Below the pieces are notes generated by a model, which saw nothing but the letters and a program-made list of their open reading frames with translations, was not told the DNA's origin and made no database searches. From assembly GCF_003426815.1 (NCBI RefSeq), contig NZ_QKYK01000031.1:1-64000 (forward strand): 64,000 bases of DNA, read 5' to 3'. Shown here piece after piece: positions 1-64,000 of the stretch (position 1 is the first letter of the stretch; every line of letters starts with the position of its first letter). Source of the stretch: Desertimonas flava (lineage in GTDB: Bacteria > Actinomycetota > Acidimicrobiia > Acidimicrobiales > Ilumatobacteraceae). A program made the translations under genes and the position numbers.

Positions 1-1
1 C

Positions 2-94
2 GACGCCATCGCCGCCAAGCTCAACCGCCGACCCCGCAAACGCCACGGCTGGAAGACCCCTACCATGATCCTCGACAACCACGTGTTGCAGTGA
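2..94 (+). pseudogene. 3' end of an IS30-family transposase (cut by window edge)
   Basis: The first 30 codons read to a TGA stop and contain LNRRPRKRHGWKTP, the hallmark of the IS30-family transposase C-terminus (LN.RPRK.LGW.TP). Only this end is visible, so it cannot be decided whether the gene is intact beyond the left edge. It differs from the complete IS30 transposase at 55490-56650 ([14 protein letters not shown]), so it is a different element. No terminal inverted repeat could be paired from this end alone. Confidence 0.75.
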
Positions 95-130
95 CCACTG
101 GAATCCAGGCTGGCACCATCTGTTACTCGG

Positions 131-1570
131 TCAGCGGGGGGTGCAGTGGTAGAGCGTGCGGGTGCCGCTCGGGAGGTCCTCGCGCCGTTGCACGGTGAAG
201 CGCTGCTCGAGCGCAGCTTCCCAGGTGGCCACCGTGTACGAATCGAACAGGCCCTCACGCTTGCGGGCGAGTAGTCGCTTCGCCATCACGTCGTCCGGGT
301 GCGGGAACTCCACCACGAGCTTGCCGTCGAAGTCGGCGAGGAACTGCACGATGTCGTCGAGCGGCACGTTGTTGGTGAGCGCCAGGTGATGCACCACCGC
401 CAGGCACAGCGTGAGATCCGGCCGGACCCGCTCGACGAACGACGGGCGTTCCTGGGACCGCCAGCCGATGGACGGGGAGGGGTTGGCCAGATCGAGGACG
501 AGCGGCAGGATCGCCGTGCTGCCCTCGTTGCGCAGGTCCCGGTACAGGCGGTCGATGACCAGATGGTCGGAGTCGACGGCCACCACGCTGCGGGCGCCGG
601 CGCCGACGGCGATGCGGGAGAACCGGCCGTCGTTGGCACCGAGATCGAGCACCAGGCCGCCCGACGCGTCGGTCGTGGTGGCCGCGGCGACGAACTGTTC
701 CTTGGCCTCCAGGTCGCGGTCGGTGTAGTGGCTGCGGTCGCTGTAATCGGACCAGGTGGACTGCTGCTGCTTCCACGACAGCGATTCGATGGCCTTCTCG
801 AGGTTGCGCAGCTGGGCGTCGATGAGCTTGGGGCCGAGTCCGGCCCGCTTCAGCTCGCCACGAATGTCGCGCTCCTTGTCGGCGTCGGCGTAGCGGCGTT
901 CGACTCGAGCGTGCAGACGGACGTGGGTGAACGTGCCGCGCCGGAACCGGCCCCGCCCGCCGATGATGGCCTTGGCGAGGGGCGGGGACACGCCGTCGAT
1001 GTCGCCGCGCAGCAGGGGCTGGAACGGCACGTTGGCGATCGCCTGGATGTACAGCGGGTTGAGGAAGAGCTCGCAGAACTGGCGATATCCGGGCCACGGC
1101 TCGCCGCTGCGGATGCGCTCGAACGAGCCGACGTCGATGAACACCGGCTTGGCACCGACGAACTGCACGTTGTAGGCCGAGGCGTCCTTGGTGATCAGCC
1201 GCTCGGACAGCGCCTCGCGGGTGAGTCGCAGCTGGAGACGGGCGGCATCGCGCAGCATCTCGAACGCCCACTCGTACGGATACGAGAGCACGCCGATGCG
1301 TTCATGACGCAGCAGCCCCGGCCAGTCCGTGCCGAGACTGGGGACGCCGTCGCCGGGCTGCACGCGTTCGGTCGCGACGATGTCGCCGCGCTGCAGCGCG
1401 GCCGGGAAGAACGACGAGGCGAAGAGCGCCTCCACGTCCTCGACGGCGGCGCCGGACAGGCCCCGCCAGACGTGATCGCCTTCGATGAAGACTCGGGACA
1501 GCGGGTCCCGGAAGGATCCGGGATCGGGCTGTGCGACGGCCGACGCGGCCGCGTCAGGACTCGTCGTCAC
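131..1570 (-). CDS. NoeA-like class I SAM-dependent methyltransferase with kinase-like N-terminal motif
   Basis: 479 residues from a GTG start. Residues 307-317 read LDLGANDGRFS, a class I methyltransferase motif I, followed by an acidic residue (AVDSD, 331-335) and a hydrophobic strand LTLCLAVVHHLAL. The long N-terminal region has KDASAYNVQFVGAKPVFID (128-146), which resembles the catalytic and metal-binding loops of kinase-fold proteins (D-x4-N ... D). This architecture recalls proteins annotated as nodulation protein NoeA-related methyltransferases. The substrate is unknown; a polar or glycan acceptor is only a guess. The start overlaps the stop of the small membrane gene 1554-1736 by 17 nt, so the two are probably co-transcribed. 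No transposase sequence invades the gene although an IS30 end lies 36 nt beyond its stop. Confidence 0.8.
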   Translation of the reverse strand: MTTSPDAAASAVAQPDPGSFRDPLSRVFIEGDHVWRGLSGAAVEDVEALFASSFFPAALQRGDIVATERVQPGDGVPSLGTDWPGLLRHERIGVLSYPYEWAFEMLRDAARLQLRLTREALSERLITKDASAYNVQFVGAKPVFIDVGSFERIRSGEPWPGYRQFCELFLNPLYIQAIANVPFQPLLRGDIDGVSPPLAKAIIGGRGRFRRGTFTHVRLHARVERRYADADKERDIRGELKRAGLGPKLIDAQLRNLEKAIESLSWKQQQSTWSDYSDRSHYTDRDLEAKEQFVAAATTTDASGGLVLDLGANDGRFSRIAVGAGARSVVAVDSDHLVIDRLYRDLRNEGSTAILPLVLDLANPSPSIGWRSQERPSFVERVRPDLTLCLAVVHHLALTNNVPLDDIVQFLADFDGKLVVEFPHPDDVMAKRLLARKREGLFDSYTVATWEAALEQRFTVQRREDLPSGTRTLYHCTPR

Positions 1571-1736
1571 CGAGCAGCTCGGCCTGGGCCGCCTCGGCCT
1601 GGACGCGGTGCTTCTTCGAGAACAGGCCGACGAACCGGTGGTAGTACATCTTGATGAAGACTGCGAAACCAGCGGCGCCGCCAGCGAAGGCAGCCGCGAT
1701 CATCGTCCCCGTGCTGGCATCGAGATAGCTGAGCAT
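1554..1736 (-). CDS. small single-pass membrane protein (60 aa)
   Basis: Sixty residues with one hydrophobic stretch (about residues 10-28, MIAAAFAGGAAGFAVFIKMY) followed by a basic segment and an acidic tail ending LLGDDES. No family is recognised with confidence; actinobacterial genomes often carry such a short anchor upstream of the NoeA-like methyltransferase. A TAACAT box 6 nt before the ATG supports this start and a leaderless transcript. It overlaps the following methyltransferase gene by 17 nt, suggesting an operon in which the small protein might help place the enzyme at the membrane (inference). Confidence 0.6.
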   Translation of the reverse strand: MLSYLDASTGTMIAAAFAGGAAGFAVFIKMYYHRFVGLFSKKHRVQAEAAQAELLGDDES

Positions 1737-1742
1737 GCCTGG

Positions 1743-1748
1743 ATGTTA
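1743..1748 (-). promoter_or_regulatory. -10 box (TAACAT), leaderless promoter
   Basis: Read on the minus strand, TAACAT ends 6 nt before the ATG at 1736. This spacing leaves no room for a Shine-Dalgarno site and matches the leaderless pattern seen at several other starts in the window. Confidence 0.45.
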
Positions 1749-1878
1749 GCCGTTCGTTCACCGGCAGTCCCGGCGACCGTCACCTGACGTTCAACCGCCG
1801 CGCCGCCTACTGTCGCGACGTCATGCGCCGCCACTGCCCTGAACGCGACCCGTCGCGCGAACACTCGGTGGGCGTCTG

Positions 1879-3414
1879 ATGCACGGGCTGCGCACCGCGC
1901 GCGCCCGCTGGCGAGGAGCCATCGAGCTCATCGGCCTCGTCGCCGTCGTCGTGGCCTTCATCGGCATGGCGTCGATCCACGCCTTCCAGCAGCCGCCGTT
2001 CGCCCCGCCCGACGAGACGGCCCATCTCGGCTACGCCCACGAGATCGCCGACTTCCGGCTCCCCGAGATCGATCGTGCGCCGGACATCCCCGACTCGGCG
2101 GTGCAGTGGGCGGCCGAGCGCTCGACGGCCCGGGACGAGCGCTATCTCGGCGTCTGGGTGGCCAATCATCCGCCACTGAACTACGTGGTCACGGCCCCGC
2201 TGATCTGGCTGTCCGACGCCACCGACCGCGCCGACGGTGGGCTGCTCTACATGCGCCTCGCCAACGTTGCGATGGCGGCGGTCGGCGTGGTGCTGACGTT
2301 CGCCCTCGCCGGCGAGCTCGCCGGCGGGAGCCGGCGCGTCGGGCTGCTCGCCGCGGCCGTCGTCGCCGCGGTCCCGCAGGGCCACGGCGTGTTCTCACAG
2401 GGTCTGAACGACGGCATGGCCTTCGCCGTCGGTACCTCGGTCATCTGGGCCGGCGTCCGCTGCCTCACACGCGGCGCGGCTCGACGCGACGTCGTGTTGC
2501 TGGCCGCGACGTCCGTGGTCGCCTCGGGAACCCGCGCCGCCACGATGCTCCTCGCCATCGCCGTGGTCGGTTGCGTCGGGGCGTGGCAGCTCGCTCGGGG
2601 CCCTTCGCCCGTACGTGAGCGGGCCGTGTCGGCGCTGACGGTCTGGCTCGGCGCGGCGATCCCGATGGCACTCGCCTTCGGCTGGTTCTACCTCCGCAAC
2701 ATCCACCTGTACGGCGACATCGGTGCCTCCGACTACCTGCTGCGCCGATTCCGGCGCACCCGCAAGGGGAGCGTGCTGTCGATGATGACCCGGGGCCACA
2801 TGTGGGCGAACCTCTATCAGCGCCTCACCACGCCGGCGACACTCGGCCGGCGGGTCCCACCGGGCCTGACGATCTCGGCGATCCTGATGACGGCGGGAGT
2901 CGTCGGGGCCGCGGCGACCGGGCGGCCGGGCGGCGGGGCGACCGGCGACGACCCGGAGGAACGCACGACGTTCCGTGCAGCCCTCGGCCTCTGCACGATC
3001 GCCGTGGTCGTGATCGCAGCGACGGTCGCCCAGCACGTCAGCGGGGGCGGCAACGCCTACCCGCGCTACCTCTTCCCGGTGCTCGGCGTGCTGGCCGCCC
3101 TCGCCGTCGTCGGCCTCGACCGCCTGGTGCCGTACGTCGCGCCGCTCGCACTCGCCGTCGCGCTCGGTTGGTGGGCCATCCTCAACCTGCCCGTCGACGT
3201 CGACCCGACCCGGATCAGGCGTCCCCGGGACGACGGTGCGCCGCCGGTGATCCTCCAGGTGCTCCCGGTCGGTGACGGCTGGCGGGTCGCCGCCGGCGTG
3301 CTCGTCGCGATCGGCGCGATCGTCGCGGCCGTGGCGATGCTGGCGAGCACGATCGGTGATGCGCGGTCGCGGCGGGCGACAACGACCGAAGCGACGGCGA
3401 TGTCGCCGGTCTGA
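1879..3414 (+). CDS. polytopic membrane protein, DUF2142/GT-C-like glycosyltransferase
   Basis: 511 residues with about ten hydrophobic segments. After a first membrane helix, residues 38-56 carry FAPPDETAHLGYAHEIADF, the PPDE.AH signature seen at the first extracytoplasmic loop of DUF2142 and related GT-C lipid-linked sugar transferases, where the acidic residue is catalytic. The N-terminal helix, long luminal loop and many C-terminal helices fit that fold. It probably moves a sugar from a polyprenyl-phosphate donor to an envelope acceptor; donor and acceptor cannot be told. It stands alone, divergent from the small membrane gene 1554-1736, with a 142-nt shared upstream region in which no strong promoter was recognised. 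Confidence 0.7.
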   Translation: MHGLRTARARWRGAIELIGLVAVVVAFIGMASIHAFQQPPFAPPDETAHLGYAHEIADFRLPEIDRAPDIPDSAVQWAAERSTARDERYLGVWVANHPPLNYVVTAPLIWLSDATDRADGGLLYMRLANVAMAAVGVVLTFALAGELAGGSRRVGLLAAAVVAAVPQGHGVFSQGLNDGMAFAVGTSVIWAGVRCLTRGAARRDVVLLAATSVVASGTRAATMLLAIAVVGCVGAWQLARGPSPVRERAVSALTVWLGAAIPMALAFGWFYLRNIHLYGDIGASDYLLRRFRRTRKGSVLSMMTRGHMWANLYQRLTTPATLGRRVPPGLTISAILMTAGVVGAAATGRPGGGATGDDPEERTTFRAALGLCTIAVVVIAATVAQHVSGGGNAYPRYLFPVLGVLAALAVVGLDRLVPYVAPLALAVALGWWAILNLPVDVDPTRIRRPRDDGAPPVILQVLPVGDGWRVAAGVLVAIGAIVAAVAMLASTIGDARSRRATTTEATAMSPV

Positions 3415-3436
3415 TCCGACAGCTGCGACCAACGCC

Positions 3437-3442
3437 TACGAT
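3437..3442 (+). promoter_or_regulatory. -10 box (TACGAT) for bcp
   Basis: TACGAT lies 7 nt before the GTG start of the peroxiredoxin gene at 3450, within the 35-nt gap after the GT-C gene. It suggests that bcp starts its own leaderless transcript. Confidence 0.45.
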
Positions 3443-3449
3443 CGGCGTC

Positions 3450-3905
3450 GTGACTCTTTCCCCCGGTGACAAGGCGCCCGCGATCAACCTTCTCGACCAG
3501 CACGAGAACAAGGTCAAGCTCTCCAGCTTCAAGGGCCGCAAGGTTCTCGTGTACTTCTACCCGAAGGCCGACACGCCCGGATGCACCACGCAGTCGTGCG
3601 CCCTGCGGGACGTGCTCGGCGAGATCGGAGACACCGCGGTGCTGGGCATCAGCCCCGACCTGCCGGCGAAGCAGCTGAAGTTCGATGAGAAGTACTCGCT
3701 CGGTTTCCCGCTCCTGTCCGATGCCGATCACGCCGTTGCCGAGGCGTACGGAGTGTGGGGGGAGAAGAAGAACTACGGCCGGACGTACATGGGCATCATC
3801 CGCTCGGCGTTCCTCATCGACGAGAAGGGCAAGCTCGCCGAGGTCTGGTACAAGATCAGCCCGGCTGACACGCCGAAGAAGCTTCTGGCCGCGTTGGCGT
3901 CGTGA
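3450..3905 (+). CDS. bcp: thioredoxin-dependent thiol peroxidase (Bcp/PrxQ)
   Basis: 151 residues, normal family length. It reduces peroxides with a cysteine pair in the cytosol. YPKADTPGCTTQSCALRD (37-54) is the Bcp/PrxQ active site: peroxidatic Cys45 preceded by T42-P43, and the resolving Cys50 five residues later as in PrxQ. The start is GTG with a TACGAT box just upstream. The stop TGA overlaps the GTG of the first 101-bp repeat mini-ORF (GTGA), so translation may continue through the repeats toward fabZ. Confidence 0.93.
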   Translation: MTLSPGDKAPAINLLDQHENKVKLSSFKGRKVLVYFYPKADTPGCTTQSCALRDVLGEIGDTAVLGISPDLPAKQLKFDEKYSLGFPLLSDADHAVAEAYGVWGEKKNYGRTYMGIIRSAFLIDEKGKLAEVWYKISPADTPKKLLAALAS

Positions 3906-4208
3906 GCGCAGCGAGCGACTGCCGCCCGAGCGAGCGCCAGCGAGCCGGCGCGGCGATGGGGCGCGAGCGAAGCGAGCGGGGGCGCAGCCCCCGGTTGGCG
4001 TCGTGAGCGCAGCGAGCGACTGCCGCCCGAGCGAGCGCCCGCGAGCGGGCGCGGCGATGGGGCGCGAGCGAAGCGAGCGGGGGCGCAGCCCCCGGTTGGC
4101 GTCGTGAGCGCAGCGAGCGACTGCCGCCCGAGCGAGCGCCAGCGAGCCGGCGCGGCGATGGGGCGCGAGCGAAGCGAGCGGGGGCGCAGCCCCCGGATGG
4201 CGTCGTGA
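3902..4208 (+). repeat. three tandem 101-bp repeats, each a 34-residue mini-ORF coupled by GTGA
   Basis: The unit starts at 3902, 4003 and 4104, with a fourth truncated start at 4205 that is the fabZ start codon. Each unit opens with GTGAGCGCAGCGAGCGAC and reads 35 codons (3902-4006, 4003-4107, 4104-4208) to the TGA of the next unit, so every ORF overlaps its neighbour by GTGA. The peptides begin MSAASDCRPSER and end with SERGRSPR plus three variable residues. Copies differ by single bases. Each unit contains GGGGGC-GCA-GCCCCC, a perfect 6-bp hairpin (3978-3992 in the first). The same family, in the orientation of transcription, lies between fabH and fabG. Translation is not proven. Confidence 0.9.
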
Positions 4209-4663
4209 GCGCAGCGAGCGACACGCCTTCGGGGCTTCCCGCTCCCGCTGACGTCATCGCCCACCGCGCGCCGTTCCTGTTCGTCGACGAGCTGCGGCTG
4301 CTGGAGCCGGGGGTACGCGCCGCCGGCACGTGGACGCTCTCAGGTGACGAGTGGTTCTTTCCCGGGCATTTCCCCGGACGACCGACGTTGCCCGGCGTGC
4401 TGATGTGCGAAGCGATCGCCCAGGTGGGCGCGATCGCCGTGCTCACCGACGAACGCTTCACCGGCAAGCTGCCGCTCTTCGGCGGCCTCGACGGCGCCCG
4501 GTTCCGCCGCCAGGTCGGTCCTGGCGACACGCTCTGGCTGGAGGTCGAGCTCGGCCGCATGTCGGCTCGGGCCGGCAAGGGAACCGGCCGGGCACTGCTC
4601 GGCGGAGCCGATGGCGACGTCGCGTGCTCGTGCGAGTTGCTCTTCGTCGTCGTCGACGCCTGA
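4205..4663 (+). CDS. fabZ: (3R)-hydroxyacyl-ACP dehydratase, FabZ-type
   Basis: 152 residues with a hot-dog fold signature. FPGHFPGRPTLPGVLMCEA (52-70) contains the catalytic His55 and Glu69 of FabZ, preceded by the typical entry HRAPFLFVDEL. It would dehydrate 3-hydroxyacyl-ACP to trans-2-enoyl-ACP, complementing the fab cluster 0.5 kb away on the other strand. The GTG start is supplied by the truncated fourth copy of the 101-bp repeat, and the first six residues (MSAASD) are repeat-derived, so the repeat has become part of the gene. A FabZ or FabA identity rests on motif; FabZ fits the length better. Confidence 0.85.
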   Translation: MSAASDTPSGLPAPADVIAHRAPFLFVDELRLLEPGVRAAGTWTLSGDEWFFPGHFPGRPTLPGVLMCEAIAQVGAIAVLTDERFTGKLPLFGGLDGARFRRQVGPGDTLWLEVELGRMSARAGKGTGRALLGGADGDVACSCELLFVVVDA

Positions 4664-4740
4664 ACGTCTCGATCGCGACCGCAACCAAACCGCTGGTCGG
4701 TGCGTCCTAACGGTGTCCTTTCGCCATCAGGAGCCATGAC

Positions 4741-5112
4741 ATGACCAGCACCACCCCCATCGCACCGAACCACGTCGACGCCAACGGCTGGCGCGATCTC
4801 GTGCGCCGGATCCCGACAGCGTGGAAGACGGCTGTCGTCGTCGCCGCGCTCGGGTGGGCCTTCCGGTTCACGTGGTCGACGAAGACGTCGATCAACGGCG
4901 TCGTCGACTGCGACGGATTCGACGCCGGCCCGTTCATCGTCGGTGCCCTGCTCGTCACCCTCGTGGCCGTCGGCTTCGCGACGATGCGGTCCAAGCACGT
5001 CGCCCAGCGTCTCAACGGCAACGCCCGCTGGGTGGTGGCCGGCGCGCTGGCTGCTGCGGCCGCCGCCTATCTGATCTCCGGTCTGGTCGACCCGGCCGGC
5101 GCCGCCTGCTGA
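4741..5112 (+). CDS. small membrane protein, three hydrophobic segments
   Basis: 123 residues. Hydrophobic segments lie near 29-45, 64-80 and 96-115, separated by short loops; the first loop has two acidic residues and one Cys (VVDCDGFDAG) and the C-terminus ends in Cys. A purine-rich CAGGAG precedes the ATG by 6 nt. No family is recognised. It is 77 nt after fabZ and ends just before a strong hairpin, so it is probably the last gene of this plus-strand group. Confidence 0.6.
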   Translation: MTSTTPIAPNHVDANGWRDLVRRIPTAWKTAVVVAALGWAFRFTWSTKTSINGVVDCDGFDAGPFIVGALLVTLVAVGFATMRSKHVAQRLNGNARWVVAGALAAAAAAYLISGLVDPAGAAC

Positions 5113-5127
5113 GGGCGCTGGCGTCGA

Positions 5128-5160
5128 CCTGACGGTTGGGGCCCGGCACCAACCGTCAGG
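5128..5160. terminator. bidirectional hairpin between convergent genes
   Basis: CCTGACGGTTGG (5128-5139) and CCAACCGTCAGG (5149-5160) form a perfect 12-bp stem with a 9-nt loop. It lies in the 60-nt gap between the ends of the small membrane gene (plus) and fabF (minus), where a shared terminator is expected. No U-tract follows, as is common in high-GC actinobacteria. Confidence 0.75.
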
Positions 5161-5172
5161 TGCACGCGAGGA

Positions 5173-6366
5173 TCAGGCGGGGGCGAGGATCACCGAGCCG
5201 TTGTGGCCGCCGAACCCGAAGTTGTTCGAGATCGTGGGACCCGGCTCCCAGGGGCGCGCGTCGCCCATCACGACGTCGATACCGAGGTCGACGCTGGTGG
5301 TGTTCGCCGTCGGCGGCAGCAGCTTGTGCTGGAACGACAACAGCGTGGCCGCCGCCTCCAGCGCTCCGGCGGCGCCGAGCGCGTGTCCGGTGACGCCCTT
5401 GATCGACGTGACTGGCGGGGCCGCCTCGCCGAACACCTTGAGCACGGCTTCGGCCTCGGCCGCGTCGTTCAACGGGGTCGAGGTGCCGTGGGCGTTGACG
5501 TGACGGATGTCGGAGGCGTCGAGCCCGGCATCGTCGAGGGCGAGCCGCATGCACGTGACGGCGCCGGCTCCGCCGGGCGAAGGTGCCGTGATGTGGTGGG
5601 CGTCGGCGTTGCTGCCGGCCCCGAGCACCTCACCCAGGATCGTCGCCCCACGCGAGACGGCGTGCTCCCACTCCTCGAGGATCAGCACGGCGGCGCCCTC
5701 GCCCATCACGAATCCGTCTCGGCCCACGTCGAACGGGCGCGACGAGCCGCTGCTGGAGGTGGCCGTCATGTTGGTGAAACCGGCCAGCGAGGTAGCGGTC
5801 GCCGCGGCCTCGCTGCCACCGGTGACGACTGCGTCGCACCGACCCCACGCGATGAGCCGGGCGGCGTACCCGATGGCGTGGGTGCCTGCCGCGCACGCCG
5901 TGCAGATCGTCTCGTTCGGACCTTGCAGGCCGTATCGCATCGAGATCGCCGCGCCGCTGGCGTTGGCCATCATCATCGGCACGAGGAACGGCGAGACACG
6001 CCGGTCGCCCTTGGCGAGGCGTAGCCCGATCTGCTCCTCGAGCGTCTCGAGGCCACCGATGCCGGTGGCGAAGATCGTGCCGAAGCGCGCCGGGTCGACG
6101 CCGACGTCGCCCGCGTGGGCGAACGCCTCGGCGGCCGCGGCGGTGGCGAACTGCTCCACCCGGTCGGCCCGCCGGGCTTCCTTCGGGCTGGCGTACCAGG
6201 GGCTCGGGTCCCAGTCGGCGATGCGCACCGCACGGGTGGGCGGTTCACCTTCGGGCGTGGTGATGCCCGGGCCGAGCAGCCCGGACCAGAATGCGTCCTT
6301 GCCGATACCGCACGGCGCCACGACGCCGAGTCCGGTGACGGCGACGCGACGGCCGCGGCCGTCCAT
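5173..6366 (-). CDS. fabF: beta-ketoacyl-ACP synthase II (FabF)
   Basis: 397 residues from the ATG at 6366. The thiolase-fold condensing enzyme extends acyl-ACP with malonyl-ACP. The Cys-His-His triad is visible: Cys158 in ICTACAAGTH, His293 in NAHGTSTPLND and His328 in IKGVTGHALGAAG, with the conserved Lys323 and the terminal NNFGFGGHN. The frame stays open upstream through acpP, but the conserved start [14 protein letters not shown] fixes the N-terminus. Its ATG overlaps the acpP stop by one base (TGATG), a coupled pair found in many actinobacterial fab clusters. The gene is followed by the hairpin at 5128-5160. Confidence 0.95.
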   Translation of the reverse strand: MDGRGRRVAVTGLGVVAPCGIGKDAFWSGLLGPGITTPEGEPPTRAVRIADWDPSPWYASPKEARRADRVEQFATAAAAEAFAHAGDVGVDPARFGTIFATGIGGLETLEEQIGLRLAKGDRRVSPFLVPMMMANASGAAISMRYGLQGPNETICTACAAGTHAIGYAARLIAWGRCDAVVTGGSEAAATATSLAGFTNMTATSSSGSSRPFDVGRDGFVMGEGAAVLILEEWEHAVSRGATILGEVLGAGSNADAHHITAPSPGGAGAVTCMRLALDDAGLDASDIRHVNAHGTSTPLNDAAEAEAVLKVFGEAAPPVTSIKGVTGHALGAAGALEAAATLLSFQHKLLPPTANTTSVDLGIDVVMGDARPWEPGPTISNNFGFGGHNGSVILAPA

Positions 6367-6605
6367 CAGCTGAGCTTGCCGGCGATCAGGTCGAACGCCT
6401 GACCCACCGTCTCGACGCCTTCGAGCTCGTCCTCGGGAACCTCGACGCCGAACTCCTCTTCGAGCGCCATCACGAGCTCCACGAGATCGAGGCTGTCGGC
6501 GTCCAGGTCGTCGCCGAATCGTGCCTCGGGCACAACCTTCTCCTCGGGCACGGACAGCACCTCGACGGCGCACTTCTGGAATCGGGCGAACAGTTCGTCA
6601 CTCAC
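6366..6605 (-). CDS. acpP: acyl carrier protein
   Basis: 79 acidic residues. [20 protein letters not shown] (30-49) contains the phosphopantetheine attachment Ser38 in the DSLD motif, and the length and four-helix pattern are those of AcpP. It carries the growing acyl chain for the enzymes encoded around it. The GTG start is preceded by AAGGAG at a 6-nt spacing, a clear ribosome-binding site, which is unlike the leaderless starts elsewhere here. The stop overlaps the fabF start (TGATG), so the two are translationally coupled. Confidence 0.95.
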
Positions 6606-6688
6606 GGTGAGCTCCTTGTGGATGGCGATGGGGTAGACGGGAGAAGATCGAGGACCGGTGGCCAGGAATGCTGGCGGCGATTCCGCAG

Positions 6689-6723
6689 AGCATAAGGCAC
6701 AGGGGTCGGTTGGGGAACGTTCC
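6689..6723 (-). promoter_or_regulatory. possible acpP-fabF promoter and GGAACGTTCC palindrome
   Basis: The 147-nt gap between fabG and acpP is the largest inside the fab cluster. On the minus strand it holds TATGCT (6694 to 6689), a good -10 match, but the spaced -35 position reads only TTCCCC. A perfect 10-bp palindrome GGAACGTTCC lies at 6714-6723, overlapping the -35 region, and could bind a regulator. The remaining stretch to the acpP ribosome-binding site would be a 5' leader of about 80 nt. Confidence 0.35.
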
Positions 6724-6752
6724 TCGTCGCGCGGCCTCGGCGATCGGATGGT

Positions 6753-7478
6753 TCAGTGGCCCATTCCGAGGCCGCCGTCGACGGGGATCACGGCCCCCGT
6801 GATGTAGGCCGCGGCAGGCGAGACGAGGAACTCGACGGTCGCCGCGATCTCGTCGGGGGAGCCCATGCGACCGAGTGGGACGGCAGCGGTGAGCTCGGCG
6901 AGGCGCTTCTCGCCGAGGACGGCGGTCATGTCGGTCTCGATCGGGCCGGGAGCGACGACGTTGACGGTGATCGACCGGGACCCGAGCTCCCTGGCGAGCG
7001 ATCGGGCGAACCCGACCAGGCCGGCCTTCGACGCCGCGTAGTTCGCCTGGCCCGCCGAGCCGAGCAGGCCGACGACGGACGACACGAAGACGATGCGTCC
7101 GGCGCGGGCCCGCAGCATGTCCTTCGACGCCCGCTTGGCCACGCGGAAGGCCGCGGTGAGGTTGGCGTCGATGACGTCGGTGAAGTCCGACTCGCTCATC
7201 CGCAGCAGGAGGCCGTCGCGGGTCTGGCCGGCGTTCGACACCAGCACGCCGACGGTGTCGCCGAAGTGCTCGGTGACCTCGGTGAACGCCCGCTCGACGT
7301 CGTCGTTCGACGTGACGTCGCACTTGACTGCGAACAGTCCTTCGGGCGGATCGGAGCTGCGGTACGTGATCGCCACGCGGTAGCCGGCGGCCTGGAGCCG
7401 CCGGGCGATCGCCAGACCGATGCCGCGTGACCCGCCGGTGACCAGGGCCACCGGCCCGGTCGGCTGCTCGTCGGTCAC
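6753..7478 (-). CDS. fabG: 3-oxoacyl-ACP reductase (FabG)
   Basis: 241 residues, a short-chain dehydrogenase that reduces 3-oxoacyl-ACP with NADPH. TGGSRGIG (14-21) is the cofactor loop; the catalytic residues are Asn106, Ser134, Tyr147 and Lys151 (YAASK). The ending IPVDGGLGMGH is typical of FabG. The GTG start lies inside the GTGA that ends the second 101-bp repeat mini-ORF, so its translation is likely coupled to the repeat chain from fabH. Position in the fab cluster makes the assignment firmer than for an isolated SDR. Confidence 0.92.
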   Translation of the reverse strand: MTDEQPTGPVALVTGGSRGIGLAIARRLQAAGYRVAITYRSSDPPEGLFAVKCDVTSNDDVERAFTEVTEHFGDTVGVLVSNAGQTRDGLLLRMSESDFTDVIDANLTAAFRVAKRASKDMLRARAGRIVFVSSVVGLLGSAGQANYAASKAGLVGFARSLARELGSRSITVNVVAPGPIETDMTAVLGEKRLAELTAAVPLGRMGSPDEIAATVEFLVSPAAAYITGAVIPVDGGLGMGH

Positions 7479-7680
7479 GCCGTCACCCGGGGGCTGCGCC
7501 CCCGCTCGCTGCGCTCGCTCCCCATCGCCGCGCCGGCTCGCTGGCGCTCGCGCGGACGGCAGTCGCTCGCTGCGCTCACGACGTCACCCGGGGGCTGCGC
7601 GTCCGCTCGCTGCGCTCGCTCCCCATCGCCGCGCCGGCTCGCTGGCGCTCGCGCGGACGGCAGTCGCTCGCTGCGCTCAC
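7475..7680 (-). repeat. two tandem 101-bp repeats (coupled mini-ORFs) between fabH and fabG
   Basis: On the minus strand two units read GTG to TGA at 7680-7576 and 7579-7475. Each overlaps the preceding stop and the next start by GTGA: the first overlaps the fabH stop, the second supplies the stop that overlaps the fabG start. Each mini-ORF has 34 residues, beginning MSAASDCRPRERQRAGAAMG and closing with SERTRSPRVTS or SERGRSPRVTA. The family is the same as at 3902-4208; the loci differ at several bases, some synonymous, and keep length and frame exactly. The second unit keeps the GGGGGC-GCA-GCCCCC hairpin; in the first, one arm is altered. Confidence 0.9.
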
Positions 7681-8660
7681 GACGACCCGCCCCACTCGAT
7701 GATGGTGCTCGCCGCGGTCATCCCCGCGCCGAAGCCGACGAGGAGCACGAGGTCGCCTTCACTGACGCGGCCGGCGTCGAGGGCGTCGGCGAGCGCGAGG
7801 GGAATCGACGCCGACGACGTGTTGCCGGTGCGGTCGAGGACGACCGCGGCGCGATCCATGTCGATGCCGAGCCGGTCGCACGCCGCCTTGATGATCCGGG
7901 CGTTCGCCTGGTGGGGCACGACGAGCTTGATGTCGTCGGCCGTGACACCAGCGGCCTTCATCGACTTCTCCGCCGAGTCGACCATGATGCGCACGGCGCG
8001 GCGGAAGACCTCCTTGCCCTCCATCTTCATCACGTCGCCGGTCTCGCAGTAGAGGTACTCCTCGGCGCTGCCGTCGGCGTCGAGGTCCCAGCCCCGCAGC
8101 TGGCCACGACCTTCGACCGCCTCGAGGACCACCGCCCCCGACCCGTCACCGAACAGCACCGCCGTGTTGCGGTCCTGCCAGTCGGTGATCCGGGACAGCG
8201 TGTCGGTCCCGATGACGAGGATGCGCTCGGACCCCATGGCGATCAGGCCGTGGGCGACGACCATCGCGTAGGTGAAGCCCGAGCAGGCGGCGTTGATGTC
8301 GAACGCGCCGCACCGCAGGCCGAGGCCCTGCTGGACGGTGGCCGACGTGGCGGGCACGGCGCGATCGGGCGTGGTGGTGGACAGCACGATCGCGTCGATC
8401 TGGTGTGGCTCGAGTCCGGCCATCTCGATCGCCTGGCGCCCGGCCGCGATCGAGAGGGACGCCGTGCTCCCGTCGACGTCAGGGGCGCCGCGGAAGCCGA
8501 TGATGTGGCGCTCGCGGATACCAGTGCGCTCGACGATCCACTCGTCGCTCGTGTCCAACCCTGTGTCGCGGAGGTCGTCGTTGGTGAGCACCCGTTCCGG
8601 TAGAGCGGTGCCCCAACCGGTGATCACCGCGCCCCGCGTCGATCCTGGTACCGAAGGCAT
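7677..8660 (-). CDS. fabH: beta-ketoacyl-ACP synthase III (FabH)
   Basis: 327 residues. It starts chain synthesis by condensing an acyl-CoA with malonyl-ACP. The Cys-His-Asn triad is Cys126 (DINAACSGFTYAM), His250 (VPHQANARI) and Asn280 (GNTSSASIP); the C-terminal GFGAGMT loop is present. In actinobacteria FabH commonly prefers branched short acyl-CoAs, but substrate choice is not readable here. A TAGTCT box 7 nt before the ATG suggests its own leaderless promoter although fabD ends only 54 nt upstream. Its last codons (SS, TGA) abut the 101-bp repeats. Confidence 0.94.
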   Translation of the reverse strand: MPSVPGSTRGAVITGWGTALPERVLTNDDLRDTGLDTSDEWIVERTGIRERHIIGFRGAPDVDGSTASLSIAAGRQAIEMAGLEPHQIDAIVLSTTTPDRAVPATSATVQQGLGLRCGAFDINAACSGFTYAMVVAHGLIAMGSERILVIGTDTLSRITDWQDRNTAVLFGDGSGAVVLEAVEGRGQLRGWDLDADGSAEEYLYCETGDVMKMEGKEVFRRAVRIMVDSAEKSMKAAGVTADDIKLVVPHQANARIIKAACDRLGIDMDRAAVVLDRTGNTSSASIPLALADALDAGRVSEGDLVLLVGFGAGMTAASTIIEWGGSS

Positions 8661-8667
8661 GGGGCTG

Positions 8668-8673
8668 AGACTA
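8668..8673 (-). promoter_or_regulatory. -10 box (TAGTCT) for fabH
   Basis: On the minus strand TAGTCT ends 7 nt before the fabH ATG. This would allow fabH and the downstream genes to be transcribed separately from fabD. Confidence 0.45.
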
Positions 8674-8714
8674 TGTCGAACGGGGCGGTCGGCAATGCGA
8701 ATGTCCCACGGCGC

Positions 8715-9902
8715 CTACGCGGTCCGGAGCCAAGCCACGGGCTGGCGGACGGTGAGACGCTCGGTGTCGACGGCGATGTAGCTCTGCAGCACGCCGGCGA
8801 AGGGCGACACCACCTCCTGGTCGCCGACGTGCCCGAGCACGGTGCCGACCTCGATGGACGCCCCGTCGTCGATGCCCGCGGCTCTGGCGAACACGCCGGC
8901 TGACGGGCTGACGACGAGCCGCTCGCTGGCGAAGAGGTGCTCGCCCTCGACGCGTGCCGGCGGGGTGGGGATGTCGATGCGCAGGAACTCGATCAGCTTG
9001 TCGAGATCCTCGGGCGTGGCGACCGAGATCGTGCGGGCGCCGGTGGCCGTGCGCTTGGCCATCCCGGTGAGCACGCCGCCCGGGCCGAGTTCGATGAACT
9101 GGGTGACACCGAGGTCGACCAGCTCGAGCAGCGACTGCTTCCAGCGCACCGGTGACGACAGCTGCGCCGACAGGAGGCTGGCCCACTCGGAGCCGTCGCG
9201 GTGGGGGAGGGCGTCGACGTTGGAGATGACGGGGACCTCGGCGTCGCGGGGCGCAGCTGCGGCGATGGCACTGCGGAGGCGATCGCGGGCGCTGATCATG
9301 AACGGCGTGTGGAACGCGCCAGACACTTGCAGCGGCATCACCTTCTTGGCCCCGAGGTCCTTGGCGTGCACCCCGGCGGCGGCGACGCCGTCGTGCGAAC
9401 CGGCGATGACCACCTGCCCCGGGGCGTTGTAGTTGGCGACCCACACGTCGGCGTCGGCGCGGCGGCAGGCGACGTCGACCTGGTCGTCGTCGAGGCCGAG
9501 CACCGCGGCCATCGTGCCGGGGTGTTCGATGCCGGCGTCGTGCATGGCGTCGGCGCGGGCGGCGACGAGGCGGACGCCGTCCTCGAAACCGAGGGCGCCG
9601 GTGGCCGTGAGGGCGGTGTACTCACCGAGGCTGTGGCCGGCGCAGAAGCTCGGCTCGATGCCGAGGCGCTCTGCGGCGTCGAGCACCATGAGGCTGGAGA
9701 CGAACGTGGTGAGCTGGGCGTTGCGGGTGTCCCTCAACTCGTCGGCGTCGGCATCCAGCAACAAGCGGGCGACATCGCGGCCGTCGATCTCCTTGGCGAT
9801 CTCGCTGGCCTCTTCGACGAGCTCCCAGCTCTCGTGCTCCTGCCAGGGCCGGCCCATCCCGGGGCGTTGCGATCCCTGGCCTGGGAACGTGAAAGCGAGC
9901 AT
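8715..9902 (-). CDS. fabD: malonyl-CoA:ACP transacylase (FabD) with C-terminal biotinyl/lipoyl-like barrel
   Basis: 395 residues. Residues 1-300 are a FabD acyltransferase: TFPGQGSQ at the N-terminus, Ser91 in GHSLGE and His198 in GAFHTP, with the late motif ELGPGGVLTGM. It loads malonate onto ACP. Residues 322-395 add a domain not normal for FabD: VSPSAGVFARA, GTVLGHVGD and VVSPFAGVL form the two-hairpin pattern of a biotinyl/lipoyl barrel, but the hairpin that would present the modified lysine has SPFAG and no lysine, so it is unlikely to be biotinylated. The frame is open far upstream; MLAFTFPGQG and the TACCCT box 7 nt before it fix the start. Confidence 0.9.
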   Translation of the reverse strand: MLAFTFPGQGSQRPGMGRPWQEHESWELVEEASEIAKEIDGRDVARLLLDADADELRDTRNAQLTTFVSSLMVLDAAERLGIEPSFCAGHSLGEYTALTATGALGFEDGVRLVAARADAMHDAGIEHPGTMAAVLGLDDDQVDVACRRADADVWVANYNAPGQVVIAGSHDGVAAAGVHAKDLGAKKVMPLQVSGAFHTPFMISARDRLRSAIAAAAPRDAEVPVISNVDALPHRDGSEWASLLSAQLSSPVRWKQSLLELVDLGVTQFIELGPGGVLTGMAKRTATGARTISVATPEDLDKLIEFLRIDIPTPPARVEGEHLFASERLVVSPSAGVFARAAGIDDGASIEVGTVLGHVGDQEVVSPFAGVLQSYIAVDTERLTVRQPVAWLRTA

Positions 9903-9909
9903 TGCCGGA

Positions 9910-9915
9910 AGGGTA
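9910..9915 (-). promoter_or_regulatory. -10 box (TACCCT) for fabD
   Basis: On the minus strand TACCCT ends 7 nt before the fabD ATG at 9902, the expected geometry for a leaderless mRNA and probably the main promoter of the fab cluster. Confidence 0.5.
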
Positions 9916-9989
9916 GACGCACCGACCGGTCGGGATCGCAAACCTCTCTGCCAGTGCCGCTCTCGATGCTCGGTCGCACCGTGCATGAG

Positions 9990-10013
9990 ATACTCGCAAA
10001 AACCGAGTATGGT
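9990..10013 (+). promoter_or_regulatory. operator-like palindrome overlapping a -10 box
   Basis: ATACTCG (9990-9996) and CGAGTAT (10004-10010) form a 7-bp inverted repeat around an AT-rich CAAAAAC spacer. The right arm runs into TATGGT (10008-10013), a possible -10 box 6 nt before the ATG at 10020. A regulator bound here would block transcription of the ATPase gene; it lies 88 nt from the fabD start and could touch that promoter region as well. The binding protein is unknown. Confidence 0.5.
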
Positions 10014-10019
10014 GTGGCG

Positions 10020-11120
10020 ATGGTCGAGCTCAGCCCGTTCCCGATCGGCGGGCCCCTCCGTCCCGACGAGGTGACCGGCCGCGAGGAGCTCGTCCGCGAC
10101 CTCTCCGAACGGCTGCTCGCCCGCCGCGTGACGGCCCTGCTCGGCCCTCGCCGTTACGGCAAGACGAGCGTGCTGCGCAAGGTGGCGGCCGACCTCGCCG
10201 GCGTCGGCCCAGAGACGGTATGGATCGACCTCTACGGCCTGTCGTCGATGGCCGACCTCGCCGGCCGGCTCGACGAAGGACTCGCCCAGACCCGGGGCAA
10301 GCTGCGCCGGGCGATCGCCTCGATGGCCGAGAGCATGTCGCTCAAGCTCGGCGCGGTCACCGTGGAGTTCACCCGCAACCGCCTCAGCCGGCCCGACGCC
10401 ATCCTCGTCGCCCGGCCGCTGCTGCAGCTGCTCGTCAAGGCCGCCGAGCGTCACGACCTGTTGCTCGTCCTCGACGAGTTCTCCGGCGTCACCCGCGTCG
10501 ATGGCGCCGCCGCCCTGCTGCGCACCGGCCTCCAGCACCACTACCGCGACCTCAGCATCGTGTTCGCCGGCTCCGAGCCGTCGATGATGCGGGCGCTGTT
10601 CACCGACCGCGCCGAGCCCTTCTTCGGCCAGGCCGAGCTGCTGGAAATCGGCCCGATGGCCGACAGCGCCGTCGCCAGCATCGTCGTCGACGGGTTCGAC
10701 CGCACCGGCCGCGACGTCGGTGAGATCGACCAGCGCATCGTGGCGATGGCGCAAGGACACCCCTACCGTGCGATGGAGCTCGCCGACGCGCTGTGGCGCT
10801 GCACCGAACCCGGCGCCACCGCCGACGACGCCGGGTGGGAGCTCGCCCTCCAGTCGGTGCGCGCCGGCGTGGCCGTCGGCAGTGAGGCGTTGTTCCAGGC
10901 CCTGCCGCTCGGCTCACAGCGGGTGCTGCGGGCGATCGCCACCGACGGCAAGGCGTACGGCGCTACCGCCGAGGTGCTCGGCCTTGCCGCCGGCACTGCC
11001 CGCACGGCGATCCACGCGCTGGTCGGTGAGGGCCATCTCGACCGGCGTGACGGCAAGCTCGTGCTCACCGACCCGATGTTCGCCGACTGGATCCGCCAGC
11101 GCTTTCCCGGCCCCACCTGA
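10020..11120 (+). CDS. AAA-type ATPase with C-terminal winged helix (archaeal-type STAND-like ATPase)
   Basis: 366 residues. Walker A GPRRYGKTS (42-50) and Walker B LLLVLDEFSG (146-155) are clear, followed by a sensor-like IVFAGSEPSMM and a C-terminal region (from about 290) in which SQRVLRAIATDG and AALGLA-type helices suggest a winged-helix DNA-binding domain. This is the organisation of the ATPases related to the archaeal family (PF01637), often next to DUF234-like domains. Cellular role unknown; such ATPases occur in mobile or regulatory settings. The ATG at 10020 was chosen because it follows a -10-like box and palindrome; a GTG at 10014 is the alternative. Confidence 0.75.
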   Translation: MVELSPFPIGGPLRPDEVTGREELVRDLSERLLARRVTALLGPRRYGKTSVLRKVAADLAGVGPETVWIDLYGLSSMADLAGRLDEGLAQTRGKLRRAIASMAESMSLKLGAVTVEFTRNRLSRPDAILVARPLLQLLVKAAERHDLLLVLDEFSGVTRVDGAAALLRTGLQHHYRDLSIVFAGSEPSMMRALFTDRAEPFFGQAELLEIGPMADSAVASIVVDGFDRTGRDVGEIDQRIVAMAQGHPYRAMELADALWRCTEPGATADDAGWELALQSVRAGVAVGSEALFQALPLGSQRVLRAIATDGKAYGATAEVLGLAAGTARTAIHALVGEGHLDRRDGKLVLTDPMFADWIRQRFPGPT

Positions 11121-11169
11121 GCCATCGGGGAGCGATCGGCCACCACCGACCGGTACCATCGGACGCCCA

Positions 11170-11246
11170 GCCCCGGTATCCCAATTGGCAGAGGAAGCGG
11201 ATTCAAAACCCGCACAGTGTGGGTTCGAGTCCCACCCGGGGCACCA
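11170..11246 (+). tRNA. tRNA-Leu(CAA)-like gene with short variable loop and encoded CCA
   Basis: A full cloverleaf can be drawn: acceptor GCCCCGG/CCGGGGC, A73, encoded CCA; D stem TCCC/AGGA with loop AATTGGCAG; anticodon stem GCGGA/CCCGC with an A.C mismatch at the loop-closing pair; loop TTCAAAA with anticodon CAA at 11214-11216; T stem GTGGG/CCCAC with TTCGAGT. The anticodon reads Leu codon TTG, and A73 fits leucine, but the variable loop is only ACAGT (5 nt) whereas normal leucine tRNAs are class II with a long arm. It may be an atypical or element-borne tRNA. A second copy of its 3' half lies at 12167-12214. Confidence 0.8.
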
Positions 11247-11261
11247 ACGGAGACTTCTCGC

Positions 11262-12032
11262 TCAGCACTTTGGGCCCACCACCTGATCGAGGATCGCAAC
11301 GTCGGCACGCTTGGCCACCGACACCGTCCAGGCGTTCATCCGGCGAGTGCCGACGCTGATTCGCTCGCACCCGTCGACGAACAACTGCCTGATGTCCGCG
11401 GAGCGATTGGAGAACAGGTAGCGGGGATACTCGTACGTCTTCCCGTTCGCCCCGCGCACGCGATTCGTTCCGCGCCAACCGTCGCTGTGGATGAGGCCGC
11501 GGACGAACTGTCCCGGCGCCGCCTCGAGGGCGAGGTGACGTTGCCACTCGGTGAGCTCGATCAGGCGCGTGTGCTTCACGCCGCCTCTTCCGTGGGGCAG
11601 CAAACATGGCCAGTGGTGCCAGCTGTCGCTGAGCTCCGTGCACCCGGTACGCGGCAGGCGGCGCACCTGCGCCTCGGGTCGCACGGTCACGATCGCCAGC
11701 TCGCACTCGTCCATCACGCCCGGGTAGTCGTCGCAGCATGTGATGCGCAGCCGGAAGCTCCGCTTCACCGCACTGATGCAACCGTCGCCGAGGTACTGGC
11801 CGAGCAGGTATGCGTAGGCGCTCGGGTCGAGCGAAGCCGGGTCGATGCACTCGCCGCGGTACGTCGGTCGGCCGAGGCGCGACGCCCCCCGTTCTGCCAC
11901 CAGCGAGGAGCCGACTCGCAGCCAGGCGACGACCGTGGTCCGGCTGATCCCCAGCTCGCTGGCGATCGAGTCCGGCGACCGCCCCGTTCGTTCAAGCGCC
12001 AGCGCCTGGGCGACGATCGCGTCGGAGTACAT
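11262..12032 (-). CDS. HTH plus LAGLIDADG homing endonuclease
   Basis: 256 residues from the ATG at 12032 (a TTG six codons earlier is possible). The first 40 residues look like a helix-turn-helix (SIASELGISRTTVVAWL). Two LAGLIDADG motifs follow, YLLGQYLGDGCI and FVRGLIHSDGW, each ending in the metal-binding Asp, about 100 residues apart as in single-chain homing endonucleases. The gene runs convergently toward the tRNA and sits exactly between that tRNA and a partial copy of its 3' half, so its target is plausibly the tRNA sequence (inference). No intron or intein splice features were seen around it. Confidence 0.8.
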   Translation of the reverse strand: MYSDAIVAQALALERTGRSPDSIASELGISRTTVVAWLRVGSSLVAERGASRLGRPTYRGECIDPASLDPSAYAYLLGQYLGDGCISAVKRSFRLRITCCDDYPGVMDECELAIVTVRPEAQVRRLPRTGCTELSDSWHHWPCLLPHGRGGVKHTRLIELTEWQRHLALEAAPGQFVRGLIHSDGWRGTNRVRGANGKTYEYPRYLFSNRSADIRQLFVDGCERISVGTRRMNAWTVSVAKRADVAILDQVVGPKC

Positions 12033-12091
12033 GGGTCCCAGTGTGACCAAGGGGTGTAGCAGTCGACCGGAGTCGAGGGCCGGCGGGGTGC

Positions 12092-12163
12092 TCAGTCGAC
12101 ACGACGTCGAGACCGAGTCCCAGCGCGATGGGGATCTGGATCGGGTCGAACGTCACGTAGCGC
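12092..12163 (-). pseudogene. fragment of a vapC toxin gene 3' end
   Basis: On the minus strand this stretch reads RYVTFDPIQIPIALGLGLDV, nearly the same as the last residues of the intact VapC at 14905-15303 (HYVTFDPIQIPVALGLGFDV). About 30 bases in the middle are identical. The stop is displaced by a base change in length, and no upstream PIN domain remains; tRNA-derived sequence begins directly upstream instead. It is a duplicated remnant left at a recombination junction. Confidence 0.7.
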
Positions 12164-12166
12164 ACG

Positions 12167-12214
12167 GAGCGGATCCACAACCCGCACAGTGTGGGTTCGA
12201 GTCCCACCGGGCAC
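12167..12214 (+). repeat. duplicated tRNA 3' half (tRNA pseudogene, att-like)
   Basis: From the anticodon stem (AGCGGAT) through the variable loop and T arm this repeats the tRNA at 11170-11246. Thirty bases from AACCCGCACAGTG onward (12179-12208) are identical; the anticodon loop differs (TCCACAA), and the acceptor strand is shortened to CGGGCAC. The D arm is absent. It bounds a segment of about 1 kb that contains the homing endonuclease gene, as the second copy of an integration site would. Confidence 0.75.
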
Positions 12215-12274
12215 GGGCGCCATTGCTCCGCCCAGTTCTGAGGATCGGCCGACCGAGCCGGGACGGCTCCCGTG

Positions 12275-14779
12275 TCAACGCGTGGCGGGCAGCAGCTGTT
12301 GTGGCGCGGCCGTCACCGTGACGACGAACGACGCCGTGGTCTCATTGCCGCCGACGACCTGCGCGGGTGCCCGGCGGGTGTTCCGGAGGCCGGCGGGGCC
12401 GGCGAACGCGTCCGATGCCGTGCAGGTGACGGTCGTCGCACCGATGGCGAACAGACTCCCCGAAGGGGGAACGCATGTGACCGAAACGTCGCCGGCGATC
12501 GCGTCGTGGGCGGTGACCGTGAACTCGACGACCGCACCGTCTGGCCCGGTGGCGACCGCGTTGACCGACTGCGGCACGCTGATGTCGGGACCCGTGCTGT
12601 CGGTGACCGTGACGCTGAAACCTCCGGTGGCGACGTGGCCGGCGCTGTCGGTGGCCGTACAGGTGACGTCGGTGGTGCCGATGGCGAAGGTCGTGCCCGA
12701 GGCCGGCGAGCAGGCCGCCTCGAGGTCGCCGTCGACGTCGTCGGTCGCCGTGACGGAGAAGTCGACCACGGCGCCGCCCGGCCCCGTGGCCTCGACGGTG
12801 CGATCGGCCGGCAGCGTGAGCACTGGCGTGCCCTCGTCGACCACGGTGACGGTGAACTCGTCGGACGCTCGGTTGCCGGCCGCGTCGGTGGCCGAACAGC
12901 TGACCGTCGTGGAGCCCACCGGGAAGGAGGTGCCCGACGGCGGATCGCACATGGCCGTGACGTCGCCGTCGACGACGTCGGTGGCGATCGCCTCGAAGTC
13001 GACGGCGGCCCCGTCCGGCCCGGTGGCCGTGGCCTGGAGATCAGGCAGTGCGAGGTCCGGGGCCGTGGTGTCCTCGATCGTGACGCTGAAGTTGGACGTC
13101 GTCGTGTTCGCGTGGCTGTCCGTGGCGGTGCACGAGACGTCAGTGAATCCGATCGGGAACGTCGATCCGGTGACTGGCGTGCAGACCACCGGCACGGCAC
13201 CGTCGACGAGGTCGGTGGCGGTGGTCACCCAGTCGGCGACGGCGCCCGAGGGGCCGGTCGCTTCGAGCGAGATGTCGGTGGGGACGTCGAGAGCGGGGGC
13301 TGTGGTGTCGACGATCGTGATGCCGAACGAGTCGTCGACGGAGTTGCCCGAGCCGTCCGTTGCCGAGCAGGTCACGGTGACCAGACCGAGGGCGTGTGTC
13401 GAGCCGACCACGGGATTGCACGTGATGGTCGGACTGCCCAGGGCGTCGTCGGCGGTGACGTCGTAGTCGATCGCCGTGAGCGGTCCAGTCGCCTCGATGG
13501 CGAAGTCGGCGGGCACGTCGATCGTCGGCGGCGCCGAGTCGGTGACCGTGATCGTGAACGCGTCTGAGGCCGTGTTGCCGGCGGAATCGGTGACCGAGCA
13601 GTTGATCGTGACCGGTCCGAGCGGGTGAGACGTGCCCGAGAGCGGGGCACAGGCTGGAGTGAGGACACCGTCCACCGCATCGAACGCGGGCAGGACGGTA
13701 TACGTGATCTCCGTCGACGAGCCCGTCGCCTCAATGGTGGAGTCGTTGGGCAGGAAGAGTCGCGGCGGCGTGTCCAGCACGGTGATCCGGAACGTGTCGC
13801 TGCCGGTGTTGCCGGCGCCGTCTGTGGCGCTGCAGGTGACGATCGTCGAGCCGATGGGGAAGACCGTGCCCGACGTGCGGTCGCACGTGGCGGTGAGGGG
13901 TGACGTCACGGCGTCGGTCGCCGTCGCAGCCGCGAACGTCACGGTCGCGCCTGCGGCCGAGGTCGCCGACACCGCCGTGTCGCCGGGGGCGGTGACAACG
14001 GGCGGGTCGTCGTCGACGACGGTGACCGTGAAGGTCGCCGTCCCCACGCCGCTCGCGTCGTCGGTCGCGGTGCACGCGACCGTCGTGGTGCCGACGGGGA
14101 ACGCAGAACCCGACGCCGGAGCGCACGATTGCGACACGATGGATCCGTTGTCGGAGGCAGTAGCGGTGTAGGTCACCCGGGCCGTGGCCAGCCCGGTATC
14201 GGTGCCCACGGTGATCGGTGCCGGCACTTGCCAGACCGGAACCGGATCGGAGGCGATCGTGTAGTCGTACGTCAGGGTGATGGTGCCGCTCAGGCTGATC
14301 GTCGCACCCCACGGGAACGTTCCCGACTGGCCGGACACGACGCCGGTCAACGCGCTGGGCGAGTAGGTCCCGCTGCCGGCCTCGCCGGCGACCGTCGCCG
14401 AACCCGAGAAGGCCAGAGCGACGCTGCCGTCCCTCGTGTCGAAGGGCGTCGTGTCCTGTCGTCCCGCGTACGACAACACGGCATTTGCGCCGTAGTTGCC
14501 CGAGCCGACCACGGAGCCGGTCAGGTCCCACGAGACGGTCGTGCTGTTGAGCGTGCCGAGCGCGCTGTTGAAGCGAGTGAACGTCGGCGAGGTGGAGAAG
14601 ATGGTCTGCGTGGCGCCAGACGTGAAGCCACCGGCCGACTCGCTGACGTTGACCGTCACCGACTGAGGGGTGGTCGTGTCTGCAGCGGCCGGTTGCGGCG
14701 CGCCGAGCGTCGACACGCTGACCGGCAGGGCACATAGGCCGATCACCATCAGCCAGCGTCCGATCAAAGCTCGCGTCAT
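12275..14779 (-). CDS. secreted protein with eight HYR (Ig-like) repeats
   Basis: 834 residues. The N-terminus is a signal peptide (MTRALIGRWLMVIGLCALPV...PAAAD, likely cleavage near residue 34). A first domain to about residue 190 is rich in Thr, Ser and Gly with no recognised family. Then eight units of about 80 residues each end with patterns such as TFTVTVVDDDPPVV or NFSVTIEDTTAPDL and contain a Cys pair in C.P.SG..FP.G.T.V.C.ATD, the HYR module associated with adhesion. There is no LPXTG motif or C-terminal membrane helix, so attachment to the cell is unclear. GGAGGA precedes the ATG by 4-5 nt. It is 125 nt from vapC and not obviously linked to it. Confidence 0.85.
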   Translation of the reverse strand: MTRALIGRWLMVIGLCALPVSVSTLGAPQPAAADTTTPQSVTVNVSESAGGFTSGATQTIFSTSPTFTRFNSALGTLNSTTVSWDLTGSVVGSGNYGANAVLSYAGRQDTTPFDTRDGSVALAFSGSATVAGEAGSGTYSPSALTGVVSGQSGTFPWGATISLSGTITLTYDYTIASDPVPVWQVPAPITVGTDTGLATARVTYTATASDNGSIVSQSCAPASGSAFPVGTTTVACTATDDASGVGTATFTVTVVDDDPPVVTAPGDTAVSATSAAGATVTFAAATATDAVTSPLTATCDRTSGTVFPIGSTIVTCSATDGAGNTGSDTFRITVLDTPPRLFLPNDSTIEATGSSTEITYTVLPAFDAVDGVLTPACAPLSGTSHPLGPVTINCSVTDSAGNTASDAFTITVTDSAPPTIDVPADFAIEATGPLTAIDYDVTADDALGSPTITCNPVVGSTHALGLVTVTCSATDGSGNSVDDSFGITIVDTTAPALDVPTDISLEATGPSGAVADWVTTATDLVDGAVPVVCTPVTGSTFPIGFTDVSCTATDSHANTTTSNFSVTIEDTTAPDLALPDLQATATGPDGAAVDFEAIATDVVDGDVTAMCDPPSGTSFPVGSTTVSCSATDAAGNRASDEFTVTVVDEGTPVLTLPADRTVEATGPGGAVVDFSVTATDDVDGDLEAACSPASGTTFAIGTTDVTCTATDSAGHVATGGFSVTVTDSTGPDISVPQSVNAVATGPDGAVVEFTVTAHDAIAGDVSVTCVPPSGSLFAIGATTVTCTASDAFAGPAGLRNTRRAPAQVVGGNETTASFVVTVTAAPQQLLPATR

Positions 14780-14904
14780 GACTCCTCCATCTGTCCTGAG
14801 ACCTCAGCGTGCACGTGCATGGCTGCAACGTGACTGCAAGTCGCCCCGCCCGGGCGTCGACTCTACGTCGCGACTGGCTGAGGCTCCTGCTCCGGACTCG
14901 GGCG

Positions 14905-15303
14905 TCACGTGGAGGCGACGTCGAAGCCGAGGCCGAGGGCGACGGGGATCTGGATCGGGTCGAACGTCACGTAGTGGACGGGTCGTGGTAGTCGGACAGC
15001 CGCGGCGAGCTGGATCGCGTCGGCGAGGCGGATCGGCTGCTCGCGGAGCAAGGACGCCGCCGTGTCGAGGCCGCGCTGATCGACGGGGACGACGTGATAG
15101 CGGTCCCACTGGAGGCGGATGGCGTCCTCGAGATCGGTACGGAGGATCGCCTCGTCGGTGAGCTTGTCGATGACGGCAAGTGCCTCCGTCAGCGCGAGGG
15201 CGCTGACGCACGTCTCGTCGTCGAGCGCGGCCGCGGCGATCCGCCGCTCGGCCACGTCGACGTGCAAGGCGACGACCGCGCTCGTGTCGAAGAACGTCGT
15301 CAT
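14905..15303 (-). CDS. vapC: VapC-family PIN-domain ribonuclease toxin
   Basis: 132 residues, usual length. The four acidic residues of the PIN active site are visible: Asp6 (FFDTSAVV), Glu40 (ALTEAL), Asp95 (LADAIQLA) and Asp115 (TFDP). Such toxins cleave structured RNA, often tRNA. The ATG overlaps the antitoxin stop by ATGA. Its last 70 nt are duplicated, diverged, at 12092-12163 beside the tRNA remnant. The start is set by the overlap with vapB. Confidence 0.9.
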   Translation of the reverse strand: MTTFFDTSAVVALHVDVAERRIAAAALDDETCVSALALTEALAVIDKLTDEAILRTDLEDAIRLQWDRYHVVPVDQRGLDTAASLLREQPIRLADAIQLAAAVRLPRPVHYVTFDPIQIPVALGLGFDVAST

Positions 15304-15581
15304 CCGCGGACCTCGCGAAGGGCGCGGTCGAGGCGGACGCCGCTCCAGATCGGTACAGGGTCGGTCGTGCGCGCCGGTCCCGAGCGCCGCGGCGGGACGA
15401 GGAGGCCGGCGGCGACGAGGGCGTCGAGTGTGGTGTCGTCGCCGACGGGCGTGTCGACCGGGCCGATGGCCGCGGTGGCCCGCCCGCCGACGGTGACGAC
15501 GAGCCGGTGGCCGGCCGCCGCCCGGCGAAGGTGGGTGGCGAGGTCGGCCCGCAGCTCCCGTGACCCGATGTGCTCCGTCAT
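15300..15581 (-). CDS. vapB: VapB/Phd-type antitoxin
   Basis: 93 residues. The N-terminal half, with SRELRADLATHLRRAAAGH and VVTVGGRATAAIGP, matches the Phd/YefM (prevent-host-death) fold that binds DNA; the C-terminal half, ending VPIWSGVRLDRALREVRG, is the kind of flexible, arginine-bearing segment that wraps the toxin. It neutralises the adjacent VapC and probably represses the pair through the palindrome at 15584-15597, which is directly upstream of its start. ATGA overlap with vapC. Confidence 0.88.
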   Translation of the reverse strand: MTEHIGSRELRADLATHLRRAAAGHRLVVTVGGRATAAIGPVDTPVGDDTTLDALVAAGLLVPPRRSGPARTTDPVPIWSGVRLDRALREVRG

Positions 15582-15583
15582 GT

Positions 15584-15597
15584 GTACACGAGTGTAC
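15584..15597. promoter_or_regulatory. vapBC operator-promoter palindrome
   Basis: GTACAC-GA-GTGTAC is a perfect 6-bp inverted repeat 2 nt upstream of the vapB start. On the minus strand it contains TACACT (15596 to 15591), a -10-like box 9 nt before the ATG. Autorepression by the VapBC complex on such a site is normal for the family; here the operator would cover the transcription start of a leaderless message. Confidence 0.65.
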
Positions 15598-15643
15598 GCA
15601 CGACGAATCGCCAGTCGCGAGGGAGCGCGGCCAACATGACGCC

Positions 15644-16759
15644 ATGAACTTCGCTTTCACCGACGAGCAGGAAGAGCTGCGCAAGACCGTCCGGTCGTTC
15701 CTCGAGGCCAAGAGCCCCGAGACCGCCGTCCGTGAGCAGATGGAGACCGAGGCCGGGTACGACGCCGCGGTCTGGTCGCAGATGGCCGAGCAGATGGGCC
15801 TCCAGGGGCTGCACATCCCCGAGGAGTACGGCGGCTCGGGCTTCACCTACGTCGAGCTCGGCATCGTCCTCGAGGAGATGGGTCGGGCGCTGCTCGCCGC
15901 TCCGTACTTCTCCACCGTCGTGCTCGCCGCCAACACGCTGATCCACAGCGGTGACGACGACGCCAAGAAGTCGTACCTGCCCGGCGTCGCCAGCGGCGAG
16001 ACGATCGCCACCGTCGCCTTCACCGAGGCCAACGGCAAGTGGGACGACAGCGGCATCGAGGCCACGGCCACGCCCGACGGTGACGGCTGGAAGATCAACG
16101 GCGAGAAGATGTTCGTCCTCGACGGGCACACCGCCAACCTGATCATCGTCGCCGCCAAGACGGCGGCCGGTGTGAGCCTGTTCGCCGTCGACGGTGACGC
16201 CGCCGGCCTCACCCGCACGGCGCTGTCCACGATGGATCAGACGCGCAAGCAGGCCAAGCTCACGTTCGCCGACACCCCCGCCAAGCTCATCGGCACCGAT
16301 GGCGGCGGCTGGGACGTCCTCAAGCAGGTGCTCGACCTCGTCGCCGTCGGCCTTGCCGCCGAGCAGGTCGGCGGCGCCCAGAAGGTGCTCGAGATGGCCG
16401 TCGAGTACGCCAAGGTGCGCGTGCAGTTCGGCCGTCCGATCGGTTCGTTCCAGGCCATCAAGCACAAGTGCGCCGACATGCTGCTCGAGGTCGAGTCGGC
16501 CAAGTCGGCCGCCTACTACGGGCTCTGGTGCGCCGCCGAGCTCAACGACGAGCTGCCGTCGGTCGCCTCGCTCGCCAAGGCGTACTGCTCGGAGGCGTAC
16601 TTCCACGCCACAGCCGAGAACATCCAGATCCACGGCGGCATCGGCTTCACGTGGGAGCACCCGGCGCACCTCTACTTCAAGCGGGCCAAGAGCTCCGAGC
16701 TGCTGTTCGGCGATCCGACGTACCACCGCGAGTTGCTCGCCCAGCGCATCGGCATCTGA
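15644..16759 (+). CDS. acyl-CoA dehydrogenase
   Basis: 371 residues, FAD-dependent. N-terminal helices (FAFTDEQEELRKTVRSFLE), the HIPEEYGGSGFTYVEL loop, the middle-domain VAFTEANGKWDD and the C-terminal VQFGRPIGSFQAIKHKCADM and IQIHGGIGFTWEHPAHLYFKRA are characteristic. It oxidises an acyl-CoA to the 2-enoyl-CoA; chain or steroid specificity cannot be read, although actinobacterial FadE proteins of this size often act on steroid side chains in heteromers. In the place where straight-chain dehydrogenases keep the catalytic Glu no safe assignment was made. The ATG at 15644 was preferred to the open frame upstream. Its stop opens the 35-bp repeats. Confidence 0.88.
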   Translation: MNFAFTDEQEELRKTVRSFLEAKSPETAVREQMETEAGYDAAVWSQMAEQMGLQGLHIPEEYGGSGFTYVELGIVLEEMGRALLAAPYFSTVVLAANTLIHSGDDDAKKSYLPGVASGETIATVAFTEANGKWDDSGIEATATPDGDGWKINGEKMFVLDGHTANLIIVAAKTAAGVSLFAVDGDAAGLTRTALSTMDQTRKQAKLTFADTPAKLIGTDGGGWDVLKQVLDLVAVGLAAEQVGGAQKVLEMAVEYAKVRVQFGRPIGSFQAIKHKCADMLLEVESAKSAAYYGLWCAAELNDELPSVASLAKAYCSEAYFHATAENIQIHGGIGFTWEHPAHLYFKRAKSSELLFGDPTYHRELLAQRIGI

Positions 16760-16835
16760 GCGCAGCGAAGATGCCCATCCAGCACGGCATCTGAGCGCAG
16801 CGAAGATGCGCATCCAGCACGGCATCTGAGCGCAG
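16751..16835 (+). repeat. 35-bp tandem repeats anchored on the stop codon
   Basis: The unit GGCATCTGAGCGCAGCGAAG... starts at 16751 (inside the last codons of the acyl-CoA dehydrogenase), 16786 and, partly, 16821. Each full unit contains ATG-CCC or CGC-ATCCAGCAC and then GGCATCTGA, so it encodes a seven-residue mini-ORF (MPIQHGI at 16771-16794, MRIQHGI at 16806-16829). The core TGAGCGCAGCGA after the stop codon is shared with the 101-bp repeats. No spacers are present, so this is not CRISPR. Confidence 0.8.
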
Positions 16836-16845
16836 CTGCGTTCGG

Positions 16846-16922
16846 CTTCTGGGCGCGGATCGTGTCGGTGAGCGACGCGATCCGCGCCCGGATCGCGTTT
16901 TGGCACGGACCGCGCCCAGAAG
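16846..16922. terminator. nested inverted repeats with alternative pairings
   Basis: CTTCTGGGCGCGG (16846-16858) can pair with CCGCGCCCAGAAG (16910-16922), and the overlapping GGGCGCGGATCG (16851-16862) can pair with CGATCCGCGCCC (16878-16889). The two hairpins are mutually exclusive. They lie between the convergent acyl-CoA dehydrogenase and membrane-protein genes, so a terminator is the simplest role. Confidence 0.6.
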
Positions 16923-16936
16923 CGACGCGAGAGCCG

Positions 16937-17395
16937 TCAGACGTCGGGGTCGTCGGCGACCGGGCCGACGGCGCCGATCGCCGCGAAGTAGGCGAGGTGG
17001 GCGTCGGCGACGTTCACCACGTCGACATCGTCGAGGATCTCGATGCCGTTGCGGTCGGCCTCGGCGAGGAGGTATCCGGCGAGCGTGTCCTCCGACAGGA
17101 CGACGGGGACGGCGATGTCCTGGCGGCGATCGATCACGTTCGACGGCTGCAGGCCCTTGGCGTGCAGCCAGCGCATGTGGAACGTGAGCAGCTGCTCCAG
17201 GTCGGCGGGCGTGAGTCTGGCCTGCGTCTCGACCGGGAGGTACTCGGCGACGAACTCCACCGCCTCGTCCACGATGTACACCGAGCGCGGGGCGACGGCG
17301 TCGAGCCGGTGGGCCTCGCGGCCGATGACGGCGGCGGCGATGGCGAACACGATGACCGCGGCGAGCGCGACGAAGACCCAGGTGGTGCCGTTCAT
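16937..17395 (-). CDS. conserved membrane-anchored protein of unknown function
   Basis: 152 residues from the ATG at 17395. One N-terminal membrane helix (about residues 5-26, TTWVFVALAAVIVFAIAAAV) is followed by a soluble domain with TPADLEQLLTFHMRWLHAKG and a C-terminal acidic part (ILDDVDVVNVADAHLAYFAA). No family was recognised. A TAGCGT box 8 nt before the ATG fits a leaderless start. It is separated from the upstream gene by a hairpin terminator, so it is probably transcribed alone. Confidence 0.65.
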   Translation of the reverse strand: MNGTTWVFVALAAVIVFAIAAAVIGREAHRLDAVAPRSVYIVDEAVEFVAEYLPVETQARLTPADLEQLLTFHMRWLHAKGLQPSNVIDRRQDIAVPVVLSEDTLAGYLLAEADRNGIEILDDVDVVNVADAHLAYFAAIGAVGPVADDPDV

Positions 17396-17403
17396 CACCG
17401 GCC

Positions 17404-17409
17404 ACGCTA
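17404..17409 (-). promoter_or_regulatory. -10 box (TAGCGT), leaderless promoter
   Basis: On the minus strand TAGCGT ends 8 nt before the ATG at 17395 of the membrane-anchored protein. Confidence 0.4.
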
Positions 17410-17470
17410 CGGCCACGGGGTGGCCGAAACGATCACCGACCCGGCCCGGGGCACACCGCTCCGGTGCGCC

Positions 17471-17510
17471 GCCGACATCGGGACCGGCGGTCACAGGCCC
17501 CGATGTCGGC
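17471..17510 (-). terminator. hairpin downstream of the maleylpyruvate isomerase-like gene
   Basis: GCCGACATCGGG (17471-17482) and CCCGATGTCGGC (17499-17510) form a perfect 12-bp stem with a 16-nt loop. It lies 120 nt after the stop of the minus-strand gene 17629-18474. Confidence 0.65.
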
Positions 17511-17628
17511 AGACGCGACGTGTCGGCGGGGGAAGGACGCCGCCGCGAGCGGAAGCGACGATACAAGGCCGGAGTCGGGCAGGCGTAGAGCCGCGCGTCA
17601 GGGCGTCGTACCAGTACGCCGTCCCGGT

Positions 17629-18474
17629 TCAGATCATCATGTTGAAGTTGTCGACGACGCGGCGTCCGAGGCTCTCGTCGCCGTCGATCGACACCGCACC
17701 GGTACCGACTGGGTCCGAAGCGATGTCCGCCGCACGTCCGCACGCCAGCACGGCGAACGCCTCGGTGGAGAACGTCACCGTCGCCACCGGCGCCGCCGTC
17801 GGCTCGTCGACGAAGCGGGCCCGGCCGTCCTGCACCTCACATGTGACCTCACGCTCGACGCCGCCGGTGATGCGGATCCGCACGGCCTGTCCGTCGGGGC
17901 AACCCGCTCGCTTGCCGACGACGATCGGGATCGTGCGGATGAGCCGATCGATCGTGTGGGCGGCGGCGTCGGTGTCGAGCCCGCCGGGGTGCCCCACGGC
18001 GCGACGGATGTCCTGCTCGTGGATCCAGTTGTCGAGCACGCGGATGTGCAGGAAGTCCGCCAGCGTGCCCGGCCCCGTCGGCGTGGCCATGGGCGTGGCG
18101 AAATAGGCGGCGTCACCCGCTGCGAGCGTCTCGGTGCGCAGCTTGACGAGGCCGTTCCACTCGGCGAGCACAGCGGCACCCGGCAGGTCGCGGCGGGCTG
18201 CCACCTCGTTCTCGTTGAAGTCGCCGATCGGGTTCCGCACGTGCGCTTCGCCGCCACCGTCACGAGCCGGCGCGGCGTCGAGTCCCTGCAGCATCCGCTC
18301 CGTGCCGATCAGGTGCGACAGCACGTCTTGCACCGTCCATCCCGGAAGGTCGGTCGGGCGCTTCCAGTCGTCCTCCGTGAGCACCCCACCGACCTCGGTG
18401 AGCGACGCCCACACCGACGTCAGCTTGGCGATCGTGTCGATCGGAACGGGCGTCGCGATGTCGTCCCCAGACAT
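17629..18474 (-). CDS. mycothiol-dependent maleylpyruvate isomerase-like protein (DinB-like fold)
   Basis: 281 residues. The N-terminal half has the four-helix DinB-like arrangement with RPTDLPGWTVQDVLSHLIG (His55), then HIRVLDNWIHEQDIRRAV (His142, His147), the metal-site residues of the MDMPI N-terminal family. The C-terminal half is a small alpha/beta domain (FSTEAFAVLACGR) as in the same family. Members catalyse or are thought to catalyse mycothiol-linked reactions, but most are uncharacterised; a specific substrate cannot be claimed. The neighbour downstream on the same strand is a terminator; upstream is the thioredoxin-fold protein, another family tied to mycothiol. Confidence 0.8.
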   Translation of the reverse strand: MSGDDIATPVPIDTIAKLTSVWASLTEVGGVLTEDDWKRPTDLPGWTVQDVLSHLIGTERMLQGLDAAPARDGGGEAHVRNPIGDFNENEVAARRDLPGAAVLAEWNGLVKLRTETLAAGDAAYFATPMATPTGPGTLADFLHIRVLDNWIHEQDIRRAVGHPGGLDTDAAAHTIDRLIRTIPIVVGKRAGCPDGQAVRIRITGGVEREVTCEVQDGRARFVDEPTAAPVATVTFSTEAFAVLACGRAADIASDPVGTGAVSIDGDESLGRRVVDNFNMMI

Positions 18475-18519
18475 GGCTGCAGTGTCGCGCGATCGGTCGA
18501 TCGTCCGGCTACCGAGCCG

Positions 18520-19212
18520 TCATGGGGCCGGGGTCTGGATCGTCGTCCACTCGCGCGACCTGAGGTAGGGCTCGAAGGCGGTGCCGATGCGGGCCAGGTC
18601 ACCGGCCGTCTTCGGTGTCTTGATCTCGTAGAGCCCGTCGATGGAGGCGTAGGCCTGGCACACGTCCCAGAGCCGGTCGGCGTCGTCGCCGAGCGGCGCC
18701 GGGACGACGACGGGACCGAACAGCGCCCGACCGTTGGGAAACACGAGGATCGGCACGCCGAATCCGCCGAGTGAGTCGGCGGCGTGACGATGGTCGGCGA
18801 GCACGTCGTCGTGGGTCGTGAGATCGGCCAGGGCGTCGTCCCACGCGCTGTCGGGAGCGCCGATCTCGCCGAGCAGTTCGGCGGCGACCACCGGGTCGTA
18901 GAACCGGCGCCCTTCCTCGTGCAGCGCACGTCCGCACGCCTCGTACCAGCGGTCGCACAGATCCATGTCGCGTCGCCTCAGCCAGGCCGCCACTCGCATC
19001 GGCGTCCACCCGTAGGCGAGCGGCCGTTCCCACGGGTGCCGCTTGCCCTCGGGCCGGTTGACCTCCTCCAACGAGAAGAAGCGCCACGTGATGTCCAGGT
19101 CGTGCCGGGTGCGCACGTCCCGGATCCACACCGAGGTCTGATAGGCGTACGGGCACATCGGATCTAAGTAGAACTCGAGGGCTGTTGACCCGCCCGCGCC
19201 ACTGTTGGCCAT
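18520..19212 (-). CDS. DsbA-like thioredoxin-fold protein of the Rv2466c (mycothiol nitroreductase) family
   Basis: 230 residues from the ATG at 19212. FYLDPMCPYAYQTSVWIRDV corresponds to the active site of Rv2466c, where the motif is CPWC; here it is CPYA, so the second Cys is missing and only a monothiol mechanism with mycothiol is possible. The cis-Pro loop GVPILVF and the ending LWDVCQ..IDGLYEIKTP also fit the family. Rv2466c-type enzymes use mycothiol to reduce substrates in oxidative stress. The gene precedes the MPI-like gene on the same strand with a 45-nt gap and may be co-transcribed. Confidence 0.8.
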   Translation of the reverse strand: MANSGAGGSTALEFYLDPMCPYAYQTSVWIRDVRTRHDLDITWRFFSLEEVNRPEGKRHPWERPLAYGWTPMRVAAWLRRRDMDLCDRWYEACGRALHEEGRRFYDPVVAAELLGEIGAPDSAWDDALADLTTHDDVLADHRHAADSLGGFGVPILVFPNGRALFGPVVVPAPLGDDADRLWDVCQAYASIDGLYEIKTPKTAGDLARIGTAFEPYLRSREWTTIQTPAP

Positions 19213-19273
19213 GCGCAAGTGTCGCAGGACCGAGACCAACCGGTCGTACCGGGGTGCGGGGCGATGGCGCTGA

Positions 19274-19279
19274 TACCTT
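19274..19279 (+). promoter_or_regulatory. -10 box (TACCTT), leaderless promoter
   Basis: TACCTT ends 7 nt before the ATG at 19287. Confidence 0.4.
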
Positions 19280-19286
19280 TGGCGCC

Positions 19287-19511
19287 ATGGAGCGGCCCCT
19301 GCGGTTCGAGCATTCGCGGTACGTCGGTGACAAGCGCACCCAGCTCGTCTACGACATCGACGAGTGGCAGGACGAGGCCACCGTCAACGAGTTCGTCGAC
19401 CTGGGTGTCGGGCTCGCGTTCGGCCCCGACACGCTGGCCGAGGCCCGCAACCGCGGCTACACGCTCGCCCGCCCCGGCAAGCGCCGCCTCCACCGCAAGC
19501 CCCGCGCCTGA
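19287..19511 (+). CDS. small conserved hypothetical protein (74 aa)
   Basis: Short, charged protein beginning MERPLRFEHSRYVGDKRTQ and ending in a basic run RPGKRRLHRKPRA. YDIDEWQDEATVNEFVDLG is predicted amphipathic. No family name can be given, but codon use and the -10 box placed 7 nt before the ATG support a real gene. The basic tail would suit nucleic-acid or ribosome binding, which is speculation. It is followed after 36 nt by the alpha/beta hydrolase gene in the same direction. Confidence 0.6.
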   Translation: MERPLRFEHSRYVGDKRTQLVYDIDEWQDEATVNEFVDLGVGLAFGPDTLAEARNRGYTLARPGKRRLHRKPRA

Positions 19512-19547
19512 CCGGCGGCACCGTGGGCCGGCCGTCGTGACCCGACC

Positions 19548-20333
19548 GTGAAAGGCACGTTCCGCTCGGGAACCGTCTCGCTGGCCTGCCACCTCGCCGT
19601 GCCCGCCGGCACCGACAACGAACGGCGACCGGCGGCCGTGCTGTGCCACGGGTTCCCGATGGGACCCCTCGACGCCCGGCGGTCGGCGATGACGTATCCG
19701 CAACTCGTCGACCGCATCGCGCACGACCTCGGCTACGCGGCGATGATGTTCAACTTCCGGGGAACCGGCACCAGCAACGGCGACTTCTCGCTCCAGGGCT
19801 GGATCGACGATCTCCGGGCGGCCATCGACTACATCGTCGCCGAGACCAACCCCAGCCAGGTCACCCTGATCGGTACCAACACGGGCGGGTCGATCGCGAT
19901 CTGCGTCGCCGCCGACGACCGGCGCGTCCGCGCCGCAGCCCTGCTCGGGCCGAGGGCCGACTTCGACGACTGGGCCGACCATCCGCGGCGATTCCTCGAA
20001 CACGCCAAGGAGATCGGCGCCATCACGACCCCCGGATTTCCTCCGTCGTTCGAGGACTGGAGCCGGGCGTTCCGTCGATTCCGTCCCACCGACGCAGCCC
20101 GCCGATTCGCCCCCCGGCCGCTCCTCGTGATGCACGGCGACGACGACGAGAGCGTGCCGACGTCCGACGCCCGGCAGCTGGCCGCCGCGCATGGGTCCGC
20201 CGAGCTCAGGTTGCTCGCCGGCGCCGGTCATCGGCTGCGTCACGATCCCCGTGCCGTGGCCGTGCTCCTCGGCTGGCTCGACCGCTTCAGGGCCGTCGAC
20301 GAGTCCGCCGCGGAGTCAACGCCAGGGCAGTGA
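19548..20333 (+). CDS. alpha/beta-hydrolase fold protein with Asn at the nucleophile position
   Basis: 261 residues from a GTG. The fold is clear: AAVLCHGFPMGP (oxyanion loop), MMFNFRGTGTSNGDF, the nucleophile elbow LIGTNTGGSIA, LLVMHGDDDESVP with the acid, and GAGHRL with the catalytic His. In active hydrolases the elbow is G-x-S-x-G; here the middle residue is Asn (AAC in the DNA). The base change is unambiguous in this sequence, so the protein is probably not a classical serine hydrolase; it might bind rather than cleave, or use another chemistry. Its last 18 nt overlap the convergent glycosyltransferase gene. Confidence 0.75.
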   Translation: MKGTFRSGTVSLACHLAVPAGTDNERRPAAVLCHGFPMGPLDARRSAMTYPQLVDRIAHDLGYAAMMFNFRGTGTSNGDFSLQGWIDDLRAAIDYIVAETNPSQVTLIGTNTGGSIAICVAADDRRVRAAALLGPRADFDDWADHPRRFLEHAKEIGAITTPGFPPSFEDWSRAFRRFRPTDAARRFAPRPLLVMHGDDDESVPTSDARQLAAAHGSAELRLLAGAGHRLRHDPRAVAVLLGWLDRFRAVDESAAESTPGQ

Positions 20334-22181
20334 CGGGTACCGCTGCTCGATGTGCTCGCGGAGCATGTCCGCCGCGAGGTTGGTCACGGAGATCATCGAG
20401 GAGGCTTGAGTGCGGTAGCGCCCCAGCATTTGCGGAATGTGCGCGCCGCGCTCGCCGAACGCAGCGAGTCGCAGCCAGAGATCCCAATCCTCCAGGCCGT
20501 ACACCCATTCATCGTTGTCTCGGTAGGTGCCGTGCCTGACATACGTCGATCGTCGGACCATCGCCTGGGCGTCGATGTAGTTGGCGGCGCAGAGCCACGG
20601 GACGTGCCAGGCGAGCTGACTGCGTAGACCGGGGTCCACGCCGAACGCTTCCAGCGTGGCGTAGGCGAATGCTGCATCGGGGTCGCGGTCGAGCGTGTCC
20701 GCGAGTCGACGGAGACACCGCGGATACACCGTGTTATCGGCGTCCATCACCATGATCTTGTCGGCGCGGGAGCGTTCGATCCCGAGATTCCGCGCCGCTG
20801 CCAGCCCGTGGTTGTCCTCCCGGCCGAGGAGGAGGATCGGCACGTCGGGGTGTCGCTCCATGAAGTCGACGACGACCTGTCGACCATCGTCGCTCGAGTG
20901 GTCGTCGATGACCACGATCTCGGGACTGATCTCGACGGATCGGACGATGGACTCCAGTGTCTCGGTGACGACGCCGGCGTAGTTGAACAGAGTGACGATG
21001 ACGCTGACCTCGGGGATCTCGCCGGCGGCGACCGAGATCTCATGGGCCGGTGTCGCGATCTCGATGACATGGCCCGGTTCCCCGTGGCGGAGTTCGCACT
21101 GAGCGGCGTCGATGTCGCGGCGCATCTGCTGTTCAGCCAGCATCGCCCGGTAGACGCGGAGTCGCATCTCCGTCGCTGGCCGGAACACGGGCAGCACGTT
21201 GGTCGTGTGGGCCCGACGAATGCGGTTGCGGCGGATCGTGCGTCGGCGTCGGCGGTCGGGCGCGGCGACGTCGATGCTGTCCAGGTCCTCGAGCAGCGGT
21301 CCGAGAGACGACGCCAGAGGGTGTTCCTCGGTCACCGCCCGATGTGCTGCCGCGCCGATCTCCGTGATCCGTTGGGCATCGGTGAGTAGGTCCTCGATCG
21401 CTCCGGCGATGTCGTGTGTCGAGATGAAGTGTCGGTCGGGATGCAGCGGCTCGAAGCCGCTGCATGGTTCGGTGACCACGGCACATCCGTTGGCCATGGC
21501 CTCGACCATTCGCGCCCACTCGAAGTAGCCCGGTGACGCACCGTCGCGGTGGACGTTGACGAGGATCCGCGAGCGCGCCAGCAGTTCGAACTTGTCGTGC
21601 CCGAACACCAGCCCCGGGGTGTCAGCCCCCACCGGTGTCGCGAAGTCGAACAGCCGCAGTTCGGCAATGCGGTCGGCAAGCACCGGGCCGAGCGACGCGA
21701 GTACCCGGCGACGGCGCGGGGTGTCACCGCCGAGGAAGAGAACATCGATGTCACGCGCTGTCGACGGAGCGATCATCGAGGGCACGGCGCCGAGTGATAG
21801 GCGCCGGACCGGTAGTCGTTCGTGTTCGATGGCGGAGACCCCGTGCGGATTGATGTCGATGGTGAGCGCCGATGGGCGGCAATACGACAGGCCGATCTGG
21901 AACCAGGGTGTCCCGGGCTGTTCCGTCATCACCGGGATGCTGACCGCCGCTGCAGCGTTCAACACCGCGTCATCCGCATCGTTGAGAGCGAAGAACTCGT
22001 GAGGCGCCACGACGAGGTTGATGGTGCCCGGGTCGTGCGGGAGCCGGTCGGTCACGACCGTGGCATCGCGACCACAGATCGTCGCTGCCTCGGCGAGCCA
22101 GTCGGCGATGTCGCGCATGAACGCGTTCCCTGTTCCGCCGACGAACACCTCGACGGCCTTGGGTCGGCCCGGACGGGTCAC
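20316..22181 (-). CDS. two-domain glycosyltransferase (GT4-like plus GT2)
   Basis: 621 residues. Residues 1-305 resemble a GT-B glycosyltransferase of the CgeB/GT4 type, with FEWARMVEAMANGCAVVTEPC (220-240) where the acidic and small residues bind the nucleotide sugar. Residues 391-600 are a GT2 domain: EVSVIVTLFN, VVIDDHSSDDG and MVMDADNTVYP, where DAD (480-482) is the metal-binding motif, then GLEDWDLWLRLA. Two sugars could be added by one protein. It follows the coiled-coil protein at 22178-22483 with an ATGA overlap and converges on the hydrolase gene. Confidence 0.8.
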   Translation of the reverse strand: MTRPGRPKAVEVFVGGTGNAFMRDIADWLAEAATICGRDATVVTDRLPHDPGTINLVVAPHEFFALNDADDAVLNAAAAVSIPVMTEQPGTPWFQIGLSYCRPSALTIDINPHGVSAIEHERLPVRRLSLGAVPSMIAPSTARDIDVLFLGGDTPRRRRVLASLGPVLADRIAELRLFDFATPVGADTPGLVFGHDKFELLARSRILVNVHRDGASPGYFEWARMVEAMANGCAVVTEPCSGFEPLHPDRHFISTHDIAGAIEDLLTDAQRITEIGAAAHRAVTEEHPLASSLGPLLEDLDSIDVAAPDRRRRRTIRRNRIRRAHTTNVLPVFRPATEMRLRVYRAMLAEQQMRRDIDAAQCELRHGEPGHVIEIATPAHEISVAAGEIPEVSVIVTLFNYAGVVTETLESIVRSVEISPEIVVIDDHSSDDGRQVVVDFMERHPDVPILLLGREDNHGLAAARNLGIERSRADKIMVMDADNTVYPRCLRRLADTLDRDPDAAFAYATLEAFGVDPGLRSQLAWHVPWLCAANYIDAQAMVRRSTYVRHGTYRDNDEWVYGLEDWDLWLRLAAFGERGAHIPQMLGRYRTQASSMISVTNLAADMLREHIEQRYPSLPWR

Positions 22182-22483
22182 GGCCCGACGGGACGACGAC
22201 GAAGGCGGGCGATGACTGCGTTGAGCGCCTGGCGTGGGACGCGACGGGCCCGCCCGAGCCCGCGCCGGGCGATCTCGGCCTTGTTTGGATTGGCGAGCGT
22301 GTCCCCGACGAGTGACCGCAGCATCGCCCGCCGACCGACGACAGCCGGTAGCGCCGCCGCAATCTCACGGAGTTCTGCGGTGCGTTCTTCGGACCGGCGA
22401 CGGAGTTCGTCGAGTCGGAAGCTGGCGGAGGCGATGTCGATGCCGTCGGCATCGGCACCGTGCGGGTCGGTGGGCGTTGCCAT
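22178..22483 (-). CDS. small coiled-coil protein with basic tail
   Basis: 101 residues: a helix LDELRRRSEERTAELREIAA (about 24-43) and a basic, amphipathic C-terminus (RGLGRARRVPRQALNAVIAR). No enzyme motif. It overlaps the downstream glycosyltransferase by ATGA. Similar small proteins precede glycosyltransferase genes at 31028-31351 and 34441-34758. A role as a partner or membrane tether for the glycosyltransferase is inferred from this pattern. A TAACCT box 9 nt before the ATG (22498 to 22493 on the minus strand) suggests the promoter of the pair. Confidence 0.6.
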   Translation of the reverse strand: MATPTDPHGADADGIDIASASFRLDELRRRSEERTAELREIAAALPAVVGRRAMLRSLVGDTLANPNKAEIARRGLGRARRVPRQALNAVIARLRRRPVGP

Positions 22484-22492
22484 GGGGGTCGG

Positions 22493-22498
22493 AGGTTA
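22493..22498 (-). promoter_or_regulatory. -10 box (TAACCT), leaderless promoter
   Basis: On the minus strand TAACCT ends 9 nt before the ATG at 22483. Confidence 0.4.
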
Positions 22499-22570
22499 CC
22501 CAGGCGTTTCGGTTGCCCGTTGCCACGACCTCGACCGAGGGGTGGAAGGTCTCCGCCTTGCCTCGCCGAC

Positions 22571-22576
22571 TAGGCT
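22571..22576 (+). promoter_or_regulatory. -10 box (TAGGCT) for the L,D-transpeptidase operon
   Basis: TAGGCT ends 8 nt before the ATG at 22585 and supports that start over the long open frame upstream. Confidence 0.5.
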
Positions 22577-22584
22577 CCCGCCCG

Positions 22585-24576
22585 ATGCGAGGCCTGACGA
22601 GACAACTTCCTGCGCGAGTCGCCATGGTTGCCGCTGCGATGGCTGTCGTGCTGTCCACGTTCGCCCCGGGCATCGCTGCAGCGTCGACGCCGCCCGACGA
22701 CATTCCCCCTGCGACTGCCGACACGACGGATCCCGCGCCGACCGAACCACCGTCGACTCCGCCACCGACATCCGACCCCGTCGGCTCGACTGAGCCGCCC
22801 GTGGATACGAACCCACCCACGGTCCCGCCCGACACGGCCGACCCGACCGCGCCTCCTTCCGAACCCAGCGAGTCCGAGCCAGCCGAGTCGGAGCCAGCCG
22901 AGTCGGAGCCAGCCGAGTCCGAGCCTGAGGAGTCGACGCCGGAGCCGTCCACATCGGAGAGCCTGCCCGCCGAGTCGCTCGACGACATGATGATGACCGC
23001 CGCGCTCGTTGCGCCACCCCCTCCCTCCTGCTTCATCGGCTACCCGGTGCGCGCTGGGTCGTATCTCGGGTCGTCCTGCGTTGAGTCACGTCTGATCCAG
23101 TGGGGCCTGACCCCAGGGCCAGTGGACAACGATTTCGACGCAACGTCGGTGGCGGCATTGCGGGAGTTCCAGACCGAGCAGGCATTGCCCGTCACGGGAG
23201 TCGCCGATCAGGCGACCCTCGTCTCGCTCGGCATCTGGCGATCGCCCGCTGCGGCGACGTGTGCGCTGAGCGTGCCGGTTCGGATGAATTCGTGGCTCGG
23301 TTCGAGGTGTGTGGAATCTCGTCTGCGCCAGTACGGCTTGATCAGCTCCGTCGACGACACGTTCGACTGGACGTCAGCATTCGTCATCGGCCAGCTGCAG
23401 CGGAACTTCGGCATTCCTGCGACGAGCGTCGCCGACCAGGCCATCCTCTCCCGGCTGGGTATCTGGCGCACGCCGGCGGCGCCGACCTGCACGCTGAGCG
23501 TGCAGGTCCGGCTCGGATCCTGGCTCGGCGCCAGGTGCCTCGAAACCCGGCTGCGCCAGCTCGGTCTCGTCTCGAACGCCGACGACAACTTCGACTGGAC
23601 CAGCGCCTTCATGATCGGCCAGTACCAGTTCAACGTCGGGCTGCCGGCCGACTCCCTCGCCGGTCCGCAAACGCTCTCGCGCCTCGGGGTCTGGAAGGCG
23701 CCGCCGGCGCCGACGTGCTCGACGAGCGTCCCCATCCGGCTCGACGCCACCGCTGGCTCGGTGTGCGTGGAGACCCGGCTGCGGCAGCTCGGGTTCACCG
23801 GGGCGACCGCCGACGGCACGTTCGATTGGACCTCGGCATTCATCATCGGCCAGTACCAGTACAACATCGGCATCCGCTCCGACTCGGTGGGCGACTCGTG
23901 GACCCTGTGGTACCTCGGCGTCTGGAAGCACCCGCCGTCCGCCACCTGCGGCCTCGTGGTCGAGGTCAGCCCCGGGTCGAAGGACGGATCAGCCTGTGTC
24001 GAGGGCCGGCTACGTCAGCTCGGGCTCTTCAACGGCGCCGTCGACGACTACTTCGACTGGGACTCCTACTACGCACTCATCGCCTATCAGAAGGCGGTGG
24101 GCCTTCCCGCAACGGGAACGGCCGACATCACCACGCTCCGGTCGCTCGGTCTGTACAACCCGGCGGCTGCCTCGCCGCTGCCGTTCAACTCCGGAAGCGG
24201 GCGTCGAATCGTCTACTCGAGGGCGCAGCAGCGCATCTGGGCGGTGGACGAGAACGGCAACGTCGTGAAGACCCACCGCGTCTCGGGCCGCATGTACGAG
24301 CCATACGCCGGTACCTATTACGTGTACTCGCGCTCGATGTACACGTACTCGGCCAACAATCCGAGCATTCGGTGGCGCTACATGGTGCGATTCGCCTACG
24401 GGCCTCAGGGTGGTCGCATCGGCTTCCACGAGATTCCCAATCGCAATGGTGTGCCCCTTCAGTCGGCGGAGCAGCTCGGTCTGCCGTTGTCGGGCGGATG
24501 CGTGCGCCAGACGACCGCCGATGCGCTCTGGGTGTGGAACTGGGCACCGGTCGGAACGAAGGTCGTCGTCCTCTAG
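22585..24576 (+). CDS. secreted L,D-transpeptidase with five peptidoglycan-binding repeats
   Basis: 663 residues. A signal peptide (VAMVAAAMAVVLSTFAPGIAAA) is followed by a Pro/Thr/Glu-rich linker with SEPAE repeats. Five units of about 75 residues, each with C..SV.VR..SWLGSRCVE and FDWTSAF.IGQ.Q, are peptidoglycan-binding-like helices with a Cys pair. The C-terminal domain (from about 545) is YkuD: IGFHEIP supplies the His and LPLSGGCVRQ the nucleophile Cys; the usual SHGC is SGGC here. It would cross-link or attach material to peptidoglycan by 3-3 bonds. The stop TAG overlaps the GTG of the acyltransferase gene, so it heads a four-gene envelope operon. Confidence 0.88.
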   Translation: MRGLTRQLPARVAMVAAAMAVVLSTFAPGIAAASTPPDDIPPATADTTDPAPTEPPSTPPPTSDPVGSTEPPVDTNPPTVPPDTADPTAPPSEPSESEPAESEPAESEPAESEPEESTPEPSTSESLPAESLDDMMMTAALVAPPPPSCFIGYPVRAGSYLGSSCVESRLIQWGLTPGPVDNDFDATSVAALREFQTEQALPVTGVADQATLVSLGIWRSPAAATCALSVPVRMNSWLGSRCVESRLRQYGLISSVDDTFDWTSAFVIGQLQRNFGIPATSVADQAILSRLGIWRTPAAPTCTLSVQVRLGSWLGARCLETRLRQLGLVSNADDNFDWTSAFMIGQYQFNVGLPADSLAGPQTLSRLGVWKAPPAPTCSTSVPIRLDATAGSVCVETRLRQLGFTGATADGTFDWTSAFIIGQYQYNIGIRSDSVGDSWTLWYLGVWKHPPSATCGLVVEVSPGSKDGSACVEGRLRQLGLFNGAVDDYFDWDSYYALIAYQKAVGLPATGTADITTLRSLGLYNPAAASPLPFNSGSGRRIVYSRAQQRIWAVDENGNVVKTHRVSGRMYEPYAGTYYVYSRSMYTYSANNPSIRWRYMVRFAYGPQGGRIGFHEIPNRNGVPLQSAEQLGLPLSGGCVRQTTADALWVWNWAPVGTKVVVL

Positions 24577-25826
24577 TGAGCGCGCCTGCCGCGCCGCTCT
24601 CCGCGGCTCCGGCCGAGAGGCACGCCGCATCGATCATCACCGGTGCTGCTCCAGCGAGGCAACGGAACTGGTTGTTCGGCATCGAGGTGCTGCGCGGCAT
24701 CGCTGCCCTGACCGTCGTCTTCCACCATTCGTGGTCGTTGGGCACGACCCCGCGATTTCGCGGCTACTGGCTCGTCGAGGGGTTCGGGACGTGGGGGGTC
24801 TCGCTGTTCTTCGTTCTCTCGGGGTTCCTGTTGGCCGACCATTTCTGGGGCGAACGGCAGCCCGGGCGACTGCGGAGCTTCTACACGAGGCGCGTCTTCC
24901 GCATCGCCCCTGCGTATTACCTCAACGTCGCGCTCCTCTTCCTGTTCTTCGCCGAGCACCAGCTGCTGTTCTCCTCGCAGGGCGCCAAGCAGGTGTTGGC
25001 CAACGCCACGTTCACCCAGCACCTCTTTCCGGAGACAGCGAGCAATCTGAACGTCAACGGCGTCCTGTGGACACTGACGATCGAGATGATCCTCTACCTC
25101 GTGATGCCCCTTCTTTCCTTGGCAACGAGGATCACCCGTGGCTGGGCCGTGGTCGCGATGATCGGAATCGGATTGGGCTACCGCCTGTTCGTGGCCAGGG
25201 CAGGTTCGGGTCTCCAGGACTTCTACTTCGCAGAAGGATTCCCGGACCACATGGCGCGCCTGTTTCTCGCCCGCCAGTTCGTCGGCATCCTTCCCCTGTT
25301 CGCCGTCGGTATCGGGCTGAAGTGGCTGGTCACGCAACACGACCTGCGCTTGCCGACGAGGGTTGTGACCGCGCTGCCACGATCGATTCTGATCTTCATG
25401 CTGCTCGTCCCGAGCTTGCTGGCGCTGGTGTTCATCGAGCGGGCGACCAACTACACACACTGGGTCTGGTTCACCGGGTTCGAGTTCCTGCTGGGCTTGC
25501 TGTTTGTGCCTGCATTGCTGGCGTGCTCGAGCAGCGTCACGCAGCCGGTCACCGCCGTCGACCGCCCCTTCGTGTGGCTCGGAGTCCGGAGCTACGGGTT
25601 GTATCTGTGGCACTTCCCGATCATCCTCGCCGTCTACGGCCGCGGGCCGTTGATCGCTCCGCCCGACGTCTCGCCTGCGGCCGTCAAGATCGGGATCGTC
25701 CTCCTCTTGTCGCTCAGCGCCGCAGCGCTCAGCTGGGCATTGGTCGAGCGCCCAGCTCAGGCGATAGGCCGCGGATGGGCACTGCGAGGGCGCTCGTGGC
25801 CGCGCACGCACCAGCGGCCGGCATGA
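24576..25826 (+). CDS. membrane acyltransferase, acyltransferase-3 (OafA/WecH) family
   Basis: 416 residues from the GTG that overlaps the preceding stop (TAGTG). IEVLRGIAALTVVFHHSW (about 29-46) is the N-terminal signature with the catalytic His, followed by FVLSGFLLADHFW, RRVFRIAPAYYLNVAL and YGLYLWHFPIILAVYG, and about ten membrane helices. Such proteins O-acetylate or succinylate sugars using acyl-CoA. In this locus it probably decorates the surface glycan. It ends with an ATGA overlap to the next gene. Confidence 0.88.
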   Translation: MSAPAAPLSAAPAERHAASIITGAAPARQRNWLFGIEVLRGIAALTVVFHHSWSLGTTPRFRGYWLVEGFGTWGVSLFFVLSGFLLADHFWGERQPGRLRSFYTRRVFRIAPAYYLNVALLFLFFAEHQLLFSSQGAKQVLANATFTQHLFPETASNLNVNGVLWTLTIEMILYLVMPLLSLATRITRGWAVVAMIGIGLGYRLFVARAGSGLQDFYFAEGFPDHMARLFLARQFVGILPLFAVGIGLKWLVTQHDLRLPTRVVTALPRSILIFMLLVPSLLALVFIERATNYTHWVWFTGFEFLLGLLFVPALLACSSSVTQPVTAVDRPFVWLGVRSYGLYLWHFPIILAVYGRGPLIAPPDVSPAAVKIGIVLLLSLSAAALSWALVERPAQAIGRGWALRGRSWPRTHQRPA

Positions 25827-27661
25827 CGCCGGCGGGTGAGACGCACCCGCTGAGAGAGCGCCTCCGATCGGTGTCGGGCGACACGTGGTGGATGCTCCTC
25901 GCCCTCGTGGGGGTCGCGGTGTCCGCAACTCTGCTCGGCTGGTCACTGCGCCCCAGCTATTTCCAATCCGATGACTTCGTCAACGTCAACCTGAGCCGCG
26001 AGATGTCGTTCGGGTGGACCTATCTGCAACGCAGCCTGTTCGGGCACTTCCTCCCCGGCTACCGGCTGGCGATCGCGGCGTACGACGACGCGTTCGGTGG
26101 GCGCTGGTGGCCGGCGATTGTCTTCCAATGCGGTTCCCTGGTGATGTGCGCGCTGCTCATCGACTGCCTCGGTCGGCTTCTTCGGGCGTCTGCGGCCGTT
26201 CGCTGTGTGGCAGTGCTGGCGTTCAGCTTCAGCCTGCTGCACATTCGCTCGGTGGTGTGGTTCGCCGCAGCCTTGAACTCGTGGCCCGTCAACATCCTCT
26301 CGCTCGTCGTCCTGCTCTCTGTACTGATGTACGTGCGGACCGCCCGATGGTGGTGGTGCCTGCTTGCGGCAGCGGCCCTTGGAGCCGGCATGACGTTTCT
26401 GGAGCAGACCTTGACGGTGGGCTTCGCCCTGGCCGCGATGGCGATTCTCTACCGGGAGGAGATGGCTCCAGGGGTCGCTGGTCGGGTCTTCTGGCGACGA
26501 GCAGCGACGGTTGGTGGTGCGTGTCTCGCGGTCCTTCTCGTGTACTGGGGCTACTACTTCAGCCACACCTACTCGGATGAACTCCCGGAACGCTCCGGCA
26601 TCGGACCCGTCGTCCGCTTCGGGTGGTACGCGCTCTTCGAAGGACTCTTCCCAGCCCTCGTGGGTCTGCGGATCACCTCGGCCGACGCCACGCCGGTGCG
26701 CATGTGGACCGTCGTCGCGGGAGTCGTCGCTGTCGTCCTGCTCGCCGGCGCAGCGGCGTCGAGGCGCCGGCGAACCTGGCGGGCGTGGGCGGTTGGAGCC
26801 GCCGTGGTTCTCCCTCACGTCGCGCTCGTCGCGGTCGGCAGGGTGGGTAAGGCGGGTCCGGCCTACGGTCGGGAGTTGCGCTACTTCGCCGATGTCGTCT
26901 GGCTCGTGCCGCTGGTGCTGTTTCTCGCGACCAGTGGCGTGCCACGCACGATTCGCCTCGCACGTCGACACCTCAGTGCGATCGCCGTGGTTGCCGGCGT
27001 CGCGTTCGTCGCGGTGTCCGTCCAAGCGGCGCGCGAGGTTCGATCGGAGTTCCGGGTCTCCACGGGTTGGGCGAGCGGTCGGTACTTCGAACGGTTCGCG
27101 GCGACAGCTCCCGCAGCCGGTTCGCCCGGTTTCAGCGGGGTGTACGACACCCAAGTGCCCTGCTGCATACAGATCCCCCAGCTCTACCCGTACAGCCTCG
27201 TGTCGAAGGTGATCGGGCTGTACGACGAACGGGCGATGTACCGCCTCGCGCCCAGCCACATGGTGCAGGCCGACGGATCGGTGGTTCGCGCTCGGTTCCA
27301 AGCGCTTCAGGAGCTCGATCTGCCAGATACATGCGTCGACGTCTCGGGCTCGTATGTCGACATCCCGCTGGGGACAGTCACAGCACGAGCGGCGGAACTC
27401 TTCGTACGTGCCGAGTGGACACCGGGATCGGCAGCGGGAGCGGTCGGTGTCGTCGGTGGGCCAACGTCGGCGCCGGCGGCTACTGGACACGCCTCACCCT
27501 TCGAGTGGATCCAGTTCAGTGATGCCGACGAGGTGGTGGTGATCCCGCTCATCCACGACGTGCCTGATGCCTTGTGGCTGCGATTCGCCGGGACCGGAGA
27601 GGTGTGTCTGAGTCGCCTCGTCCTCGGACGGCCGGAGCCGGCAGATTCGGTCACCACGTAG
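25823..27661 (+). CDS. polytopic membrane protein, GT-C-like
   Basis: 612 residues starting at the ATGA overlap with the acyltransferase. About ten hydrophobic helices follow a first loop with FQSDDFVNVNLSREMSFGW; the acidic DD pair after the first helix is where GT-C glycosyltransferases keep their catalytic acid. The C-terminal 150 residues (from about 440) are soluble, with two adjacent Cys (VPCCIQIP) and a beta-rich end. A lipid-linked sugar transferase is the best guess; no named family was recognised. Confidence 0.65.
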   Translation: MTPAGETHPLRERLRSVSGDTWWMLLALVGVAVSATLLGWSLRPSYFQSDDFVNVNLSREMSFGWTYLQRSLFGHFLPGYRLAIAAYDDAFGGRWWPAIVFQCGSLVMCALLIDCLGRLLRASAAVRCVAVLAFSFSLLHIRSVVWFAAALNSWPVNILSLVVLLSVLMYVRTARWWWCLLAAAALGAGMTFLEQTLTVGFALAAMAILYREEMAPGVAGRVFWRRAATVGGACLAVLLVYWGYYFSHTYSDELPERSGIGPVVRFGWYALFEGLFPALVGLRITSADATPVRMWTVVAGVVAVVLLAGAAASRRRRTWRAWAVGAAVVLPHVALVAVGRVGKAGPAYGRELRYFADVVWLVPLVLFLATSGVPRTIRLARRHLSAIAVVAGVAFVAVSVQAAREVRSEFRVSTGWASGRYFERFAATAPAAGSPGFSGVYDTQVPCCIQIPQLYPYSLVSKVIGLYDERAMYRLAPSHMVQADGSVVRARFQALQELDLPDTCVDVSGSYVDIPLGTVTARAAELFVRAEWTPGSAAGAVGVVGGPTSAPAATGHASPFEWIQFSDADEVVVIPLIHDVPDALWLRFAGTGEVCLSRLVLGRPEPADSVTT

Positions 27662-27702
27662 GACTGTCCGTAGCATTTGGATACAAACGGGAGGGCTCGT
27701 CA

Positions 27703-28296
27703 TTGGAGATCATTGGTGACTGCGCGGCGAACGAGGTCATGGCACCGCTTGGATCCGCAGGCACCATCAATCTGAGAGGTGCCGGTTCGAGCGTGCGACT
27801 CGCTGCCGACTGTGCGACGAGTCCGGGGTTCTGGATCGACGTCGGTTCGGACTGCTCGATCGATATCGCCGAGAACTGCACGCTGCACAACCTCTTCATC
27901 CACTGTGGCGACAGGGTGCGCATACGCGTGGGCCGAGACTCAGGCTTCAGCGGACATTGCCGGCTGCTCGCTCACGAGCCGGGCTCCATCTCGATCGGGA
28001 ACGGCTGTCTCTTCGGTGGGGACGTGGACATCTCCGTGAGTGACATGCACTCCATCGTCGAGGTGTCCTCGGGGCGACGTTTGAATCCGCCGGCTGACGT
28101 CGAGATCGACGATCGCGTGTGGGTCGGTCAGCGCTCCCTGCTGCTCAAGGGGACGACGATCGGCGTCGGCACCGTCGTCGGAGCCGGTGCGGTGGTCACG
28201 AGCACCCTTCCCGGAAACTCGCTCTGCGTCGGTGTCCCAGCACGAGTCGTGCGAAGTGGCATCTCGTGGCACCACGAGCTGCTTCCACTGGACTGA
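27703..28296 (+). CDS. hexapeptide-repeat (left-handed beta-helix) acyltransferase
   Basis: 197 residues. The repeated I/V-x-I-G patterns (SISIGNGCLFGGDVDI, VEIDDRVWVGQRSLLLKGTTI, GVGTVVGAGAVVTSTLP) and the ending GVPARVVR are those of sugar O-acetyltransferases. The catalytic His would lie in DMHSIVE. TTG at 27703 was chosen because GGGAGGG (27689-27695) precedes it by 7 nt; the frame is open to 27574 but overlaps the previous gene. It is the last gene of the 22585-28296 group and adds a second acyl decoration. Confidence 0.8.
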   Translation: MEIIGDCAANEVMAPLGSAGTINLRGAGSSVRLAADCATSPGFWIDVGSDCSIDIAENCTLHNLFIHCGDRVRIRVGRDSGFSGHCRLLAHEPGSISIGNGCLFGGDVDISVSDMHSIVEVSSGRRLNPPADVEIDDRVWVGQRSLLLKGTTIGVGTVVGAGAVVTSTLPGNSLCVGVPARVVRSGISWHHELLPLD

Positions 28297-28345
28297 CGGA
28301 GAATCCGCTGGTCGCCAGCAGTTACAGAGCCAACTTCCCGCGTGA

Positions 28346-29851
28346 TCAGCTCTCCGGCCGCCGGGCAACGGCGACGAGATTCTTGCCGAAGGAGAGCCGA
28401 CCGAGCAGCCGTTCGGTCGAGCGCATCAGCGGCACGTAGACCCGGTCGAACAGCGTCGCCGACGACTCGGCGATGGTCGACTTGTTGAGCAACCGATAGT
28501 TGATCCAGTACGGCACCACACCGAGCCGGTCGGCGTAGCTGATGTGCTGAACCTCGAGTCCGGCGTCGGTGACCGTCGCACACAGGTGAGCCGCTGTGTA
28601 GCGGCGATAGTGGCCCGACTTGGCATCGATGGGACCGTAGATCGCCTCGTTGGCCGGCACGAAGATGCTCAACCAGCCATTCGGGCGCAGGGCCTCTCGA
28701 GCCGACTTGAGCTCGGCGGTGTCGTGGTCGATGTGCTCGAGGACGTTGTAGTACACAATGAGATCGGCCGGAGCCCCCGACCAGTCGGCGAGGGTTCCGT
28801 GAACTGTGATGACGTGATCATCGTCAGCGAACGCCTCGTGCAACGCGGAATGGTTGGCCGCGTCGGGTTCGATCGCCGTGACGACGGCGTCAGGGAATCG
28901 CTCGCGAAGCCGCGCCGTGATACCGCCGCGACCGGCGCCGACTTCGAGTATCGACCGGACCGAACGAGTCTCGATGCCCTCGACGGACTTCTCGACGACG
29001 AACGTGTTCCACGCCGTCGCCTCGGAGAGCTGTTTCAGCTCGTCGGCAGCCCTGTACGGGCCTGGGTCGTCGTGGGTGGGGAGGAGTTTCCGGCGTTCTG
29101 TTCGGAGCTGTCCCAGCGTGGAGAAGTAGCGCCACACCTCCCGACGGTTCAGCTTGGACTGGCCGCTGTAGCGGGGCCGGAACTCGATTGGTACCTCGGT
29201 GATCACGAGCCCGTGGGCCTCGGCGAGCGCGATCGTGGTGCTGAAGAAGCTGTAGCCGCTGAAGCGCTGCGAGTCCGAGGCGAGGATGACACGGAGCGCG
29301 GCTGGCGAGTAGATCCGAAAGGAGGTGGTGGCGTCCTTCACGCCTCGCGTTCCGGTGACGAGGCGGAACGCCCAGTTGCCGATGATCGACCCGACGGCCC
29401 GCCCGGGGGTTGTTCCAGGAGCACTGCCGCCCCGGGTCCATCGGCTGCCGATCGCGATGTCCGCGGAGCGTGCGACGAAGGCTCGATAGAGCGTGGGAAT
29501 GTCGGCCGGGTTGTGCTGCCCGTCGCCATCCAGGGTCACGACGGCCGTCGGCACTTCTTGGAGCGCAGCGGCCAGGCCCCGCAGCATCGCATCTCCGAGC
29601 CCGGCGCGCTGACCGACGACCGTGGTCAGGGGGAGGCGATACCGCTGGGCAGCGTCGACCGCGATGGCACCCGTGCCATCTGGCGACTCGTCGTCGACGA
29701 GGATGCAGGACGTGCGGACGCCCGTGATGGCGAGGCGTTGCGCCGCTTCGGCGATCTCGGCGAGCACCGCGGCGATCGAGTCCGCCTCGTTGTAGACGGG
29801 GAGCACCACGATGAGGTGCTCGGGCGTCTCGACTGCCACGGGATGCGTCAC
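28346..29851 (-). CDS. polyprenyl-phosphate-type GT2 fused to a methyltransferase
   Basis: 501 residues. Residues 12-250 are a DPM1-like GT2: VVLPVYNEADSI, VDDESPDGT and TLDGDGQHNP with the DGDG metal site, then GSRWTRGG and SFRIYS. Residues 275-500 are a class I methyltransferase with ILEVGAGRGGITARL (301-315) and YYNVLEHIDH. The first would transfer a sugar to a lipid phosphate; the second may methylate the product or another sugar. It is the last gene of the minus-strand operon that starts at 36319, 4 nt after the preceding gene. Confidence 0.85.
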   Translation of the reverse strand: MTHPVAVETPEHLIVVLPVYNEADSIAAVLAEIAEAAQRLAITGVRTSCILVDDESPDGTGAIAVDAAQRYRLPLTTVVGQRAGLGDAMLRGLAAALQEVPTAVVTLDGDGQHNPADIPTLYRAFVARSADIAIGSRWTRGGSAPGTTPGRAVGSIIGNWAFRLVTGTRGVKDATTSFRIYSPAALRVILASDSQRFSGYSFFSTTIALAEAHGLVITEVPIEFRPRYSGQSKLNRREVWRYFSTLGQLRTERRKLLPTHDDPGPYRAADELKQLSEATAWNTFVVEKSVEGIETRSVRSILEVGAGRGGITARLRERFPDAVVTAIEPDAANHSALHEAFADDDHVITVHGTLADWSGAPADLIVYYNVLEHIDHDTAELKSAREALRPNGWLSIFVPANEAIYGPIDAKSGHYRRYTAAHLCATVTDAGLEVQHISYADRLGVVPYWINYRLLNKSTIAESSATLFDRVYVPLMRSTERLLGRLSFGKNLVAVARRPES

Positions 29852-29855
29852 CGAA

Positions 29856-31031
29856 TCACACCCGTTGCGGATAAACGGGACGGATCGCGTTGGACGCCCC
29901 CAGCGCGTCGAGCAGGTGCTGAGTGCGCGGGCCCCGGTCGAGCAGATTGACCCTCCCCGGCATCCCTCCCGCGAAGTCGATGATGCGCTCGGCGAGGTCG
30001 CCTTCGCTGAGGCTGCCCGTCAGAGGCAGCCTCGCCGTGAATCCCAGATAGTCGACCGTCACCGTGCTCAGCTCGCCTGGCGCGATGCGGACCACGGGCT
30101 TGTGTTCCCCGGTTCGGGCGTCACCGAGGTACCCGACCTCGATGTCGTACCCGAACTCGCGTGTCGCGGCCTTGGCGATGGTGACCGTTGCCGCATCGAA
30201 GAGCCGCTCGAGCTCGCCGCTGGCACCGTATCGACCGACCTCGCCGCGGAAGTCGGGGTAGCGCATGTCGACGATGAGCTCGTGCTCGTCGACCGAGGTC
30301 GCGCCGGGCCGGAGGAGTCCGGCGCTCTCGTTCGAGCCTCTGCCGGCGTGGTAGACGAAGACCCCGGTGGCGAGGGTGCAGCGATAGCCCGACGCGAGGC
30401 TGCGGCGGCTCCAGTCGGTCTCCTCGCAGTACCCGCGACCGAACACCGGATCCATCAACCCGACGGCCTGCACGGCCCACGTCGGAATCATCATGCAGAA
30501 CGAGATCCCCGCGGGGACGTCGACCACGGTGTCACCGTTGGCGGCGGCGAGGGTGGAAGAGAGCCAGTCGACTCGCTGCTGAGCTCCGAGGTGGCCCACA
30601 GGATCGCCGTTGGGGATGGAGTACATCGACGCGTTGTTCGACCATGCGGTCACGGACGCGACGCGGGGGTCGGACCGGCACCCGTCGACGAGTGCGTTGA
30701 CGATGTTGGCGGGCACGATGATGTCACTGTTGGCGATCACGACGTGGGTGTAGCCCTCGTCACACGCGGCGAGCAGGCCGAGGTTGACGTTGCGTGGGAT
30801 GCCGAGGTTGCGAGGGGAGCAGTAGTACCGCACGCCGAGCGATGTGCAGAGCTCCTCGAGATCCTCGCTCCACCCCGGTTCTGGGCTGTGGTCGTCGAGG
30901 ACGAGGACGTCGACGTCGTGGCGGCTGACGTCGATGCGCACTGCGGATCGGATCGCGTCGGGAACGAAGTCACGGCCGTTGTAGACCGTGATGCAGAACA
31001 GGACTCGGGCGCGTTCGGTCGGTGACGTCAC
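29856..31031 (-). CDS. GT2 glycosyltransferase (rhamnosyltransferase-like)
   Basis: 391 residues. FCITVYNGRDFV, VLVLDDHSPEPG, HVVIANSDIIVPANIV and GYCEETDWSRRSLASGY are the motifs of inverting GT-A enzymes; the metal-binding Asp is in NSD. SNNASMYSIPNGD is a distinct element shared with the N-terminal half of the protein at 31386-33350. The last 100 residues have no recognised fold. It begins with an ATGA overlap to the coiled-coil protein 31028-31351. Confidence 0.85.
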   Translation of the reverse strand: MTSPTERARVLFCITVYNGRDFVPDAIRSAVRIDVSRHDVDVLVLDDHSPEPGWSEDLEELCTSLGVRYYCSPRNLGIPRNVNLGLLAACDEGYTHVVIANSDIIVPANIVNALVDGCRSDPRVASVTAWSNNASMYSIPNGDPVGHLGAQQRVDWLSSTLAAANGDTVVDVPAGISFCMMIPTWAVQAVGLMDPVFGRGYCEETDWSRRSLASGYRCTLATGVFVYHAGRGSNESAGLLRPGATSVDEHELIVDMRYPDFRGEVGRYGASGELERLFDAATVTIAKAATREFGYDIEVGYLGDARTGEHKPVVRIAPGELSTVTVDYLGFTARLPLTGSLSEGDLAERIIDFAGGMPGRVNLLDRGPRTQHLLDALGASNAIRPVYPQRV

Positions 31032-31351
31032 CGCCGTAGTGTCCTCGCCGCCTGCGCCATCGCCCGCACGAGCGGGAAGAGGCGGGACCCGCGGATGCGG
31101 TCGACGTAACGCCGGGCCTCGCCGAGCTCGATCGTGGCTTGGGCGAGCTCGGCCCGAGTGTCGAGGAGCTCGCGGTTCAGGCTCGACACGCGGTGGGCGA
31201 GATCGACGACCCGACGGTTGGCAACCTCGAAGTCACGCAGAGCCTGTTCGAGGTTGAGCCGATCGAGATTGGTGTCTGCGCCGTGCTCGACGGACGCTCC
31301 GACGGTGGGGACGTCTTCGTCCGTGAGCCGGTCGGTGATGTGGTCGGTCAT
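31028..31351 (-). CDS. small coiled-coil protein with basic tail
   Basis: 107 residues. The central part (about 29-85) is a long coiled coil (LDRLNLEQALRDFEV, VSSLNRELLDTRAELAQAT) and the end is a basic amphipathic segment, RGSRLFPLVRAMAQAARTLR. The SR-x-F-x-L-VR pattern is close to the ends of the methyltransferases at 39512 and 50189. No catalytic motif. Placed between two glycosyltransferase genes and overlapping the next by ATGA, it may tether an enzyme to the membrane (inference). Confidence 0.65.
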   Translation of the reverse strand: MTDHITDRLTDEDVPTVGASVEHGADTNLDRLNLEQALRDFEVANRRVVDLAHRVSSLNRELLDTRAELAQATIELGEARRYVDRIRGSRLFPLVRAMAQAARTLRR

Positions 31352-31385
31352 GGTGTGGGAAGCTCCGTGCGAACCGTGCGCACTG

Positions 31386-33350
31386 TCAGCGGACAGGTGC
31401 TCGCGAGAGGATATCCCTGTACGCAGCGACGAGTCCGTCTGCTGTTCCGGCCCACGTGTAGGAGGCCCCCGCGGCGAGGGTCTCCGCGACCCGATTGGCG
31501 GCGGCCTCCGGGTCGGCGACGAGGCGGATGATCGTCGCCGCGAACTCCTCGGCGCCCCACGTGCCGGGCTGATCGACGGTGGGGTTGACCTCTCGGAGTG
31601 GCCCGAACCCGACGTTCACCGTCGGCGTGCCGAAGCGGGCGGCCTCGAACGGCACGAGGCCGAATCCTTCCGCAGACGTCGGATAGATCACGACCTCGGC
31701 GTGCCGGAGCAGCCAGTTCCGTTCGGCACTGGTGACGTCGGGGAGCACGTAGAGCGACGACGGGTCGGATGTCTCCACCGTGGCCTCGGCGAGCCGCGAC
31801 GATCCGTGCGGTACGGAGGCGCCACACAGCACGAGGCTGACGTCCCGGTGCCGTCGTCTCACCACATCCCACGCGGCGATCGCCAGGTCGCGGTTCTTGT
31901 GGGCGTAGTTCGCTCCCAGCACGAAGACGAAGCGACCGGCGCCGAAGCCGCGTCGCAGCAGCTCGTCGGGAACGGACTCCGCCTCGCCGCCGGTCAAGTG
32001 GTCGGTGCCGTTCGGAACCACGAAGAGCCGGTCCGGGGCGACATCGAGGCGCTCGAAAGCGACCTGGGCTCTCGTGTCGTTCGAGATGACGATCACGCCG
32101 TCGGCCCGTGAGGCGCCGAGTCGGAGGGCCTCGCGGTAGTCGAGCCAGGCCTGAGCACTCGAGGCGTAGGCGCCGACCTCGTAGGCGATGAGATCCTGGA
32201 GTGTGACGAGCACCCGCCGAGCGTGGCGCCGCCAGTCGTCGATCGGCAGCAACGTGTCGGGCTGATACGGGCGGTGGAGCACGTCGGCCTGCGGCAGACC
32301 GCTGACATCGGCCCCTTCGATGAGCGCATGACGCACCTTGGGGCGGTTGAACACGTCGAACGCGTACCCGGGCACCGGCCCGTTGGTGGCGATGGTGACG
32401 AGTTGCACGTCGTCTCGTGCGGCGAGCTCCCGAGCCAAGGCGAGGGTCTGGACTTGGGTGCCCATCTCCCGGTCGCCGAGGCACCGCCCGTCGATGGTGA
32501 CGCGCAGGCCGGTGACCTTCGCGACGGCCGCCCGGACTTCGAGCGCGGCGGGGCCTTCGGGTGCGGTCACGGCCCAATCGATCGCCACGTCGACGAACGG
32601 ATGCTCACCGCGCAACGCCATCCCCTCTGCCGGGTCGTCGATCGGGTCGACGGCCGTCGCGCCGAGGTCGGCGGTGGCGAGCACGAACGTCCCGGCATCG
32701 CCGGCGCAGACGAATCCGCGGCGCTGGGCCCGCAGCGCGAACTCACTGACCAGGCCGTTGGGGGAGTAGGGGCTGTCGTGCCGGAAGCCGTTGCACACGG
32801 ACAGCGCGTGCCGCGACAGGAGGTGTGCCGACCCAGCGGGGATCGGGATCGACACGACGCCGCCGGCCGGGGCGATGCCACGGAGCCGGCGGGTCACCGA
32901 ATGCTGGTCGTGACTGGCGAGGAGATGGAACGTCGGGGTGTTCGGCTCCGGGATGCTCAGGAGTCCGGCGTTGTTGGACAGGAAGGAGACGGTGGCGATC
33001 CTGAGATCGCGTTGCACAGCCTCGAGCGCCCGGTCGAGCACACCATGAGGCACCAGGACCGGAGCCGTCACCACGAAGACATGGTTGGCGAACGTTCCGC
33101 CGTCACCTCGCAGCGCGTCGACGGCGGCGGCGAGCGTGGGCGCCTGGCTGATCTCGGCGGCGAATCGGTTCGCGATCGTGGAGGTCACCGGGTCGCCGGC
33201 GGCGACGAGAAGCAGGCGGACGCTCGGCAACGCAGCACGCAGCGCCTGCAGTGTCGGTACGTAGTGGTCGACCGGTCCGCTCACGACCACGATCGCGGTG
33301 GTGGTCGTGCTCGGCGCGTCGAGGGGGGTCGACGCTCTGTCGACGCTCAT
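31386..33350 (-). CDS. degenerate GT2-like domain fused to a GT4 glycosyltransferase
   Basis: 654 residues from the ATG at 33350, which overlaps the epimerase stop by ATGA. The first 300 residues parallel the GT2 at 29856-31031: FLSNNAGLLSIPEPN matches its SNNASMYSIPNGD, but where that enzyme has VIANSDIIVP this one has VVTAPVLVP, so the metal-binding Asp is lost and the domain is probably not a GT2 enzyme. Residues 330-650 are a GT4: IDGRCLGDREMGTQVQTLAL, VLGANYAHKNRDLAIAAW and YPTSAEGFGLVPFEAARFG, which holds the sugar-nucleotide site. Confidence 0.82.
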   Translation of the reverse strand: MSVDRASTPLDAPSTTTTAIVVVSGPVDHYVPTLQALRAALPSVRLLLVAAGDPVTSTIANRFAAEISQAPTLAAAVDALRGDGGTFANHVFVVTAPVLVPHGVLDRALEAVQRDLRIATVSFLSNNAGLLSIPEPNTPTFHLLASHDQHSVTRRLRGIAPAGGVVSIPIPAGSAHLLSRHALSVCNGFRHDSPYSPNGLVSEFALRAQRRGFVCAGDAGTFVLATADLGATAVDPIDDPAEGMALRGEHPFVDVAIDWAVTAPEGPAALEVRAAVAKVTGLRVTIDGRCLGDREMGTQVQTLALARELAARDDVQLVTIATNGPVPGYAFDVFNRPKVRHALIEGADVSGLPQADVLHRPYQPDTLLPIDDWRRHARRVLVTLQDLIAYEVGAYASSAQAWLDYREALRLGASRADGVIVISNDTRAQVAFERLDVAPDRLFVVPNGTDHLTGGEAESVPDELLRRGFGAGRFVFVLGANYAHKNRDLAIAAWDVVRRRHRDVSLVLCGASVPHGSSRLAEATVETSDPSSLYVLPDVTSAERNWLLRHAEVVIYPTSAEGFGLVPFEAARFGTPTVNVGFGPLREVNPTVDQPGTWGAEEFAATIIRLVADPEAAANRVAETLAAGASYTWAGTADGLVAAYRDILSRAPVR

Positions 33351-34426
33351 CCGCCCGCCGCCCTGAAGTCGGAGGAGGTGGGCATCCACTCCAGCACAGC
33401 GGCGATGCCGTCGGCCAGCGACGTCTTCGGGACGTAGCTGAGTTCGGCCGTGGCGGCGTCGATCGTGCACGACGCCGCTCGGACATCGCCGTGGCGGAAC
33501 CGGCCGCTCACTCGCGGGGTCGGCGCGCCACACGCGGTGGCGACCAGTTCGGCGACAGCAAGGATCGTCGTGGGATCACCAGACCCGATGTCGACGAGCC
33601 GGTTCGCCGGCAGCTGTACGGCCGCGACCGCGGCAGCCACGACATCGTCCACGAAGACGAAGTCACGAACGATCTGGCCATCCTCGTACACGTCGATCAC
33701 GCCTCCTGTCAGCGCGGTCCGCGCGAAGAACGTGAGCACTCCCGTGTACGAATTCGTGACCGATTGCCCGGGGCCGTACACGTTCTGAAGGCGAAGAATC
33801 GAGACGTGGACGCCCCTCGCTTGGGCCCACGAGTTCAGCAGGTGTTCTTGGGCCAGCTTGGTGGCCGCATACACGTTGGTCGGATCGGGCACCGTGCGCC
33901 CGGCGACGGACGGCACCGCGTGCGCCAGTCCGCCGTCGGGGGCACGATGGTCCCACTGCCCGGCCTCGAGTTGCGCCGCATGGCGCTGGCCGGGATAGAA
34001 GACCTCCCCGGCCTCGGTGGCCCACGCGCCGTCTCCGTACACGGCCCGGCTCGACGCGAGGACGAGGTGGGCCGGACGATGGTGGGAGTGTTCGAGTGCT
34101 TCGAGCATTGCGGCGGTCCCGACCACGTTGACACCGGCGTGCCTCGTCGGCTCGGTGAGCGACTGGCCGGTCCCGGTCTCGGCGGCGAGGTGTACGATCA
34201 CGTCCGGCCGGACAGCGGCGAGCACGGCCGCCCACGAGCCGACGGCCGTCACGTCCCCCGGAACGAACCGAACGTCGGCCGGCAGATCGTCCGGAACAGT
34301 GCGCGACGGATGCACCTGTGGATGCAGGTTGTCGAGCACGGCGACGTCATCGCCGATGCTCAACAGGGCACCGCTCAGCCGGCATCCGATGAAGCCGGCA
34401 CCACCGGTGATGAGGACTCTCGACAT
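33347..34426 (-). CDS. NAD-dependent sugar epimerase/dehydratase (extended SDR)
   Basis: 359 residues. GGAGFIGCRL (8-17) binds NAD; the catalytic residues lie in ASSRAVYGDG and NVYAATKLAQE (Tyr-x3-Lys); NVYGPGQSVTNSYTGVL and RDFVFVDDVV are typical of nucleotide-sugar epimerases of the WcaG/UDP-glucose 4-epimerase type. It would make a nucleotide sugar for the neighbouring transferases; C4 or C5 specificity is not readable. In the middle of the minus-strand operon, coupled to the next gene by ATGA. Confidence 0.85.
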   Translation of the reverse strand: MSRVLITGGAGFIGCRLSGALLSIGDDVAVLDNLHPQVHPSRTVPDDLPADVRFVPGDVTAVGSWAAVLAAVRPDVIVHLAAETGTGQSLTEPTRHAGVNVVGTAAMLEALEHSHHRPAHLVLASSRAVYGDGAWATEAGEVFYPGQRHAAQLEAGQWDHRAPDGGLAHAVPSVAGRTVPDPTNVYAATKLAQEHLLNSWAQARGVHVSILRLQNVYGPGQSVTNSYTGVLTFFARTALTGGVIDVYEDGQIVRDFVFVDDVVAAAVAAVQLPANRLVDIGSGDPTTILAVAELVATACGAPTPRVSGRFRHGDVRAASCTIDAATAELSYVPKTSLADGIAAVLEWMPTSSDFRAAGG

Positions 34427-34440
34427 GACGCCGGAGGAGG

Positions 34441-34758
34441 CTACTTGTGGTTGGCGCGTGGCGGCCGGAGAAGTCTGGCGATGGCCGATGCCGCCCGCAC
34501 ACTGCGTCGTCGGAGGGTCGCGTCGAGTTCGCAGCGCAGCTCGTCGAGCAGCCGTTGGCTCTCGTGCAGCTGTCGAACAGCGTCGTCGCGCTCCGACGCG
34601 GTGTCAGCCAGCGCCGCTCCAAGGTCGCGTGTGCGACGCCGCTCGGTGGCCAGCGCATTCCGCAGGGTGGCTGCTTCGCGGCGCGCTGTGATCGCGGCCA
34701 TTCGGAGGTTGGCGTCGGCGAGATCGGCGTCGCTGGCGGATTGAGGGCTTCCCATCAT
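34441..34758 (-). CDS. small coiled-coil protein with basic tail
   Basis: 105 residues. A nearly continuous heptad pattern (ADANLRMAAITARREAATLR, ERDDAVRQLHESQRLLDELR) ends in a basic segment LRRRSVRAASAIARLLRPPR. ATGA overlap with the upstream gene, 14 nt from the epimerase. It is the third member of the same kind of protein in this locus. Confidence 0.6.
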   Translation of the reverse strand: MMGSPQSASDADLADANLRMAAITARREAATLRNALATERRRTRDLGAALADTASERDDAVRQLHESQRLLDELRCELDATLRRRSVRAASAIARLLRPPRANHK

Positions 34759-35291
34759 GCTTCCTTCGGCTCGGTGTGCGCGGTCGGGACATCGAGACGC
34801 CCGATCTGCTCCCCGTACGGCTGGCGACTGAGGAGCCGGGTTGCTGCGCGGCGGCGCGAGCTCGCCCGCAACACGACCTGATTCCAGTCGAGAAGACGTG
34901 GCTCCGCGGCAGCGACGATCGGGGCGCGGAGCGGCTCGTCGAAGCACGCGCTGCCCATCGAGCCGAGCACCACGACCAGGTCGGCCTCCCGCATCGCCCG
35001 ACAGGTCGTCGGCGTCGGATCGCGACGTTCGTCCCCGACCACGAGGACGAATGCGCAGCCGGGGTTGTGGTAGGCGATGTCAGCCCGCACGGCCAAGAGG
35101 GCGGTGGAGTCCGCTGCGATCACGACGTCGATGAACAGCTCGGGCTGCGACCATCGATCGGTCTCGAGCTCCGGAATGGACACCACCTGCAGTGACAGGC
35201 CGGCTGCGCCCGCCGCGGCCGCGAGGTCGGCGAGCGTCTCAGCCCGCTCGCTCGACGAGCTTGTGACGAGAGCTCCGGTGAGGCCTCTCAT
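34755..35291 (-). CDS. hypothetical protein, Rossmann-like
   Basis: 178 residues from the ATG at 35291 (ATGA overlap with the glycosyltransferase gene). Alternating strands and helices (GALVTSSSSERAETLADLAA, FIDVVIAADSTALLAVRADI, CAFVLVVGDERRD, ADLVVVLGSMGS) suggest a Rossmann-type domain, like the N-terminal half of a GT-B enzyme without the second half. The C-terminus has a basic run (RASSRRRAATRLLSRQ) as in the coiled-coil tails. Function not assigned. Confidence 0.55.
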   Translation of the reverse strand: MRGLTGALVTSSSSERAETLADLAAAAGAAGLSLQVVSIPELETDRWSQPELFIDVVIAADSTALLAVRADIAYHNPGCAFVLVVGDERRDPTPTTCRAMREADLVVVLGSMGSACFDEPLRAPIVAAAEPRLLDWNQVVLRASSRRRAATRLLSRQPYGEQIGRLDVPTAHTEPKEA

Positions 35292-36319
35292 GAGGATCGA
35301 TCCGCCGAGCGCCACCATTGGAGAAATGTCGGCGCCGACTCGTCGACCGCGAAGGGGTCGGCGAAGGCGGCCCGCACCTCGGGCATGTGCCGGTAGCAGG
35401 ACCGCATTTGGGCCGTGATCGGTGTGCCGTCGGAGAACCGGTCATAGGGCCACGCCCATCCGCCGATCTCGTCTTGTCCGGCTTTGAGCAGGGCCGTCGA
35501 ATACTGCTCCCAGAGCTCGTACACGGCCGAGTCCGCGCCGTGACGTTCCAGCATCGCCCGTCCCGCTTCACCGTCCACTCCCGAGAAGTGAAAGAAGGCC
35601 AGCGGAAGGTCGTTGACGACGAAGGAATCGTCGGCTCTCGACACCGAGCGTTGTCCGACGTTCCACGGCGCGACGTTGTATGACGAGCTGCGCAGGATGA
35701 CATGACGGTCGAACAGCGCCGGGATCAGATCGCACCAGCGCTGGTCGGTGAAGAGGCCAGACATGCGATCGTCGAAGCAGTAGTCGACCAGACGATCACG
35801 CCACCATGCAGCGAAGTCGAGCCCCTGCTGGTCGGCTGCGACGGCGAGGAAGCCGAGGTTGTAGACGCCGTGCACGAGCGCCGTCACCTCGTTCTCGAAC
35901 ACTCCGACATCGTTGCTCTCCGGGCGCAGCTGATGCGGTGTGAGGACGATCGAGCCCGCGTCGAGGGCATCCGTGACTGCATCGAGCCGGCTGAACACCT
36001 CCACATCCGGGTCGAGGTAGACGACCGCGTCGGTGTCCGGACGGGCGAGCAGATGTGCGAGAGCGGCCCCCTTCGCTCCGGTACAGGTTTCGACGACATC
36101 ATGCATGAAGACCCAACCCGCGAGGGCCGGGATGTCGAGATCCTCGAGACTCACGACGGCGTCGAACGGTTCGTCCTCGAGACGGAACCAATCAGGGACC
36201 GGTTCGCACAGAAGTGCGTTCATCTCCCACTCCGGATGATGACGTCGCACCGACTCGGCCAGAACCCGGGCCTTGGCCAGATAGGCGACGGTGAAGCTGG
36301 TGTAGCAACGAAGAGTCAT
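35288..36319 (-). CDS. GT-A type glycosyltransferase (GT8-like)
   Basis: 343 residues. MTLRCYTSFTVAYLAKARVL opens a fold like GT8, and VVYLDPDVEVFSRLD contains the DPD metal-binding triad. GVYNLGFLAVAAD and FTDQRWCDLIPALF occur as in families acting on envelope glycans. It is the first gene of the operon of eight that runs to 28346. The upstream 186 nt, shared with the divergent GT gene 36506-38488, holds the promoters, but no clear box was identified. Confidence 0.75.
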   Translation of the reverse strand: MTLRCYTSFTVAYLAKARVLAESVRRHHPEWEMNALLCEPVPDWFRLEDEPFDAVVSLEDLDIPALAGWVFMHDVVETCTGAKGAALAHLLARPDTDAVVYLDPDVEVFSRLDAVTDALDAGSIVLTPHQLRPESNDVGVFENEVTALVHGVYNLGFLAVAADQQGLDFAAWWRDRLVDYCFDDRMSGLFTDQRWCDLIPALFDRHVILRSSSYNVAPWNVGQRSVSRADDSFVVNDLPLAFFHFSGVDGEAGRAMLERHGADSAVYELWEQYSTALLKAGQDEIGGWAWPYDRFSDGTPITAQMRSCYRHMPEVRAAFADPFAVDESAPTFLQWWRSADRSS

Positions 36320-36505
36320 ACGCGACGATGAGGCAGAGCTGAGAGGAGGCGGGGCAGGATGCGGCGACGTCCTGCAGGCACGCGACTACGCTAGCGATCC
36401 GCGAGAACTCGGCGTCACTGTTTCACCGCCGGGCTCCCGGGGCGGGCATCGTTGCGTCAGGGCTCCGGCCACTCCGACGACGATCCCAGAGAGGTGCTTT
36501 CAGCA

Positions 36506-38488
36506 GTGACATCCGACAACCTCCGAACAGCGGTTGTGGAGCGCCCCCTCGTGTCGGTGGTGATTCCTGTTCACGGCAAGTGGCACCTGACGGAGCGGTG
36601 CCTCCGATCGATCTCTGCTGCAGGTGACGTCACGCCGCGGGAGGTGATCGTCGTCGACGATCAGTCGCGTGACGAGACTCCCCTTCGACTGGCCGAACTC
36701 ACCGACGTGCGGTCCGTGAGGACGCCGACCAATCTTGGGTTCGTCGGGGCCTGCAACACCGGTGCGGCCGTGGCCCGAGGCGACGTCTTGTTCTTCCTGA
36801 ACAACGACACCGAGGTTCACGAGGGCTGGCTGGACCGGATCGTCGACGTGTTGGATGATCCAACGGTCGGAGCGGTCGGATCGCTCCTCGTCGGCCCCGA
36901 CGGGACCGTGCAAGAATCAGGCGGGATCATCTTCGCCGATGGATCCGGTTGGAACTTCGGTCGCGGTGAGCCGATGGGCTTCGGTCCCACTCGCGCCCGC
37001 CGGGACGTCGACTATTGCTCCGGAGCGGCACTTGCCGTCCGCCGCCCGTTGTTCGAGGACCTCGGCGGGTTCGATTCCAGGTACTCCCCGGCGTACTACG
37101 AAGACACCGATCTCTGTTTCGCTGTGCGAGACGCGGGCTACCGGGTCGTGCTCCAGCCGCTGTCAGTCGTCACCCATCTCGAGGGTGCATCGAACGGAGC
37201 CGAGGGAGAGGGTGGTCTGAAGCGCTTCCAGAAGGTGAATCGCGTCGTCTTTGCCAACAAGTGGCGCGACGTCCTCGGCACCCATCGGCTGCACCGTTCG
37301 AGCGTCGACGTCTGGGATGGAAGCAATCGAGCGCCGGCCGGCATGATCTTGGTCGTTGAGCCAGTCGTGCCGACACCCGACCGGGACTCGGGCTCTCGTC
37401 GCATGTGGGCGATCCTCGAAGAGCTTCTCGATCTCGGTCACGCGGTGTATCTCGCCGTCGGAGAGTTCGTGGCGATCGAGCCCTATCGCACCCAGCTCGA
37501 GCAGATGGGTGTGACCGTGCTGGAAAGTCGGCACGAACAACAGCAGTTCCTCGAGCAGGCGGGCGCGGGGCTCAAGGCGGTGATCCTGTGCCGCCCACCG
37601 ATGGCGTGGAACTACCTCGAGTCGGTGGGTCGGTACGCACCGCAAGCGACGTTGGTGTACGACACGGTCGACCTTCACGCTCTCCGGATGAGTCGGCAGG
37701 CGGATGTCGAACGCAGCGCGGAGCTTCTTGATCAGGCGCAGTTGATGTGGGTGAGGGAACGGGCGGCGATCGAGGCCGCCGATGTGACGTTCGTCGTGTC
37801 GGAAACGGAACGCACTTGGCTGGCCGACGTGATGCCCACGGCTGATGTCAGGGTCGTGTCCAACATTCATTCGCCGATCGTCGACGCGCCGGTCATGGAA
37901 GGGCGGCGCGACGTGATCTTCGTGGGTGGCTACCTGCATCCGCCGAATGTCGACGCCGCTCGATGGGCAGCGACCGAGATCATGCCGCTGGTGCGGAGCC
38001 GGCTGCCCGAGGCCACCCTGCACCTCCTCGGGTCCTACCTGCCCGAGGAGTTGGAGGCGCTGGCCGGTCCAGGGGTCGATCCCGTGGGGTGGGCCCCGGA
38101 CTTGGCGCCGTGGTACCGGAACGCACGGGTGGTGCTCGCTCCGCTGCGCTACGGGGCGGGCGTGAAGGGAAAGGTGGCCGAGGCAATCGAACACGCGGTG
38201 CCGGTTGTCGGCACATCCGTCGCGTTCGAGGCGATGGGCTTCGAGTACGGGGTCGACGTCCTGTGTGGGGACACCGCGACCGAGATCGCCGAGCACGTGG
38301 TCACATTGCTCACCGACGATGACGTATGGATGGCCATGGCGGGACGGGGTCAAGCGACGCTCGAGCGCAAGTTCTCGTCCAAGGCGGCTCGCCGCGTGCT
38401 CGAAGAGACGCTGGCGGTCGAGCCGCGGCGGCCGCGACGTTTCGAGCCGGCACTCTCGCGTGAGACGATACGCGGCGGGGCAGAATGA
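36506..38488 (+). CDS. two-domain glycosyltransferase (GT2 plus GT4)
   Basis: 660 residues from the GTG at 36506 (GTG 36494 and TTG 36452 are alternatives). The GT2 half: VSVVIPVHGKWHLTERCLRS, VIVVDDQSRDET, VLFFLNNDTEVHEGWLD with the NDT metal site, and YYEDTDLCFAVRDAGYRVV. The GT4 half (from about 285): GGYLHPPNVDAARWAATEIM, GWAPDLAPWYRNARVVLAPL and KVAEAIEHAVPVVGTSVAFE. Both halves are intact, unlike the protein at 31386-33350. ATGA overlap with the next gene. Confidence 0.87.
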   Translation: MTSDNLRTAVVERPLVSVVIPVHGKWHLTERCLRSISAAGDVTPREVIVVDDQSRDETPLRLAELTDVRSVRTPTNLGFVGACNTGAAVARGDVLFFLNNDTEVHEGWLDRIVDVLDDPTVGAVGSLLVGPDGTVQESGGIIFADGSGWNFGRGEPMGFGPTRARRDVDYCSGAALAVRRPLFEDLGGFDSRYSPAYYEDTDLCFAVRDAGYRVVLQPLSVVTHLEGASNGAEGEGGLKRFQKVNRVVFANKWRDVLGTHRLHRSSVDVWDGSNRAPAGMILVVEPVVPTPDRDSGSRRMWAILEELLDLGHAVYLAVGEFVAIEPYRTQLEQMGVTVLESRHEQQQFLEQAGAGLKAVILCRPPMAWNYLESVGRYAPQATLVYDTVDLHALRMSRQADVERSAELLDQAQLMWVRERAAIEAADVTFVVSETERTWLADVMPTADVRVVSNIHSPIVDAPVMEGRRDVIFVGGYLHPPNVDAARWAATEIMPLVRSRLPEATLHLLGSYLPEELEALAGPGVDPVGWAPDLAPWYRNARVVLAPLRYGAGVKGKVAEAIEHAVPVVGTSVAFEAMGFEYGVDVLCGDTATEIAEHVVTLLTDDDVWMAMAGRGQATLERKFSSKAARRVLEETLAVEPRRPRRFEPALSRETIRGGAE

Positions 38489-39495
38489 ACTCCATGCAAC
38501 AGCGTTTGGCCGCCGCAGGCCGCAATGCCGTGGCCTTGGTCCCGCCAATCGGCCGTCTACGATCCCAGCGCAACCAGCTCGCGCTCGAGCTCGAGCAAGT
38601 GAAGGCACGAGCCATCGAGCTCGAGGATGTGGTCAAACGTGTCGGCGGGGCACCGACCGGCAACGTGAGGATGGCGTTCCCGGCGGGCCACTTCTACTCG
38701 CCGATCCCCGACCTTGACGACCTTGTCGGACGGGACGCTGCGTTGTTTGGCCCGGACCGCCGCCTCCCCGGTATCGACCTAGCTCCCGAGCGGCAACTCG
38801 GCCTGCTCGAGCGCTTCGCGGCGCTCTACTCGGATTTGCCCTACCCGGAGACCGGCTCTGCCGACGGACTTCGATACCAATTCGACAATCCGTTCTTCAG
38901 CTACGGCGACGGCATCGCCTACTACTCCATGCTTCGGACACTGACGCCTAGCCGGATTCTCGAGGTCGGCTCGGGTTGGTCGTCTGCTCTGGCCCTCGAT
39001 GTCGATGAGCAGTTCCTCGGCGGCAACACCCGCATGACCTTCATCGAGCCGTATCCGGACCGGCTCGACGCGCTGCTTCAAGCGGGCGATTCGACGCGGG
39101 CCGAGATCGTGGCCAGGCCGTTGCGCGACGCCGACCCGACGCTCTTCGATCAACTCGGGCCCGGTGACATTCTCTTCATCGACTCGACGCACGTGAGCCG
39201 GGTCGGGAGCGACGTCAATCAGCTCGTTCTCGAAATCCTGCCGGCTCTCGGGTCGGGGGTTCACGTTCACGTGCATGACATCTTCTTCCCGTTCGAGTAC
39301 CCGAAGGAGTGGGTGTTGGACGGTCGCGCGTGGAACGAGAACTACCTCCTCCATGCGTTCTTCATCCAGAACGATCATGTGCGGATCAATTGGTTCAACT
39401 CGTACCTCGCCGGGCATCATCGCGAGGCCGTGACCGGTGCTCTGCCTTTGTGGGGGCGGAACCCTGGCGGCAGTATCTGGTTCGAAACGGCCTGA
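38485..39495 (+). CDS. class I methyltransferase with N-terminal coiled coil
   Basis: 336 residues. Residues 20-53 form a coiled coil (RSQRNQLALELEQVKARAIE). The methyltransferase core has RILEVGSGWSSALALDV, MTFIEPYPDRLDAL and GDILFIDSTHVSRVGSD, similar to Methyltransf_24 proteins. The IDSTH and HVHDIFFP elements suggest a metal-dependent type related to cephalosporin hydroxylase/CmcI. Coupled to the glycosyltransferase by ATGA. It converges on the gene 39512-40684 with 16 nt between. Confidence 0.8.
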   Translation: MNSMQQRLAAAGRNAVALVPPIGRLRSQRNQLALELEQVKARAIELEDVVKRVGGAPTGNVRMAFPAGHFYSPIPDLDDLVGRDAALFGPDRRLPGIDLAPERQLGLLERFAALYSDLPYPETGSADGLRYQFDNPFFSYGDGIAYYSMLRTLTPSRILEVGSGWSSALALDVDEQFLGGNTRMTFIEPYPDRLDALLQAGDSTRAEIVARPLRDADPTLFDQLGPGDILFIDSTHVSRVGSDVNQLVLEILPALGSGVHVHVHDIFFPFEYPKEWVLDGRAWNENYLLHAFFIQNDHVRINWFNSYLAGHHREAVTGALPLWGRNPGGSIWFETA

Positions 39496-39511
39496 GCGGC
39501 CGCTCGTTTCG

Positions 39512-40684
39512 CTACGGCCGGACCACCCTGGCCACTGGCCTGAGAATCGCCCGGCGGCGAGAACCAGGCGGAAGCACGGTATTGACGACACGCCGGTACC
39601 TACTCACAGCGCGAAACGCTCGAGATTCGAGGATCTCGGCGAGTAACGCCTGGTCCGATGGTGCGGACTCGGCGATGCGCTGTAGCTCGGCGCGTGCCCG
39701 GGCCTCACCGATGCACGCCGCGACGAGCTCCTGGCGCGTGACGGCCAGCTCATGTTCGGCGTCGGTCGCGCGTTGCCGGAGTGCGATTGCGTCCGCCCGA
39801 ATGGCGTCCGCATCTTCATTCGCCCGCTCGAGCGCCTCTCGTGCGGCGTCTCGGTCCCTCTCCGCCACGGTGAGGTAGCGGCGCGCGGTTGAGAGTTGCT
39901 CGGAGAGGGGCTCGCCCACCGGGCCCGACGCCCGGACGGCCTGCGCAGCGGTTGCGCGATTGCGGGCGGTCGACAAGATTCGTTCGGAGTCTCGGCGGAC
40001 ATCTGCGTCCCCGATATCGCACACGGCCCGAACCACGAACTGGTAGGTCTCGGCTTCGGGAACTGCCATGGCGGTGTCGATCACCTCCTGGGTGAACTCG
40101 TCGCGATCGACCGTGATCTCGCTCTCGAAGGCTTTGACGGTGATTCGTTCGATGTCGGTGACGAGCAGCCCGGCGCCGGCGAGGAGTGTCAACAGCGATT
40201 CATAGGTGAAGAAGCGCACGTGCGTGGCATCCAGCAATCCGGTTGGCTGGTAGTCGAATCGACCCTGCAGAAGCGCGAGCCGCAGGTCGATGTGGGCCAC
40301 GTTGGGCACGGACAACACGACGGCGCCGCCCGGAGCTAGCTTGGCGACGGCCTCGAGGAGAAGGCGGGCTGGATCGTTGAGATGCTCGAGGACATCCCCG
40401 GCGAGCACGACATCGAACGGCCCCTTGACGTCGGCGAGGACCTCGGGATCGTTGAGGTCGCCGACGATGGTGACGTCGGCGATCTGCTTGAGCTCGGCGG
40501 CCGCGTTCTCGTCGCACTCGACGGCGGTGACGGCATTGCCCCGCCGCTTCAGCACAGCCGTCATGTACCCCGAGGAGGCCCCGAGCTCGAGCACTCGACC
40601 ATTCTCTCCGGCCAGGCGAACCAGGCTGGCGTGGGTATTGTTGGATCGAGTTGGATCGATCTCCGCGTCGTAGCGCGTGCTCAC
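39512..40684 (-). CDS. SAM methyltransferase with C-terminal coiled coil and basic tail
   Basis: 390 residues from a GTG preceded by GGAGGA at 6 nt. VLELGASSGYMTAVLKRRG (31-49), VVLAGDVLEHLNDP and VLSVPNVAHIDLR mark a class I enzyme acting on a sugar or lipid-like substrate. GLLDATHVRFFT and VPEAETYQFVVRAV are shared with the paralogue at 50189-51220. Residues 260-355 are a coiled coil; the tail SRAFRAVSRYRRVVNTVLPP is basic. Confidence 0.85.
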   Translation of the reverse strand: MSTRYDAEIDPTRSNNTHASLVRLAGENGRVLELGASSGYMTAVLKRRGNAVTAVECDENAAAELKQIADVTIVGDLNDPEVLADVKGPFDVVLAGDVLEHLNDPARLLLEAVAKLAPGGAVVLSVPNVAHIDLRLALLQGRFDYQPTGLLDATHVRFFTYESLLTLLAGAGLLVTDIERITVKAFESEITVDRDEFTQEVIDTAMAVPEAETYQFVVRAVCDIGDADVRRDSERILSTARNRATAAQAVRASGPVGEPLSEQLSTARRYLTVAERDRDAAREALERANEDADAIRADAIALRQRATDAEHELAVTRQELVAACIGEARARAELQRIAESAPSDQALLAEILESRAFRAVSRYRRVVNTVLPPGSRRRAILRPVARVVRP

Positions 40685-41097
40685 TAGGCGTCCTCCGGGG
40701 TCGTGCCCATGCTACTGACGGGCACTCCTCTGCCGCGGTCACCGCAAGCCCTGCAGCTTCCGGTTAACGTAGCCGGGCCCGAGATCCTCACGCTGTCGGC
40801 GCCGAACATGACAATGATTGACGCGTCCCAACCGGGCAGTCTGATAATCGAATGCAGCACTTGCGGCTCGCTTCCTCGGCACCTGCCGCGGGCCCTGGCA
40901 GGAATCGGTATGCGTGACCGGAACGGAGTCGCGGAGCGACTCGCCGAGGCGATGAACTACTCCAACACCTGGGTTGACGATCTGCGAACATGTCGATTCG
41001 ATGACATCGTGATCCACGACGCCCCGGTCTACGAGCACGGAATCATCTGGCCGCAGCCATGGTCCTTGCCCATCTCGGCTCGCGAAGCGTGAACCGG
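40685..41097. other. 413-bp region without a recognised gene
   Basis: An open frame of 129 codons (40703-41092, plus) exists, but its product has no recognisable domain, unusual codon choice for this window and no ribosome-binding site, so it is not claimed as a gene. The stretch lies between the divergent methyltransferase and lipoprotein genes and is less GC-rich than the flanks; promoters for both are expected here, though none stood out. Confidence 0.4.
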
Positions 41098-41511
41098 ATG
41101 TCGTTGTGGAGACCGCTGCGCGGCTCCGCTGCACGGCCGTGGTGCGCCGGTCTCGGACTCGCTGTCCTCGCGTCGTGCGGCGGAAATCCATCGATCGACG
41201 TGCGCGTGTCGCCCTTGTCGAGCAGCGATCTCGCTGGTGGTGGTGCCCCGTCATTGGTGGTCAGCCCCACCGCTGACGCCTGTGACCGCGAAGGGTTGGA
41301 GGTTGTCGTCGCGTGGCGGTTGGACGCGTCGGCTCGTGTGCCGGTGACCGTTCGTGTGGGGGATGCCGATGGCACGGTGTTCGCGGAGACGTCGGCCTCG
41401 GTTGGTCAAGCGATGACGGGCCCATGGGCCACCGCCGGTCTCGAGTTCTTCCTGGTGGACGCCGGAGGCGACATCATCGCCTCGACCGCGGTCTCGGTAC
41501 CGTCGTGCTGA
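41098..41511 (+). CDS. putative lipoprotein, 137 aa
   Basis: The N-terminus ends in LAVLASCGGN, a lipobox with Cys at residue 27, after a basic n-region and a short hydrophobic stretch. The rest has beta-rich segments (APSLVVSPTADACDREGLEV, ARVPVTVRVGDADGTVFAET). No family recognised. A GTG nine bases upstream (41089) is an alternative start. The stop overlaps the GTG of the following membrane protein by 7 nt, so the two are coupled and may act together at the outer face of the membrane. Confidence 0.65.
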   Translation: MSLWRPLRGSAARPWCAGLGLAVLASCGGNPSIDVRVSPLSSSDLAGGGAPSLVVSPTADACDREGLEVVVAWRLDASARVPVTVRVGDADGTVFAETSASVGQAMTGPWATAGLEFFLVDAGGDIIASTAVSVPSC

Positions 41512-43217
41512 CCCGCGAGGGCATCTTCGCATCCGTCTCGCCGAGATGCGCGGCGCGGGCTCGCCGGTGGAAGGTCGTGATGTACGGCCTACCAATCGCC
41601 GTTCTTGCCGTTGGTTTCGTTCTGGACTGGGGCGTACCTGGCTTGTATATGGATGCGATCAATCCGGAGTACTTGGCTCATTGGATCCTGAACGGAAGTG
41701 GCTCTGCGCGGTGGGTCCTTCCGGGAAATGCACTGTTTGATAGATTTCCAGTCTTCACGGGGTCCGTCTATCACGGCAGTACGCAGTTGTACTATGCTCT
41801 TCCATTCTTTCTCATATTTGGAATAGATCTCGCCGCGTTTCGGTTCGTGCAATTCTCGATTGGCGCCGTGATCATCGCCCTCTTGGTCCGGTTCGTCTCG
41901 AGCGGCGTGCGAGGTCGCGCAGGACTTGTAGCAGGGGGCCTTGCCGGACTGCTCGTCGCGCTTGACCCTGGGTTCGTGTTGGCGATGCGGACGCAGGCGT
42001 ACAGCTGCATCTTCCCCGTGAGTCTCATCGTCGGCGCGCTGGTCGTGCTCCGTCTGGACGTTCGCCCGCCGCCGTCTGTCCGGCGAATCGTCGTTGCTGG
42101 AGCGCTCGTGGGCCTCGCCGGCTTCTCCTACTTCATCATGTTCCTGTTCGTCCCGGCGATCGTTCTCCTCATCTGGTGGTCGTATGACGCCCGAGGACGC
42201 ATGGCCAGACTCCGAGACATCGTGTGGTTTGGTCTCGGCGGCGTGGTTGGGTACGTGCCGTTCTTTGCCGGGGTGACGTTGATCGGTATCGAACTCGGGG
42301 GAGTCGGCGAGGCGGTCGAATACCTGCGCAACATGTCCGACGAGCTGCAGGTAGGAGCGCACGATGGTGGCCTGGTCGCCAGGGTGATGTCCACGTACCG
42401 CTCACTCAAGTGGTCGATCAACGGCGGATGGGTGTCGCGGATGACCGTGCGTTCCGCCGAGACGACGGCCGGCACGCTTCGATTCATGGTTGGGGTTGGC
42501 CTTCTGGTGGTCGGCACTTGCGCGGCTTCGCTGCTCGATCGTCGAGACGGCGCGCGTCGCCTCCTGTACGCGATGATCGGGCTCATCGCGTCGTTCGTGC
42601 TCGGGGCGATCGCATTTGGTGACCGGCTCCAGGGGCACCACTTTTCGGTGGTCGTTCCATTCTGGGGTGCCGCGTTGGCAACCTCGTGCGCCGTGCTCGG
42701 TCGAGTCGTTCGCCAGCGAGCGATGAGAGCCGGCGACCTCGTATCCGGCGCGTTGAGCAAGGCTGGGCGTGGTGCACTTGTGACGGTCGGGGTCACGGCA
42801 GGTGCTATCGCGTTGTCGAGCGTCGTCGCGCAGACTCATCTACGCCGCGATCTTCGCGATACCGGTGGGGTCGGCCTCTACTCGGACGCCATCACCGCGC
42901 TCGGCGTGAGGCTCGATGATGGCGGCAGTGAAGTCTCAGTGCTCACGCCGGACTGGGGGTACCTGATGCCACTCGAGTTCCTCGGGGGTGATCACGCCAC
43001 CGTCCATGATGCGCGCGGCGACATCTCGGCCGCTGTTCGCGGGCATGCGTGCGGTGTTGGGGCGGTCCTCGTCGTCAGCGCGTTTCCTTCCTCTCTCGAC
43101 TACCTCGAGATCGCACGGCAGTCGCGTACGACGGTGATCGAGGGCGAACGCTGGTACGAGGAGAACGGGCGACCGGCGTTCGAAGTGGTGCGATTCTCGG
43201 ACCCACAGGGATGCTGA
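41505..43217 (+). CDS. polytopic membrane protein, GT-C-like
   Basis: 570 residues from the GTG overlapping the lipoprotein stop (an ATG at 41580 is an alternative). At least ten hydrophobic helices; the first loop has YMDAINPEYLAHWIL, an acidic motif where GT-C enzymes keep the catalytic Asp, and ends YHGSTQLYYALPFFLIFGID. A soluble C-terminal domain of about 120 residues follows (LTPDWGYLMPLEFLGG). The first 250 codons are less GC-rich (for example 41640-41830), suggesting acquisition. Probably a lipid-linked sugar transferase. Confidence 0.65.
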   Translation: MLTREGIFASVSPRCAARARRWKVVMYGLPIAVLAVGFVLDWGVPGLYMDAINPEYLAHWILNGSGSARWVLPGNALFDRFPVFTGSVYHGSTQLYYALPFFLIFGIDLAAFRFVQFSIGAVIIALLVRFVSSGVRGRAGLVAGGLAGLLVALDPGFVLAMRTQAYSCIFPVSLIVGALVVLRLDVRPPPSVRRIVVAGALVGLAGFSYFIMFLFVPAIVLLIWWSYDARGRMARLRDIVWFGLGGVVGYVPFFAGVTLIGIELGGVGEAVEYLRNMSDELQVGAHDGGLVARVMSTYRSLKWSINGGWVSRMTVRSAETTAGTLRFMVGVGLLVVGTCAASLLDRRDGARRLLYAMIGLIASFVLGAIAFGDRLQGHHFSVVVPFWGAALATSCAVLGRVVRQRAMRAGDLVSGALSKAGRGALVTVGVTAGAIALSSVVAQTHLRRDLRDTGGVGLYSDAITALGVRLDDGGSEVSVLTPDWGYLMPLEFLGGDHATVHDARGDISAAVRGHACGVGAVLVVSAFPSSLDYLEIARQSRTTVIEGERWYEENGRPAFEVVRFSDPQGC

Positions 43218-43301
43218 GTATTGGCGCTCGGCGAGAGCTCGCCGCAGGGATTGATGCCGTCAGCCGGGGCCGACGCTCAGGAGCTTCATCCCATGAAATC
43301 G

Positions 43302-44981
43302 TCAGTCCATGAACATGCCGACCGAGATCACGTCGTATCCGCTGGACCATCTGCCGGATGCTCGTTGAGTTGGAACGTTGCGGTGGAACGAGTGGAGCGA
43401 CCAACTCCCGGTTCCGATGTCGTACAGGAACAAGTCGTCCACGCGCCCGTCGGAGTCGTAGTCGCCGGGCTCGGCGATGTCGATGGATACCGGCCATGAG
43501 CCGAGGCGCTGATAACTTGGCCGAAAGCTAGCCCACGCGTACAACACCCATTGTCCGGTATCGACATCCCAGTAGAGCATCTCATCCGAGTCTCCACCAG
43601 CGCTCCAGTCGCCGAACACGAGGCGCTCGCCCCCCCGTGGTAGGAAGTCAACGCGGCGCTGACTTGCTTTGAATCCGGCCCAGCTGTACGCGGCCCATTT
43701 TCCCGTCTGTATGTCGAAGAGAAGTAGGTCATTGAACTGGCCGTTGCCATCGAGGTCGGCTGGATACAACCCATCCCAGGCCGACGGAAACGATCCGGCT
43801 CCTCGAAGAGCCGGTGAATAGTTCGACCACGACAAGACGGAGTACTGTGTCGTGCCCCGGTCCCAGAACAGCATGTCGTTCACGAAGCCGTCGGCGTCGA
43901 AGTCGCCGACAACGATCTCGTCGTACACATTCGACCACTGTCCGATACGGGCGGTCAACGAGTCGCCGTTCGTCCAGTTTTGAAGTGCCCACTGTCCACT
44001 CTCGGTGTCCCAAAGGAAGCTCTCGTCCTGAAGTCCGTCGCGGTCGAGATCGCCGACGACAATTCGGTCGTACTGGGCCGGCACGGCAAGGCCCTCCTCG
44101 CTGTACGAGCGAAGGTTGAACCACGAGATCGCTTGGCGCCAGGCGCTGTTCTGGTCCCAGAAGACCTGTGTGTCGAGCTTGCCGTTGACCTCGGGCTGCG
44201 CGCCCCAATAGGACACGTTGCCGTTGGCGCCGTTGATCGTGAGGTCCAGGTGGACATGATCGAAGTGTCCGATTCCACATTCGCGCATTGCTGACCAGCT
44301 CGCGATGCCACGGTCTCCGTCGCTGTTCCAGCAACGGTCGGAAAAGAGGATCTGCTGGATCCCGAGCCGCCGGGCATTGGCGTTCACGCTGCCGTTCGCA
44401 TCCGGCGCGAGCAGCCAGTTGACGATGTTCCGCCCTCTCGTGAAGTTGTAGCTGCCACCTGAGCTGCCGACCATGATGTCGATAGCTCGACCCCGCGCAT
44501 GATTGCTCCAGCAGTCGGTCGTGAAGTTGGGGTTCGTTGCCGGATCGATGATCTGGCCGTTGCAGTTCGGATTGTTGGCTGTGTCCCAGCGTTCGCGGCA
44601 GTAGTACATCGTCCCGGCAGTGCCGCCAAAGCGGCTGACGATCTCATTGAACGCCCAGCCCGACCCGGTCAGGAGTCGTCCGGCACAGACATCTGCCGCT
44701 CGGCCCTCGAGCACGAGTTCGTCGTACTTGAAGTCGTCGATGAACGGTCGGTACGGCACAGCCTGTGCCGCCAATACGGTGATGCTCGCGTCGGCCGCTG
44801 TCACCTGAGATGTTGGCGTTCGGGCGGGGCGTGAGTCGGGCGGCGCACTTTGTGGCGTTGCTCGGTCGGCATTCTCGTCGGGTCCAGGCGCGTGGACCGA
44901 ATCCGCCGAGGCGGCCGTTGGCACGACGACCGACGCGGCAAGAACAGCGAGCGGAATGAGGAGAAGCTTCCGGACCGACAC
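43302..44981 (-). CDS. secreted M15-like peptidase with FG-GAP/VCBS-type repeats
   Basis: 559 residues from a GTG at 44981 (44981 gives a clean signal peptide MSVRKLLLIPLAVLAASVVV...AASA; a longer start at 45020 is possible). Residues 75-250 contain SNHARGRAIDIMV (His161, Asp168) and FDHVHLDLTI (His244), the metal site of M15-type peptidoglycan peptidases. Five repeats follow, each with a pattern such as VVGDLDRDGLQDESFLWDTE and TGQWVLYAWASF, the calcium-binding FG-GAP/VCBS type. It may trim peptidoglycan or bind surface polymers. Confidence 0.8.
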   Translation of the reverse strand: MSVRKLLLIPLAVLAASVVVPTAASADSVHAPGPDENADRATPQSAPPDSRPARTPTSQVTAADASITVLAAQAVPYRPFIDDFKYDELVLEGRAADVCAGRLLTGSGWAFNEIVSRFGGTAGTMYYCRERWDTANNPNCNGQIIDPATNPNFTTDCWSNHARGRAIDIMVGSSGGSYNFTRGRNIVNWLLAPDANGSVNANARRLGIQQILFSDRCWNSDGDRGIASWSAMRECGIGHFDHVHLDLTINGANGNVSYWGAQPEVNGKLDTQVFWDQNSAWRQAISWFNLRSYSEEGLAVPAQYDRIVVGDLDRDGLQDESFLWDTESGQWALQNWTNGDSLTARIGQWSNVYDEIVVGDFDADGFVNDMLFWDRGTTQYSVLSWSNYSPALRGAGSFPSAWDGLYPADLDGNGQFNDLLLFDIQTGKWAAYSWAGFKASQRRVDFLPRGGERLVFGDWSAGGDSDEMLYWDVDTGQWVLYAWASFRPSYQRLGSWPVSIDIAEPGDYDSDGRVDDLFLYDIGTGSWSLHSFHRNVPTQRASGRWSSGYDVISVGMFMD

Positions 44982-45156
44982 GCCTCGGCACCGTAGCGGC
45001 GGCAGCGACGAGCTGCTCAACGGCCCCCGGGGGGCACGGTTGGGTGACGACGCGAGGACGCCCTCGTGGTGGCTCTCGACAGCTGAGTGTCAACGCTGAG
45101 CGCCTGGCCCGCGCGTTCCAGAGCTCGCGCTCGAGCCGGACTGATCCGGTGCCTGT

Positions 45157-45162
45157 TACGGT
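45157..45162 (+). promoter_or_regulatory. -10 box (TACGGT) for the SGNH-FN3 gene
   Basis: TACGGT ends 8 nt before the ATG at 45171 and decides for this start over the open frame from 45087. Confidence 0.45.
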
Positions 45163-45170
45163 CCAACGGG

Positions 45171-47807
45171 ATGATTGCCGATCGCTCCGTCGCATGCGCG
45201 GCGATCTCCGACCGTCGCCGCACACGATGTGGGCGGCAGCGCTCCGCGGTCCGACGCCTGCTCGTCGGACTCACTGCGTCGATCATGGCGCTCACCGTGG
45301 TCGACATCGTCGCGTTCGAGTCGAGGCCGGTCGCGGCAGCGACCGTCACGTACAGTGGAGCCGCCGGGGCGCCGCGGGTGGGAATGATCGGCGACTCGGT
45401 GATGGCGGCGGTTCGCTGGGGCGGCACGTGGTCTCCGTTGCGGCGGTTCAACTACACCTACGACGCGGAGTCATGTCGCCGAACGATCGGGCAATCGTGT
45501 CGGGGGCGAGAGGGCTTTGCCCCGGACAACACCGTGCAGGCGATGCAGCGGCTCCGCGGCCAGCTCGGCGACATCGTGTTCATCGGCACCGGCTACGACG
45601 ACTCCGGCTCGACGTTCTCGAGCGCCGTCGACGCGGTGATGGCGGAGGCGGCCGCTCAAGGAATCCGGACCGTCGTGTGGTTGACGATGCGCACGGCAGA
45701 TGTCACGTACGTCGGGCCGACCTATTCGTCGAATCGCTCGACGTTTCGTGACAACAACCGCATCCTCCTCGCCAAGGAAACCCAGTACGGCGGTCGCTTA
45801 CGCATCGCGGACTGGGCGACCTACAGCGCCAACCGGAGTGACTGGGTCCTTGCCGACGGCGTCCACCTCTCAGGCGCCGGAGCGTGGGCGTTCGCTCAGT
45901 ACATCGTCGACCAGGCCGCGGCCCACTTCGACGAGATCAGTCGACCATCCACGCCACTCAACGTCACGGCGACTCCGATCAGCAGCGGCCAGATCCGGCT
46001 GTCCTGGACGGTGCCCTCGTTTCCGGGGTTCACGCCGATCGGCGACTACGGCTTTCAGCGATCGAGCGACGGTGGCCGAACGTGGCGCGGCGGGCATGCC
46101 GGCGGGTCGACGGCGCGAGACGCCGTGATCAGTGGGCTGACGAACGGACTCACGTACCACTTCAGGGTTGCCGCCCGAAACGGCGCTGGATGGGGGGAGC
46201 TCAGCGACATCGTCACGGTCGTGCCTCGTGTGATGCCGCCGTCGGCGCCGCGCGTCTCCGCGACCGTCGTTGGATCTGGCCAGGTTCAGCTGAACTGGTC
46301 CGCGCCGTCCGCCCCCGGCGGTGCCCCGATCCTCTACTACGGCTTTCAGCGATCGAGCGACGGAGGAAGGACCTGGCGAGGTGGGTATGCCGGTCCTCCC
46401 ACGGCCAGATCCGTCGTCATCAGCGGCCTCGCCGACGGACAATCGCAGCAGTTCCGTGTGGCGGCGATCAACAGCGCTGGTTGGGGAGCGATCAGCCCGG
46501 TGGTCGCCGCGACGCCGCGCCCCATGCCGCCATCAGCTCCCACCCTCGCGGTCAGAGCAGTCGGTCCCAACCAGGTCCAGCTCTCGTGGACGACGCCGGC
46601 GCACACCGGTGGGCCGGCGATCCAGTACTACGGCTATCAATGGTCGTCCGACGGTGGTCGAACGTGGCGCGGCGGCTACGCGGGGTCTGCGACAGAACGG
46701 TCGGCGATCATCGGCGGGCTGACCGCCGGGCAGACGTACCGATTCAAACTTGCCGGTAGAAACAGCGTCGGATGGGGGACCATCAGCAACATCGTTGCCG
46801 CCGTTCCGGCGGTCACGAGGCCGTCGGCTCCTTCGCTCTCGGCATCCTCGGCGGGCACTGGTCAGGTTCGGTTGTCCTGGACGGCTCCAGCGCACACGGG
46901 TGGCGCTCCGATCGTCGACTACGGCTACCAGTGGTCGTCCGATGGCGGGGTCACATGGCGCGGCGGGTATGCCGGGACCGCGACCGACCGGACAGTCGTC
47001 GTGGATGGCCTGACCCCCGGCGAGCAGTATCACTTCAGGCTCGCGGCGAGGAACAGCGCGGGGTGGGGCGTGACGACCCCAGCCGTGCCAGCCGTGTCGG
47101 GCTCCGCCGCACACACCGCGGCGCTCGAGCCGGAGGAGCCCACGCCACAGCTGTCGGTTACAGCGGAGTCCACTCCAGGCGACCCGGTCGCGCAGGAGAC
47201 GGCGCCGGAAGCGCGGACCACGGTCGGTGACCTCGTGTGGGCGGACATCGACGGCGACGGCAGGCAGGGGGCTGACGAGCCCGGCGTGGGGAATGTGATG
47301 ATTCGTCTGGTCGACTCGGAGGGGGCGATCGTCGGGAGTGCCGTGACCGACGAGCGCGGCGCCTACCAGCTGCTGGTCGACGATGGTGAGTTCTGGATCG
47401 AAGTGGTGATCCCCACCGGGTACGACGTGACGATCGGTGATGCGGGGGGTGACGACGCCGTGGACTCGGACGCGTCGCCGGCAGACGTCCGCAGCGACAG
47501 TCTTGAGACCACGGTGCGGATCCGGATCGAGGGCTTCGACGATCAACTGGACGTCGGCTTGGTGCGGAGAACAGAAGCTCCAGTGGAATCGACCCCGCCG
47601 GAGCCGAGCTTCGACGAACCCACAGCGAGCGTCCCGGGCGAGGAGTCCCCGCCCCCGGAGCTTTCGTCCCCAACCACGACGGTGTCGACGTCGTCGTCGA
47701 CGACGACGAGTGTCGCGGCCACAACGGCGGCGTCGTCCATCGCCGTTGCCACGACGACGGTGGCCCCTGCCAGCACTCCGCCTCCCATCTCCGTCGACGG
47801 CACCTGA
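45171..47807 (+). CDS. secreted SGNH hydrolase with four FN3 domains and SdrD-B-like domain
   Basis: 878 residues. A long basic n-region is followed by LLVGLTASIMALTVVDIVAF, an atypical signal or anchor. VGMIGDSVMAAV (Ser76) and DGVHLSGAGAW (Asp229, His232) are blocks I and V of the SGNH/GDSL family, an esterase or deacetylase fold. Four FN3 units of about 95 residues each carry GFQRSSDGGRTWRGG or a variant. Then VGDLVWADIDGDGRQGADEP is an SdrD-B-like domain, and the end is Ser/Thr/Pro-rich. It likely acts on O-acyl groups at the surface (inference). Divergent from the M15-like gene. Confidence 0.82.
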   Translation: MIADRSVACAAISDRRRTRCGRQRSAVRRLLVGLTASIMALTVVDIVAFESRPVAAATVTYSGAAGAPRVGMIGDSVMAAVRWGGTWSPLRRFNYTYDAESCRRTIGQSCRGREGFAPDNTVQAMQRLRGQLGDIVFIGTGYDDSGSTFSSAVDAVMAEAAAQGIRTVVWLTMRTADVTYVGPTYSSNRSTFRDNNRILLAKETQYGGRLRIADWATYSANRSDWVLADGVHLSGAGAWAFAQYIVDQAAAHFDEISRPSTPLNVTATPISSGQIRLSWTVPSFPGFTPIGDYGFQRSSDGGRTWRGGHAGGSTARDAVISGLTNGLTYHFRVAARNGAGWGELSDIVTVVPRVMPPSAPRVSATVVGSGQVQLNWSAPSAPGGAPILYYGFQRSSDGGRTWRGGYAGPPTARSVVISGLADGQSQQFRVAAINSAGWGAISPVVAATPRPMPPSAPTLAVRAVGPNQVQLSWTTPAHTGGPAIQYYGYQWSSDGGRTWRGGYAGSATERSAIIGGLTAGQTYRFKLAGRNSVGWGTISNIVAAVPAVTRPSAPSLSASSAGTGQVRLSWTAPAHTGGAPIVDYGYQWSSDGGVTWRGGYAGTATDRTVVVDGLTPGEQYHFRLAARNSAGWGVTTPAVPAVSGSAAHTAALEPEEPTPQLSVTAESTPGDPVAQETAPEARTTVGDLVWADIDGDGRQGADEPGVGNVMIRLVDSEGAIVGSAVTDERGAYQLLVDDGEFWIEVVIPTGYDVTIGDAGGDDAVDSDASPADVRSDSLETTVRIRIEGFDDQLDVGLVRRTEAPVESTPPEPSFDEPTASVPGEESPPPELSSPTTTVSTSSSTTTSVAATTAASSIAVATTTVAPASTPPPISVDGT

Positions 47808-48045
47808 TCCGTCAATTCAGGCAGCCATCGCGGCGACGTGGGGATGAGAGTCCGAAATACCGCTCACCGACACCAGCCGACCGACCAGACTGCGAGGCGG
47901 CGCGTGTGACGAACGCGGGACGGTCGTTCCACCCATGCCGCCGTGTGTCCCACCGGCGCCCCTATCCTCATGACCGCATGTTTGCCGTCGCCCGTCGTGA
48001 CCCTGCCGACTCCGGCTTCGGGCCTAGCTGAGGTCGAGTCGGGCG

Positions 48046-48852
48046 ATGTCCCTCACACAAGTCGTCGCGTCTCGCGAGCTGCTCTGGAACCTCACGCTCC
48101 GCGAGCTGCGCACCAAGTACCGACGGTCCCTTCTCGGGTGGTCGTGGTCGCTGATCAATCCGCTCGCCACCGTTGCCATCTACGGGTATGTGTTCGGCAC
48201 GCTCTTCGGTGCACAGGCGCCGGTCGGAAACCCCAGCGATGTCCAGAACTTCGCGCTGTACGTGCTGTGTGGACTGCTGCCGTGGAACTTCTTCTTGATG
48301 GTCACCGGCGGCGGGATGGGATCGTTGATCGGGAATGCCGCGCTCGTTCGCAAGGTGGCGTTCCCCCGGGAATCGCTCGTGTTCGCCCAAGTGCTCCATG
48401 GCCTGGTGCAGTTCGGTATCGAGATGGCACTGCTCGCCGTGGTGCTGCTGATCTTCGGCAGCCCATTGCTGCCGATGCTGCCGTTCACGATCCTGATGAT
48501 GCTGCTCCTCGGCGCCTTCGCAGCGGGGATCGCACTGCTCCTCGCCTCGGTGAACGTGTACTTCCGGGACACCGCCTACCTCTGGACCATCGTGACGCAG
48601 ATCTGGTTCTACGCCACGCCGATCGTGTATCCCGACTCCCTTCTCGACGACCGGCTCAGTGAAACGGCTCGCGAGATCCTCCGCCTCAATCCCTTTGCCC
48701 GGTTCATCGAAGGGTTCCGCCGCACGATGTACGATGGCCGGGCCCCGGGCCTGTGGTCGACGCTGACACTCGCCGCCATCGCCGCGGTGTCGTTGGCGAT
48801 CGGCTGGGCCGTCTTCAGCCGACTCTCGCGCCGCTTCGCCGAAGAACTCTGA
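48046..48852 (+). CDS. wzm: ABC transporter permease, Wzm type
   Basis: 268 residues with six hydrophobic helices. ELRTKYRRSLLGWSWSLINP (about 20-39) is the cytoplasmic signature of polysaccharide and teichoic-acid exporters, and NVYFRDTAYLWTIVTQIWFY and LNPFARFIEGFR are conserved in the family. It forms the channel for lipid-linked polysaccharide with Wzt (48867-50087). Upstream 238 nt (47808-48045) hold no gene. Here the two exporter genes are on opposite strands, 14 nt apart at their ends. Confidence 0.93.
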   Translation: MSLTQVVASRELLWNLTLRELRTKYRRSLLGWSWSLINPLATVAIYGYVFGTLFGAQAPVGNPSDVQNFALYVLCGLLPWNFFLMVTGGGMGSLIGNAALVRKVAFPRESLVFAQVLHGLVQFGIEMALLAVVLLIFGSPLLPMLPFTILMMLLLGAFAAGIALLLASVNVYFRDTAYLWTIVTQIWFYATPIVYPDSLLDDRLSETAREILRLNPFARFIEGFRRTMYDGRAPGLWSTLTLAAIAAVSLAIGWAVFSRLSRRFAEEL

Positions 48853-48866
48853 GCGAGCGGGCCCGG

Positions 48867-50087
48867 CTACGCCGAGGCCACGCTCTTCTTGGCGATGTCG
48901 GAGGTGACCGACGCCGGCATGTACACCACGCCGCTGTCGTAGATGTCGGTCTGGCGTACGTCGAATCGGATGCGCCGATCCCAGTGGTCGTACTCGTGGG
49001 ACTCGCTGTGGTCGGTGAGCGCCACGGTGAGGCAGTAGGTGCCTTCCATCAGGGCGAGCGACGGGATCCGGACGTCGATTGCTCCTGACCCGTCGAGCAC
49101 GCTGATCGTGTGTCGCTGGTGGCGGGTGTTCGTCGCCCAGAGGGGGACGCCCTGCAACGTGTCGATGCGGAGACCGACGATGGGATCTCGGATCGGCTGG
49201 TGAGCCACGACGTTGACGCGCACGTGCATCGGCCCGAGCGTGTCGAAGAGCTTCGTCGGGGCGCCTGCGGCGTCGAGCAGTTCGACGGAGGTCACTTGGG
49301 CCTCCTGCGTGCCCCACCGTTGGCCAAGCTCCGCCGGATCGTCGGATGGCTGCGCTTCGAAGCTCGCTCCGTTGTAGGCGGCGACCACCTCGATCGACGG
49401 GCCCTGCATGCGAACATCGCCCCGCTCGAGCCACAGAGCGTGCTCGCAGAGTTGCTCGACCTGTCCGGTGGCGTGGCTGACGAGGACGATCGTGCGACCG
49501 CTCGAGCGGAACTCCTCGATCTTCTCGGCGCACTTGCGCTGGAAGGACGCGTCGCCGACAGCCAGCACCTCGTCGATCAGCAGCACTTCGGGGTCGACGT
49601 TGGCAGCGATGGCGAAGCCGAGACGGACCGTCATGCCCGACGAGTAGTTCTTCACCGGGGTGTCGATGAAATCGACCAGGCCGGCGAACTCGACGATCTG
49701 GTCGAGCCGTCGCTGGATCTCCTTGCGGCTAAGGCCGAGGATCGCGCCGTTGAGGAAGACGTTCTCGCGGCCCGTCAGTTCGGGGTGGAACCCGGCACCC
49801 AGTTCGAGCAGCGCCGACAGGCGGCCGTTGACCTTGACCGAGCCGCGCTCGGGGAAGAGAATGCCGGCGAGGCACTTGAGCATCGTGCTCTTGCCCGACC
49901 CGTTGGAGCCGATGATGCCGAACGTGGCGCCGGTCGGGACCTCGAACGACACGTCCTTCAGCGCCCAGAACTCCTCGTAGCGGGCGCGCCGCCCGCGCAG
50001 CACGGCAGCCTTTAGGTATTGGTTGCGCTCGTGGTAGAGCCGGAAACTCTTCGACACGTGGTCGACCGTGACGGCAGCTGTGGACAT
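48867..50087 (-). CDS. wzt: ABC transporter ATPase with substrate-binding C-terminal domain, Wzt type
   Basis: 406 residues from the ATG at 50087. GSNGSGKST (60-68, Walker A), YSSGM (148-152, the Wzt-type signature), LLIDEVLAVGD (169-179) and His205 are present. Residues 250-406 form a beta-rich domain (LLDAAGAPTKLF, VGLRIDTLQGVPLWATNT) as in Wzt proteins that recognise the O-antigen non-reducing end. That would imply the polymer is capped or chain-modified before export, in line with the methyltransferases nearby. Convergent with wzm. Confidence 0.93.
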   Translation of the reverse strand: MSTAAVTVDHVSKSFRLYHERNQYLKAAVLRGRRARYEEFWALKDVSFEVPTGATFGIIGSNGSGKSTMLKCLAGILFPERGSVKVNGRLSALLELGAGFHPELTGRENVFLNGAILGLSRKEIQRRLDQIVEFAGLVDFIDTPVKNYSSGMTVRLGFAIAANVDPEVLLIDEVLAVGDASFQRKCAEKIEEFRSSGRTIVLVSHATGQVEQLCEHALWLERGDVRMQGPSIEVVAAYNGASFEAQPSDDPAELGQRWGTQEAQVTSVELLDAAGAPTKLFDTLGPMHVRVNVVAHQPIRDPIVGLRIDTLQGVPLWATNTRHQRHTISVLDGSGAIDVRIPSLALMEGTYCLTVALTDHSESHEYDHWDRRIRFDVRQTDIYDSGVVYMPASVTSDIAKKSVASA

Positions 50088-50175
50088 GCGGTCCACAGTC
50101 TTGCCCCTACGTGATGGCAATCCAACGCAATCTTGATGTGCGAGCGGTTGCAACGGGACGTGGCGGCTCCAACGC

Positions 50176-50181
50176 TACGCT
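50176..50181 (+). promoter_or_regulatory. -10 box (TACGCT) for the methyltransferase operon
   Basis: TACGCT ends 7 nt before the GTG at 50189; this decides the start of the methyltransferase against the ATG at 50114. Confidence 0.5.
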
Positions 50182-50188
50182 CTCGCGG

Positions 50189-51220
50189 GTGCGTGGAGAC
50201 GACAACCGCTATTGGTCAGCTGTCGACGAGCAAGGTGATGACGCTCACGGTCGCGCGCTGCGGTTCGTCGAACACAACAAGTTTGTTCTCGAGCTCGGCC
50301 CCGCCGCTGGCCACGTGACGCGGGCACTCGTCGATCGAGGCTGTCAGGTTGTCGGTATCGAGGTCGACCCAGCGGCGGCAGCGGCGCTGGACGATGTCGC
50401 CGAGTGCGTGGTCGGCGATCTCGACGATCCAGCGACGATCTCGAAGGTCGCTGGCGAGCGACGGTTCGACGTGGTTCTCGCTGGCGACGTGCTCGAACAC
50501 CTGCGTGATCCGCTTGGAACACTTCGGGCTTGCCGCGAGGTTCTCGCGCCCGGTGGCTACATAGTGGTCTCTGTCCCTAATATTGCTCACGCCGATGTGA
50601 CGTTGTCGTTGCTGAAGGGCCAGTTCACCTACCGCAACTGGGGCCTGCTCGACGCGACCCACATTCACTTCTTCACGCGAACGTCACTCGAGAAGATGAT
50701 CGACGACGCAGGCTTCGTCATGGTTGATCTTGAGAGGGTGACGTACCCGGTCTTCGCAACAGAACTGGCGCTCGACCGGTCGGAGGTGTCCGATGAAGTC
50801 GTTGAGGCGGTGCTTCAGAATCGCGATGCGGAGACCTACCAGTTCGTCTGCCGAGCGGTTCCTCATGACGGAAACGTCGAGGTAGCGCGACTTGCCCGAC
50901 GAGTTCTCGCCGCCGAGGAACGTGCTCGCCGCTATCACAGCGACTGCTTGCGAGCCCAGGCGGAGATCGAGTCGATCCGTCACGAGACGTCGGCAGAGAT
51001 CGAGTCGATCCGTCACGAGTCGTCCGAACAACTTCCGGCGCTGATCGGAGAGAACGCGATGCTCCGCCAGCAGCTCGCGGCAGCAGAGGAGTCGGTGGCT
51101 GCGTGGTCAGAGCAGGCGCGGCGCCAGGAAATCCATGTCGCAGCGTTGCTAAATTCTCGAACGATGCGAATAGTGCGACCTTTCCGTGCTCTCTATGGAG
51201 TGCTGCGGGGCTCCCGATAG
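50189..51220 (+). CDS. SAM methyltransferase with C-terminal coiled coil and basic tail
   Basis: 343 residues from the GTG at 50189; the frame is open to 50111. FVLELGPAAGHVTRALVDRG (32-51), VVLAGDVLEHLRDP and VVSVPNIAHADV mark the class I core. It is a paralogue of 39512-40684 (GLLDATHIHFFT, DAETYQFVCRAV). In the C-terminal coiled coil a 9-residue unit IESIRHETS/ESS occurs twice in tandem. The tail SRTMRIVRPFRALYGVLRG is basic. First gene of the group to 55448. Confidence 0.85.
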   Translation: MRGDDNRYWSAVDEQGDDAHGRALRFVEHNKFVLELGPAAGHVTRALVDRGCQVVGIEVDPAAAAALDDVAECVVGDLDDPATISKVAGERRFDVVLAGDVLEHLRDPLGTLRACREVLAPGGYIVVSVPNIAHADVTLSLLKGQFTYRNWGLLDATHIHFFTRTSLEKMIDDAGFVMVDLERVTYPVFATELALDRSEVSDEVVEAVLQNRDAETYQFVCRAVPHDGNVEVARLARRVLAAEERARRYHSDCLRAQAEIESIRHETSAEIESIRHESSEQLPALIGENAMLRQQLAAAEESVAAWSEQARRQEIHVAALLNSRTMRIVRPFRALYGVLRGSR

Positions 51221-51241
51221 CTGCGAAAGCGAGCAAGTAGT

Positions 51242-52567
51242 ATGAGCACGGAGCGACCGATCCAGGTCATCGCCTTCTTCCTGCCCCAGATGCACCCGGT
51301 GCCCGAGAATGACGCGTGGTGGGGGGAGGGGTTCACCGAGTGGACCAAGGTTGCCTCAGCGCAGCCACTAGGACCGACGCACTACCAACCGCATCTGCCC
51401 GGCGCCCTCGGCTTCTACGACCTGCGAGTACCAGAGGTCCGCGAGCGGCAAGCTGCCCTCGCTCGGCGTCATGGCATCGATGGTTTCATGTATTACCACT
51501 ACTGGTTTGGCGGTCACCGTCTCATCGACCGGACCGTCGATGAGATTCGAGTCAGCGGCCGACCGGATCTTCCGTTCTGTCTTTGCTGGGCGAACGAGAA
51601 CTGGACCCGAGCGTGGGATGCAGGGCAGAAGTCAATACTCATGGAGCAGCGCTACGACGCGGAAGAACGCGCTGCCCATGTGGAATGGCTGGCAGAGACA
51701 TTTGCTGACCCGCGCTACATCCACGTCGACGGGCGGCCCTTGTTCGCCGTCTACCGACCTCAGGTCCTCGAGGAGATGTCAGACTTCGTCGAGCAGCTGC
51801 GGAATGCCGCCAGGGCGCGCGGAGTCGCCGACCCTTATCTCGTCAAATTCGACACGCACGGGAACTTCGATCCGCCGCAGACCTACGGGTTCGACGCCGC
51901 TGCCCAGTTCCTGCCCCACGGGGTCAGCGAATGGGTGCCGTTCGCCCCCACACCGCCGGGATGGCAGCCGAACCACCTCTACATGAACTACGAAGACGTG
52001 GTCAACAGATTCATCGACCACGTCCAGCCGCCCTGGACGAGACACGAATGCGTGATGCCAAGCTGGGACAACACACCACGACGGCGCTCACAGGGTGCCC
52101 TCGTCATGCTCGGGAGTTCTCCGGATCGCTACGAACGCTGGCTGCGAGCTGTGTACGAACGTGCCCCGGAGCGGGGGGGCGTGGTCTTCATCAACGCATG
52201 GAACGAGTGGGCCGAGGGGGCTCATCTCGAGCCTGATCAGATGTGGGGCGACGCAAACCTCCGGGCCACAGCGCGAGTTGTCCTCGGAGCGGAGCCGTCC
52301 GATGCTCCCGATGATGGCGACCCGCCGCATCCTCTCGCGGAGGCGGCGCAGGGCCGTTACGAAGAGTTGTACCTCGACGTCTACGATCGGTACGTCCGTG
52401 CCCGGCGACGCCTGACGTCATTCGACGAAGTCGTCCGGCGGGAAGTGGACCGTCGTTGCGAGAACCTCAGCAAGGAGCTCAGAGAGGAGCGTGCCCGCGT
52501 GGAGCAGCTGTCGGCTCAGCTGAAGCGACTGCTCAGCCACCGACCGTCGCAGGTCGAGATTGGGTGA
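51242..52567 (+). CDS. WbsX-like (GH99-like) glycan-processing protein with coiled-coil tail
   Basis: 441 residues. VIAFFLPQMHPVPENDAWWG, FTEWTKVASAQPLGPTHYQP, GIDGFMYYHYWFGG, FCLCWANENWTRAWD and INAWNEWAEGAHLEPDQ are the conserved blocks of WbsX proteins of O-antigen clusters, which share a fold with GH99 mannosidases. It may act as a hydrolase or glycosyltransferase; the family's activity is not settled. A coiled coil (about 395-435) ends the protein. Its stop overlaps the next ATG (TGATG). Confidence 0.85.
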   Translation: MSTERPIQVIAFFLPQMHPVPENDAWWGEGFTEWTKVASAQPLGPTHYQPHLPGALGFYDLRVPEVRERQAALARRHGIDGFMYYHYWFGGHRLIDRTVDEIRVSGRPDLPFCLCWANENWTRAWDAGQKSILMEQRYDAEERAAHVEWLAETFADPRYIHVDGRPLFAVYRPQVLEEMSDFVEQLRNAARARGVADPYLVKFDTHGNFDPPQTYGFDAAAQFLPHGVSEWVPFAPTPPGWQPNHLYMNYEDVVNRFIDHVQPPWTRHECVMPSWDNTPRRRSQGALVMLGSSPDRYERWLRAVYERAPERGGVVFINAWNEWAEGAHLEPDQMWGDANLRATARVVLGAEPSDAPDDGDPPHPLAEAAQGRYEELYLDVYDRYVRARRRLTSFDEVVRREVDRRCENLSKELREERARVEQLSAQLKRLLSHRPSQVEIG

Positions 52568-54453
52568 TGGAACTCGCCGCAGTGACCATGCTGCGGAACG
52601 AGAAGCCAATCCTCGGTCCGTATCTCGACCAGCTCCAGGAGTTCTTTGATCACTGCGTGATCATCGACCATTCGTCGACCGATGGCTCAGGCGAGCTGGT
52701 GCGTTCGCGCGCTCGGCGAGGGTGGGAGATCTATAGGCTGCAGTCGGCTCGATACCCACAGGCAGAGCTCGCGAACCACTTCTGGCGCCATCTGGCGGAG
52801 TCGACCGAAGCGGAGTGGTTCTTCTTCCTCGACTGTGACGAGTTTCTGCCGTTTCCCCATCGTGCCGCCCTCGATGAACGCCTCGCGGCAGTGTCGAGCG
52901 AGACCGATCTGCTCTCGACCACCTGGCGCAACGCCGTGCCCATGAGCCTGGATGGCGGCGACATCTTCGCAGGACGGTTCTGGACGCGCCCCACACGATC
53001 CGAGGTCAAGAAGATCGTTGCTTCCAGGCGACTCCTGGAGCGCAGCCCGACGGCGATGATCCAGCAGGGCTACCACGACGTCGTGGCGCCGGGCATCCAG
53101 ATGCAGCAGGAGGATCTCGCGACCCTGGGACTGATCCACATCCCGGTGCAGAGTCGCTACCGCTTCGCGGTGAAGATCCATCTCGGCGGGCGGCTGATGA
53201 TCGAGAACGCGTCGATGTTTCGCCGCAACCAAGGCCGGCACTGGGCGAACCTGTACCTCGGTCTGGAAGCGCAAGGCATGGGCGGATTCGATTTCGAACT
53301 AGCGGGCCTCGACTATCCAATGACGTCGCCTCCGACAAGCGGTCAGCGGGAGGAACTTGCGTTCGCTTTCGACTACGTGCAGACCCCGTACGTCGAATCG
53401 TTAGACGACTCGTTCTTCCAGATCTTTCGCACCGAGCCAGATGACGAGGCGATGCCGACACTACTTCTCGACCCGGCGGGCAACCAGGTCGTCGGCTTTC
53501 CGTCCGATGTGGCGGAGCTTCCGTTGCCTAACCTCGACCCTGACGATATCGGCGAGCGGCAGTCCGGCTTTAGCGGCCTCGACGACGGGTCCTGGGCGGC
53601 ATTGGTGGAAGCGGTGCTGGATGACTCAGGCGATGGAGTACTGGGAGAACCTCGGCCTGGCAGCGAGGTCATGCGAGCGCTTGTCGTTGCATTGCAGCCC
53701 CGGGTCGTCGTCGATATCGCCGGTGGCGATCAGACGCTCGCGGTTGCAGCCGCGTTGACCGCTGAGCGTTGTGCTATCCCTTGCCGTGTTTTCTCGATCG
53801 AGGGCTCGAGCACGACCGGAGAAACGGTCGATCGATCTGACATTTCGCGCTACGTGACCAATCTCGAATTCGTTTCCGGCGGGGTTGAGGATACGGCGGA
53901 CGAGTTCGCCGACGGCTCGGTGGAAATATTGAGGCTCGGTGCAGGGGCGCCGCTCGACGACGTTGGCGCTTGGTGGTCCTCGTGGGCACCGCGCCTCTCG
54001 AACCGCTCGGTGGTGATCGTTGACTCGACCGCGTCGCTCGGAGCACAGACCCGCGACTCCTTCAGCCCGACGTTCGTCGGCGTCGACCTCCCCGCCGGTC
54101 GTCCCGAGCTTCTGCTGGTGCGAGCCGGGTCTCCGTTGGCGAACACTCTCGTGGTACACGGAAGGGCACCAGAACTGGCGCGCCTGGTGAGAATGGCGCG
54201 TGTCCTACGTGCCGAGGCAGAGGTTGAGAGTTCTCTATCGGAGGAGCAAGCCCAGGTGAACGATGCAGATCGTCAACGGCTGGCCATTCTCGAGTACCGC
54301 GTGGGCGAGATCCTCGAACGACTGGTCGCCATCACCCAATCGCTGGAGACGAGCAGAATGAGCGAGGCGGCGGTCCTGTCGCGGCTCGACGCACTCGAGG
54401 AAACCAGGTCAGGTCGCAACACCGGTGCGCTCACTACGAGAGAGCACACATGA
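52567..54453 (+). CDS. GT2 glycosyltransferase with methyltransferase-like C-terminal domain
   Basis: 628 residues from the ATG at 52567. The GT-A half reads LAAVTMLRNEKPILGPYLDQ, VIIDHSSTDGSGE and FFFLDCDEFLPFP, with DCDE as metal site (89-92). From about 375 a Rossmann-like domain follows (VVVDIAGGDQTLAVAAALTA, GSVEILRLGAGAPLDD), resembling Methyltransf_24 but with GGDQ at motif I; activity is uncertain. The last 70 residues are a coiled coil. ATGA overlap with the pyruvyl transferase gene. Confidence 0.78.
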   Translation: MELAAVTMLRNEKPILGPYLDQLQEFFDHCVIIDHSSTDGSGELVRSRARRGWEIYRLQSARYPQAELANHFWRHLAESTEAEWFFFLDCDEFLPFPHRAALDERLAAVSSETDLLSTTWRNAVPMSLDGGDIFAGRFWTRPTRSEVKKIVASRRLLERSPTAMIQQGYHDVVAPGIQMQQEDLATLGLIHIPVQSRYRFAVKIHLGGRLMIENASMFRRNQGRHWANLYLGLEAQGMGGFDFELAGLDYPMTSPPTSGQREELAFAFDYVQTPYVESLDDSFFQIFRTEPDDEAMPTLLLDPAGNQVVGFPSDVAELPLPNLDPDDIGERQSGFSGLDDGSWAALVEAVLDDSGDGVLGEPRPGSEVMRALVVALQPRVVVDIAGGDQTLAVAAALTAERCAIPCRVFSIEGSSTTGETVDRSDISRYVTNLEFVSGGVEDTADEFADGSVEILRLGAGAPLDDVGAWWSSWAPRLSNRSVVIVDSTASLGAQTRDSFSPTFVGVDLPAGRPELLLVRAGSPLANTLVVHGRAPELARLVRMARVLRAEAEVESSLSEEQAQVNDADRQRLAILEYRVGEILERLVAITQSLETSRMSEAAVLSRLDALEETRSGRNTGALTTREHT

Positions 54454-55448
54454 CAGCGCCTACTTCGACACTGTTTCCGCCGGACCCGGAGCGAACGCTC
54501 TGGAGCCGTGGACTGCTGCCGCCTCGGGACGTCGACGCGTACTTCGTCCGGCCGCGCGGAGGAAATACGGGTGACCTTGTTCTGAGTCATGGATGTGTCT
54601 GGTATCTCGAGGAGCGCGGGCTGCAATATTGGATCTCGGACGGGAGTATCGAAGCCGCCGCTCTAGCGGGGGATGTAGGCTACATTCACGAGGCTGTCGG
54701 CGGGTTTAGTGGGTTGATCTGCTTTCCAGGCGGGGGCAACATCGGACGATATATAAATAATTCGCAGATCCGTGCTGCCGTCATATCGATGTTGTCTGCT
54801 GACAGTCATTGTCTAGTGTTTCCGAATACGTTCTTCGCTCCCGAGGCGGCATTGGCTCACCCTCAAGTGACAGTCTGGAGTCGCGATGCCACGTCGTGGC
54901 AGGAGCTATCGAGATGGGGCGCCCGATCTGTGCTTGTTCCCGATGCCGCGTTCGCGCTGGACGCTGCGATGCCGAAGTATCCGGACGGTCAGGGCACGTT
55001 CCTGATTGTGCGTCAGGACGCTGAGTCGATCGGCCTCACCATCGATCCGACGACGGTGCCCGGCGCATCTCCGTCGCGCTTGGCCGATTTGACACTCGAG
55101 TCGACGATTCCCGAGCTCGTGAGTGCGCTCGCCCCCGTGGAGTTCGTCATCAGTGATCGGTTGCACGGCGGATTGGTTGCTCTGCTGCTCGGAAAGAAGG
55201 CCATCCTGCTTCCCGTCGACTATCACAAGATTCGCTCGTTCTACGAGACCTGGCTTGTGAATGTCCCGAGCGTGGGCTTCGCTCGCGATGTCACCGATGC
55301 CGCCCGCTTACTGCCGGAGCTCGGTGACCGAACCGTCGATCTCACCGAACTGTTCCGCGCGTACGCCGACCCGGCTCTGGATGACGTGCTCAGTCGTCTG
55401 GGGAGCGGTATCGCCCACGGCCGACATACAGTCGGGGCGCGTTCGTGA
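54450..55448 (+). CDS. polysaccharide pyruvyl transferase family protein
   Basis: 332 residues. RPRGGNTGDLVLSHG, ICFPGGGNIGRYINNSQ and FVISDRLHGGLVALLLG are the three blocks of the pyruvyl-transferase family (PF04230): a GT-B-like fold that puts a ketal-linked pyruvate from phosphoenolpyruvate on a sugar. It would give the glycan a negative charge. Bases around 54660-54830 are AT-richer than the flanks (a run of TATATAAATAA), suggesting transfer. The gene ends 42 nt before the IS30 element and appears intact. Confidence 0.85.
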   Translation: MTAPTSTLFPPDPERTLWSRGLLPPRDVDAYFVRPRGGNTGDLVLSHGCVWYLEERGLQYWISDGSIEAAALAGDVGYIHEAVGGFSGLICFPGGGNIGRYINNSQIRAAVISMLSADSHCLVFPNTFFAPEAALAHPQVTVWSRDATSWQELSRWGARSVLVPDAAFALDAAMPKYPDGQGTFLIVRQDAESIGLTIDPTTVPGASPSRLADLTLESTIPELVSALAPVEFVISDRLHGGLVALLLGKKAILLPVDYHKIRSFYETWLVNVPSVGFARDVTDAARLLPELGDRTVDLTELFRAYADPALDDVLSRLGSGIAHGRHTVGARS

Positions 55449-55489
55449 GCGTTTCGGCCGGGTATTGAGGTCATATAGCCCGGGCGGAT

Positions 55490-56650
55490 TCAAGCGGCGG
55501 TCGCGACAAAGTGGTTGAACCGTTCTGCTGGAGTATCCCACGCGAGGGTCTTGCGTGGGCGGCCGTTGAGCAGCGCTGCGATCTCGTCGAGGTCGGCTTG
55601 GCTGTAGACCGACAGGTCGCTGCTCTTGGGAAGGAACTGGCGGGCGAGGCCGTTGAAGTTCTCGTTCGTGCCGCGCTGCCACGGGCTGTGGGGGTCGGCG
55701 AAGTACACCTGGACGCCGGTGTCGATCGTGAACTTGGCATGCGCGGCCATCTCGGTGCCTTGGTCCCAGGTCAACGATCGGGAGAGTTGGGCGGGCAGTT
55801 GACGGATGTGTTCGGCGATGCGGGCGGCGACGTGGTCGGCGTGCTTGCTGTCGAGCTTGATCAGCAGACCCATGCGGGTGGTGCGTTCGGCCAGGGTGGC
55901 CACAGCGCTGGCACCGTTGGCGCCGATGATGAGGTCGCCTTCCCAGTGTCCGGGCACTGCCCGGTCGTCGGCCTCGGCGGGACGCTCAGAGATGTTGACC
56001 ATCCCGACGATCTTCGATCTGCTCTCGATCCGGCCGCGGGGCCGACGGCGTTCACGGCCTGTGCGCAGGCACGCAGCGAGTTCCTTACGCAGTTCGCCTT
56101 TGGCCTGAACGAAGATCGCCCGGTAGATCGATTCGTGCGACACCCACCACTGTGGCTCATCGGGATGCTCCTTGCGGAGCCGTTTGGCGATCTGTTCGGG
56201 CGACCACTTCTTCGTGCGCAGCAAGGTGACGACTTCGTCCCACAGCCACGGCCGATCCTCGATCCACGACGGCTTGGGCCGCTCAGCCCGTGCGTCGGCC
56301 TGGTCCTGAGCGACATAGGCCCGGTAGTGCTCACGGCCACCACCAGCCGCGATCTCGCGGCCGATTGTTCCGCGATGTCGGCCGAGTCGGCGGGCCATCT
56401 GCGCGTCGGTCTCGTGACGCTCGATGCCAACGCGAATCTCCTCACGCTCAGCGAGCGTGAGCGCGTTCGGACGTGCTGTGCGTTGTCTCAACACGACAAC
56501 AGCTTCCTCGTTGATACGACGCTGCAACGTGTTTCTCGAGATCCCCGCCATCGCTGCCGCCTCCGGCCGCGGGACCCCACGAGCGACCGCCGACAACGCC
56601 ACAGCAACCCTCGACCGAGGAATCCTCGGACGCCCAATAGCTCCCATCAC
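55490..56650 (-). CDS. IS30-family transposase
   Basis: 386 residues, an intact DDE transposase. The N-terminus has helix-turn-helix segments ([40 protein letters not shown]). The catalytic core has [10 protein letters not shown] (first Asp), [13 protein letters not shown] (second Asp) and [20 protein letters not shown] (Glu), with the terminal [18 protein letters not shown]. Start is GTG 56650 or ATG 56647. No frameshift or stop, so the element may be active. Confidence 0.93.
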
Positions 56651-56688
56651 AACACCTCCAAGGCTGTGATGTCGCGACCACCGGTTGA
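55490..56688. mobile_element. complete IS30-family insertion sequence
   Basis: 19-bp imperfect inverted repeats, TCAAGCGGCGGTCGCGACA at 55490-55508 and its near-complement TGTCGCGACCACCGGTTGA at 56670-56688 (differing at two positions), enclose the transposase gene. The transposase stop lies inside the left repeat. No clear target duplication was found beside the ends; IS30-family duplications are only 2-3 bp, so the insertion site cannot be proved. Length 1199 bp is normal. Confidence 0.85.
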
Positions 56689-56710
56689 GGCCAAGCCGGT
56701 GACCTTGGCC
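56689..56710 (-). terminator. hairpin after the sulfatase-like gene
   Basis: GGCCAAG (56689-56695) and CTTGGCC (56704-56710) form a 7-bp stem with an 8-nt loop, 64 nt after the minus-strand gene stop and directly outside the IS end. Confidence 0.5.
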
Positions 56711-56774
56711 ATATTGAGTGTGACGTGTGCTCTATTCGTCAGGGATTGCGCTGAGCGACTTGCGCCTCTGTGCG

Positions 56775-58880
56775 TCAGCGGAGCAGCGACACCTCGATCA
56801 GCAACGATCCTTGGCTGTCGACGGCGAAAGCTCGGACGTCGTGGTGGCCGGCCGTCAGGGTTTGGGGATCGAGGAGCACGTCCAGGGTCTCGCCACGGTA
56901 CACGGGGCCGACACCAGCAATCGTGCCATCGATAGTGATAGCAAGCCAGTCGTCGTCTGTCAGATCCTCAGTTGACCCCGTCAGGAGCGCCGGCAGGAGC
57001 ACGCTCGGATCGATGTCGTCGTACGCTGACGGGAGGTCCAAGCGCAAGGTGCCTTTCGTCTCTGTGCTGACTTCGAACTCGTCAAGTGAGCGTCCGATCA
57101 GGTCGCCGTATGGGCCGACGCCGATGAAGTCGGCCCTGCCCGGTAGTTCGCGTAGGCCTGACCGTAGGCGGATGCCGAAGGCAATCGGGTCCGGGTCGGA
57201 CGTCGTCTCGCCGTTCAACCATCGACGAGGCCCTTCTCGATCTTCCTCGAGGAGCGATTGTCCGTCGAAGACCCAATCCGATGGCAGGTCCAGATCGAGT
57301 ACGTCGGCGACCGTCGGAAGCACGTCGATGTTCTGCGCTTGCCGCTCGTCGATGACCCCATCCTGCTGTCCGGGGAGCTTCACGAACATCGGGATCGGAT
57401 GGACTCCACTGCGGGTCTCGTCCTCACCCTCCTCCGGACCCCGCAGAGCCGTCGCAGGGTCGAGAGACACACCGTGATCGGCGAGCACGACCACCAAGGC
57501 GTCGTCGAGCATCGAGGTCGCCTCGAGCCGGTCGAGGAAGCTACCTACCATCGAGTCGACGTACATCGACTGAAGGAAGTAGCGCTGGCGCATCACATCC
57601 ATGAAATCGGAATCATCTATCCACATTGGATCGAGGCCCCGAGTCACGGAGATCGGCTCATAGCTCACTCCGTTCGGAAAGTATCGGTACGGCACATGTG
57701 GAAGAAGCGCGTGGTGATAGAGCAATTGCGGTCGGTCGGTCGACTCGTCGAAGGCAGCAAGGAAACTCTCGAACCGCTGCCGGTCCCAGCCCACCTGGCA
57801 CACGACGTTTGTGCACCCCGACTCCACCTCCGTCTCGATCGATCTACTTTCGTCGACGTCGCTGGCGGCGGTGTGTCCGCCCTGGTCGGCGAATCCGCCC
57901 CAGCGTGCGCCCAGCGGCGGCAGCCAGGCGTCGGCGAGCCCGTCGGGCAGCATGCCGTGGAGATAGGCAATGGCCGTGTCCTGGACGATCGACTGCTCGT
58001 TGGCGACGCCGGTGGCGCAGACCGTGTCCGGGCAGAGCCGCGTGACGACCTCGTCGGCGCGTACATCGTACGACGCACCAAGCATGGAGAAGAGCGAACG
58101 CGGATACTCGGTCACGGTCGGGGCCGTGCCGGCGGGCCGGATCCGACCGCTCAAGATCGAGGGGACTGCGAGATCGGTGCGAAACGCCGCCGTCGTGGCG
58201 TTTGGGTACCATGTCGACATCTCGGCCAATCGTCCGAAGTTCGGGAAGTGCTCAGTGTCGAGGTCGCCATCCGGTCCGAGCAGGACGCCAAGCGCAAACT
58301 CATCGAAGACCACGATTGTGACCGGCGTCGATGAGTCCCAAGTTGGAAGCATGTCCGCCCCGCCCTGAGTGCGGAGCAACGCGCTCGAGGGACTGGAGAT
58401 GAGGAACAGCGCGAGAAAGAGGATGGGTGCTGGCGAGAAGTACAGGACCAGACGACGGACCGCCTCCAACTGTGTGTAGGCAAGGGCCACACCGACTCCG
58501 ATTGCCACAGTGAGGGCGACATAGATCCCGACCGGGAGGCCGAACTCGCGGTCGATCGCCGGAACGATCGTCAAGGCGGTGAGGATGCCGACTAGCACTG
58601 TCATGGTCCACACCTCTCCTTTCGTCGAGACGACCCGCACTGCCATCAGGAGCAGGATGAGGGCAAGGGGTGGAGCGACGATGAGCACGATGGCGAACCA
58701 GAGCAGGCGTCGTCCTTCGATGCCATGCACAACGAAGTACGTCGGCTCCTCCCCGAGCAGCGTGAACACGGGTTGCGCGATTGCGACCCCACAGAGTCCA
58801 ACGATGCCGGCGGCGTGGCCGACGAACCTGCGTCGCGATCTAGTTCTCGTAGCTGTCGGCCCGTCTGCGGTTTCGTTCAC
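56775..58880 (-). CDS. membrane sulfatase/phosphoglycerol-transferase-fold protein
   Basis: 701 residues from a GTG. Five membrane helices lie in the first 165 residues. The soluble domain has IVVFDEFALGVLLG (Asp193), a Thr-rich loop NATTAAFRTDLAVPSILSGR where the nucleophile of the family is found, HHALLPHVPYRY, VVVLADHGVSLDP and PMFVKLPGQ, the alkaline-phosphatase superfamily blocks used by sulfatases and lipoteichoic-acid synthase-like enzymes. It probably adds or removes a phospho-substituent on an envelope polymer outside the cell. Anchored topology is clear; the reaction is not. Confidence 0.75.
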   Translation of the reverse strand: MNETADGPTATRTRSRRRFVGHAAGIVGLCGVAIAQPVFTLLGEEPTYFVVHGIEGRRLLWFAIVLIVAPPLALILLLMAVRVVSTKGEVWTMTVLVGILTALTIVPAIDREFGLPVGIYVALTVAIGVGVALAYTQLEAVRRLVLYFSPAPILFLALFLISSPSSALLRTQGGADMLPTWDSSTPVTIVVFDEFALGVLLGPDGDLDTEHFPNFGRLAEMSTWYPNATTAAFRTDLAVPSILSGRIRPAGTAPTVTEYPRSLFSMLGASYDVRADEVVTRLCPDTVCATGVANEQSIVQDTAIAYLHGMLPDGLADAWLPPLGARWGGFADQGGHTAASDVDESRSIETEVESGCTNVVCQVGWDRQRFESFLAAFDESTDRPQLLYHHALLPHVPYRYFPNGVSYEPISVTRGLDPMWIDDSDFMDVMRQRYFLQSMYVDSMVGSFLDRLEATSMLDDALVVVLADHGVSLDPATALRGPEEGEDETRSGVHPIPMFVKLPGQQDGVIDERQAQNIDVLPTVADVLDLDLPSDWVFDGQSLLEEDREGPRRWLNGETTSDPDPIAFGIRLRSGLRELPGRADFIGVGPYGDLIGRSLDEFEVSTETKGTLRLDLPSAYDDIDPSVLLPALLTGSTEDLTDDDWLAITIDGTIAGVGPVYRGETLDVLLDPQTLTAGHHDVRAFAVDSQGSLLIEVSLLR

Positions 58881-59079
58881 GCGCTGTCATCCTGGCACAC
58901 GCCTTCTGGAGCGCCCGGGAACCCGGCCGACCCGAGGGGAGGGGCACGAGATCCGGCAACGCGACGCGATTCCGACCTTTCCGTCGGCCCGATGGGCTCA
59001 CTACGTGAATCATTGTCCCGGTCTGCGGTGCCCTGTAGCCGACGCCCCCCGCGTACTGGGCGCTATTAGCGTGCGTTCG

Positions 59080-59850
59080 ATGGGGCGACACGATGCCAAC
59101 TGGATCACCGACTCCCTCGTCGAGATCGGTGAGGAGCGGGTGTTGATTACTGACGACAGCGAGGTGTACCGAGCGGTGTCGTCGACCGACGATCAATTTC
59201 TGCTCATCAAGGATGCAGATTACGTGCGCCGTTCGACACGATCGTTCTGCGACCTGGGTATTCGCAATCTGGTCGAAGCGGGCATCTGGCAGGGCGGAAG
59301 CGTGGTGTACTGGAACCTTGCGCTGGGCCCGTCCAACCATCTTGCGTTCGACCTCTACGACCGAAGCGTGCCCGCGCTAGAACGGTTCGCGCAGCGCAGC
59401 GACGTCCGCGACGGCCTGTCCGTCGAATACGGGCTTGACCAAGCCGACGCAGCAGCCCTCACAGCGGCGACGACGCGCAGATTCGGACCGGAGCCGATCG
59501 ATCTCATCATCGACGATGCTTCCCATCTCTACGAGCCGTCCCGGATCATGTTCGAGACCTTGTTCCCTCGACTGCGGCCGGGTGGCTGGTACGTCATCGA
59601 GGACTGGCAGTGGTCCCACTCGCACACGCTGCTCACGAACGAGTCGAGTAGCTATTTCGCTGGGCGCCGCGGTCTCTCAAATCTCGTCCTCGAAGCTGTG
59701 ATCCTGTCGGGAAGCAGGCTCAGGCCCTTCGTCGAAAGAGTGATCATCGATAGCTTCTGCGCCATCGTCGTTCGCGGAGACCATGATGGACGATTCAAGC
59801 TCGATGAGCAGGTGTTTTCCCAGGGTCGTCCGTTCGAACCGGTGCTCTGA
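59080..59850 (+). CDS. class I methyltransferase (Methyltransf_24-like)
   Basis: 256 residues from the ATG at 59080 (a GTG at 59071 is in frame). NLVEAGIWQGGSVVYWNLAL, LAFDLYDRSV, DLIIDDASHLYEPSRIMFE and GWYVIEDWQWSHSHTLL resemble CmcI/rhamnosyl O-methyltransferase-type enzymes. DDASH and EDW supply the metal-site acids. It would add another methyl to sugars of the locus. The 199-nt region shared with the divergent sulfatase-like gene holds no obvious box except TATTAG at 59064-59069. Confidence 0.78.
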   Translation: MGRHDANWITDSLVEIGEERVLITDDSEVYRAVSSTDDQFLLIKDADYVRRSTRSFCDLGIRNLVEAGIWQGGSVVYWNLALGPSNHLAFDLYDRSVPALERFAQRSDVRDGLSVEYGLDQADAAALTAATTRRFGPEPIDLIIDDASHLYEPSRIMFETLFPRLRPGGWYVIEDWQWSHSHTLLTNESSSYFAGRRGLSNLVLEAVILSGSRLRPFVERVIIDSFCAIVVRGDHDGRFKLDEQVFSQGRPFEPVL

Positions 59851-60192
59851 ACCGAGACCATGCGCGGCGCTACAGCACTCCGGGGCCTACTGCCCCATGC
59901 TGTCTGCAGACGAACCTGCTCATCTTCACGACTTCGGCTCTGACGGGGCGGGCGTCGGCCCGGCGGGATCGATCCCGAGCACGTCGACCTCGGTCTCGCA
60001 GCGGTGCGACCGTTCCGTCGCGCCGACGACCCAGGCATCGCCCCGTCGAGCATGGCCCTGCGGCAACGACGACGTCGCTTCGTCGGTCCGAGCGAGGCCG
60101 CAGGCGTCTGGACTGGACTGCACTTCACGCCCTCACCTGGCCCGGGAATCCGCTGAACGGGGTGGTCCAGAAGGCGTACTGTCTCGCCCCGC
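59851..60192. other. 342-bp region with a small hairpin, no recognised gene
   Basis: GGGGC-CTACT-GCCCC (59882-59896) is a 5-bp hairpin 32 nt after the methyltransferase stop and may terminate it. A minus-strand frame of 65 codons (60123-59926) has a reasonable end (CETEVDVLGIDP) but no start signal, and may be a remnant; not called as a gene. Confidence 0.4.
60177..60182 (+). promoter_or_regulatory. -10 box (TACTGT) for the Hsp70-like gene
   Basis: TACTGT ends 10 nt before the ATG at 60193. Confidence 0.4.
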
Positions 60193-62184
60193 ATGACGTA
60201 CGCGCTGGGGATCGACCTGGGGACCACGTTCACCGCGGCTGCCGTGGCGCGCTCCGGGAGGGTCGAGATCGTCGGTCTCGGCAATCACGCCGCGGCGATC
60301 CCGTCGGCGGTGCTGCTGCGGGAGGACGGCGAGCTGTTGGTCGGCGACGCCGCCATCCGCCGTGGTCAGCAGGAGCCGGCGCGTCTGGCCAAGGAGTTCA
60401 AGCGCCGCCTCGGTGACGCCACGCCGATCATCCTCGGGCACACCCCGTACTCGTCGGAGCGCCTGATGGCGATGATCGTCCGCTGGGTCGTCGACGCCGT
60501 CTCGGAGCGCAACGGCGGCCCGCCCGCCTCGGTCACCATCGCCCACCCGGCCAACTGGGGGCCGTACAAGCGAGAGCTGCTGCAGCAGGCAGCTGCCCTC
60601 GCCGGCCTCGACAGCGTCCGCTACGTGAGCGAGCCGGAGGCGGCGGCCGTGCACTTCGCGGCGGGGGAGCGCGTCGACGAGGGGGGAGTGGTCGCCGTCT
60701 ACGACCTCGGCGGAGGCACCTTCGACGCGGCCGTGCTCCGTCGCGTCGACGGACGCTTCGTCACGCTCGGCGAGCCGCAGGGCATCGAACGCCTCGGGGG
60801 CATCGACTTCGACGAGGCCGTGTTCTCCCACGTCCGCCAGACACTCGGTGCCGGCCTGACGTCGCTCGACCTCGACGACCCATCGGTGCGAGCCAGCGTC
60901 GTGCGGCTCCGCGAGGAGTGCGTCGCGGCCAAGGAGGCCCTGTCCGACGACAGCGAGGCCATCGTTCCGGTGATGCTGCCCGGACTGCAGACGTCGGTGC
61001 GCATCACCCGGCCGGAGTTCGAGCAGATGATCCGCCCGGTGCTGCGCGAGACGGTGACGATGCTCCAGCGGGCGATCCAGCTCGCCGGGGTGACATCCGC
61101 CGGGCTGTCGGCGGTGGTTCTCGCGGGTGGGTCGTCGCGCATCCCCCTCGTCGCCGAGATGGTCAGCGAGGCGCTCGGCCGTCCGGTGAGCGTCGACGCC
61201 CACCCGAAACACACCGTCGCGATGGGCGCGGCGCGCCTGGCAGCCGATCCCTCGACCGCCGCGGCGTCGAAAGGGCCAGCCGCTGTGCCGCCCCCGGCCC
61301 CGGCCGTCGTCCCGCCGCCGCCGGTGAGCGCAATCGATCCGGCGGTGGGGTCGCCGTCCGTACCAGCGGCCCAGTCACCGAGCTCTGATCTGGTGCCCCC
61401 GGCTCCCGCGCCACCACCGACATCCAGCGGGTCGGGCCCGACACCCCCCCGTCGAACGGTGCCGACTTCGGCTGCCGCCTCGCCGGGCCCAGACCCCGCA
61501 CGGGACCGACCGTGGGCCAAAGGGGCCGTCGCCCTCGTCGTGATCGCAGTCGTGGCGGCCGTGGCCGGGTTCCTGATCGTCCGATCTCGCGGTGGAGACT
61601 CCGACACCACCGGCGATGACTCGGTGCCGGAGGCCACCGTCGGAGTCGTGGCGACGCTTCCCGGCACCACCGATGGTGACAGCGCGATCGTCGTCACCAC
61701 GACGATCGCCCAGACAACAGAGGACACGGAGCCGGTCGACACAGAGGCCGATACCGAGCCCACCGAAACCGATCAGACCGATGCGACCGTGACGACAGCG
61801 ACCAATGACTCGACCGTCCGCACGACGATCGCCACGCCGTGCGCGGGAGCCAACGGCAACTGCGTGACGATCAACTCGATCACCGCCAACGGGGACGAAC
61901 TGATCGCGACGTATTCGGTGGTGGGTTTCGAGCCCGACCTCGACGGAGGCCCGCTGAGCAAGCACATCCACTTCTACTTCGACACCGTCGGGGTGTCGCA
62001 GGCCGGCGAGCCGGGCTCCGGCCCGTGGGTCATGTGGGACGTCGACCCGATCACCGGCCAGCTGCTCTACCGTTTCCGTCGATCCGAGATCCCCGAGGGG
62101 GCCAGACAGTTGTGCGCGTCGGTGGCCAACGTCAACCACGGACTCGACGATCACCTGTCGAGCTGCCGCAACCTTCCCCTCTGA
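60193..62184 (+). CDS. Hsp70-type ATPase fused to a membrane helix and extracytoplasmic domain
   Basis: 663 residues. Residues 1-350 are an Hsp70 actin-like ATPase domain: ALGIDLGTTFTAAAVA, YDLGGGTFDAAV (170-181), AGGSSRIPLV (311-320). The substrate-binding half of DnaK is missing. A Pro/Ala-rich linker (355-440) leads to one membrane helix (441-463) and then a Thr/Glu/Asp-rich stalk and an outer domain with Cys pairs (ATPCAGANGNCVTI; LCASVANV ... SSCRN). The chaperone-like ATPase faces the cytosol and the small domain the outside, as in a signal or envelope sensor. Followed by the TRIC gene after 12 nt. Confidence 0.88.
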   Translation: MTYALGIDLGTTFTAAAVARSGRVEIVGLGNHAAAIPSAVLLREDGELLVGDAAIRRGQQEPARLAKEFKRRLGDATPIILGHTPYSSERLMAMIVRWVVDAVSERNGGPPASVTIAHPANWGPYKRELLQQAAALAGLDSVRYVSEPEAAAVHFAAGERVDEGGVVAVYDLGGGTFDAAVLRRVDGRFVTLGEPQGIERLGGIDFDEAVFSHVRQTLGAGLTSLDLDDPSVRASVVRLREECVAAKEALSDDSEAIVPVMLPGLQTSVRITRPEFEQMIRPVLRETVTMLQRAIQLAGVTSAGLSAVVLAGGSSRIPLVAEMVSEALGRPVSVDAHPKHTVAMGAARLAADPSTAAASKGPAAVPPPAPAVVPPPPVSAIDPAVGSPSVPAAQSPSSDLVPPAPAPPPTSSGSGPTPPRRTVPTSAAASPGPDPARDRPWAKGAVALVVIAVVAAVAGFLIVRSRGGDSDTTGDDSVPEATVGVVATLPGTTDGDSAIVVTTTIAQTTEDTEPVDTEADTEPTETDQTDATVTTATNDSTVRTTIATPCAGANGNCVTINSITANGDELIATYSVVGFEPDLDGGPLSKHIHFYFDTVGVSQAGEPGSGPWVMWDVDPITGQLLYRFRRSEIPEGARQLCASVANVNHGLDDHLSSCRNLPL

Positions 62185-62196
62185 CACGATGAGGAC

Positions 62197-62901
62197 GTGC
62201 CGACCGCATCCTTGCTGAGCGCCTCCGCCGCGCTGGACATCCCGAACTGGGTGGAGATCTCGGCGATCGCCTTCGGCGCTCTCGCTGGCGCCCTGACCGG
62301 CGTTCGCGTCCACTTCGACATCGCCGGTGTGATGTTCCTCGCCGTCTCCTGCGGGCTCGGCGGTGGCGTGATCCGCGACGTGCTGCTCCAAGAAGGGACC
62401 CCGATCGCCCTGACCGACCGGTGGTACCTGCCGACGTCCTTGGCCGCGGGTCTGATCGGCATCGTGCTCGGCCGGATGACCGAGGCCGCCAAGAACCGCT
62501 TCGGCCTCACCTTCGTCTTGGTCGACGCCGTGTGCCTGTCGGCGTTCGCGCTCCTCGGCGCCGACCGCGCCGTCGCCGCCGAGTTGCCGGTGGTGTCGTG
62601 CGTGCTCGTCGGCGTCGTGACCGGCACCGGTGGCGCGATCATCCGCGACATCGTCGTCAACGAGCCGCCGGAGCTGTTCCTTCCCGGGTCGTTCTACGCA
62701 TTCGCCGCGGCGGGAGGCTGCATCATCTACGTGATCGGTCTCCGATCCGACATCCCATCGGTGCCGCTCGCGGTCGTCTGCTTCGCCGCGGTCATCGGGA
62801 TCCGCGTGCTCTCGACCCATCGACGATGGAGAACGACCAGTGCCGATGCTCTCGACCTGAGCCATCGCGTGGCCAGGATCCGCCGGCCACCCCGAGGATG
62901 A
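62197..62901 (+). CDS. TRIC-type cation channel family protein (UPF0126)
   Basis: 234 residues with seven hydrophobic helices. The two GG-x3-RD motifs, GLGGGVIRDVLL and GTGGAIIRDIVV, mark the inverted-repeat halves of the family. Bacterial members form trimeric potassium-permeable channels. The GTG start is 12 nt after the Hsp70-like gene, so they are probably co-transcribed. The 127 nt after the stop hold the promoter of the next gene. Confidence 0.9.
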   Translation: MPTASLLSASAALDIPNWVEISAIAFGALAGALTGVRVHFDIAGVMFLAVSCGLGGGVIRDVLLQEGTPIALTDRWYLPTSLAAGLIGIVLGRMTEAAKNRFGLTFVLVDAVCLSAFALLGADRAVAAELPVVSCVLVGVVTGTGGAIIRDIVVNEPPELFLPGSFYAFAAAGGCIIYVIGLRSDIPSVPLAVVCFAAVIGIRVLSTHRRWRTTSADALDLSHRVARIRRPPRG

Positions 62902-63015
62902 GAACAGCGCCACTCCGAGCTCGTTCCGCTGGTGCCCGCTCTCAGCCGACCTCGCGCGGTCCAGGGCGGCCGTGGTCGGAATCAGGTTCGGTGGCGCCGT
63001 CGGCGCGGATCCGAG

Positions 63016-63021
63016 TAGTCT
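63016..63021 (+). promoter_or_regulatory. -10 box (TAGTCT) for the CAP-FN3 gene
   Basis: TAGTCT ends 7 nt before the ATG at 63029. Confidence 0.5.
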
Positions 63022-63028
63022 CCGTCAC

Positions 63029-64000
63029 ATGTTCGTAACATTGCGTCGGGCCGCCGTCCGCCGTGCGCTGGCTGCCGTCGTGGCGGCCGCCGGCGCGCTG
63101 GTCAGTCCGCTCGCCGCCGCCGCGGGCCCGTCGCTCGAGTCCCCCTCCGCCCCGGCGTTCGCCCTCGCACCAGCACTGCCGTCGTCGACCTCGCTGCGTG
63201 ACGTCACGAACAGCTACCGCGCCTCGGCCGGTGTCGCTGGGTTGACGCTGAATGCCGCACTCAACCAGGCTGCGCAGATCCGCGCGCAGGAGATGGTGGC
63301 CAACGGCTACTTCGCCCATCGACGTCCGAATGGCACCAGCCCGAGCACGGTGCTTGCGCAGGTCGGCTACGGCTGGAACGCTTGGGGCGAGAACCTCTTC
63401 ATGTCGTCGTATGACCCGGCGCCGTCGTCGGTGGTCGGGGCGTGGATGAACAGCAGTGGGCACCGGGCCAACATGCTTTCTTCCACGTTCACCCAGGTCG
63501 GCTTCGGCTCGGCAACCACTCCAAACTTCGCTGGCCAGGGACCCCGGACGATCGTCGTCGCGATCTACGCTCGTCCCAGCGGGACGGTGGTCCTTCAACG
63601 GCCGTCGGCGCCTCTGTCGTTCACGGCCTCCTCTCCAGGTCCGGGGCAGGTGCGTTTGTCGTGGGCGGCTCCATCGTGGAACGGCGGAGCAGCGATCGCT
63701 CAGTACGGCTTTCAGCGCTCGTCCAACGGTGGTGCATCGTGGATCGGCGGTAACGCCGGCGGCGGCAGCTCGCGATCCGTGCTCATCTCCGGGCTGACCC
63801 CAGGTGCTGGATACCGATTCCGGTTAGCGGCCCGCAACAGCGTCGGCTGGGGGTCGATGACTGCAAGCGTCATTGTCTACGCGGCGCCGCGGACACCGTC
63901 CGCTCCCACGTCTCTGTCGGCGACGGCACTGCCGTCCGGCGAGGTGCGGCTGGACTGGACGGCGCCGGCGTACAACGGGGGCGCCGCGATCACGCAGTAT
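63029..64000 (+). CDS. secreted CAP-domain protein with FN3 repeats (truncated by window end)
   Basis: 324 codons remain open at the window edge. A signal peptide (about 1-32, RALAAVVAAAGALVSPLAAA) is followed by a CAP/SCP domain (54-182) with His97 (YFAHRRPNG), Glu121 (WGENLFM), His145 (NSSGHRANML) and VGFGSA, the metal-binding tetrad region. Then FN3 units begin (192-285, next from about 290) with GFQRSSNGGASWIGG, the variant also found in the SGNH-FN3 protein at 45171-47807. Function of bacterial CAP proteins is little known; secreted and possibly wall-associated. Confidence 0.85.
   Translation, partial: MFVTLRRAAVRRALAAVVAAAGALVSPLAAAAGPSLESPSAPAFALAPALPSSTSLRDVTNSYRASAGVAGLTLNAALNQAAQIRAQEMVANGYFAHRRPNGTSPSTVLAQVGYGWNAWGENLFMSSYDPAPSSVVGAWMNSSGHRANMLSSTFTQVGFGSATTPNFAGQGPRTIVVAIYARPSGTVVLQRPSAPLSFTASSPGPGQVRLSWAAPSWNGGAAIAQYGFQRSSNGGASWIGGNAGGGSSRSVLISGLTPGAGYRFRLAARNSVGWGSMTASVIVYAAPRTPSAPTSLSATALPSGEVRLDWTAPAYNGGAAITQY

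Follow-up and report, generated by a model that had tools for sequence, protein, structure and literature searches.

A homing endonuclease gene paired with tRNA-Leu as a candidate natural home-and-rescue element in Actinobacteria and phages

A gene for a predicted free-standing LAGLIDADG homing endonuclease, extended by an N-terminal helix-turn-helix (HTH) domain, forms a conserved unit with a tRNA-Leu gene. This unit was identified in a stretch of 64,000 nucleotides from Desertimonas flava (contig NZ_QKYK01000031.1, positions 1 to 64,000; hereafter the window), which is one case of what is apparently one large, undescribed system; no description of the nuclease/tRNA-Leu pairing was found in the literature searched, which excluded most subscription journals. 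We consider it probable that the locus is a home-and-rescue element, in which the endonuclease gene is linked to a complete tRNA-Leu, and prefer this reading because it is the simplest account of the pairing, the broken tRNAs, the odd linked tRNAs, their shuffling and the decay of the gene. The enzyme would make a double-strand break in a canonical tRNA-Leu gene, at or near the border between the D arm and the anticodon arm (GGNAGAC/GC), and repair from an element-bearing copy would introduce both the nuclease gene and a tRNA-Leu that no longer fits the enzyme. This replacement, often on a class I scaffold with a short variable arm, or else class II with an altered D arm, would rescue decoding and avoid self-cutting. 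Fragments of the broken tRNA would sometimes stay behind (a 3′ part in the window and in locus L209, 5′ parts in loci L132, L133, L305 and L308), and the nuclease gene would later decay and be lost, leaving the replaced tRNA. With slightly more reserve, we lean towards the broader proposal that this is a natural, widespread element that drives class II tRNA-Leu to be replaced by class I in Actinobacteria, and that some phages embed the rescue tRNA in the nuclease gene itself.

The single tRNA found by ARAGORN in the 64-kb window is an intact tRNA-Leu(CAA) of class I, with a short variable region (11170..11246, + strand; 52.3 bits against the Rfam tRNA model), which we read as the recoded, or replacement, tRNA. 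Convergent with it is the nuclease gene, an intact ORF of 262 aa with a TTG start (11262..12050, − strand), whose stop codon lies ~16 bp past the tRNA end. A partial second copy of the tRNA follows at 12168..12211 (+ strand). The initial annotation had described these three components, and ARAGORN, the ORF, the structural model and blastn confirmed all of them. It had also described a compact unit lacking an integrase. Indeed, the nuclease gene was the only gene recognised between the tRNA and the remnant, no site-specific recombinase was found there, and protein family searches gave no integrase family match for the nuclease itself. In both genomes whose tRNA-Leu sets were compiled from Rfam matches (2/2, window genome included), the CAA tRNA adjoining the nuclease gene was the sole tRNA-Leu(CAA) found. 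An ATPase-like ORF (9900-11120, + strand) separates fabD from the tRNA in the window; in relatives, the tRNA lies close behind fabD. On the far side, beside the remnant, a gene at 12275-14779 (− strand) encodes a large protein that has a signal-like N terminus and ~80-residue repeats, spaced at 231-237 bp in the DNA.

Pfam returned only weak HTH matches for the window protein, with HTH_23 (E 6.6e-5) just under the cut-off, and LAGLIDADG_3 was matched weakly by 2/4 aligned members. An AlphaFold2 model built from 38 locus-derived sequences (mean pLDDT 91) placed a three-helix HTH at residues 9-45 (11913..12023, − strand), in agreement with the HTH_23 match, followed by a two-motif LAGLIDADG fold at residues 75-256. 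The first motif, YAYLLGQYLGDGCI (11775..11816, − strand), carries the acidic residue D88 and the second, GLIHSDGWR (11472..11498, − strand), carries D189. Both residues were invariant in the 38 members, which fits an active nuclease. The nearest solved structures were the homing endonucleases I-Tsp061I (E 5e-8) and I-DmoI (Z ~15) and the domesticated regulator WhiA (Z ~15.8). Judged by modelled fold and conserved residues, the window protein is thus predicted to be a LAGLIDADG homing endonuclease, having the fold and both acidic residues in common with I-DmoI and I-Tsp061I. Self-splicing introns house those two enzymes and conceal the insertion, whereas an intron family search of the window and eight related loci found no self-splicing intron. 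The window-type protein also differs from them in its added N-terminal HTH. LAGLIDADG genes without an HTH were seen directly downstream of tRNA-Met(CAU) (L314-L316), and the nuclease that follows tRNA-Leu(UAA) in L208 also lacks an HTH.

We investigated how consistently the gene is paired with tRNA-Leu in other genomes. tRNA-Leu(CAA) adjoins it in 4/4 relatives of the same order. A scan of GTDB contigs with the single protein found no relative, but an alignment query found more than 570, and tRNA-Leu(CAA) adjoined the gene in all of the best 80 loci (80/80; mostly Streptomyces, with Nocardiopsis, Actinomadura and others). In a phylum-wide sample, 29/396 actinobacterial genomes had the gene, and the nearest tRNA was tRNA-Leu in 27/29 of these loci (the window apart), mostly CAA but also UAG, CAG and UAA. 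The remaining two adjoin tRNA-Trp (L205, L207); the few relatives outside tRNA-Leu lie at these or at tRNA-Met (L314-L316). Across 159 tabulated loci, some of them fetched through a neighbouring gene, the nearest tRNA was tRNA-Leu in 157 and lay at most 150 bp away in 153 (median distance 99 bp). The pairing therefore recurs, at tRNA-Leu almost everywhere, and in no locus was the gene far from any tRNA. Its position relative to the tRNA varies (upstream or downstream, codirectional or opposite) and, as it occurs on either strand and side, the two do not form a fixed operon. No relatives were found among annotated phages or plasmids. The conserved unit is the nuclease gene plus tRNA-Leu.

That the endonuclease aims at a tRNA gene, as initially proposed, is supported by tRNA-Leu genes found broken beside it. 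In four phage loci (L132, L133, L305, L308), the 5′ part of a class II tRNA-Leu is broken off at the D-arm/anticodon-arm border, and in all four a complete, differently spelled tRNA-Leu stands beside the nuclease gene or inside its ORF. In L133, a phage-like contig, the ORF splits a class II tRNA-Leu into a 25-nt 5′ part, ahead of the ORF, and the T arm plus acceptor behind it, and the two parts form 7/7 acceptor pairs. A complete class I tRNA-Leu(CAA) (3103-3176) is embedded in frame in this ORF, between HTH and LAGLIDADG. L132 has the same layout, with a complete tRNA-Leu(UAA) (3118-3192) embedded in frame between the two domains. In L308, the 5′ part is followed by the gene and then by a class I tRNA-Leu(CAA). 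L305 combines the 5′ part with tRNA-Leu(UAA) and an oppositely oriented gene; it is the counterpart of the window layout, in which the 3′ part remains. When tRNAs divided by the gene were sought under strict criteria, both halves were clearly present only in L133; no 3′ parts matching the 5′ parts of L132, L305 and L308 were found. A possible, less clean 5′ part in L309 was not counted. Outside annotated tRNAs, a class II 5′-part pattern had 12 matches in 2.05 million strand-bases. Four of these were the phage loci above and one was another phage site (L133 4997); the other seven, in bacterial loci, look like chance occurrences in coding sequence. Four 5′ parts were thus seen near the gene against a rough expectation of 0.14, a comparison to be read in light of how the cases were found: some were first spotted by eye, and the search pattern was then derived from them. 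The broken targets in phages also lie in tRNA arrays, where fragments may be common. At L133 4997-5131, ~110 bp separate a T arm from a tRNA-Leu-like 5′ part; ARAGORN made no call here, and the site is possibly a tRNA with an insertion.

The breakpoints of all these fragments converge. The last nucleotide of the 5′ parts is nt 25 (26-27 in L305), and the 3′ remnants start at nt 27 in the window and nt 28 in L209, which together mark the D-arm/anticodon-arm border. From this convergence we infer that the enzyme would cut at or near that border. The initial annotation had placed the insertion at the tRNA 3′ end, but the break lies instead where the anticodon arm begins.

The linked tRNAs themselves are of an unusual type. 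The canonical D-arm motif was absent from 154/157 linked tRNA-Leu, the exceptions being L134, L196 and L210, and 122/157 were class I. A canonical tRNA-Leu(CAA) motif occurred in 225/396 actinobacterial genomes, yet in only 1/29 carriers of the gene (Fisher test, p 3e-10). The contrast between carriers and non-carriers was maintained by genus (p 5e-6) and was moderately significant when stratified by family (26/80 non-carriers versus 1/29 carriers, p 0.011), the weaker family-level value meaning that part of the contrast reflects shared ancestry. In the family of the window organism, the site by fabD holds tRNA-Leu(CAA) without the gene, and this tRNA is class II and canonical in some genera and class I in others. 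Hence, the tRNA has been exchanged in place.

Exchange of the tRNA was also apparent at a finer scale. We slid a 75-nt window along 73 Streptomyces-type loci whose flanks are conserved and set each position against the distant flanks. Only the tRNA was uncorrelated with them (r 0.05, versus 0.26-0.57 for all other windows), which indicates that in these loci the tRNA probably moves on its own. Two phage contigs, L214 and L215, are 97% identical over 3.5 kb but carry unrelated tRNA-Leu(UAA) genes at the same place. Elsewhere, their differences cluster densely only in the HTH recognition helix of the adjacent gene, a pattern that suggests recognition. In Streptomyces, a covariation between tRNA and HTH seemed significant but vanished once neighbouring DNA was controlled for; as linkage explains the correlation, we make no claim of coevolution there.

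These observations bear on a plainer alternative, namely that the gene is an ordinary free-standing homing endonuclease for which tRNA-Leu is a target or a safe landing site, a mere neighbour with no part in any rescue. The constant adjacency to tRNA-Leu would suit such an enzyme, as would the gene's variable side and strand relative to the tRNA. However, it leaves unexplained why a complete tRNA-Leu lies by or inside the ORF next to a broken one, why the canonical tRNA is nearly absent from carriers and why the tRNA alone is shuffled, and we regard this alternative as unlikely. Under the home-and-rescue reading, tRNA function would be restored, in keeping with the initial annotation, although the route differs: the tRNA stays functional by way of a complete, differently spelled tRNA-Leu and not by a repeated 3′ half.

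The window itself fits the home-and-rescue picture, though not cleanly. Its tRNA-Leu remnant (12168..12211, + strand) runs from nt 27 into the acceptor arm and matches nt 27-70 of the intact tRNA (11196-11239) at 41/44 positions, with 30 identical bases in a row (blastn E 6e-14 over the whole window), far beyond chance. The second copy that the initial annotation reported is therefore real, but it is also degraded, with GATCCAC in the mutated anticodon region against GATTCAA in the intact tRNA and two deletions at the acceptor end. This decay and a neighbouring feature had both been missed. A 66-bp fragment (12102..12167), which matches the 3′-terminal part of a PIN-domain (VapC-like) gene (88% identical to 14916-14981), abuts the remnant on its left and is joined to it exactly at tRNA nt 27, so that the remnant is not a clean insertion footprint. 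The near identity of remnant and intact tRNA counts against home-and-rescue, since a resistant replacement would be expected to differ at the target. The PIN-domain gene itself lies at 14905-15581 (− strand) of the window, with a Phd/YefM-like antitoxin gene ahead of it.

The second copy could instead be an unrelated local rearrangement that joined a vapC-like fragment to a piece of tRNA and says nothing about the element. The exact fusion of the vapC-like 3′ end to nt 27 speaks for such an event, as does the occurrence of a 3′ remnant in just one other bacterial locus (L209). Against it, the window breakpoint falls within a few bases of those in the four phage loci and L209, so that we think a local rearrangement improbable, and this reading of the window can in any case stand alongside home-and-rescue for the family as a whole.

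Presence, decay and absence of the gene were all seen at one type of site, in keeping with a cycle of gain, decay and loss. In one Streptomyces-like genus, 109/150 genomes had the gene (~18 of them only as decayed pieces) and 41 did not. The tRNA was also found at the same place without the gene. Two genomes had tandem nuclease gene copies; in G615 and G627, tandem genes beside one tRNA-Leu(CAA) (L237, L259, L261) look as if a second copy had entered. Genomes that lack the gene show an unchanged range of odd tRNA-Leu(CAA), which is the pattern that loss of the gene after replacement of the tRNA would leave. More generally, many tRNA-Leu genes had no nuclease gene, which is what empty or vacated sites would look like.

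This turnover helps to weigh another possibility, that the gene encodes a domesticated DNA-binding protein akin to WhiA, with a role in regulating or protecting the tRNA-Leu gene next to it. WhiA has the same domain types as the window protein, the LAGLIDADG part fits it well (Z ~15.8), the gene is present in around three quarters of the genomes of that Streptomyces-like genus, and it is fairly congruent with its flanking genes. WhiA is, however, a regulator whose HTH is C-terminal. This WhiA/DUF199 feature, an HTH after the LAGLIDADG domain, is absent from the window protein, whose HTH (9-45) precedes the LAGLIDADG domain (75-256). The window-type protein further differs in keeping its acidic residues, which are invariant at both motifs in the 38 members, and in the decay of its copies, with many decayed copies and absences within a single genus. 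Its orientation is variable, it is found inside broken phage tRNAs, and a regulatory role leaves the broken tRNAs with carried replacements unexplained. Domestication of this kind is therefore a distinctly poor candidate.

When each locus was searched by blast with its own tRNA, the window and L209 alone showed 3′ repeats, and L209 runs from a decayed gene through a complete tRNA-Leu(CAA) to the 3′ part, with the gene not between the tRNA copies. The duplicated 3′ half, which the initial annotation had made part of the unit, is thus not general and does not belong to the conserved unit, being absent from nearly all relatives. The literal form of that model, an insertion between direct repeats of the tRNA 3′ half with integrase-style regeneration of the tRNA, has in its favour the window order of tRNA, gene and 3′ part (41/44 identity) and the complete tRNA plus 3′ part of L209, but is very improbable given that no such repeat occurs in the other loci tested, that the L209 gene does not lie between copies and that a vapC-like fragment intervenes in the window. 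Overall, the core idea of the initial annotation was largely right and its details were wrong.

Among known systems, the nearest functional analogue of the window-type nuclease is SegB, although SegB belongs to the GIY-YIG nuclease family and not to LAGLIDADG; the GIY-YIG fold is absent from the window protein, whose fold is LAGLIDADG. In phages T4 and T6, SegB is described as a free-standing homing endonuclease near tRNA genes that moves or amplifies linked tRNA and is suggested to cleave within tRNA-containing sequences (PMC13096335). The window-type gene resembles it in being a free-standing homing endonuclease adjoining tRNA genes. It differs in that SegB is described in phages and, in the part of that report available to us, neither with a pairing to one isotype nor with a carried replacement for a broken tRNA (PMC13096335). 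Elements that integrate into tRNA genes by a tyrosine integrase, with att at the tRNA 3′ end, likewise insert at a tRNA gene and keep the tRNA functional, whereas here there is no integrase, the break lies at the D-arm/anticodon-arm border and a whole replacement tRNA would maintain the function. Engineered cleave-and-rescue and home-and-rescue drives follow the same proposed logic of cutting an important gene while carrying a recoded copy. These drives are man-made, and the window-type element would be a natural instance that involves a tRNA; the literature searched, again excluding most subscription journals, yielded no counterpart of cleave-and-rescue drives in nature.

Selfish nucleases commonly lie between genes or have their insertion concealed by splicing, as in introns and inteins. 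If the home-and-rescue reading is true, carrying a recoded copy of the broken gene would be a third solution, the one that engineers chose for cleave-and-rescue, and such enzymes could be new site-specific nucleases against tRNA genes. In the phage cases L132 and L133, a protein gene contains a tRNA gene in frame. Few genes are as constant as those for tRNAs usually are, and the same reading would explain the variability of tRNA-Leu(CAA) in Actinobacteria and provide a testable cause for the turnover of a core tRNA. As a separate observation, tRNA-Leu(UAG) is also class I in the window genome (L010 1459-1533), with no nuclease gene seen adjoining it, and in one Streptomyces genome (L163). Where UAG is class I (the window genome and a Streptomyces genome), the CAG, GAG and UAA tRNA-Leu are class II.
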